From positions 1-28,352 of the IMG/VR virus record IMGVR_UViG_3300027659_000161: 28,352 nucleotides of DNA. One strand, 5' to 3'. Origin of the DNA: a virus. The notes beneath the pieces were generated by a model, which was not told the origin of the DNA, did not search any database, and saw only the letters and a list, made by a program, of their open reading frames with translations. The translations under genes were made by a program, and so were the position numbers. Positions 1 to 28,352 of this stretch are shown here, in pieces. Numbering within the stretch: position 1 is the stretch's first letter; each line of letters starts with the position of its first letter.

Positions 1-1
1 T

Positions 2-919
2 GAATACTCTGAAAATGGGGAGGACTTAGGCATTGAGCAGATAGCTTTTACATCCACTCCTGCTATCAAAGTTATGGGGATGGCATTCAATTCTCAGGTT
101 AAGCAAATGATATTCAAAGACAATGTTAAGTATCGCATAGTTGCACCTGCTCTTATCCCTATGGAGATCTATCGTAAAGATGATGAGGATGGCAAAGAGT
201 ACTATGTATCATTTAGCAAAGAAGAGATAGAGAAGATACATTCTAAGTTTATGAAAGATATGTCTAATAAGGATCTGTTCAATTTAGAGCATGATACTAC
301 TGAGACAGTGCCTGCTTATGTACTTGAAGCATGGATAGTAGATAACCCACTTAAAGATAAAGCTTACTCATCATTTGGTATAGAAGTACCTACAGGTACC
401 CTAATGGTAACAGCACAGGTAACTGATGTTGAGTACTATAACCACTTAGTAGATAATGACCAGGTAGGCTTCTCAATAGAGGGATACTTAGGTATGAAAT
501 TAAAAGAGGTAACACAATTAAAAACAGATATAAATATGAACAAATTACCTGATGGAGAACACACTATCGAGGATAAGATCTATGTTGTAAAAGACGGTGA
601 GATTACTGAGATACGTGATGTTAAAGTAGTGGAGGCCTCAGAAGAGGTAGCCCTAGAAGATACAGTAGTAGAAGAGGAAGTAGTAGAGGAAGAGACTATG
701 GCTGTAGATCCTGTACTAGATGCTGAGGCAATACTAGCAATAGTTAAGCCTGCCCTAGATGCAGAAGTAAATAATTTAGTAGCTATGATAGCAGACCTTA
801 AAGCACAATTAGAAGATGCTATGGCTGTTGATAGTGAAGAGGATGTGGTAGTGGAGGAGCTTGTAGCTTTGAGCGTACAAGAAAAACTTAGTAAATTCAA
901 TCAATTTAATAATAAATAA
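2..919 (+). CDS. XkdF-like head maturation protease with scaffold-like tail (5' end is at the other end of the contig)
   Basis: Probable prohead protease fused to a scaffold-like segment. The frame is open from base 2; the first ATG in the window (74) is internal, because the matching copy at 28064 supplies 15 more N-terminal residues, giving 320 aa. Seen: an EHD motif near base 290, then AWIVDNP, and GFSIEG near base 467; the Ser of GFSIEG with the upstream His is the pattern of XkdF-type proteases. The last ~110 residues are very acidic (runs of VVEEE) followed by a probable coiled coil (AEVNNLVAMIADLKAQLEDA), as expected for an internal scaffold. The capsid gene follows 13 bases later and no separate scaffold gene is visible, so one protein may do both jobs. 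Family call is good; catalytic residues are inferred. Confidence 0.8.
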   Translation, partial: EYSENGEDLGIEQIAFTSTPAIKVMGMAFNSQVKQMIFKDNVKYRIVAPALIPMEIYRKDDEDGKEYYVSFSKEEIEKIHSKFMKDMSNKDLFNLEHDTTETVPAYVLEAWIVDNPLKDKAYSSFGIEVPTGTLMVTAQVTDVEYYNHLVDNDQVGFSIEGYLGMKLKEVTQLKTDINMNKLPDGEHTIEDKIYVVKDGEITEIRDVKVVEASEEVALEDTVVEEEVVEEETMAVDPVLDAEAILAIVKPALDAEVNNLVAMIADLKAQLEDAMAVDSEEDVVVEELVALSVQEKLSKFNQFNNK

Positions 920-932
920 AAAAAACAAAACA

Positions 933-1856
933 ATGAGAAAATTAAGATTTGACTTAAACAATGGGGCTAATGCAACCCTAACACCTAACGCTGAGGCATT
1001 CTATGCACAGGCTTATTTAGGATCTTCTGACATAGTAGATAACTTTCGTACTTTGCCAGGTGTAAAATTTGAAGTAGCTCTAGGAGCTGTAACTTTTGGA
1101 GACATTTTACAACCATCAGCTTGTGCTTTTACTGCACCTACAGATACTTTATCTGCAAAGATTATGAGTGTATGTGCTCTATCTGCAATGGCTCAGATTT
1201 GTCAGTTTGAATTAGAGCAGTCTTTTGTATCTTTACAAATGTCTCAAGGATCAAACGGTGATTTCACTGTAGCTAACTTTATGAACTTCTACTGGAGTGA
1301 GATGGCTAACTCTATCAATGCATCTATTGAGTCATTAAGATGGCAAGGTGATACTACTTTAATAGCTAACCCATTGAACTTATGTGATGGTTACGAAGTA
1401 CAACTTGCAGGAGATATCAATGTTATACCATACACTGCTATGACACCTAACCCTACTTTTGCACAGATGTTAACTAATTTACAGGCTGCTTTTGCTTTAG
1501 TACCTGCTAACATTGCATCACGTACTGCTGATCTACGTATCTACTTACCAACTCAATTAGTTAATATCTACCGATTAGGTGTAGCTAGTGGTAACACTAA
1601 TGCATATATCACTCAGGATCTATCTTTAACTTACTTAGGTGTTAAGATTGTTCTTTGTCCAGGTATGTCTAATGACCATTTAGTAATTACTTTGAAAGAT
1701 AACCTAATCTATTTATTTGATGGTGAAGGTGATCCATCTGATCTACGTGCAGTGAACTTATCTGATACTGTTGCTGAGCCTTACTTGAGAACTCGTGCAA
1801 ATATGAAAGTAGGATTTAACTATGTTAACCCTACAGATATCGTTTTTGGATCTTAA
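933..1856 (+). CDS. Major capsid protein
   Basis: A 307-residue protein directly after the protease/scaffold gene, the usual place for the major head subunit. The start follows an A-rich leader (AAAAAAAACAAAACA) without a Shine-Dalgarno site. The protein is rich in small and polar residues, has no membrane segment or signal peptide, and has a C-terminus like HK97-fold capsid subunits (GVKIVLCPGM, then a loop, then EPYLRTRANMKVGFNYVNP). Size fits an HK97-fold subunit without an N-terminal delta domain, consistent with scaffolding being carried by the upstream gene. A GC-rich hairpin follows the stop codon. I recognise it by context, size and composition rather than by a diagnostic motif. Confidence 0.78.
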   Translation: MRKLRFDLNNGANATLTPNAEAFYAQAYLGSSDIVDNFRTLPGVKFEVALGAVTFGDILQPSACAFTAPTDTLSAKIMSVCALSAMAQICQFELEQSFVSLQMSQGSNGDFTVANFMNFYWSEMANSINASIESLRWQGDTTLIANPLNLCDGYEVQLAGDINVIPYTAMTPNPTFAQMLTNLQAAFALVPANIASRTADLRIYLPTQLVNIYRLGVASGNTNAYITQDLSLTYLGVKIVLCPGMSNDHLVITLKDNLIYLFDGEGDPSDLRAVNLSDTVAEPYLRTRANMKVGFNYVNPTDIVFGS

Positions 1857-1869
1857 TATTAATTCATAG

Positions 1870-1885
1870 AGGGGCTACGGCCCCT
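1870..1885 (+). terminator. GC-rich hairpin after the capsid gene, weak terminator or mRNA-end stabiliser
   Basis: GGGGC-TACG-GCCCC, a 5-bp GC stem with a 4-base loop, flanked by an A-T pair, starts 14 bases after the capsid stop. It is followed only by TTTATATAAA, not a long T tract, and the next gene (1905) has no recognisable promoter of its own, so partial termination or 3'-end protection of capsid mRNA is more likely than a full stop. Confidence 0.6.
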
Positions 1886-1904
1886 TTATATAAAACTTAA
1901 ACAC

Positions 1905-2456
1905 ATGCCCAATTTATGCTCGGCCCTAGAGTCGATTCAAAAATCTTGCGACAATAACAGTGGGGGAATTTACCAAGTGTGGTTTATCCCTCAGGATAGT
2001 ATTGATATAGCTACTACTTCAACTACTTATCCTGATTACAAAGTTACAGCTTTCACATTTGATCCTGTATCTGTACCACCTTTAACATTTACAAATTATT
2101 TCATTCGCAGAAATACATCAAACTATACAGAAGAGCAGGCCGCTGATTTAATTAATGGTTCTACTTTTGTAACTCAAACGCTTAACCTAGTATTTCACAG
2201 ACGTGAAGCTGCTAAGTCTAATGCTCTTAAGATACTTGCTTCAGGGCAGCAATACCTTGCAGGTGTAGTATTAGATGCTAATGGTAGATATTGGTACTTC
2301 CCATACTTGCAGCTTACTGCTACAGGAGAAGGATCAGGAACTGCTAGAGCTGATGGATCTAAATACACTGTTACTTTGGTAGCTGAAAATGAGTCTTTGG
2401 CCCTAGAAGTTGATTTAGCTAACCCAGCTAATTACGCAGTTTATGGTTTAGTATAA
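1905..2456 (+). CDS. Putative virion structural protein, possibly tail tube
   Basis: 183 residues, no signal peptide or membrane segment. The N-terminus (CSALESIQKSCDNNSGGI) leads into a beta-rich body. Near the C-terminus FHRREAAKSNALKILASGQ is followed by a strand-rich part (GVVLDANGRYWYFPYLQL) and a Ser/Thr/Val-rich end. The size, the beta-rich composition and its own hairpins on both sides (1870-1885 and 2477-2503) fit an abundant virion protein such as a tail tube subunit, which no other gene in the window obviously provides. This is inference from context. It could instead be a head decoration protein. Sure of the gene, unsure of the role. Confidence 0.55.
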   Translation: MPNLCSALESIQKSCDNNSGGIYQVWFIPQDSIDIATTSTTYPDYKVTAFTFDPVSVPPLTFTNYFIRRNTSNYTEEQAADLINGSTFVTQTLNLVFHRREAAKSNALKILASGQQYLAGVVLDANGRYWYFPYLQLTATGEGSGTARADGSKYTVTLVAENESLALEVDLANPANYAVYGLV

Positions 2457-2476
2457 TCTACTGCCTCTCTAAAATT

Positions 2477-2503
2477 AGCCCTGCATATTGTGGGGCTTTT
2501 TTT
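2477..2503 (+). terminator. Rho-independent terminator
   Basis: AGCCC (2477-2481) pairs with GGGCT (2493-2497) across an 11-base loop, followed by a run of seven T (2497-2503). It lies 20 bases after the stop at 2456 and closes the capsid/tube unit. The next gene therefore needs a new start signal, which appears to be the AATATAG element at 2512-2538. Confidence 0.8.
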
Positions 2504-2511
2504 ATTTCTAA

Positions 2512-2538
2512 ACATTTGCCTAACATCATATAATATAG
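2512..2538 (+). promoter_or_regulatory. Putative late promoter element (ACATT-N15-AATATAG)
   Basis: ACATT (2512-2516), 15 bases, then AATATAG (2532-2538), two bases before the ATG at 2541. Three other late genes (17733, 24984, 28064) carry ACAAA-N14/15-AATATAG in the same place. This copy lies just after a strong terminator, where a new transcript must begin to express the portal operon. The spacing to ATG would give a nearly leaderless mRNA. Confidence 0.5.
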
Positions 2539-2540
2539 TT

Positions 2541-2891
2541 ATGATATATATTGAACAGGGTGTTGTAAATCAGGTAGTGCTAACCTTAACAGAGGTCACA
2601 ACTGTACCCACCCCTCATTATCTATTTGCGTTCACTAATGAAATGAATACTCTATCAGTTACTCAGCTATTTACTACTGCTGATATTAGCTCATACCCTG
2701 AAAGATACAATCTTTTTGTATTAGATGAGCCTGTAGATATCACTTTGTTACAGGGACAATTTATTTACCAAGTTTATCAGAGCTCAGTACCCTATGTACT
2801 ACCTTTAACTATTGCACAATCCACAGGAGTGGTGATAGAAGAGGGTAGAATGGTGGTAAGTGGGCCTGTAGGGACTTCAATATACGATTAA
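2541..2891 (+). CDS. Small virion-associated protein of unknown role
   Basis: 116 residues from the ATG at 2541. The frame stays open upstream to 2490, but that earlier ATG lies inside the terminator stem, so 2541 (MIYIEQG) is chosen; it is also placed right after the AATATAG element. The protein is beta-rich with a recognisable order: VLTLTEVTT, YLFAFTNE, SSYPERYNLF, FIYQVYQS and a final GVVIEEGRMVVSG. There is no membrane segment or catalytic motif. It sits between the tail-tube-like gene and the portal gene, so a minor head or neck component is likely. The function is not known to me. It begins the transcription unit that continues through portal, connector and lysis genes. Confidence 0.65.
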   Translation: MIYIEQGVVNQVVLTLTEVTTVPTPHYLFAFTNEMNTLSVTQLFTTADISSYPERYNLFVLDEPVDITLLQGQFIYQVYQSSVPYVLPLTIAQSTGVVIEEGRMVVSGPVGTSIYD

Positions 2892-2893
2892 TT

Positions 2894-4192
2894 ATGGCAT
2901 GGTATAACAACTTTTTTAAGACAGCAAGTAAAGGCCCTGAAGTGGTAGAAGGCTACCAATCCTTTAGCACCCCATTTTTACCTGTAGGCCCTGGCAATCT
3001 TACACTACCTTATGTAGATAGTAGGTACAGTGCTAACATGTGGATTAATTTTGGGGCTGATAATCTCTACCCTAGTCTACTTAATCAGATGTACTACGCA
3101 AGCCCCTTACATGGTGCCATTGTGGACTTCAAAACTAATGCAGTTATCGGTGGTGGTTTTGCCCTTAAGACTGATCTACTAACTACTGTAGAGAAATTAG
3201 AGCTTTATACTTTTGAAAGGAAAATTAATCTTAAGCACATTGTTAAAGCAGCAACTAAGCAGCTCATCATTCATAATAGAGTATACTTTAAGATATGCTA
3301 TGGCCAAGGTAAAAAGATTACTAGGATAGAGAATGTATCTCCTGAGAAGGTGCGAGTAAGTGCTGATAAAAGAATGTATTTTATTTGTGATGATTGGTCA
3401 CGTAGGATAGGCATACAAGAGATTAAGCCATACCACATAGCCAATACTGACTATGAGCAACTTTACTGCTATGAGATTAAATCTATAGGCCAAGACCACT
3501 ATTCTTTGCCCCAGTACAGCTCCTGTCTAAATTTTGCATTTTTGAGTGGCGAGCTTTCGTACTTTGCTAAGTCTAATATCCAAAATAGTGTTTTCCCTTC
3601 ATTTGCTATGATGTTCCCTAAGAGACCACAAAGTGAAGAGGAGAAGCACATGATCAAAGAGACTATAGATAGAATGAAAGGGGCAGCTAATGCAGGTAAA
3701 GCTGTAGCGTTCTTTGCTAATTCTGCTGAGCAACTTCCTAAGATAGAAGCAATGCCAACTAATGGTAATGATAGCCTGTTCCAAGAAGCATCTCAGCTTA
3801 ACACTGAGCAGATATGTTTTGCTCACACAATAGATCCTATCTTAATGGGTGTACGCACTACAGGTAGCCTTGGAGGTGGTGCAGATATTAAGCAGGCTTA
3901 TGTTATTTTTGAAAAAAATGTAGTAATGGAGCTAAGGGGATGTGTTGAGCATATTTTTAACGAGTTATTAACAATCTCTAAGATACCTGCTGATTTCATT
4001 ATTAATAACTTTCAGGTAATAGATGAGTCTATAGTAGAGCTTGAGGGTGATGCTTCTAGAATAAACAATCTTATCAGTGCTATGCATCCTACTGTTGCTC
4101 AGAAGATACTAGATAATATGACACCAAACGAGATAAGAGCTTTAGCTGATTTACCTGCCATTGAAACAACCCCTATAACACCTACTGTATAA
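2894..4192 (+). CDS. Portal protein
   Basis: 432 residues, typical size for a portal subunit, the dodecameric ring through which DNA enters and leaves the head. Seen: ADNLYPSLLNQMYYASPLHG near the N-terminus followed by DFKTNAVIGGGF, a segment shared by many portals; a middle region with stem-like helices (SEEEKHMIKETIDRMKG); QICFAHTIDPILMGVRTTG and GGGADIKQAY in the crown-side half; and a C-terminal MTPNEIRALADLPAI segment common in phage portal proteins. It starts 2 bases after the previous stop and its stop shares one base with the next ATG (TAATG), so translation is coupled to the connector gene. Its position downstream of the capsid gene and far from terminase is unusual. Confidence 0.9.
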   Translation: MAWYNNFFKTASKGPEVVEGYQSFSTPFLPVGPGNLTLPYVDSRYSANMWINFGADNLYPSLLNQMYYASPLHGAIVDFKTNAVIGGGFALKTDLLTTVEKLELYTFERKINLKHIVKAATKQLIIHNRVYFKICYGQGKKITRIENVSPEKVRVSADKRMYFICDDWSRRIGIQEIKPYHIANTDYEQLYCYEIKSIGQDHYSLPQYSSCLNFAFLSGELSYFAKSNIQNSVFPSFAMMFPKRPQSEEEKHMIKETIDRMKGAANAGKAVAFFANSAEQLPKIEAMPTNGNDSLFQEASQLNTEQICFAHTIDPILMGVRTTGSLGGGADIKQAYVIFEKNVVMELRGCVEHIFNELLTISKIPADFIINNFQVIDESIVELEGDASRINNLISAMHPTVAQKILDNMTPNEIRALADLPAIETTPITPTV

Positions 4193-4758
4193 TGCTATAC
4201 TTCATAACTGAAACTTATCTAAAAGTTAATACACCTATAACTGCAAATGTGGATGTTACAGATGTAACACCATACATAGCTACTCAAGCAGCTCTTAGAG
4301 TACAGCCTATCTTAGGTACTACTTTCTATAACTATATGCTAACTCAGTATAATGCTCAGACACTTAATCCTGATGAGGTAGACTTAGTTGAGTTTATACA
4401 GCCAGTGATAGCTTGGAGATCTGCTGAAGATGCTGTTTTTGGTTTGACTTACCAACTTAAAAATAAAGGACTTCAAACACAATCAGGAGATTACTCAGCT
4501 AGTGTATCTAGAAATGAGGTAGCCTTTGGTATGGAACACTATGCACAAAAGGCATCATTCTTTGAGCAGAGACTTATCAGATGGTTGCTAGTTAATAGAA
4601 ATCTATTTCCTCAGTTTATCTCTACCACTAATCAAGATACTGATCTTAGGCCTATGTTTAATAACTGCAGCTGCATTAACCAATATCAAACAACTTGCCT
4701 AGGCACTTGTGGCACTTTTAGAGAGAACGGATATAATAACTCTATCTTAATACTCTAA
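4192..4758 (+). CDS. Putative head-tail connector protein
   Basis: 188 residues, coupled to the portal by TAATG. The N-terminal half (FITETYLKVNTPITANVDVT, PYIATQAALRVQPILGTTFY) resembles the helical connector/adaptor proteins that bind under the portal in Bacteroidetes phages (DUF6712-like, from memory). It is followed by predicted helices (AWRSAEDAVFGLTYQLKNKG, ASFFEQRLIRWLLVNR). The last 25 residues hold four cysteines (CSCINQYQTTCLGTC), unusual for a cytosolically assembled virion protein and perhaps a metal or disulphide site. Its place after the portal supports the call. The family name is inference. The next gene also overlaps by one base. Confidence 0.6.
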   Translation: MLYFITETYLKVNTPITANVDVTDVTPYIATQAALRVQPILGTTFYNYMLTQYNAQTLNPDEVDLVEFIQPVIAWRSAEDAVFGLTYQLKNKGLQTQSGDYSASVSRNEVAFGMEHYAQKASFFEQRLIRWLLVNRNLFPQFISTTNQDTDLRPMFNNCSCINQYQTTCLGTCGTFRENGYNNSILIL

Positions 4759-5249
4759 TGAAACTACAGTTAGCCATTCTTATATCTTCAATACAAAAAT
4801 ACATTATTCAACTTTTCGCAGTGGTAGGCTCTTTCTTTTTACCTATCTCAGGTATATTATTTTTAATTGGTTTTGCTATCTTAGTAGATACGCTAACAGG
4901 TATATGGAAGTCTAAGAAATTAGGCATCCCAATCACATCTCGCAAGCTATCAGCTATAGTATCTAAGTTATTTTTATATGAGGTGGCTGTTATTGGTTTC
5001 TATCTTATAGATTACTATATCCTTAATGATATTATTTTAACATTTTTTAGTGTGCCCCTAATGCTAACTAAGATACTATCTTTAGTGCTTTGTAGTATAG
5101 AGGTTATCTCTATCTCAGAAAATTACAAGGCTGTAAAAGGCATAGATATATGGTCAGCATTTAAGAATTTACTACAGCGTTCTAAAGAAATTAAACAAGA
5201 TATAGATGGAGTTAGATATAACAAAGATAGTTCAACACCGTCTATCTAA
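4758..5249 (+). CDS. Holin (phage holin 4 / toxin-secretion holin family)
   Basis: 163 residues with hydrophobic segments at about 15-45 and two or three further between 65 and 125. The segment GFAILVDTLTGIWKSKK followed by GIPITSRKLSAIVSKL is the hallmark of the holin 4 family (a D..TG motif after the second helix and S.K in the cytoplasmic loop). The C-terminal 30 residues are charged and cytoplasmic. Holins form the timed lesion in the inner membrane that releases the endolysin. The endolysin gene starts 44 bases inside this gene in another frame, a normal lysis-cassette arrangement. Confidence 0.85.
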   Translation: MKLQLAILISSIQKYIIQLFAVVGSFFLPISGILFLIGFAILVDTLTGIWKSKKLGIPITSRKLSAIVSKLFLYEVAVIGFYLIDYYILNDIILTFFSVPLMLTKILSLVLCSIEVISISENYKAVKGIDIWSAFKNLLQRSKEIKQDIDGVRYNKDSSTPSI

Positions 5250-5853
5250 GGATCAATTTGTTGATGAGCTTACTGACAAAAAGCAGATATACCTACACCA
5301 CACAGCAGGAGGACCTGATGCAGTAGCAGTAGCTAAGTACTTTAACAATAAGGTAGGCAAGGTAGCAACAGCTTTTATTATAGGTGCAAGGGGTACTATA
5401 GTGCAATGCTTCAGCTCTAAAAATTGGGCTTATCACCTGGGCCTTAAGCAGGAAGTTTTTGAAGAGGCAGGAGTATCATACAAGAGCTTAGATAAGATAT
5501 CAGTAGGTATAGAGATATGCAACTATGGACCATTAACCAAAAAGAACGGTTACTACTATAACTATGTAGGTGGTAAAGTAGACTATACTGAGGTAACTAT
5601 CTTAAATAAGCCCTATAAAGGCCACATATATTGGCAGTCTTATACAGATGCTCAAATAGAGAGCACTCGGCAGCTGCTAGTTTACCTTTGTGATCAGTAT
5701 AATATCCCTAGAGATTACTACGCTACCATCTTTGATATTGATAAACGTGCTTTACGTGGAGAAAGTGGTATATTTACCCACAATTCAGTAAGGAAGGATA
5801 AGAGTGACATCTATCCCTGCCCTAGAATGATAACAATGTTAGAGAGCCTATGA
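5206..5853 (+). CDS. Endolysin, N-acetylmuramoyl-L-alanine amidase (Amidase_2)
   Basis: 215 residues, cutting the bond between muramic acid and the stem peptide. Seen: LHHTAGG with His31/32, FIIGARGTIVQ, AYHLG, VGIEICNYG, and near the C-terminus FTHNSVRKDKSDIYPCP. In Amidase_2 (T7 lysozyme-like) enzymes the zinc is held by the first His, a second His (here in FTHNSV) and a Cys (here in YPCP); all three are present, so the enzyme should be active. There is no signal peptide, so release depends on the upstream holin. There is no separate wall-binding domain, as is usual for phages of Gram-negative hosts. Start at 5206 overlaps the holin gene by 44 bases; the stop overlaps the spanin gene (ATGA). 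Confidence 0.92.
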   Translation: MELDITKIVQHRLSKDQFVDELTDKKQIYLHHTAGGPDAVAVAKYFNNKVGKVATAFIIGARGTIVQCFSSKNWAYHLGLKQEVFEEAGVSYKSLDKISVGIEICNYGPLTKKNGYYYNYVGGKVDYTEVTILNKPYKGHIYWQSYTDAQIESTRQLLVYLCDQYNIPRDYYATIFDIDKRALRGESGIFTHNSVRKDKSDIYPCPRMITMLESL

Positions 5854-6296
5854 GACACTTACTACCGATTATAGTACTATCTCTACTATTTAGCTGTTCA
5901 GACGCTAAGAAAGCACAATACCACTATAAGAAGGCGGTTAAGTTTGGGTTAAGCATAGCAAATGATACTATCAAAATTAATACTATAGATAGCTTTGCAG
6001 TGATACGCAATGATACGCTTATATACGAAAAATTCATAACAACTAAAGACACTATTATACAGATATTAGAGATGCCTAAGACCAGGTATCAGACCAGGAT
6101 AGAATACAAATACAAAACTCAGATACTAAAACAAGATGTGCTGAAATACAAGTATATCTATAGAGAAGCTAAACAGCAGCGTAAAGCTGTGCAGATAACT
6201 AAGTCAAAAACTAATTGGATGCTCCTAGTGTGGGGCTTCATAATAGGAGTACTCCTGTCATTCGTTACAAGACTATTAATAAAACTTTACTTATGA
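5850..6296 (+). CDS. Putative unimolecular spanin (u-spanin)
   Basis: 148 residues. Seen: a hydrophobic N-terminus (LLPIIVLSLLFSC) ending in a plausible lipobox with Cys16, then about 100 mostly charged residues without long helices, then one strong transmembrane segment at the C-terminus (WMLLVWGFIIGVLLSFV) followed by a short basic tail. An outer-membrane lipoprotein anchor at one end and an inner-membrane helix at the other is the defining layout of a one-piece spanin (T1 gp11 type), which fuses the two membranes in the last step of lysis. Gene order holin-endolysin-spanin supports it. The lipobox has Phe at -2, which is less common. A conventional i-spanin (Rz) is less likely because Rz has its TM segment at the N-terminus. 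Confidence 0.72.
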   Translation: MRHLLPIIVLSLLFSCSDAKKAQYHYKKAVKFGLSIANDTIKINTIDSFAVIRNDTLIYEKFITTKDTIIQILEMPKTRYQTRIEYKYKTQILKQDVLKYKYIYREAKQQRKAVQITKSKTNWMLLVWGFIIGVLLSFVTRLLIKLYL

Positions 6297-7162
6297 TTAA
6301 ACATTCTAAGAATGTGCATGAGCTTATCATTGATAAGCCCCTAGCACGTATTGCTATGCTATCAGATCTACACTGGGATAACCCTCACTGTGATAGGGAG
6401 ATGCTAAAGAGACACCTAGATTATTGCTTAGAGGAAGATATACCTGTTATGGTAAATGGTGATTTTTTCTGTTTAATGCAAGGTAGAGGAGATAACAGAC
6501 GTAACAAATCTGATATAAGACCTGAACACAATAACGCTAAGTACTTAGATAGTATAGTAGAGACTGCTGTAGATTGGTTTCTCCCCTATGCTCACATCAT
6601 TAAGCTAGTAGGATACGGTAACCACGAAACTGCTATAATTAAATTTCAAGAGACTGATATACTGCAGAGATTTGTAGACCTTTTAAACTATAAAGCAGGA
6701 TCTAATATTCAAACAGGTGGTTATGGTGGGTGGTTAGTTATTAAGCAGGCATCTAATTGGGGATCTTCATATGCTACAAAATGCAAATATTTTCATGGAT
6801 CGGGGGGCGGAGGAACGGTTACAAAGGGCAGTATCAATTTAACCAGGGCTCTAGAAATTTATGAGAACTTTGATGTGTTTACAATGGGCCACATACATGA
6901 GAACAGCAGTAGAAATGATGTAAGAGATACATTAGATCATCATAGTGTAGGAGGTTATGTACTTAAGCAAAAGCAGTTACACCTAATGCTAACAGGTACC
7001 TATAAAGAAGAGTATGGAGATGGTTCTCAGGGGTGGCACGTTGAACGTGGAGCTCCCATTAAGCCATTAGGTGGTAGGATACTTACTATAAAATTAGTAA
7101 GAGGTACTACAGGTGAAAGATTAGTCACAAAATATATTGATAGTCACAAATTTAATTTGTAA
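6293..7162 (+). CDS. Calcineurin-like metallophosphoesterase
   Basis: 289 residues from ATG 6293, which overlaps the spanin stop (ATGA); an open frame reaches back to 6215 but that part lies inside the spanin gene. Ligand motifs of the family occur in order: SDLHW (Asp25, His27), NGDFF (Asp57), GNHE (Asn110, His111), a His in YFHGSGGGG near 180, and MGHIHE near 200. With all five present the two-metal centre should be intact. The substrate is unknown: such phage enzymes could remove DNA or RNA end phosphates or cleave nucleotide signals. It is the last gene before a strong terminator, so it is expressed late with the lysis genes. It has no signal peptide, so it acts in the cytoplasm. Confidence 0.85.
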   Translation: MIKHSKNVHELIIDKPLARIAMLSDLHWDNPHCDREMLKRHLDYCLEEDIPVMVNGDFFCLMQGRGDNRRNKSDIRPEHNNAKYLDSIVETAVDWFLPYAHIIKLVGYGNHETAIIKFQETDILQRFVDLLNYKAGSNIQTGGYGGWLVIKQASNWGSSYATKCKYFHGSGGGGTVTKGSINLTRALEIYENFDVFTMGHIHENSSRNDVRDTLDHHSVGGYVLKQKQLHLMLTGTYKEEYGDGSQGWHVERGAPIKPLGGRILTIKLVRGTTGERLVTKYIDSHKFNL

Positions 7163-7192
7163 GTTTGCACTAGGTCTCGTATTAGAGACTCA

Positions 7193-7241
7193 TAGCCCCC
7201 TCTGTATCTTTGGTTAGTTTGGCAGTGGGGGTTATTTTTTT
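7193..7241 (+). terminator. Strong rho-independent terminator ending the head/lysis unit
   Basis: TAGCCCCC (7193-7200) pairs with GGGGGTTA (7227-7234); the stem continues inside as CTG/CAG after one T-T mismatch, and a T tract follows to 7241. A second small hairpin lies just upstream: GGTCTC (7173-7178) with GAGACT (7185-7190). Together they end late transcription 30-80 bases after the metallophosphoesterase stop and insulate it from the early region. Confidence 0.85.
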
Positions 7242-7519
7242 GTCACAAATTTTGGCATAATTTGCACCTACTTATTTTTTTTTGCACCTATAATTAATGT
7301 TGGTTATAACTAACATAATAGCTAGAATGATGGCATAATGTCTAATATAGCTAACATATTACCCAATATATTTAAGGTTATATCCTGCTATACCCTTATT
7401 TTTTTGCAGTTTTTTCAGGTTATGACCTTATTTTTCATGTCCAAATTATTGCATTTTCTATACATGATAGGTTTATATGTTCACATTCCTTATTTAGAAT
7501 GATTATTGATAACGCAAAG
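7242..7519. other. AT-rich non-coding region with direct repeats
   Basis: No credible gene. TTTGCACCTA occurs twice 20 bases apart (7261, 7281). GGTTAT occurs three times (7302, 7376, 7418); the first is inside the palindrome GTTATAAC and the other two in GGTTATATCC and GGTTATGACC, each followed by CCTTATTTTT at a few to about ten bases. GGCATAAT occurs at about 7254 and 7332. Long T runs and low GC suggest easy melting. It lies between the late terminator and the first early promoter, so an origin or an operator region for the early genes is possible. Confidence 0.5.
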
Positions 7520-7552
7520 TTGTATACAATTCATTGTAAGTACGTATATTTG
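7520..7552 (+). promoter_or_regulatory. Early promoter, Bacteroidetes type
   Basis: TTG (7520-7522), 22 bases, then TATATTTG (7545-7552), matching TTG-N(17-23)-TAnnTTTG, the consensus of the Bacteroidetes primary sigma factor. It would give a short leader ending in AAACTAACCA just before the ATG at 7576. It drives the small early genes to 9567. Confidence 0.8.
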
Positions 7553-7575
7553 TCTAAACTAATTAAAACTAACCA

Positions 7576-7752
7576 ATGACAACAGAAGAAATGAAAGCAA
7601 CCATTCTCCTCTATTCAATAGAGTTGAGAGATGAGTACAATGAGATGGTCGGAGCATTTGGGCATACAGATCCTGCAGCTCAGAGACTACAAACCAAGTA
7701 TGCAACTGTATTAGTATTAATCGAAAAACTAGGATTAGATGAGAACTATTGA
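7576..7752 (+). CDS. Small early protein of unknown function (58 aa)
   Basis: First gene after the early promoter. The ATG at 7576 directly follows AAACTAACCA, the same leader as the starts at 9790 and 12803, which fixes the start. The protein is acidic and helical (IELRDEYNEMVGAFGHTDP, then QRLQTKYATVLVLIEKLGLDENY) with no membrane segment or metal motif. First early genes of phages are often inhibitors of host functions, but nothing in the sequence says which. Its end overlaps the next small gene by 14 bases. Confidence 0.65.
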   Translation: MTTEEMKATILLYSIELRDEYNEMVGAFGHTDPAAQRLQTKYATVLVLIEKLGLDENY

Positions 7753-7819
7753 TTTTATCCAGGGCTTAGCAGCCTTGACACTCTTTTTAGTAGGAATGTA
7801 TATATCCTGTGCACTATGA
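7739..7819 (+). CDS. Mini membrane protein (26 aa)
   Basis: ATG at 7739 lies inside the previous gene, and the stop (7817-7819) overlaps the next ATG as ATGA, so it is tied into the operon on both sides. Apart from its first six residues it is one hydrophobic helix (GLAALTLFLVGMYISCAL). The tight overlaps argue for a translated gene rather than chance. Function unknown; single-helix phage peptides can modify membrane proteins or superinfection. Confidence 0.5.
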   Translation: MRTIDFIQGLAALTLFLVGMYISCAL

Positions 7820-8067
7820 ACTATGAACTAGACTACTTAAAGAAAGGCTACCTTAATGTATGGTGGGGATCTGAAGATGGAGGTATAATTTACACTGCTG
7901 AGTACAGATGCTACTTTGTTGAGGAGGGTGTCTATGAAGCTTTGCTAGTAGATAGCTACCTAACTACCACTAAATATAAATTAACCTATCCCTTGACTAG
8001 CATAGAGCTAGAAGAGACAAGCCTACTTATAGAAGAGTGGGCATATTTTAACCCTGAAAGTATTTAA
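7816..8067 (+). CDS. Early protein of unknown function (83 aa)
   Basis: 83 residues, acidic and rich in aromatic residues and beta strands (YLNVWWGSEDGG, YRCYFVEEGVYEALLVDSYL), ending with a helix (SLLIEEWAYFNPESI). I recognise no family. It starts by ATGA overlap with the 26-residue membrane peptide and is followed 2 bases later by another small gene, so it belongs to the early operon started at 7545. Confidence 0.65.
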   Translation: MNYELDYLKKGYLNVWWGSEDGGIIYTAEYRCYFVEEGVYEALLVDSYLTTTKYKLTYPLTSIELEETSLLIEEWAYFNPESI

Positions 8068-8069
8068 AC

Positions 8070-8240
8070 ATGGAAACTAACGAAAACACATTTACCCCTA
8101 CCACTTTCAGCCTTAAAAGGAAGATGCAATGGTGGAGAGAGCAGAGCTGTGATGGTGACAAAGGTGGAAGCTTTAATTTGGAGCTATACCTAGACTATCT
8201 AAATGAGCAAGACTTTAACGAAATAAAACAAGAGAAATGA
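8070..8240 (+). CDS. Small early protein of unknown function (56 aa)
   Basis: Starts 2 bases after the previous stop and overlaps the next ATG (ATGA at 8237). The core is FSLKRKMQWWREQSCDGDKGG followed by an acidic C-terminal half (ELYLDYLNEQDFNEI). No known motif. The tight spacing on both sides is the main evidence for a real gene. Confidence 0.55.
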   Translation: METNENTFTPTTFSLKRKMQWWREQSCDGDKGGSFNLELYLDYLNEQDFNEIKQEK

Positions 8241-8386
8241 AAAGATACAAAGTAACATACAACTATTTTGAAAGTGGTAAAAAGATGATAGGCACAAGGA
8301 TCTTAGAGGCCTTAGACAAAGAGCACGCTTTACAACTAATGGCTATGTGGCCTAGATTAATACTTAAAGTTGAGACAGTATGTTAA
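8237..8386 (+). CDS. Small early protein of unknown function (49 aa)
   Basis: Coupled to its neighbours by ATGA upstream and a 7-base overlap downstream. A basic N-terminal strand (MKRYKVTYNYFESGKKMIG) is followed by a helix (ILEALDKEHALQLMAMWPRL) and a short strand. The strand-helix pattern with an even length resembles small phage proteins of unknown role. No function can be assigned. Confidence 0.55.
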   Translation: MKRYKVTYNYFESGKKMIGTRILEALDKEHALQLMAMWPRLILKVETVC

Positions 8387-8988
8387 GACAGCAGATTATA
8401 GAACTCTATCCAAATCACAGCAGTAAGTACATAGCAGAGCTTCTAGGGGTAACCATAAGCAAGGTATACAATACTGCATGGGGTGCTAAGGTAAAGAAAT
8501 CAGCTGAGTATATGCTTACTCCTGCAAGTGGCAGGATCATAGAGCCATCTATACCTAATCAGTTTAAGCCAGGGCACACCCCACACAATAAGGGTAAGCA
8601 GATGGATGCAGAAATCTATGAGAAGGTAGCACCTACAATGTTTAAGAAAGGTAATAAGCCTTACAATACTAAGCCTAATGGAACCATTAATGTAAGAGCT
8701 GATAGCTCAGGTAGACTATACCAATATATTAAAATTAAAGATAGCCACTGGGAGCTGATGCAGAGATATGTATGGACTCAGGCAAATGGGGAGATACCTA
8801 CAGGATCTGTAATCATATTTTTAGATGGCAACTATTTGAACTGTGAACTAAGCAACCTAAAAGTAATAAGTAGAAAGGAAAATATGGCTCGTAATACAAT
8901 ACAAAGATTTCCTGCTGAGCTACAGGAGATAATGAAACTAACATGTAAACTAAAACGTAAAACAAATGGCAAACAACAAACTAAGTGA
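8380..8988 (+). CDS. HTH plus degenerate HNH-like DNA-binding protein
   Basis: 202 residues. The N-terminus (KYIAELLGVTISKVYNTAWG) reads as a helix-turn-helix. The middle has two copies of a basic NUMOD-like motif: FKPGHTPHNKGK and FKKGNKPYNTK, of the kind seen in phage HNH endonucleases. The C-terminal part keeps the HNH_3 frame: MQRYVWTQANGEIPTGSVIIFLDGNYLNCELSNLKVISRKENM. In active enzymes the segment before the DG is normally hH.DG with one or two His; here it is IIFLDG, so the metal/base His is absent, while the following N and NL remain. It is therefore probably a DNA-binding protein rather than a nuclease; such IF.DG variants occur in other phages. It overlaps the genes on both sides. 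Confidence 0.7.
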   Translation: MLRQQIIELYPNHSSKYIAELLGVTISKVYNTAWGAKVKKSAEYMLTPASGRIIEPSIPNQFKPGHTPHNKGKQMDAEIYEKVAPTMFKKGNKPYNTKPNGTINVRADSSGRLYQYIKIKDSHWELMQRYVWTQANGEIPTGSVIIFLDGNYLNCELSNLKVISRKENMARNTIQRFPAELQEIMKLTCKLKRKTNGKQQTK

Positions 8989-9208
8989 TCTACGTGATCA
9001 CATCTTTATGGCACTAGAAAGATTATCTGATGAGGACATGAGTAATGAGAAAGTACAGCAGGAAGTAGAAAAGGCTAAAGCAATAGCTCAGCTATCATCT
9101 ACCATCATTGCCAGTGCAAAAGTAGAGATAGACTATATAAATGCAGTAGGATTAATAGATAGTCAAAGTGAGCTGTTCAAATCAGTTAATCCTAAGCTAT
9201 TATCATGA
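8966..9208 (+). CDS. Small helical early protein (80 aa)
   Basis: 80 residues, almost all helical: LRDHIFMALERLSDED, KVQQEVEKAKAIAQLSSTIIASAKVEIDYINAVG. The segment EKAKAI-AQLSSTII-SAKVEIDY is a pattern I associate with small phage proteins next to replication genes in several host groups, but no role is known to me. The start lies 23 bases inside the HNH-like gene and the stop overlaps the next gene (ATGA). Confidence 0.65.
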   Translation: MANNKLSDLRDHIFMALERLSDEDMSNEKVQQEVEKAKAIAQLSSTIIASAKVEIDYINAVGLIDSQSELFKSVNPKLLS

Positions 9209-9567
9209 CTAGACTAGAAGAGGTGCAGTATATCATAGAAAAATATGAGCTGAAACAAAAGAGTAGATATATGCACATGCTATATAGAAGATATTACCTA
9301 TATAAAGTACTTAAGAGGGATGGCATGACACTATCACAAATTGGTAGGCTGTTTAACCAAACACACGCAACAGTGATAAATGGGATAGCAAAGCATGACA
9401 CTTACTCAAAGTATAAAGATAGTGCCTATATGTTGCACACTAGAGATTTAAGAGAGAAGTTTGTGCTACCACAATACTATAAGCCATTAAAGCAGAGGGT
9501 GTTAGAATGCACTAACCTGGAGAAATTAGAAAAATTAAAAGAGCAGATCAGATGCAACTATTACTAA
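9205..9567 (+). CDS. DnaA domain IV-like DNA-binding protein
   Basis: 120 residues. After an N-terminal helix, residues about 40-66 (GMTLSQIGRLFNQTHATVINGIAKH) match the core of the bacterial DnaA C-terminal domain: a G.SL.EIGR.F helix, then a turn, then H.TV..(A/G)I with His-Ala-Thr-Val replacing the usual His-Thr-Thr-Val that contacts the DnaA box. There is no AAA+ ATPase part, so it would bind DNA without ATP control. The gene is directly followed by five copies of the iteron GCGTCAT and then by the primase-helicase gene, so it may recognise the phage origin or repress the next operon. Family match is good; binding site is inference. Confidence 0.7.
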   Translation: MTRLEEVQYIIEKYELKQKSRYMHMLYRRYYLYKVLKRDGMTLSQIGRLFNQTHATVINGIAKHDTYSKYKDSAYMLHTRDLREKFVLPQYYKPLKQRVLECTNLEKLEKLKEQIRCNYY

Positions 9568-9570
9568 TCC

Positions 9571-9739
9571 ATGACGCTATGCCACATTCTCTTATTAGCG
9601 GTCGCTGTAACTTTTTTCATTTTTCAAATAATTTTTTTTATTTTATTTTGCGTCATTTGCGTCATAAAGCTCTAATAGTCAATAGCAGTATACTTATTAG
9701 CTATGACAAGGGTAATAAATTTGCGTCATTTTGCGTCAT
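9571..9739. repeat. Iterons TTTGCGTCAT (four direct, one inverted core), candidate origin or operator
   Basis: TTTGCGTCAT at 9647, 9656, 9720 and 9730, arranged as two tandem pairs with 9- and 10-base steps, about 70 bases apart. The inverted core ATGACGC is at 9571. Between the pairs is an imperfect inverted repeat (AGCTCTAATAG with CTTATTAGCT) and before them a T-rich stretch. No convincing gene fills 9568-9789. Helically phased repeats beside replication genes fit an origin or a binding array for the DnaA-like protein; part of the array abuts the next promoter. Confidence 0.7.
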
Positions 9740-9743
9740 AGTG

Positions 9744-9772
9744 TTGTCATATAGAATTAATCATTATATTTA
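9744..9772 (+). promoter_or_regulatory. Early promoter for the primase-helicase operon
   Basis: TTG (9744-9746), 18 bases, then TATATTTA (9765-9772), one base from the TAnnTTTG consensus. The second iteron pair ends 5 bases upstream of the TTG, so a protein bound there could control it. The transcript would carry AAACTAACCA (9779-9788) just before the ATG at 9790. Confidence 0.65.
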
Positions 9773-9789
9773 CAGCCAAAACTAACCAC

Positions 9790-12114
9790 ATGAAGATATC
9801 TGTATTCAAGTCCTTATTTAATTCTAAAGAAACTCCTTATACTCAAGAGGTAGTAGATGTTTATGATAGGATAAAGAAAGGCTACCCTGAGCTTATTGAT
9901 AAGATCACTGCTCTTAGAGCTATGGAGGATGATGATCCTGCTTACAGCAGCCTTAAAAACAGCCTTAGAGCTATCATGTTTAATGGTACGTTTAATGAAC
10001 GAAATGATAATGGCCTTATTGAGCACTCAGGGCTTTGTATCTTAGACTTTGATGATTATCCTAGCAGTAAGGTAATGAAAGCTGAGAAGGCTAGACTAAT
10101 GGAATGCCCTAATGTCTTTATGATATTTGTATCACCATCAGGCAAAGGATTAAAGTGCGTGATTAAGATACCACCATCTGATAAATTTACACATAAGAGA
10201 AGATTTAAGGCCTTTGAAGAGTACATAGATAGTGATTACTTTGATACTTCTAGCTGCAATGTTAGCAGGGTGTGCTTTGAGTCTTATGATCCTACAGCCT
10301 ATATCAATTTAGATGCTGAGGTGTTTAATCTTATTGAGGAGGAGAAAGGGCATAGCTCTTTTGATAAGGTGCCAGTGCTACCAATGACTAATGAAAGTAA
10401 TATCATTGAAAACATAATGAAGTTTAATCATGGTGATTTATCTAATGGTAGAAATAATTGGGTGTTTAAGGTAGCTAGCTGTTTTTGTGAGTATGGTATC
10501 AGTGAAAATACTGCTAAGCTTTACCTTCATCAATATAGTGATAAAGGCTTTTCTCAAATAGAAATTAATACCTGTGTAGGATCTGCTTACAAAAGAAGTG
10601 ATAGAGGCACTAAGTACTTTGAGGATAAAGAAACCATCATAAAGGTAAAGTCAAAATTAAAAGAGGGCATATCCCCTAGTGATATCTCTAAGCAATTAGA
10701 TATTAAGCCTGATGTGGTAGAGGATGTAAAAAAAGATGTGGCTAATAGTGAGGATGTATTTTGGGCTATCAGTGATAAGAAAGCTGTTAGTGTAGATCCT
10801 ATGAAGTATAGAGATTTTCTTTACAAGTATGGCTTTAATAAGTATTATCCTGAGAGGTCGGAAAAACCGACATTTGTAAGGGTGATAGAAAATAAAGTTA
10901 ATCTATCCTCAGTAGACCAGGTTAAAGATTTTGTCTTAGCTTATCTAATGAAGCAGAAGCAGGTGGATGTATGGAACTACTGTAGTAAGTCACCTTACCT
11001 CTTTACAGATGGTCACTTATCTATGCTAGAGCCTATTGGCTTAATGATGCTGCAGGATACAAAAGATGTGAGCTTTATACCTTATCGTAATGGAGTGGTA
11101 AAGATTACAAAAGATAAGATAGATATTGTGCCCTACATTGATATAGATGGCTACATTTGGGATAGACAAATTATAGATAGAGATTACAAACCTACTAAGA
11201 CTATTCAAAATGATTTTAAGAGCTTTGTAAGCAAAGTATCTGCTGATGATGAGCAGAGGGTAAATGCTTTAGAGACTACTCTAGGATATCTACTTCATAC
11301 CTACAAAGATAAAACAGATCAGAAAGCAATTATTTTTAATGATCAGGAGATCGATGATAATCCTAATGGGGGAAGTGGTAAGAGCTTAGTACTAACTGCC
11401 ATAGGTAAGATTAGAAATATAGTTAAAATAGATGGTAAAGCATTCAACCCTCAAAAGAGTGACTTTGTATATCAGAGGGTAAATTTAGATAGTCAGATCC
11501 TGGCCTTTGATGATGTAAAAAAGAACTTTGACTTTGAGCAGTTATTCTCACTTATCTCAGAAGGGATTACGGTTAATAGAAAAAACAAAGATGAGATCTT
11601 TATTCCATTTGAACGATCACCTAAGATTGTGATCACTACCAACTATGTGATAAGTGGTGCAGGTGGTAGCCATGATAGGAGAAGGCACGAAATAGAGTTC
11701 AATCAGTACTTCAATGCTCAGCGTAATCCCTTAGATGAGTACGGTAGGTTATTATTTGACAGCTGGACTGTAGTTGATTGGTTAATCTTTGATAACTATA
11801 TGATCAGTAACCTGCAGAAATTCTTATCAATGGGATTAGTTAAAGCTGTAGCTATTAATGCTAATGACAAAAGGTTTATCTCTTCTACTAACAAAGAGTT
11901 CTATGATTATGCTATCGAGGGTAACATTACAATGGACACACTGCACTACAATAACGTATCTATTCAGGACTTTCAAACATATACAGGTGGGTGGCATGAT
12001 CTTAATGCTCAAAGGTATCTAAAGATGGTTAATGAGTATTGTAAGTTTAAGGGATATCACTTTGATAAGGGGAGAAGTGCAGTAGGTAGATGGTTTAAAA
12101 TTAGTAAGTTATGA
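9790..12114 (+). CDS. Replicative primase-helicase (VirE-N/BT4734-like plus SF3-type ATPase)
   Basis: 774 residues. The N-terminal third has the BT4734/VirE-N primase-like signature: CILDFDDYP at about 83-91 with acidic metal ligands, and FMIFVSPSGKGLKCVIKIP at about 112-130. A helical middle part follows (NGRNNWVFKVASCFCEYG, like PriCT domains). The C-terminal ATPase has Walker A GGSGKS (527-532), Walker B ILAFDDV near 573, a sensor-1 ITTNY near 615 and an Arg-rich DRRRHEIEF segment, as in superfamily 3 helicases of phages and plasmids. It should unwind and prime phage DNA; no DNA polymerase is encoded, so the host enzyme would extend. First gene of its operon, with iterons upstream. Confidence 0.88.
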   Translation: MKISVFKSLFNSKETPYTQEVVDVYDRIKKGYPELIDKITALRAMEDDDPAYSSLKNSLRAIMFNGTFNERNDNGLIEHSGLCILDFDDYPSSKVMKAEKARLMECPNVFMIFVSPSGKGLKCVIKIPPSDKFTHKRRFKAFEEYIDSDYFDTSSCNVSRVCFESYDPTAYINLDAEVFNLIEEEKGHSSFDKVPVLPMTNESNIIENIMKFNHGDLSNGRNNWVFKVASCFCEYGISENTAKLYLHQYSDKGFSQIEINTCVGSAYKRSDRGTKYFEDKETIIKVKSKLKEGISPSDISKQLDIKPDVVEDVKKDVANSEDVFWAISDKKAVSVDPMKYRDFLYKYGFNKYYPERSEKPTFVRVIENKVNLSSVDQVKDFVLAYLMKQKQVDVWNYCSKSPYLFTDGHLSMLEPIGLMMLQDTKDVSFIPYRNGVVKITKDKIDIVPYIDIDGYIWDRQIIDRDYKPTKTIQNDFKSFVSKVSADDEQRVNALETTLGYLLHTYKDKTDQKAIIFNDQEIDDNPNGGSGKSLVLTAIGKIRNIVKIDGKAFNPQKSDFVYQRVNLDSQILAFDDVKKNFDFEQLFSLISEGITVNRKNKDEIFIPFERSPKIVITTNYVISGAGGSHDRRRHEIEFNQYFNAQRNPLDEYGRLLFDSWTVVDWLIFDNYMISNLQKFLSMGLVKAVAINANDKRFISSTNKEFYDYAIEGNITMDTLHYNNVSIQDFQTYTGGWHDLNAQRYLKMVNEYCKFKGYHFDKGRSAVGRWFKISKL

Positions 12115-12245
12115 CTATAGAAGAGAAAAGGAAAAAAGATAAGATAAATAGAGAAAAATACAAAGACCAAAGAAAGTTGGCAGCGTGGATTAAATTTAAA
12201 AAACAATGGGAAAATGAACAAACAAAACAAACAGAGACTACATGA
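12111..12245 (+). CDS. Small basic protein (44 aa)
   Basis: ATGA overlap with the primase-helicase stop. Very basic, Lys-rich helix (MTIEEKRKKDKINREKYKDQ) with two Trp later on (AAWIKFKKQWENE), ending in a Thr/Gln tail that overlaps the nuclease gene by 32 bases. No family recognised. The strong charge suggests nucleic acid contact. It may also serve to couple translation to the nuclease gene. Confidence 0.45.
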   Translation: MTIEEKRKKDKINREKYKDQRKLAAWIKFKKQWENEQTKQTETT

Positions 12246-12675
12246 GCTCGAAGAGAAGTACATGAGCTACAGGTACCCATCAGCACCAGGGCATATTATC
12301 CCCTTCACTAAGTACTCAGATGCTACAGCTAATGGCTTGACTAGATGTATTACTGACTTCCTAAACTACTCACAGCATCAAGCTGAAAGAATTAATACAA
12401 TGGGAGTATTCAGGCAGAGCTATAGAACTGATGGCACTAAGACTGCAGGGCAGTGGACCAAGGGCACAGGTACTCCAGGATCTGCAGATATCTCTGCTAC
12501 TATTTATGGTAGATCTGTAAAGATAGAAGTAAAGATAGGTAAGGATAAGCAGTCAGTGGTGCAAAAGCAATATCAGTTAATGATAGAAGCTGCAGGAGGT
12601 ATCTATATTATCAGTAAAACCTTTGATGATTTTGTTGAGTGGTATGATGAATTTAGCCAAAACTACCAAAATTAA
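12214..12675 (+). CDS. VRR-NUC-like PD-(D/E)XK nuclease
   Basis: 153 residues. After a charged N-terminal helix, the core reads GTGTPGSADISATI, then KIEVKIGKDKQSVVQKQYQ and AGGIYIISKTFDDFVEWYDE. The Asp in GSAD, the EVK and the downstream Q.QYQLMIEAAGG correspond to the G.PD, E.K and Q motifs of VRR-NUC nucleases, which in phages often act as branched-DNA or Holliday junction nucleases. The usual Pro-Asp is changed to Ala-Asp, but the metal-binding Asp, Glu and Lys are kept. It follows the primase-helicase in one operon, fitting processing of replication intermediates. Start could also be the Met at residue 17. Confidence 0.75.
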   Translation: MNKQNKQRLHELEEKYMSYRYPSAPGHIIPFTKYSDATANGLTRCITDFLNYSQHQAERINTMGVFRQSYRTDGTKTAGQWTKGTGTPGSADISATIYGRSVKIEVKIGKDKQSVVQKQYQLMIEAAGGIYIISKTFDDFVEWYDEFSQNYQN

Positions 12676-12772
12676 CCACCTTTGGCGAAGTATAAATGTG
12701 CATTAAGTATGAAAATTAAGTACTAATTACGATAATTAACTAAAAATAATGTTAAAATAGAATAATAATTAC

Positions 12773-12780
12773 TATATTTG
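12773..12780 (+). promoter_or_regulatory. Early promoter for the recombination operon
   Basis: TATATTTG at 12773-12780 matches the Bacteroidetes -7 element exactly. The leader that follows ends in AAACTAACCA (12793-12802), joined to the ATG at 12803. No clear TTG is visible at the usual distance. The 127-base gap also holds two copies of TTAAGTA (near 12693 and 12716). Confidence 0.75.
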
Positions 12781-12802
12781 TAAACAATTAATAAACTAAC
12801 CA

Positions 12803-13357
12803 ATGGAACCAAAAACAACAACTAAGGCTGTAAAGCCTCAGGAGGTTGAGCAGCAGCCTGCTCCCTTCTATGTTCGCCTTCACAAGGCAAAGCAACTAAT
12901 CGGTAAAGTACATAAGAATGCTACTAACCCACACTTTAAGAAGTCTTATGCTGATATCAATAGTATCCTAGAGACTGTTGAGCCTATCTTATTACAGCAT
13001 GATCTGTTATTACTACAGCCTATAGATGGTGGTAGTGTATGCACTCAGATAGTATGCATCTACACTGGCTTTAGTATCTCTAGCTGTATGGCTTTAGATT
13101 TATCCCTAGATGCACAAAAGCAGGGCTCACAGATTAGCTACTTTAGAAGATACACTATTCAGAGCCTCCTAACTTTGCAAGCCACAGATGATGATGGGCA
13201 CATAGCTACAACTGCGAAGCCTAAGATAGATGCAAAAAGATTTGCTGAGGCTGTTAAGGCTATAGCTGATGGGAAATTCACTGTAGATAAGTTAAAGGAT
13301 AGCTTTGATCTTACAGATGTGCAGATTAATTCACTGTTGCTAATACCTATGATATGA
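12803..13357 (+). CDS. ERF-family single-strand annealing protein
   Basis: 184 residues. ERF signature: NPHFKKSYADINSILETVEP near 42-61, then a beta region, then QGSQISYFRRYTIQSLLTLQ near 113-132 and ATDDDGH after it. ERF proteins anneal complementary single strands during phage recombination and concatemer formation. The gene next to it encodes a lambda-type exonuclease, making a complete recombination pair. The C-terminus (KRFAEAVKAIADGKFTVDKL) is a small helical domain often found at the end of such annealing proteins. Start is fixed by the AAACTAACCA leader; it overlaps the exonuclease by 4 bases (ATGA). Confidence 0.9.
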   Translation: MEPKTTTKAVKPQEVEQQPAPFYVRLHKAKQLIGKVHKNATNPHFKKSYADINSILETVEPILLQHDLLLLQPIDGGSVCTQIVCIYTGFSISSCMALDLSLDAQKQGSQISYFRRYTIQSLLTLQATDDDGHIATTAKPKIDAKRFAEAVKAIADGKFTVDKLKDSFDLTDVQINSLLLIPMI

Positions 13358-14025
13358 AAATTAGATGCAGTGCTATAGGAAAGATAATGACCTCTTCTAA
13401 GACTAAAGGGGAGGTACTATCACAAACAACTAAGACGTATATTCAGGGCTTAGCCCTGGCACACGTTTATGGTATACGTAAAGAGTTTACTAGTAAGTAT
13501 ACTGATAAGGGTAATGAGTGTGAGGATATGTGCCTTAGCTTTGTAATGGAGCAGATAGACAAGGGCTTTATATTTAAGAACGAAGAGCACTTCACTAATG
13601 AGTGGCTAACAGGTACTCCTGATGTGGTCACTGATCAGGTGCTAGTGGATGTAAAGAACTCATGGAGTGGCAGCACGTTCCCATGGTTTGATACTGAGTG
13701 CCCTAACAAAGAGTACTACTATCAGCTCCAAGGGTATATGTTTTTATGTGATAAGCAGGAAGCACTGTTATGCTACTGCCTAACCAATACACCCCATGCT
13801 ATTGTAGAGCAGGAGGTAAAGAGTGCACACTATAAGTTAGGGCTAATGGAGGAGAGTTTAGATCTTAGAGACCAGGTGCATAAACAGCACAGCTTTAACC
13901 ATATCCCTGATGCTAAAAGAGTAAAGACCTTTGTAATACAAAGAGATGATGAGGTGATAGAGCAGATCAAGGTGAGGGTAGAACAATGTAGAGAATATTT
14001 TAACGAACTAATAACACAACTATGA
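13354..14025 (+). CDS. YqaJ/lambda-type 5'-3' exonuclease
   Basis: 223 residues with the PD-(D/E)XK exonuclease core: RCSAIGKIMTS at the start, KGNECED (Glu55), LTGTPDVV (Asp90), VDVKNSW (Asp99, Lys101) and YYYQLQGYM (Gln of the QxxxY motif). All catalytic residues are present. Enzymes of this family resect double-stranded ends to make the single strands used by the annealing protein, here ERF encoded just upstream with an ATGA overlap. Length is normal for the family. The gene ends with another ATGA overlap. Confidence 0.88.
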   Translation: MKIRCSAIGKIMTSSKTKGEVLSQTTKTYIQGLALAHVYGIRKEFTSKYTDKGNECEDMCLSFVMEQIDKGFIFKNEEHFTNEWLTGTPDVVTDQVLVDVKNSWSGSTFPWFDTECPNKEYYYQLQGYMFLCDKQEALLCYCLTNTPHAIVEQEVKSAHYKLGLMEESLDLRDQVHKQHSFNHIPDAKRVKTFVIQRDDEVIEQIKVRVEQCREYFNELITQL

Positions 14026-14201
14026 GATCAAGAGAAGAGTTTTACGAAGATGCACTAATTTGTGCTATGCAAGGCCTTATCAGTAAGGTTATAGAGTACT
14101 CACCTAAAAGGGTAGCAGTGCTAGCAAAAGAATACGCAGAAGAGCTTACACTTAAAGTATACGGTGAAGAGCTGCCTATCATCAAGGAGAGGAGGCTATG
14201 A
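14022..14201 (+). CDS. Small helical protein of unknown function (59 aa)
   Basis: ATGA overlap at both ends within the recombination operon. Helical and charged: REEFYEDALICAMQGLIS, KRVAVLAKEYAEELTLKVYG. No motif recognised. The amphipathic first helix could mediate contact with a neighbour gene product, but that is speculation. Confidence 0.55.
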   Translation: MRSREEFYEDALICAMQGLISKVIEYSPKRVAVLAKEYAEELTLKVYGEELPIIKERRL

Positions 14202-14293
14202 TCATCCTACTAACAATATTACTTACCCCTGCAGTAGTGTGGGGGTGGTGGTGCACAATCGCTTATTTATTAACAATTTTTAACAATGATTAA
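14198..14293 (+). CDS. Mini membrane protein (31 aa)
   Basis: Starts by ATGA overlap with the previous stop. It is almost entirely hydrophobic (MIILLTILLTPAVVWGWWCT, then IAYLLTIF) and ends NND. Its 3' end is formed by the TTAACAAT tandem repeats, whose third copy holds the next start codon. Overlap favours a translated gene; function unknown. Confidence 0.45.
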   Translation: MIILLTILLTPAVVWGWWCTIAYLLTIFNND

Positions 14294-14299
14294 CAATGG
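14270..14299. repeat. Three tandem 10-base repeats TTAACAATNN over the start of the SSB-tail gene
   Basis: TTAACAAT occurs at 14270, 14280 and 14290 with exact 10-base spacing; the last copy contains the ATG at 14296. One helical turn between copies puts them on the same face of DNA, as in operators; as RNA they are A-rich, unpaired and could bind a protein that controls translation. Confidence 0.7.
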
Positions 14300-14529
14300 A
14301 GACTAAAAACAACACAGGTGCTATCTTTAAAAATGATAAAAAGACAGCAGAAACTCAACCCGACTACAAAGGGAAAGTAAATGTAAACGGTGCTGACATG
14401 GAGGTGGCACTATGGCTTAAAGAAAGTAAATCAGGCACAAAGTATTTTAGTGCTACATTTCAAGAGCCTTATGTAAAACCTGAAGCTAGAGTAGTAACTG
14501 ATGAGCAGGATGATGATTTGCCATTCTAA
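14296..14529 (+). CDS. Mini protein with SSB-type acidic C-terminal tip (possible single-strand binding protein)
   Basis: 77 residues. It ends in DEQDDDLPF, almost identical to the acidic tip (DDDIPF) by which bacterial SSB recruits repair and replication proteins. The body (GAIFKNDKKTAETQPDYKGK, then VNGADMEVALWLKESKSGTK and YFSATFQ) is a short set of strands, about half the size of a normal SSB OB-fold. It lies in the operon with ERF and exonuclease, where phages usually carry SSB, and no other SSB gene is visible. It may be a reduced single-strand binder, or a decoy that occupies the SSB docking sites of host proteins. The start overlaps tandem TTAACAAT repeats, suggesting control of its own synthesis. 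Confidence 0.65.
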   Translation: METKNNTGAIFKNDKKTAETQPDYKGKVNVNGADMEVALWLKESKSGTKYFSATFQEPYVKPEARVVTDEQDDDLPF

Positions 14530-14539
14530 ATAATATTAC

Positions 14540-14547
14540 TATATTTG
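14540..14547 (+). promoter_or_regulatory. Bacteroidetes-type promoter element 4 bases before a start codon
   Basis: TATATTTG at 14540-14547, with the ATG of the next gene at 14552. Since this element is centred about 7 bases before the transcription start, the mRNA would begin at or within a base or two of the ATG, that is, leaderless. It could drive a separate unit running into the sigma-like and terminase genes. Confidence 0.6.
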
Positions 14548-14551
14548 GGCC

Positions 14552-14800
14552 ATGACTTTACTAGCCCTTATACCATTAGCTTGGTGGTTTGTTACTTTTG
14601 AGCCACTACAAGCAACCTTTAACAGCTTATTCAAGTATAACACAAGAATACCATTAGCCATACATATACACTCTGCACTGAGCTGTATTAAATGTGTGGC
14701 TTTTTGGCTTACTATATTTTGTACCTTTGATTTTATCCTGGCTTGTCAGGCTGCACTAATTGCTTATATACTAGATGAATGTTTACAGAAGCTGAGATAG
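14552..14800 (+). CDS. Membrane protein with CxxC motif (82 aa)
   Basis: 82 residues with hydrophobic segments at about 1-15, 45-65 and 60-77. The segment ALSCIKCVAFWLTIF places a C..C pair just before a membrane helix, a layout seen in small membrane proteins (DUF1360-like) with a cysteine motif followed by FW. Its function is unknown. It begins after a TATATTTG promoter element and overlaps the next gene by 22 bases. Confidence 0.65.
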   Translation: MTLLALIPLAWWFVTFEPLQATFNSLFKYNTRIPLAIHIHSALSCIKCVAFWLTIFCTFDFILACQAALIAYILDECLQKLR

Positions 14801-14994
14801 AACTCGTAGATACAATAGCTAAGATGCCTGATAGTGAAAGGTATACTAAGTATAGCTGTATCAAATTGTATAAGATTAAAGAGAAGTATGAGGGTAGACA
14901 ACCTAGGGAGTGCTTCTGTGCATCAACTCGTAGGAGGATATGGTCAAAAGATTTTGAGACGTGGTATGAAAAAAGCCTTAGACAACTACATTAG
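14779..14994 (+). CDS. Small conserved-looking protein with CFC...RRRIW motif (71 aa)
   Basis: 71 residues: a helical N-terminus (TEAEIELVDTIAKMPDSERY), a Lys-rich middle and PRECFCASTRRRIWSKDFETWY near the end. The Cys-x-Cys, the Arg cluster and the Trp/Phe/Trp pattern suggest a nucleic acid or protein contact site. It lies between a membrane protein and the sigma-like protein, overlapping both. I do not know its function; a partner of the sigma-like protein is possible by position only. Confidence 0.6.
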   Translation: MFTEAEIELVDTIAKMPDSERYTKYSCIKLYKIKEKYEGRQPRECFCASTRRRIWSKDFETWYEKSLRQLH

Positions 14995-15499
14995 CAGCAA
15001 CTATGCTGAGGTGAGGGCATACACTGCCTACTTTCTATCTAAGATGGGGAGCTATATCGACGCTGATACCGTAATAAATAATTCATACCTACACGTAGTT
15101 ACAATAGATGGTGATCCTGGTAATGTTAAGGCCTACCTACTCAACACAATTAAGTATCAGGTGTTATGGTCTACATCAAAGAGCCACAGGGATGATAAGA
15201 TAACAGCCATTGAGCATCCATTAACTGAGCCTGTAGATGATGATGATTTGATGCATAAGCTGAGGGAAGATAAGAAGTATTCATTTCACAAAGGATTGAT
15301 AGAGATCTATCGAAATCAGATAACAGATAAGGTTGAACTGATAGTATTTGAAGCATACATTGATAAGGGATACATAACCAGTAGAGCATTAGCTACTTAT
15401 TTTGGAATAACACATACTCCTGCTTACTATTTGATAAAGGAATTAAAACAAAACATAAACAAATTACAATATAGGTATGAAACCGAGCCAAGTAATTAG
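14966..15499 (+). CDS. Sigma-70/ECF-like transcription factor, candidate late regulator
   Basis: 177 residues from ATG 14966 (MKKALDNY). An open frame extends upstream to 14834, but that part lies inside the previous gene. The N-terminal half follows the plan of sigma region 2: NYAEVRAYTAYFLSKMG, ADTVINNSYLHV (compare AEDLVQETFL) and VKAYLLNTIKYQVLWSTSKS (compare the WL..IARN...D.RR segment). The C-terminal part (VFEAYIDKGYITSRALATYF, then GITHTPAYYLIKELKQNIN) reads as a region-4 helix-turn-helix. An acidic linker (EPVDDDDLMHK) lies between. It precedes terminase and the late genes, and those genes share an upstream element unlike the early promoters, so it may direct late transcription. Moderate confidence, because similarity is by pattern only. 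Confidence 0.6.
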   Translation: MKKALDNYISSNYAEVRAYTAYFLSKMGSYIDADTVINNSYLHVVTIDGDPGNVKAYLLNTIKYQVLWSTSKSHRDDKITAIEHPLTEPVDDDDLMHKLREDKKYSFHKGLIEIYRNQITDKVELIVFEAYIDKGYITSRALATYFGITHTPAYYLIKELKQNINKLQYRYETEPSN

Positions 15500-15641
15500 T
15501 ATCTTTAGCCTGTTAATAGCTCTGAGCTGTGGCCTTGCTTTGTTTTGTTTAGACTATGAGTGGGCATCAAGAGCTGCAGGATTATGGATAGCATTTTATT
15601 ATACATTTTTAATTTTAACACAGTATGAAGACAAAGAATGA
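15477..15641 (+). CDS. Small membrane protein (54 aa)
   Basis: Starts 23 bases inside the end of the sigma-like gene. Two hydrophobic helices: VISIFSLLIALSCGLALFCL and AAGLWIAFYYTFLILT, separated by a short DYEWASR turn, with a charged tail. It overlaps the next gene by 17 bases. Could be a membrane-acting accessory protein, such as a holin partner, but it is far from the lysis cassette. Confidence 0.55.
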   Translation: MKPSQVISIFSLLIALSCGLALFCLDYEWASRAAGLWIAFYYTFLILTQYEDKE

Positions 15642-15816
15642 ATACTTAGGTCAGTACATCACTACCTACAATGGCAACTATGAGAGAACTATAGAGGTCA
15701 CAGAAGATATGGCCAAAGAGCATAAGTACTATACCTCTATAGGTTTAGGTTACTTGTTTGAGGAGAGCACTCCTAAGGTAAAGTATAAAGGGGTAGAAAA
15801 TGAAAAAGCAGATTAG
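15625..15816 (+). CDS. Small protein of unknown function (63 aa)
   Basis: 63 residues, charged, with Tyr-rich strands (EYLGQYITTYNGNYERTIEV) followed by EDMAKEHKYYTSIGLGYLFEE. No known motif. It overlaps both neighbours (17 bases upstream, 17 downstream), which supports it as a translated gene. Confidence 0.6.
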   Translation: MKTKNEYLGQYITTYNGNYERTIEVTEDMAKEHKYYTSIGLGYLFEESTPKVKYKGVENEKAD

Positions 15817-15934
15817 TTCTACTTCGACACTATCTAAGCCTAAGGTCAAGAGACCAGGTGTACACGCTAAGACTAAAAACTCTAAGCTTAAAGCATCTAA
15901 GAATTATGTTAAACAATATAAACAACAGGGATAA
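15800..15934 (+). CDS. Small, very basic protein before the terminase genes (44 aa)
   Basis: 44 residues, about a third Lys/Arg, no hydrophobic core: KPKVKRPGVHAKTKNSKLKA, then SKNYVKQYKQQG. The KRPGVHAKTK and SKNYVKQY segments are a recurring pattern in front of terminase genes of Bacteroidetes phages as I remember them. It is fused by TAATG to the small terminase gene, suggesting equal production. It may bind DNA or RNA during packaging; this is inference. Confidence 0.6.
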   Translation: MKKQISSTSTLSKPKVKRPGVHAKTKNSKLKASKNYVKQYKQQG

Positions 15935-16347
15935 TGCCTAAGCCTAAATTAATAGAAACTCCTGAAAAGTTAATGGAGATATTTGAGGCTTATAAAGCTC
16001 ATTGTGCTGCTAATCCTAGGATTAAATGGGTGCTGTCTCAAAAGACTGCTGAGATGGTTCCTGAGCCTTTAAGAGTACCTTTGACTAATGAGGGCTTTGA
16101 GATATTCTGCTATAATAACTACTCAGATGTGCACCATTATTTTGATAACACTGATGGTCGATATTCTGAATATAGGACAATCTGTACGCACATAAAGAAA
16201 GAGATCCGTAACGATCAAATCACAGGAGGAATGGTAGGACAGTTTAACCCATCCATAACTCAACGTCTCAACTCATTAAAAGAGCACACAGATGTCACTA
16301 GTGGTGATGAGAAGATATCAGCTATTACTGTTACTATAGTTAAGTAG
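15934..16347 (+). CDS. terS: Terminase small subunit
   Basis: 137 residues. Resembles small terminase subunits of the P22 gp3/DNA-packaging type: LMEIFEAYKAHCAANPRIKW, VPLTNEGFEIFCY, then HHYFDNTDGRYSEY, ICTHIKKEIRNDQITGGMVG and FNPSITQRLNSLKEHTD. The small subunit recognises phage DNA and loads the large subunit. The large subunit gene follows after 58 bases, which confirms the call. Coupled by TAATG to the basic 44-residue protein. Confidence 0.88.
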   Translation: MPKPKLIETPEKLMEIFEAYKAHCAANPRIKWVLSQKTAEMVPEPLRVPLTNEGFEIFCYNNYSDVHHYFDNTDGRYSEYRTICTHIKKEIRNDQITGGMVGQFNPSITQRLNSLKEHTDVTSGDEKISAITVTIVK

Positions 16348-16405
16348 TAGTATAGTATAATAATAATAATAACAATATAGTATCTAACTAGGTACTAGCT
16401 TTGCT

Positions 16406-17554
16406 ATGGAGATAAAAAGCACAGTCATCTTTGAGAAGAACTATGATGCCATAGCAGGAGACAAACGCTTCATAATTAATGAGGGTGGTTCCAGGAGCTC
16501 TAAGACTTACAGCCTTTGTCAGCTGATGATTATCTACTGCCTGCAGAATAACAATAAGGTGGTGAGTGTAATACGTAAAACCTTCCCTGCCCTACGTGCT
16601 ACAGTACTCAGAGACTTCATAGAGATCCTCAAAGATATAGGGCTTTATAAGCAGGAGATGCATAACAAGAGTGAGCACATCTATACCTTCGCTAATGGAT
16701 CTATGGTAGAGTTCTTTAGTGTAGATGATGAGCAGAAGATAAGGGGTAGAAAGAGAGACATAGCCTGGTGCAATGAAGCCAATGAGCTGTACTTTGATGA
16801 CTTCACTCAGCTCAATATGAGAACTGAGGATAAGCTAATCTTTGACTACAACCCTAGTGATAGTGCATCCTGGTTATATGAGCTACCTGCTGAGGATAGC
16901 GTGAAGATAAAGAGCACCTATAAGGATAACCCCTTCCTACCTGAAAGCATCAAGGCACAGATAGAGGATCTAGCTAGAACAGATGAGGCACTGTATCAGA
17001 TCTATGCCCTAGGTGAGAAGGCTATCTCTAAGAGTAACATCTATTCTCAATGGTCCTTTGTAGCTCATAGGCCTGCTAAGTTTGTTAAGTACGTATATGG
17101 ATTAGATTTTGGGTACAATCACCCCACAGCTTTGATGAGGGTATACTACTGTGATAATGATATCTATATAGAGCCTGTAATATATGAGAGCTACCTAACC
17201 ACTACTATGCTCATAGAGAAGTTAGCAACCCTGAACATAGAACAAACGGTAACCATCTTAGCAGATTACTCACGTCCAGAAATCATACAAGAAATGAACA
17301 TAGCAGGGTATGATGTTCAGAATGCAAACAAAGTAGTTAAGAAGGGGATAGACAACCTTAAGACCTTTGGTGTATTTTGCCAAGATGATAAGGCAATCAA
17401 GAGGGAGTATGAGAATTACAAATGGAAGAAGATAGGTGACTTCATAACTGATGAACCTGTTAAACTATTTGACGATGCAATGGATGCCATCCGTTACGCC
17501 ACTACTCACATAAGGCAGGAGTACTACACTGATGACAGCTACTATGCATTCTGA
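16406..17554 (+). CDS. terL: Terminase large subunit (Terminase_3 type ATPase plus nuclease)
   Basis: 382 residues. ATPase part: EGGSRSSKTYS near 26-36 (Walker A variant) and IAWCNEANE near 119-127 (Walker B with catalytic Glu), with DYNPSD as motif III. Nuclease part: YGLDFGYNHP near 230-239, ILADYSRPE and FDDAMDAIRYATTH near 355-368 carry the acidic residues of the RNase H-like fold. It powers DNA packaging and cuts the concatemer. The size is typical. The 58-base gap before it (16348-16405) has an ATAATAATAATAAC run and AATATAG, a partial match to the late element, 26 bases from the start codon. Confidence 0.93.
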   Translation: MEIKSTVIFEKNYDAIAGDKRFIINEGGSRSSKTYSLCQLMIIYCLQNNNKVVSVIRKTFPALRATVLRDFIEILKDIGLYKQEMHNKSEHIYTFANGSMVEFFSVDDEQKIRGRKRDIAWCNEANELYFDDFTQLNMRTEDKLIFDYNPSDSASWLYELPAEDSVKIKSTYKDNPFLPESIKAQIEDLARTDEALYQIYALGEKAISKSNIYSQWSFVAHRPAKFVKYVYGLDFGYNHPTALMRVYYCDNDIYIEPVIYESYLTTTMLIEKLATLNIEQTVTILADYSRPEIIQEMNIAGYDVQNANKVVKKGIDNLKTFGVFCQDDKAIKREYENYKWKKIGDFITDEPVKLFDDAMDAIRYATTHIRQEYYTDDSYYAF

Positions 17555-17711
17555 TATCCTACATAAGATACAAGTGGTGCAAGCCTTCATCTACCATAAG
17601 ACAGGTAAGCAAGTGAGGATAGTATTTAACCGACCTGATAGGATGCAGCTGCACCTTCAGCTATTAGAGCAAGCTTATGCTGTTGCCATGGCTGAGTTCA
17701 AAAACAAATAA
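17544..17711 (+). CDS. Small protein after terminase (55 aa)
   Basis: Starts 11 bases inside the terminase gene. Strand-strand-helix pattern (VQAFIYHKTGKQVRIVFNRP, then DRMQLHLQLLEQAYAVAMAE). No family recognised. The overlap and codon content resembling the neighbours support it as real. It is followed by the late element at 17704-17730. Confidence 0.55.
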   Translation: MHSDILHKIQVVQAFIYHKTGKQVRIVFNRPDRMQLHLQLLEQAYAVAMAEFKNK

Positions 17712-17730
17712 TTTAATCTAAATAATATAG
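17704..17730 (+). promoter_or_regulatory. Putative late promoter element (ACAAA-N15-AATATAG)
   Basis: ACAAA (17704-17708), 15 bases, AATATAG (17724-17730), then GT and the ATG at 17733. Same arrangement as before 28064 and, with two changes, before 2541. It would start the tail gene unit. Confidence 0.5.
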
Positions 17731-17732
17731 GT

Positions 17733-19193
17733 ATGCCAACTACACAAATAGCAATAGCACAGCCACTGATGCCTGCATACAATCCTATCAAGTTTATCTA
17801 TGATAGCACAAACAACAACCTACAAGGTTTCAAATATATCTTTGATATCTACGAAAGTGGTACAGCTAACAAGATAGCAGAGTACAGGGTGATGCCTGTT
17901 TATGGCACTGGTTATGGTGAGGTAGATTTGTCGAAGCTCTTACAGGCTCAGGTAAGCTATGACTTAAACCTAACCAACACTACAGCATATAACGCAACTA
18001 ACAGCCACTACAAGTATGATGTAAAGGTAGGAGAAGAGTATCTGACTACTACCACTTATATTAACACACTTACATTTAGTGGAGTCAACGTGCAGATTAA
18101 CGTAGTCAATACATTTGTAGCAGGTGACCAAATCAATATCACTCAGGCAGATTTTGGTGTAGCCAACCCAAACCTTGAGGGGCTGTTCACAGTTCTATCT
18201 GTAGGGGTAGGCTTTCTAGTAGTGAGCTCACCATGGGCAGCTGTAACGAATGCAACTATCAATGGAGCTATCACTTATGCAGATGGTAGAAAGACAATCA
18301 CTAGGGATATAATCACAGCACTAAACAAATTTGTATTCAACGGAGCAATTAGATGGGTAGAATGGCCTAGCTATGACTATGATGATTTTATGCTTAATGG
18401 CTTTCAGGATAGATTTTTAACCAACCTACCACCTTCTGATTTCTATGCTACCTTATCCCAGGATCTATGGGTAAATGCTGTGGCTAATGGATCACCTACT
18501 CCTCCTGATACAGTATTCTTTCAGACAAGTGATGGTGATACTTTTGAAAAGAACGTAACAGCTACCGATCATGTTAGTGGTATATCTATAGGGCCTAACA
18601 ATCATGGTGTACTATCTGTAGTATCAGGAGCACTACCAATGATTAAGCCTACTACTGAATGGTATACAGTACGCTATGAAAGGAATGGCTTTCCAGACTC
18701 AAAACAATACAAGGTTAATTTAGATAGGAGAGTAAGAACAGTAGAGCACTCAATCTTATTCTTAGATCGTATGGGCTCATGGGGTAGCTTTGCTTTCACA
18801 GGAAGGGCATACACTACAGGTAACATAACACGTGAGCAATTTAACAAAGATATACCAGGATACGTTGAGACTTCAGGGATAGATAGATGGTTGTACGAAA
18901 CTACTGAGACAGGTATGACTAACACTTACATAAGCACTGATACTACCATAGCACTTAACACCGATTGGATGAATGAGACAATGGCTATGTACTTCACTGA
19001 ACTTTGTAGCTCACCAAATACCTATTTGAAGCTCAGCAACTATGATGCAGATTGTGAGGCACCTGAGAGTGCTGAGTATGTAAGCTGCACTATAGTCACT
19101 TCTACCTTTGAGGAGTTTAAGCAACGGAATAAGAATTTAATAAAGCAGAGCATAGTAGTTAAGCTAGCTAACAACAATATAGTAAACTCTTAA
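17733..19193 (+). CDS. Large virion protein, probably tail tip or baseplate component
   Basis: 486 residues, rich in Thr, Asn and Tyr, no signal peptide or membrane segment, long beta-rich stretches (LTFSGVNVQINVVNTFVAGD) typical of tail structural proteins. Near the C-terminus, WLYETTETGMTNTYIST and SAEYVSCTIVTSTFEEFKQR are distinctive but I cannot tie them to a named family. It precedes the 1,052-residue fibre/hub protein by 1 base and the tape measure gene after that, so it is a tail part by context. It could also be a tail-tip hub or a receptor-binding accessory protein. Confidence 0.65.
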   Translation: MPTTQIAIAQPLMPAYNPIKFIYDSTNNNLQGFKYIFDIYESGTANKIAEYRVMPVYGTGYGEVDLSKLLQAQVSYDLNLTNTTAYNATNSHYKYDVKVGEEYLTTTTYINTLTFSGVNVQINVVNTFVAGDQINITQADFGVANPNLEGLFTVLSVGVGFLVVSSPWAAVTNATINGAITYADGRKTITRDIITALNKFVFNGAIRWVEWPSYDYDDFMLNGFQDRFLTNLPPSDFYATLSQDLWVNAVANGSPTPPDTVFFQTSDGDTFEKNVTATDHVSGISIGPNNHGVLSVVSGALPMIKPTTEWYTVRYERNGFPDSKQYKVNLDRRVRTVEHSILFLDRMGSWGSFAFTGRAYTTGNITREQFNKDIPGYVETSGIDRWLYETTETGMTNTYISTDTTIALNTDWMNETMAMYFTELCSSPNTYLKLSNYDADCEAPESAEYVSCTIVTSTFEEFKQRNKNLIKQSIVVKLANNNIVNS

Positions 19194-19194
19194 G

Positions 19195-22100
19195 ATGGTA
19201 AGGATACAACTAGCAACAGGCTACTTAGATGTTAAGGAGGGCACTGCCTTCCCCTTGAATTTTCAAGTGGGAGACATAAGGGATATTAGTAAGAGACAAG
19301 GCAACTACTCTAAGACTATCACTCTCACTGGCAGTAAGAATAACAACAACCTACTCAACCATTACTATGATGTAAATATAGTGGAGGGCACGTTCAACAT
19401 CAATGCTCTTACTACAGGATCAGTTATTCAGGATGGCATACCAATAATGGAGGATGTATCTATACAGCTCACCTCGGTTAAGAAGGCACAAATGACTGAT
19501 GGCTATGAGGAACATGTGGAGTATGAGGTACTTATCAAAGATAGTAAAGCAGATTTCTTTACAGCCATTGCTAACAAGGACTTAACTGATATAGATTTCA
19601 GTGATTTCAACCATACCTATGATGCATTCAATGTAGTCAATAGATTTGGTAATACAGTGGTAGATGGCTTCAAGTATTTTCTACCTGCTAACACTGCCTA
19701 CATTTACAACACTCAGGAGTTTAAGCCTGCTATATTTGCTAAGATATATTTTGATAGAATTTTCGCTGATGCTGGCTTCACTTATGATTGGCCTAGTATT
19801 GCCTATGATAGATTTGACAAGCTGTTTATCCCTTACAATGGTGGGGTAGATAACTTTGACTATAATGACTATTTGGTTAAGGCAGAGATTACAACTCCTA
19901 CTACTTTTGTAGGTGGTAACTTTGGACCAGGTACAACTGCGATTAACCCTGCACAAACTTTTACAGGATGGACTGAGCTAGAAGATCCTCAGAATATCTT
20001 TAACCCTGTAACAGGTGTATACACTACACCATTCAATATCAGCTCAGCTAACTCTCAGCAGTATGACTATAGTATTACCATAGCTTATAGCCTTCAGTTA
20101 AACAATACATCAGGAGGTATTTTATATGCAGGTGATAGTCAGGGAGCAGCTAACCCTACCTACTACAAGCCTAGATTAAATCTACAAGCAGCAGGCTTAG
20201 GCCCTATTGTTAGTAACCTATACACTAACCCTACACCTCCTTCTGGTAGCAACATAGCAAACAATGCAGTGGAAGCCCCTTTAACCATACCTAATGGTGT
20301 TACTACTATTCTTTCACAAACTGCACAAACTACTTTAGCTCTTAGCTATCCTCAACTAAACCAATTATCATCTGGCACTTTACGATTAGGTGTAGCAAAC
20401 GTATCACCTCCATTAGTAGGTCAAACAACACCTCAAGTATATTGGAGGTCAGGTGGAACAGGAGGCACTAACTCTGCAGCTGTAGTTATAGAGGCTGTGA
20501 TTACATCCATTCAAATTAGTATAGTACCTAACAGTACAATCTATGCAATAGGTGGCACCATAGAGGTAAATGATTATGTACCTAAAAAAATTAAGCAGAG
20601 TGATTTCATTAAGGGCATTTTCAATATGTATAACCTATATGCTCAGGTAGATAGCGTACAACCAAACAAACTACTACTGCAGAATAGGGATGATTTCTAT
20701 GATAGTGGTGTGGAGGTAGACTGGACTGCGAAGCTCGCTAAGGACCAGGAGCAGGAGCTATCATTTTTGCCTGAGATTACAGCTAAGAAAGTAATACTAA
20801 CTTATGCACCTGATAAAGATGCACCCAATGTAACTTATACCAATGCCACTAATGATATCTATGGGCAGGTAGAGGTAATCTTTGATAATGAATATGTTAA
20901 GGAGGTAGAAACTAAGCCAATACTATTTAGCCCTACACCTGTGATTAAGACTTTGTTTGGAGCATTTGTACCTATGATAGCAGGTGCAGCACCTGAGACA
21001 AACATAAGGATACTATACGATAAGACTACCACTACTACACCATTAGCAACCTGTGGCCCATATTCTATTTTAGACTATGGATCTGTAGGGCAAAGTAATT
21101 TAACAGTCTATCCTTTGGTAGGCCACTTTGATGATCCACTTACTCCTAGCTTTGATATCAACTTTGCTATCTGCGACTTCTACTATTACCAACCTAGCAA
21201 CCTAACTGATAACAATCTATACAATAGATATTGGAGAAGGACTATGGGGCAGATTAATAACGGTAAGATGCTCATAGCCAACTTTGATTTGAAGGAGAAT
21301 GACATCCAAGCTCTTAAGCTCAATGATAAGATAAGGATAGATAACTCATGGTGGAATATCAATAAGGTCATTGATTATGATGCCAATGCTCGCAAGCTTA
21401 CAAGGGTAGAACTTATCAGCATAGACAATGAGATTAACTTTACACCATTCATGGGCCCAGGTGGACCTATCGTACCTACATCCCCATCAGCTATAGGCCC
21501 TATGCAAATGTTAGCCATGAGTAATATCAATACTACTAGAATGATTACCTCTAACGTGTTTAGCAACCAAGCTAATGCTATGGTAATGGGTAGAGGCAAC
21601 GTGATAGTAGGAGGCACTAGATCAGTGGTAGTAGGTGATGGGTACATAGTGAGTGAGAATGAAATGGTAACAGATAACTTAACAACTGCTACTATAAATG
21701 GTGAGTCTATCTCAGAGCTCTTTCCTCCATTTGTTAAGACAAAAGCTGATGATTTAACACTGTGGAATAATGGACAAGGAAATATAGGCAGTAATACTAC
21801 CTATGGCGAAAGTGCGTTAAGAAGTAATACTACAGGTTTTGATAACACAGCTATAGGTGCAAATGCTCTTACTTTCAACATTATAGGTAACGGTAACACA
21901 GCTGTAGGGGTAAGTGCTTTAATTAGTAACACGAGTGATGATAACACTGCTTTAGGATCAAATGCATTAAATACTAATAATTTAGGTTTTGCTAATACAG
22001 CTGTAGGTGCATCTGCTATGGTTAATAACAGTATAGGTTTTAGTAACACAGCTATAGGTGTATCTGCCTTAGCTAATAACACTACAGGTGAGTATAACAA

Positions 22101-22353
22101 TGCTATAGGTGTCAATGCATTACTTGGCAATACCACAGGTGATAATAACACTGCTTTAGGTATATCTACTGATAGTGGCAACTTTGATGCTTCAATTATA
22201 TTAGGCAGGGATGCAACTGCTACAGCTTCTAATCAATTTGTATCAGGTAGTGTAACTTATCCTGCAGGGGCAGTGAGCGTAGCAGCAGCTGCACAAACTA
22301 GGACATGGGATGTAATTATTAACGGGGTAGCCCACAAAATACTTTTAGCATAA
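19195..22353 (+). CDS. Tail fibre/baseplate protein with YadA-like head repeats
   Basis: 1,052 residues. The N-terminal part (PLNFQVGDIRDISKRQGNYS, then KTITLTGSKNNNNLLNHYYD) is of a kind I associate with baseplate/hub proteins of Bacteroidetes phages. A long beta-rich middle follows. From about residue 868 there are seven or so repeats of 16-17 residues with the core NTA(I/V/L)G..AL, as in the left-handed beta-roll of YadA-type trimeric adhesins, suggesting a trimeric fibre shaft. The end (GSVTYPAGAVSVAAAAQTRT and WDVIINGVAHKILLA) forms a compact tip. It probably binds the host surface. Directly joined to the tape measure gene by TAATG. Confidence 0.75.
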   Translation: MVRIQLATGYLDVKEGTAFPLNFQVGDIRDISKRQGNYSKTITLTGSKNNNNLLNHYYDVNIVEGTFNINALTTGSVIQDGIPIMEDVSIQLTSVKKAQMTDGYEEHVEYEVLIKDSKADFFTAIANKDLTDIDFSDFNHTYDAFNVVNRFGNTVVDGFKYFLPANTAYIYNTQEFKPAIFAKIYFDRIFADAGFTYDWPSIAYDRFDKLFIPYNGGVDNFDYNDYLVKAEITTPTTFVGGNFGPGTTAINPAQTFTGWTELEDPQNIFNPVTGVYTTPFNISSANSQQYDYSITIAYSLQLNNTSGGILYAGDSQGAANPTYYKPRLNLQAAGLGPIVSNLYTNPTPPSGSNIANNAVEAPLTIPNGVTTILSQTAQTTLALSYPQLNQLSSGTLRLGVANVSPPLVGQTTPQVYWRSGGTGGTNSAAVVIEAVITSIQISIVPNSTIYAIGGTIEVNDYVPKKIKQSDFIKGIFNMYNLYAQVDSVQPNKLLLQNRDDFYDSGVEVDWTAKLAKDQEQELSFLPEITAKKVILTYAPDKDAPNVTYTNATNDIYGQVEVIFDNEYVKEVETKPILFSPTPVIKTLFGAFVPMIAGAAPETNIRILYDKTTTTTPLATCGPYSILDYGSVGQSNLTVYPLVGHFDDPLTPSFDINFAICDFYYYQPSNLTDNNLYNRYWRRTMGQINNGKMLIANFDLKENDIQALKLNDKIRIDNSWWNINKVIDYDANARKLTRVELISIDNEINFTPFMGPGGPIVPTSPSAIGPMQMLAMSNINTTRMITSNVFSNQANAMVMGRGNVIVGGTRSVVVGDGYIVSENEMVTDNLTTATINGESISELFPPFVKTKADDLTLWNNGQGNIGSNTTYGESALRSNTTGFDNTAIGANALTFNIIGNGNTAVGVSALISNTSDDNTALGSNALNTNNLGFANTAVGASAMVNNSIGFSNTAIGVSALANNTTGEYNNAIGVNALLGNTTGDNNTALGISTDSGNFDASIILGRDATATASNQFVSGSVTYPAGAVSVAAAAQTRTWDVIINGVAHKILLA
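21798..22160 (+). repeat. Tandem repeats encoding YadA-head-type NTAxGxxAL units
   Basis: About seven units of 48-54 bases with the core AA(C/T)AC(A/T)GCT(A/T/G)TAGG. Units vary in sequence but keep phase, so they look old and selected rather than recently copied. They also create a long antisense open frame on the minus strand, which is not a gene. Confidence 0.75.
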
Positions 22354-24521
22354 TGAATGAAGTAATAATCCCAATAAAATTAGCAGGCCTGGGTGAGATG
22401 AAGGCTGAGCTGAAGCAGATTAAAAATGACTTAGTAACTGCTACGGATCCTGCTGAGATAGAGAGATTATCTACCAGGGCAGGTGAGCTCAATCAGAAGC
22501 TTAAGGACACTAATAAGACTATTAAGAACTTTAGCACAGGATCTACTGTACAACAAGTAGGCAATCAGATAAGTGGTATTAAGGATAGTCTAATGAACAT
22601 GGACTTTTCTAAGGCAGCTACTCAGGTAACTGCTTTCACAGCTACTGTTAGTAAGTTTAAGGTAGGTGACTTAGCTAAGGGATTAGGAGCACTTACAAGT
22701 GCTGTAGGAAAGTTATCAATGCAATTTGTTAAGATGGGGTTATCTCTATTAGTTAATCCTATATTCTTATTGGTAGTTGTCATAGTAGCTATAGTGGCAG
22801 CATTTGTGCTCTTCCTTAATAAAATAGGGGTATTAGAAAAAGCCTTTAATATGTTAATGATACCTATCAATGTTGTTATACAACTTTTCAAAGACTTAAC
22901 TGATTGGCTAGGCTTAACTACCCATGCTGCAGATGAGAACGCTGCTAAAGTATCATCAGCTATGGAACAGGCATCAGCAGCTAGTAAACTAAGAAGTGAA
23001 CAAATAGGGAAATCTTATGATCATGAAATAGCAATGGCTAAGCTAGCAGGCAAAGATACTGTTAAACTAGAACAGGAAAAATCGGTTAAACTTCAATACG
23101 AGGCACAGGCTAGGATAAGGTATAATCAAAAAACTTACGATGCCATGAGGCACATGGATGATGAAGAGTCCGTTAAAAAAAGAATAAAATTAAAGGAAGA
23201 TATTAAAGCAGAGAATGATATTATACAGGCTGGTGCCTACTCAAGAGAAGAGATGGTTGCTGCCAATGAAAAGAAGGTAGCAGATAATGCAAAGAAGGTA
23301 GCAGATAATGCTAGGTCTGTTGCCAAGACTTTAGCTGCAAATAGGCTAGCTGCTCAAAGACAAATTGAAGATTTAAGAATAGCTGCTATAAAAGATGAAG
23401 CAAAAAGAGAACAAGAGGTATTAACTGAAAAGTATGATAGGCTACGTGCTGATTTGCTAACAGATGATACTAAGACTGACAAAGAAAGAAAAGCACTAAA
23501 AGAAGCCTTTGATTTAGCAGAAACTCAAGAGCAGGATAAAATAACTGAAGCTAAAAAGAAAAAAGAAAGTGAAGGGCAAAAAGCTCTTAATGACTTGACA
23601 ATAGCTAACATGAAAGATGGTGAGGCTAAGATAGCCAAACAGCAACAAGTAGCTTATCAGGCATCTATTAATGCAGCCAAAGAAAAGTATGGAGCAGAGT
23701 CTGTACTATTTGCTGAAGTTCAGGAGCAATTACAAATAGCTGATGCTGCTGCTACTAAGGCTCGCTCAGATAAGAAAATAGCTGATCAGCAGGCTTTGCT
23801 AAACTCACTCAATGAATTAAACTTAACTGATGACCAACGTAAGATAGCAGCCATTGAGGCTCAGTACTTAAAAGAGCAAGAGCTTGCTAATGGTAATGCT
23901 GAGACTTTGCTAGCTTTGGAGAATAAGCATAAAAAAGATATTGAGAAAGTTGAGAATGATGCTGCCAATGCTAGAATAGAAAAAGACCAACAAATCAGAG
24001 ATGCTAAGCTAGCTTTTGCTAAGGATACAGTAGATGGATTGGCAAACTTAGGAGGGATGCTAATCAAAGACCAGGCTAAACTAGCTAAGTTTAACAAGGC
24101 AAATGCTCTCATTCAGATTGGTATAGATACAGCTAAGGCTATCTCTGCTTTGGTAGCAGCATCACAATCTAATGCATTGAATGGTGTAACAGCAGGTGCT
24201 GCAGGTATAGCACAATTTGCATCAGGTATTATTCAGATAGCTACTAATGTTGCGAAAGCTAAGCAATTACTAACAGCACCATCTACCCCTGTATCAGGAG
24301 GTGGAGACACTGGAGGTGGAGGAGGTGGTAGCAATACAGCCACTATGATACCTCAAGCAGCTCAGCTGTTTGGCTCATCTAACAATGCTAACACTATGAG
24401 TGCAGGAGGATCTACTTCAGCAGGTGGTGGTAATATGATGGTGACAGCTGTAGTATCAGAGACTCAGATAACAAACGTGCAAAAGAAAATTAACATGATA
24501 AATAAAAACTCAGAGCTATGA
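22353..24521 (+). CDS. Tape measure protein
   Basis: 722 residues. N-terminal coiled coil (LAGLGEMKAELKQIKNDLVT, then EIERLSTRAGELNQKLKD); a strong hydrophobic segment at about 130-156 (NPIFLLVVVIVAIVAAFVLF); then some 350 residues of charged, Lys/Glu/Ala-rich coiled coil; then an Ala-rich stretch (GIDTAKAISALVAASQSN, GAAGIAQFASGIIQIATNVA), a Gly-rich linker and a short tail. This is the normal make-up of tape measure proteins, which set tail length and enter the host membrane. At about 1.5 angstrom per residue the tail would be near 100 nm. It is the longest coiled-coil protein of the window. ATGA overlap with the next gene. Confidence 0.88.
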   Translation: MNEVIIPIKLAGLGEMKAELKQIKNDLVTATDPAEIERLSTRAGELNQKLKDTNKTIKNFSTGSTVQQVGNQISGIKDSLMNMDFSKAATQVTAFTATVSKFKVGDLAKGLGALTSAVGKLSMQFVKMGLSLLVNPIFLLVVVIVAIVAAFVLFLNKIGVLEKAFNMLMIPINVVIQLFKDLTDWLGLTTHAADENAAKVSSAMEQASAASKLRSEQIGKSYDHEIAMAKLAGKDTVKLEQEKSVKLQYEAQARIRYNQKTYDAMRHMDDEESVKKRIKLKEDIKAENDIIQAGAYSREEMVAANEKKVADNAKKVADNARSVAKTLAANRLAAQRQIEDLRIAAIKDEAKREQEVLTEKYDRLRADLLTDDTKTDKERKALKEAFDLAETQEQDKITEAKKKKESEGQKALNDLTIANMKDGEAKIAKQQQVAYQASINAAKEKYGAESVLFAEVQEQLQIADAAATKARSDKKIADQQALLNSLNELNLTDDQRKIAAIEAQYLKEQELANGNAETLLALENKHKKDIEKVENDAANARIEKDQQIRDAKLAFAKDTVDGLANLGGMLIKDQAKLAKFNKANALIQIGIDTAKAISALVAASQSNALNGVTAGAAGIAQFASGIIQIATNVAKAKQLLTAPSTPVSGGGDTGGGGGGSNTATMIPQAAQLFGSSNNANTMSAGGSTSAGGGNMMVTAVVSETQITNVQKKINMINKNSEL

Positions 24522-24952
24522 ATTCCTTACAAGCAATAACCAACAAAATAATAGCATTCTACACAGCCCATAAGCAAGTGTTCAAAGTGGGTAGTGATTT
24601 CAAAGAACAGTTATATAACTTTGCTACTCAGAATGAGAAGTATCCCCTGGTGTATATCGTGCCTAGTGGAGTTATCCCTACTGAGAACACTACTGAGTTT
24701 ACCTTTGATATTTATTGTTATGACATCATCCAAAAAGATAGAGCTAACATCATCACTATATTAAGTGACACTCAACAGATACTTAGTGATTTGAACGTAT
24801 ACTTTAATGATAGCACTGACTATGACTTTGATGTGGTAGGAGTGCCTACCTTTACTCCCCTCAACAATGATCTATTAGATTACGCTGCAGGGTATCAGAT
24901 GAGTATTACACTAACAGTTAATGACTGGACTGATTGTGCAGTTCCAATATAA
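24518..24952 (+). CDS. Putative tail completion/terminator protein
   Basis: 144 residues, alpha/beta: an N-terminal helix (LQAITNKIIAFYTAHKQVFK), strands around KYPLVYIVPSG and FTFDIYCYDIIQKD, a helix ILSDTQQILSDLNVYF, and a final strand YQMSITLTVNDWTDC. The D..Q.D....ILSDT.QIL.DL segment and closing TDC..PI are a pattern I associate with small tail completion proteins of Bacteroidetes phages. It overlaps the tape measure stop by ATGA. The role is by context and fold impression; it could also be a tail assembly factor. Confidence 0.55.
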   Translation: MNSLQAITNKIIAFYTAHKQVFKVGSDFKEQLYNFATQNEKYPLVYIVPSGVIPTENTTEFTFDIYCYDIIQKDRANIITILSDTQQILSDLNVYFNDSTDYDFDVVGVPTFTPLNNDLLDYAAGYQMSITLTVNDWTDCAVPI

Positions 24953-24979
24953 ACAAAATTGAACTCTATAATAATATAG
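24953..24979 (+). promoter_or_regulatory. Putative late promoter element (ACAAA-N15-AATATAG)
   Basis: ACAAA (24953-24957), 15 bases, AATATAG (24973-24979), then four bases to the ATG at 24984. It begins at the base after the preceding stop codon, so the whole short gap is filled by the element. Confidence 0.5.
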
Positions 24980-24983
24980 GTAT

Positions 24984-26318
24984 ATGAATGATGTATTAAA
25001 GCAAATATCAGTTAATTTAGGAGTGACAGGTTATGATGATAGCAGTATTCTAATTGGTATAGCTGATTACTACGGTGTGAATACAACCATCTCTAATAGT
25101 CTAATGGGAGATATCTTAGATGCTGTAGGTGGCAACGCTGCTACTTCTAATAATTACATACAGGATATAGTAATAGCTTTAGGTGGCCCTAGCACTAGTC
25201 TTAACTGGATAGAGGAATGGGAAGCTATAACAGCAGTGCCTGTTTATTTCACTACTACATGGACTACTACAGCTCCAAACGAAACTATAACTCTACCTTA
25301 TGATGCAGCAGGTACTTATTCAGGAAGTATAGATTGGGGAGATAGTAATACAGATGTAAATAGTTTTGCTAACAATACTCATACTTATGCTGTAGCAGGC
25401 ACTTATACAGTTATAATAGATGGAGATTGCACAGGTTGGTATTTTGGTAATTATGGTGGCTCACCAAATATTACTTCAGTAGTAAATTGGGGACAGCTTC
25501 AATTAGGTCCTGATAACTATGGCTATAACTTTGTCTCTTGCTCTAACTTAGATTTATCTTCAGTTTCAGATACTTTAGATTTAACAGGGGTGACTATTTT
25601 TGATGGATTGTTTTTTGATTGTACTTCTTTAACTACAATTAATAATATAAATTCTTGGGACACTTCAGCAGTTACAAGTATGGCTGAGATGTTTAGTGGT
25701 TGCACTGCATTTAATCAAGCGTTAAGTTTTGATACTTCTGCTGTTGAAGCTATGGGTACTATGTTTACTAATTGTTCGGTATTTAATCAAGCATTGAGTT
25801 TTGATACTTCTGCAGTTACGAATATGGGTAGTATGTTTGAAGGTTGCACAGCATTTAATCAACCTTTGAGTTTTGACACTTCTGCAGTTACAGATATGAG
25901 TCAAATGTTTAGTGGTTGCACTGCATTTAATCAAGCGTTATCATTTAACACTTCAGCTGTTGAATTTATGAATAGAATGTTTAAAGATGCACCTGCATTT
26001 AATCAACCATTAACATTTAATACAATAGCAGTTCAAAATATGAGTTTAATGTTTACTAATGCTATTGCATTTAATCAAAATATAGGAAGTTGGAACGTAG
26101 AAAATGTACAAAACTTTACAGATTTTATGAGTGGCAAAACAGATGCAACTTTCTCTACAACTAATCTTAACGCAATCTATAATGGGTGGAGTACACAAGC
26201 AGTACAGTCAAGTTTAAGTATAAATTTTGGTACAGCTAAATATACAGTGGCAGCTTCAGCAGGTAGAGCTATACTTACAGGTGTTAATACATGGACTATA
26301 ACTGATGGAGGATTGTAA
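24984..26318 (+). CDS. Adhesin with BspA-like (DUF285) repeats, probable receptor-binding protein
   Basis: 444 residues. N-terminal part (about 1-80) is helical and small-residue rich, possibly the attachment domain; about 85-155 is PKD-like (GTYSGSIDWGDSN, then NNTHTYAVAGTYTVIIDGDC). From about residue 222 there are seven repeats of 24 residues with consensus FNQ.LSFDTSAV..M..MF..C.A, the BspA-like leucine-rich repeat (DUF285) used by bacterial surface proteins to bind proteins or cells. A C-terminal cap (YNGWSTQAVQSSLSINFGTA) matches that found after such repeats in Bacteroidetes proteins. It has no secretion signal, consistent with a virion part. The repeat region is more AT-rich than its neighbours, suggesting separate origin. 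Confidence 0.8.
   Translation: MNDVLKQISVNLGVTGYDDSSILIGIADYYGVNTTISNSLMGDILDAVGGNAATSNNYIQDIVIALGGPSTSLNWIEEWEAITAVPVYFTTTWTTTAPNETITLPYDAAGTYSGSIDWGDSNTDVNSFANNTHTYAVAGTYTVIIDGDCTGWYFGNYGGSPNITSVVNWGQLQLGPDNYGYNFVSCSNLDLSSVSDTLDLTGVTIFDGLFFDCTSLTTINNINSWDTSAVTSMAEMFSGCTAFNQALSFDTSAVEAMGTMFTNCSVFNQALSFDTSAVTNMGSMFEGCTAFNQPLSFDTSAVTDMSQMFSGCTAFNQALSFNTSAVEFMNRMFKDAPAFNQPLTFNTIAVQNMSLMFTNAIAFNQNIGSWNVENVQNFTDFMSGKTDATFSTTNLNAIYNGWSTQAVQSSLSINFGTAKYTVAASAGRAILTGVNTWTITDGGL
25650..26090 (+). repeat. 72-base tandem repeats in the adhesin gene
   Basis: Units of exactly 72 bases (24 codons). A 36-base segment beginning ATGTTTAGTGGTTGCACTGC is identical at 25689 and 25905, three periods (216 bases) apart, while the units between differ. 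Identical copies at whole-period distance allow in-frame loss or gain of repeats by recombination. Confidence 0.85.
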
Positions 26319-26788
26319 TGGCATACGCAAAAAATGGTATTTTCAATGTGCTCTATCCTACTCGTAGGAAGATGGCTACTATTCTTAAGAGGATTGTAAG
26401 AGATGATATCTCTAATCCTACAGGCAGTACACTAGTAGATAGCATCAGAATTAATGCTCAGATAGTAAACATGGAAAGGTTAGAGATAGAGATAATAGCT
26501 ATGTATTATTTTATCTTTTTGAATAATGGGGTACCACAAACTTCTAATGCTTATGGACCTAATAGTGGTCAGATAGCTCCTAGAGAATTTGTAGATAAAT
26601 TTACTCAGGAAATGGAAAGCTCAGGTATCACTGCTGAAATATATCAACAGTACTTTAATTGGCTTAGTAAAAATTATCCTATGAACCAATGGGTGCCTGT
26701 TATTAAAGAAAATCAAAAGCTAGTATACACTTTTTATGCATTAGATCCTCCTGCTGATTTCATTGAGGGGTATCCGTTAAATGTCTAA
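26318..26788 (+). CDS. Late protein of unknown function (156 aa)
   Basis: Joined to the adhesin gene by TAATG. Helical N-terminus (LYPTRRKMATILKRIVRDD), a hydrophobic but interrupted middle (LEIEIIAMYYFIFLNNGVPQ), a second helix pair (FTQEMESSGITAEIYQQYFN) and a strand-rich end. It does not have a clear signal peptide. By size and position it may be a head-tail joining or adhesin-chaperone protein. Its last 12 bases overlap the end of the minus-strand gene. Confidence 0.6.
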   Translation: MAYAKNGIFNVLYPTRRKMATILKRIVRDDISNPTGSTLVDSIRINAQIVNMERLEIEIIAMYYFIFLNNGVPQTSNAYGPNSGQIAPREFVDKFTQEMESSGITAEIYQQYFNWLSKNYPMNQWVPVIKENQKLVYTFYALDPPADFIEGYPLNV

Positions 26789-27511
26789 CTCTTTTTTCAT
26801 ACCAAGGATATTAAAGACATAGGTAAGTGGTAGTGCTCCTACTGCTTCAGTTTTAGTAATATCCCCATTTGTGAGACCGTATATCATACGCTCCCAACTC
26901 CACTTATTCTCTTTTACTTCCTTCTCGACCTCTTTTATCTCTTCAGGCTCCATGGCTGCCATATCATCTTCAGTTAGCTCCTCTTCAGCTTCGTTGAATA
27001 GATTAGAATAAACATCTAGAAAATTATCCTTAAACTTCAGAAACTCAGCCACTATGCCATAGACCTCAGTGATTGGTATATCTAGAAACTTCTCAGCTCT
27101 TATACTAATATCATAATCATAAGGCTCAAGTACTACCTCACCCCATTCATTTACTTTAGACTGCCTGTATAGGATAGCACATATCTTATCTAGGTTAGTG
27201 TGGTAGTTATCGTTAAAATAATAGTCCAGGTCAATGTACTCAAATAGGCACAGCTTCGCTAGTGGCTTTATCTTCATACCTAGGAGCTCATGCTTATATT
27301 GTTTAGATGGCTGAGTGTTTGACCACTTCATATCAGCCACCATTTTAACCATATCATCTAAGTCTAGCTCATCTACCTCATCATAGGTCATATCAGTGAC
27401 TATAGAGATTAATTCACTATTGTAAGCATTAGCTCCCTGCTCTTTGTCTATTTGGCTTATCTCAATAAACTGCTCAAGGCTGATGTTACTCCACTTCTTC
27501 GGCAGGTACAT
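26777..27511 (-). CDS. Acidic helical protein, second of a minus-strand pair (possible tail assembly chaperone)
   Basis: 244 residues, strongly acidic (EELTEDDMAAMEPEEIKEVE near 200). The start MYLPKKWSNISLEQFIEISQ has the same plan as the start of its partner (LDELTIEQFEVITELS), as if the two share a domain. The C-terminus (SWERMIYGLTNGDITKTEAV, GALPLTYVFNILGMKKE) is distinctive. The ATG at 27511 lies 26 bases inside the partner gene, with a TAG immediately upstream in its own frame, so it is separately started and translationally coupled. Two overlapping related proteins among tail genes recall tail assembly chaperones, but the strand is opposite to all other genes. Role uncertain. Confidence 0.6.
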   Translation of the reverse strand: MYLPKKWSNISLEQFIEISQIDKEQGANAYNSELISIVTDMTYDEVDELDLDDMVKMVADMKWSNTQPSKQYKHELLGMKIKPLAKLCLFEYIDLDYYFNDNYHTNLDKICAILYRQSKVNEWGEVVLEPYDYDISIRAEKFLDIPITEVYGIVAEFLKFKDNFLDVYSNLFNEAEEELTEDDMAAMEPEEIKEVEKEVKENKWSWERMIYGLTNGDITKTEAVGALPLTYVFNILGMKKELDI

Positions 27512-28019
27512 CTACTTGTTTAACTAGCTTATTTGTAATAAATAGTAAGTAAGGGATAGCTATGTTTGCCTTAAGTTCTTTAATCATTTTTGCCTTAAGT
27601 TTTAAGTGAGCTTCTGCATAGTGCTCAGCAGGTGTAAGGTCATCACGCTTAAAGAAAACTGCTAACACATCACTAATGTATCCCTTAGGTTTAGCTATGG
27701 CTATCTTCTCAATAAGCTTAGTATCTCTTACTGTCATTTTTAACTCAGCTGTGTAGCTGTATCCTGCTAACTCAATTTGTGAGATGGTAGGATAGTCTAC
27801 CTCAGGGATAGTATTAAATGCATTGGTGTACTCAATGAAGTCAGCCACATCTACATCATAGAACTCACTTTCAGCTACGCCTAGGCTAGCAAAAATCTGC
27901 AGGTGCTTATCTACAGCATCTAGCTCCTTGTTATTGCTAAGCTCGGTTATTACTTCAAACTGCTCAATGGTCAGTTCGTCAAGGTGGTTAGGGATATCCC
28001 TGCCTAAAATAGTTATCAT
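27486..28019 (-). CDS. Acidic helical protein, first of a minus-strand pair (possible tail assembly chaperone)
   Basis: 177 residues from the ATG at 28019 (MITILGRDIPNHLDELTIEQ); an open frame continues to 28070 but would run over the promoter and the start of the opposite gene. The protein is helical and acidic: HLQIFASLGVAESEF, FIEYTNAFNTIPEVDYP, then LIEKIAIAKPKGYISDVLAV and a final LLFITNKLVKQVDVPAEEVE. No known catalytic motif. A TATATTTG promoter lies 18 bases upstream, so, unlike other late genes, it would be read by the host's primary sigma factor. Its short divergent spacer is shared with the protease gene. Confidence 0.6.
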   Translation of the reverse strand: MITILGRDIPNHLDELTIEQFEVITELSNNKELDAVDKHLQIFASLGVAESEFYDVDVADFIEYTNAFNTIPEVDYPTISQIELAGYSYTAELKMTVRDTKLIEKIAIAKPKGYISDVLAVFFKRDDLTPAEHYAEAHLKLKAKMIKELKANIAIPYLLFITNKLVKQVDVPAEEVE

Positions 28020-28035
28020 AGTTTTTAATTTTAGA

Positions 28036-28061
28036 ACAAATATACAAATAATATAATATAG
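28036..28061 (+). promoter_or_regulatory. Putative late promoter element (ACAAA-N14-AATATAG)
   Basis: ACAAA (28036-28040), 14 bases, AATATAG (28055-28061), GT, then the ATG at 28064. It overlaps the oppositely directed TATATTTG promoter, so early and late use would compete. As the genes to its left run the other way, some rightward promoter must lie in this 44-base gap. Confidence 0.6.
28037..28044 (-). promoter_or_regulatory. Bacteroidetes-type promoter for the minus-strand pair
   Basis: On the minus strand the sequence reads TATATTTG (plus-strand CAAATATA), with a TTG at 28070-28068, 23 bases upstream. It exactly matches the early promoter type and would give a leader of about 14 bases to the ATG at 28019. 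Confidence 0.65.
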
Positions 28062-28063
28062 GT

Positions 28064-28352
28064 ATGGCAAAAGATAATTTACCTATTTACAAAATTACTA
28101 TAGATCCTGAATACTCTGAAAATGGGGAGGATCTCGGGATTGAGCAAATAGCCTTCACAAGCACGCCTGCCATTAAGGTCATGGGCCATGCTTTCAATAG
28201 CCAGGTTAAGCAAATGGTCTTTAAGGATAATGTTAAGTATCGTATTGTGGCACCTGCTCTTATCCCTATGGAGATCTATCGTAAAGATGATGAGGATGGC
28301 AAAGAGTACTATGTATCATTTAGCAAAGAAGAGATAGAGAAGATACATTCTA
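28064..28352 (+). CDS. Start of the XkdF-like protease gene (continues at base 246 of the window)
   Basis: The ATG at 28064 opens a frame (MAKDNLPIYKITIDPEYSE) that is the missing N-terminus of the protease at 2-919; after 15 codons it enters the segment that repeats the window start. Across the shared 81 codons only two residues clearly differ (His for Met in VMGHAF, Val for Ile in QMVFKD). Joined, the protein is 320 aa. This is the same gene seen twice because the genome closes here, not a second copy. Confidence 0.82.
   Translation, partial: MAKDNLPIYKITIDPEYSENGEDLGIEQIAFTSTPAIKVMGHAFNSQVKQMVFKDNVKYRIVAPALIPMEIYRKDDEDGKEYYVSFSKEEIEKIHS
28108..28352 (+). repeat. Terminal overlap with window positions 1-245 (contig closure, mosaic)
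   Basis: 28108-28352 lines up without gaps to 1-245. Bases 28250-28352 equal 143-245 exactly (103 bases). Over the first 142 positions I count about 30 mismatches, nearly all at synonymous sites. The exact part implies a circular or circularly permuted genome of 28,107 bp; the divergent part shows that the two ends come from different variants. Confidence 0.85.

Follow-up and report, generated by a model that had tools for sequence, protein, structure and literature searches.

Late transcription directed by a phage-encoded sigma factor has a measured precedent in Salmonella phage 7-11, whose sigma factor gp47 reads late promoters of the form GTAAtg-(16)-aCTA, while the related phage phiEco32 (gp36) uses a different late motif (PMC8948821). 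For phages of Bacteroidota, no late promoter class was found in the open-access literature searched. For the hosts of this phylum, the TATATTTG type is described as the -7 element recognized by the primary sigma factor (PMC6847099).

In this study, we analyzed the entire IMG/VR record of a virus type common in freshwater (28,352 bp; this whole stretch of DNA is referred to as the window). We describe a two-part element located in front of late gene blocks and, with a probability of about 0.75, interpret its copies as late promoters at which a sigma factor encoded by the phage would direct the host RNA polymerase, yielding leaderless or near-leaderless late mRNAs.

Materials and Methods

Both strands of the window were scanned with the pattern [AG]AACA-N15/16-[TC]AATATAG[GT]T, and 200 dinucleotide shuffles served as control. 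The set of relatives comprised 160 related loci or contigs obtained by terminase and portal searches. For conservation counts, AATATAG had to be located at most 16 nt from the start codon, and only distinct upstream regions were counted. For a blind scan in which genes were ignored, AAACA-N16-TAATATAGKTATG was matched against 2.9 million viral contigs. As baseline for codon usage, all conserved two-fold residues of the sigma-like protein were used (43, including those under the boxes). The structure of this protein was modelled using AlphaFold2 (mean pLDDT 77, pTM 0.40).

Genome map and likely host

The two ends of the window (1-245 and 28107-28352) carry variants of one protease gene with 87.8% identity over 245 bp. 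In relatives, the minus-strand genes are followed directly by protease, capsid, and portal without interruption. The map is therefore closed, and consequently the element at 28034 is assigned to the protease-capsid block, which continues at the left end of the window. The record ends may stem from two strain variants of one circle or permuted genome, or from a recombinant assembly.

Because no obvious Shine-Dalgarno sites were seen by eye at the gene starts inspected, the primase has a BT4734-like N-terminal domain, and TATATTTG is present at early genes, we regard the virus as a tailed phage infecting Bacteroidota. A search for the host of the clade was made among genome contigs, which yielded a single contig of a pond MAG labelled 'bacterium'. 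Megablast of positions 1-24000 of the window against 50,697 named phages gave no match, RNA families were absent from the Rfam search result, and the tRNA search of the window returned zero. A phage-encoded RNA polymerase was dropped as a reader of the motif, as none of the larger ORFs was identified as a polymerase in the family searches. ORF 8966-9208 matches PHROG 2044 'RNA polymerase beta subunit' (E 5e-19), a label which is doubtful for so short a protein; with 80 aa, this ORF was rejected as a phage polymerase.

A two-part element in front of late gene blocks

The element has the form AAACA-N16-TAATATAG(G/T)T-ATG, with the variant GAACA-N15 at 28034 (Table 1). Exactly five matches to the full pattern were found in the window, compared with a mean of 0.01 per shuffle; the maximum in a shuffle was one match, and none reached five. 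The evidence lies in the combination of the boxes, because the heptamer AATATAG alone is weakly enriched in the window (21 seen vs 13.9 expected). This mild enrichment is what could suggest a chance similarity in AT-rich spacers, a reading of negligible probability given the count of the full element and refuted by its conservation and specificity in relatives (see below).

The first-pass annotation had described four sites, with AATATAG at 2532, 17724, 24973, and 28055 in front of the ATGs at 2541, 17733, 24984, and 28064. All four are present as described; a fifth, before gene 15477, had been missed. The upstream box, given there as ACA(AA/TT) with a gap of 14/15, belongs to the same element and is better framed as AAACA (GAACA at 28034), which leaves a gap of 16 bp (15 bp at 28034) to TAATATAG. 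The terminator reported before the first site was recovered as a hairpin, and the reported strand switch before the last site is evident from divergent minus-strand genes starting at 28019.

According to PHROG annotation, virion, packaging, and lysis genes lie within the blocks opened by the five elements, and from these gene functions we infer the late class of the genes served; genes 2541, 15477, 17733, and 24984 are themselves without a named function. The element at 2510 opens a block with portal and lysis genes, with gene 2541 standing before the portal gene. The element at 15446, which sits within the 3′ end of the sigma-like gene 14966-15499, opens the block leading to the terminase genes, and that at 17702 opens the tail block, starting with a gene for a 486-aa protein. 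Gene 28064 encodes the protease, and its element opens the protease-capsid block.

Two more general searches were also performed. An unbiased 7-mer enrichment upstream of all ORFs recovered mainly A-rich start contexts. A generic sigma-70 promoter scan gave 44 and 49 matches in two overlapping halves of the window, which is not above shuffles, so that E. coli-type promoters are uninformative here.

Table 1. Positions of putative regulatory elements and of the candidate sigma factor gene in the window
Feature	Position	Strand	Description
Putative late promoter element	2510..2543	+	AAACA 2510-2514, 16-bp spacer, TAATATAG 2531-2538, TT, ATG 2541
Putative late promoter element	15446..15479	+	AAACA 15446-15450, 16-bp spacer, CAATATAG 15467-15474, GT, ATG 15477
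Putative late promoter element	17702..17735	+	AAACA 17702-17706, 16-bp spacer, TAATATAG 17723-17730, GT, ATG 17733
Putative late promoter element	24951..24986	+	AAACA 24951-24955, 16-bp spacer, TAATATAG 24972-24979, GTAT, ATG 24984
Putative late promoter element	28034..28066	+	GAACA 28034-28038, 15-bp spacer, TAATATAG 28054-28061, GT, ATG 28064
Terminator-like hairpin with T run	2477..2503	+	Hairpin 2477-2497, just upstream of the 2510 element
Host-type -7 element TATATTTG	14540..14547	+	Precedes gene 14552; the sigma-like gene lies further downstream
Host-type -7 element TATATTTG	28037..28044	-	Divergent genes, ATG 28019; overlaps the -35-like box of the 28034 element
Sigma-factor-like protein, 177 aa	14966..15499	+	Predicted fold with sigma2 and sigma4 domains (ECF-type architecture); candidate for reading the late elements

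Conservation and specificity among relatives

Across the 160 related contigs, the element precedes the orthologues of the five late genes and essentially no others. AATATAG before the ATG was universal for genes 2541 (35/35 distinct upstream regions), 15477 (52/52), and 28064 (34/34), and was present in 27/55 distinct upstream regions for gene 17733. The question raised in the first-pass annotation, whether the motif might be equally frequent before early genes, was answered with these relatives: among ~30 other gene groups, virtually none carries AATATAG before the start codon. Five AATATAG matches with a 22-nt gap at gene 19195 and a single match upstream of gene 5206 do not represent the element. 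No unassigned element site lies on the minus strand, and most of these sites correspond to the 24984 position, with a diverged N-terminus and the ATG directly after the element. The blind scan returned at least 120 stretches, and among the matches listed 120/120 encode at least two proteins of this phage clade.

The spacer between AAACA and TAATATAG is 16 bp at 56/56 sites of gene 15477, 35/35 of gene 2541, 12/12 assigned sites of gene 24984, and 53/60 of gene 17733; at gene 28064 in relatives it is 15 bp. In relatives, the ATG of gene 17733 lies 2 nt past the element at 29 sites and 13 nt past it at 30 sites. This shift of 11 bp in half of the relatives, with the internal spacing still being ~16, argues for an element of transcription and not of translation, and the fixed spacer combined with a movable ATG is, as judged by sequence comparison, promoter behavior, unlike that of a translation signal. 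It is thus very improbable that the element is a start-codon context serving translation initiation of the late genes, even though it adjoins the ATG at most sites and Bacteroidota, which lack Shine-Dalgarno sites, rely on start-codon context (PMC6847099). Fixed spacing to a box ~30 nt upstream is not a property of ribosome signals, the element is carried only by block-opening genes, and position -3 is occupied by G, unlike the favored A.

Selection at the DNA level within the sigma-like gene

The element at 15446 overlies the last codons of ORF 14966-15499, and in 53 homologues the codons under both boxes are near-frozen: K161 is encoded by AAA (53/53), Q162 by CAA (48/49), Q168 by CAA (53/53), Y169 by TAT (53/53), R170 by AGG (47/49), and Y171 by TAT (53/53). 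By comparison, the commonest codon accounts for 0.76 of the usage at the baseline residues, and the codons of E172, the next two-fold residue after the boxes, are split 33/20. The loss of almost all synonymous variation beneath the embedded element is, on the evidence of these alignments, DNA-level selection.

Host-type -7 elements before early genes

TATATTTG or TAnnTTTG was found before the early genes 7576, 12803, and 14552 (at 7545, 12773, and 14540, respectively), and TAnnTTTG is present before the orthologues of gene 14552 in 42/47 distinct upstream regions. The late elements do not have this form, as they read TAATATAG or CAATATAG. The leader that follows TATATTTG at genes 7576 and 12803 ends with AAACTAACCA-ATG, and this A-rich start context differs from the one at late genes. 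At the divergent minus-strand promoter, ACAAATATA is kept in nearly all relatives listed.

At 28034-28044, the late element overlaps this minus-strand host-type promoter. Similar overlaps are visible in phage P12024S (L241), upstream of 3031, 5412, and 23961. Such an arrangement would also be expected if the elements were operators, at which other promoters are repressed or timed by a phage regulator. Within the distances tested, however, no such overlap is seen for four of the five elements, and the bipartite, direction-fixed design right before genes suits a promoter better; operators are therefore regarded as slightly less probable still than a translation signal.

A candidate sigma factor encoded by the phage

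The gene 14966-15499 is present in 16/16 clade records searched. No sigma match to the 177-aa protein was obtained in Pfam, PHROGs, or PDB sequences, significant matches to the Sigma70_r2 and Sigma70_r4_2 models are absent in the window clade, and tblastn against named phages gave no match. The predicted structure consists of five helices, a low-confidence linker, and four further helices with an apparent terminal helix-turn-helix. The Foldseek list of PDB entries for this model is made up overwhelmingly of sigma factors (ECF SigL, SigH, SigE, AlgU), with an RNA-guided transcription complex (9n9q_C) in the top row; no PDB match passes E 0.001. In the viral structure library, the informative names among the matches are mostly sigma factors as well. 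VIA-align superposed the C-terminal part on a sigma-H factor (Z 8.9; 2.3 Å over 75 residues); the N-terminal part was superposed on an RpoE (Z 7.0; 3.4 Å over 76 residues). Superposition of the whole chain is poor (rmsd >10 Å), which is expected if the two domains are placed freely, and the domain matches are consistent. Helical bundles give structural matches easily. With 177 aa, the protein is below the ~200 aa of ECF sigma factors, and its two helical domains superpose on sigma2 and sigma4. According to its predicted fold, the product of ORF 14966-15499 is a candidate for a previously unrecognized two-domain ECF-type sigma factor.

From the elements and this protein, we infer recognition of the former by the latter, the timing, and the exact transcript 5′ ends. 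The late promoters might also be read by another protein, either a host alternative sigma factor or the host RNA polymerase with a phage activator, with the sigma-like protein doing something else. A second DNA-binding candidate is indeed encoded by ORF 9205-9567 (120 aa), which has a weak match to a DnaA C-terminal helix-turn-helix (Pfam E 2.2e-5, below the cut-off). We consider such another reader unlikely, in view of the -35/-10-like geometry with its fixed 16-bp gap, the presence of sigma-type genes in each of the three lineages with this design, and the variation of the second box by lineage.

Related designs in other phage lineages

Nonlabens phage P12024S, which is cultured and has an arrangement similar to that of the window, was reached through the portal search. 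Its gp33, annotated as 'Sigma-70 region 2' and matching PF04542 (region 2) above the cut-off of that model, is encoded shortly before terL, at the same place as the sigma-like gene; hhalign of the sigma-like alignment against gp33 was not significant. P12024S has seven AAACA-N15/16-CGTTA elements (0.04 expected), which adjoin the ATGs at 179, 3031, 5412, 21280, 23961, 25201, and 26802. As in the window, one element lies a short distance past the sigma gene. In a version of the blind scan using CGTTAATATA, the matches were mostly due to chance; of those with a long ORF directly after the element, 10/11 are in contigs carrying P12024-type genes.

A third lineage (L294/G016), whose portal protein is 37% identical to that of P12024S, has a gene with weak matches to sigma region 2 and region 4 in one frame. 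Here, AACA-N16-GTTATATAA.AG-ATG occurs three times (0.06 expected for the box pair, a figure obtained after the fact since the motif was first picked by eye). Across the three lineages, AACA and the 16-bp gap persist, and the second box differs by lineage. A sigma-domain match is also found in G013 and G014. In G013 (L564/L565), TTTTTCCACTAATAAA is repeated shortly before the ATGs of both the 8905 and the 9528 start, and perhaps represents its own late motif with a short leader.

Proposed course of late transcription

In the preferred reading, AAACA would serve as -35-like box and TAATATAG as -10-like box, separated by 16 bp. The host polymerase with its primary sigma factor would transcribe the early genes from TATATTTG promoters, including the block holding the sigma-like gene, of which TATATTTG at 14540 is the probable early promoter. 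The phage sigma factor would then redirect the host core polymerase to the five late promoters, one of which is located at the end of the sigma gene itself (terminase block) and the others before the structural, tail, protease-capsid, and portal-lysis blocks. A late holoenzyme bound at 28034-28044 could shut off the overlapping minus-strand early promoter, and this overlap is possibly an early/late exclusion switch.

As the ATG lies 2-4 bases past the -10-like box in the window, transcription is predicted to begin at the ATG or only a few bases from it, with the first nucleotide being the A itself or one no more than ~3 bases away. Late mRNAs are therefore, as predicted from this geometry, likely to be leaderless or nearly so, in hosts not using Shine-Dalgarno sites, and in half of the gene 17733 relatives a leader of ~11 nt would be predicted. 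In both P12024S and G016, a -10 hexamer at -12 to -7 agrees with transcription starting at the A of the ATG. Relative to the textbook spacing for such a start, the -10-like box of the window clade lies about two bases nearer to the ATG, so that transcription would start just inside the ATG if textbook spacing holds, or at the A if the discriminator is short. At gene 24984 in the window, the ATG is two bases further from the box.

The suggestion in the first-pass annotation that these sites form a phage-specific late promoter class, unlike the host-type TATATTTG early promoters, gains support from the comparative evidence, because the spacer is fixed, the element is confined to late blocks and independent of the ATG at one gene, DNA-level selection acts on it in a coding region, and a sigma-factor-like gene is linked to it. 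In a broader view, to which we give even odds, a widespread group of Bacteroidota tailed phages would rely on ECF-type sigma factors of its own, which are highly diverged, with AAACA as the constant -35 box, a lineage-specific -10 box, and the start codon at the transcription start, and would thereby express virion proteins from leaderless mRNAs bypassing leader-dependent (Kozak-like) initiation.

An early-to-late switch can be proposed, with its promoters and a candidate sigma factor named, for abundant uncultured freshwater phages and their cultured marine relatives. If the late mRNAs are leaderless, they offer a test of leaderless translation in a phylum not using Shine-Dalgarno sites. The constant -35 and changing -10 boxes provide a natural series for studying sigma-promoter co-evolution, and the phage-specific promoters could serve Bacteroidota genetics.

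Comparison with known systems

The late elements of the window share with Bacteroidota primary-sigma promoters (TTTG / TAnnTTTG) a downstream box of 8 bases that starts with TA and ends with G. They differ from them in that TAATATAG lacks TTT and the upstream box is AAACA and not TTTG; both promoter types occur side by side in this phage. ECF promoters have a -35-like box containing AAC and a spacing of ~16 bp, and the window element shares both features. The candidate reader, with its predicted sigma2 + sigma4 architecture and 177 aa, resembles ECF (group 4) sigma factors; unlike the ECF families, it has no detectable sequence similarity to them and is phage-borne.

Nonlabens phages P12024S and P12024L (Inhavirus) have in common with the window a similar gene order, a sigma-70 region 2 protein before terL (in the window, the sigma-like protein), and AAACA-N15/16-box-ATG before late genes. 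Their second box is CGTTAATA, in contrast to TAATATAG in the window, and the sigma proteins are not profile-alignable. In the annotation of both phages as shown, the elements are not described.

As in 7-11 and phiEco32, a phage-encoded sigma factor would act with the host core polymerase on bipartite late promoters with a 16-bp gap, and related phages carry different motifs. In the window, too, a repeated promoter-like motif stands before late gene blocks only. In the window clade, the candidate sigma factor of the phage is recognizable only at the fold level; in P12024S, the sigma factor is confirmed by Pfam. Differences from 7-11 and phiEco32 are the other host phylum, the different boxes, and the element adjoining the start codon. 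In addition, unlike in 7-11, neither Pfam nor PHROGs recognizes the sigma-like protein, and the -35 box is constant across lineages while the -10 box changes. The proposed system is of the same kind as that of 7-11, with a different phylum, a candidate sigma factor hidden at the sequence level, and an ATG-adjoining geometry.
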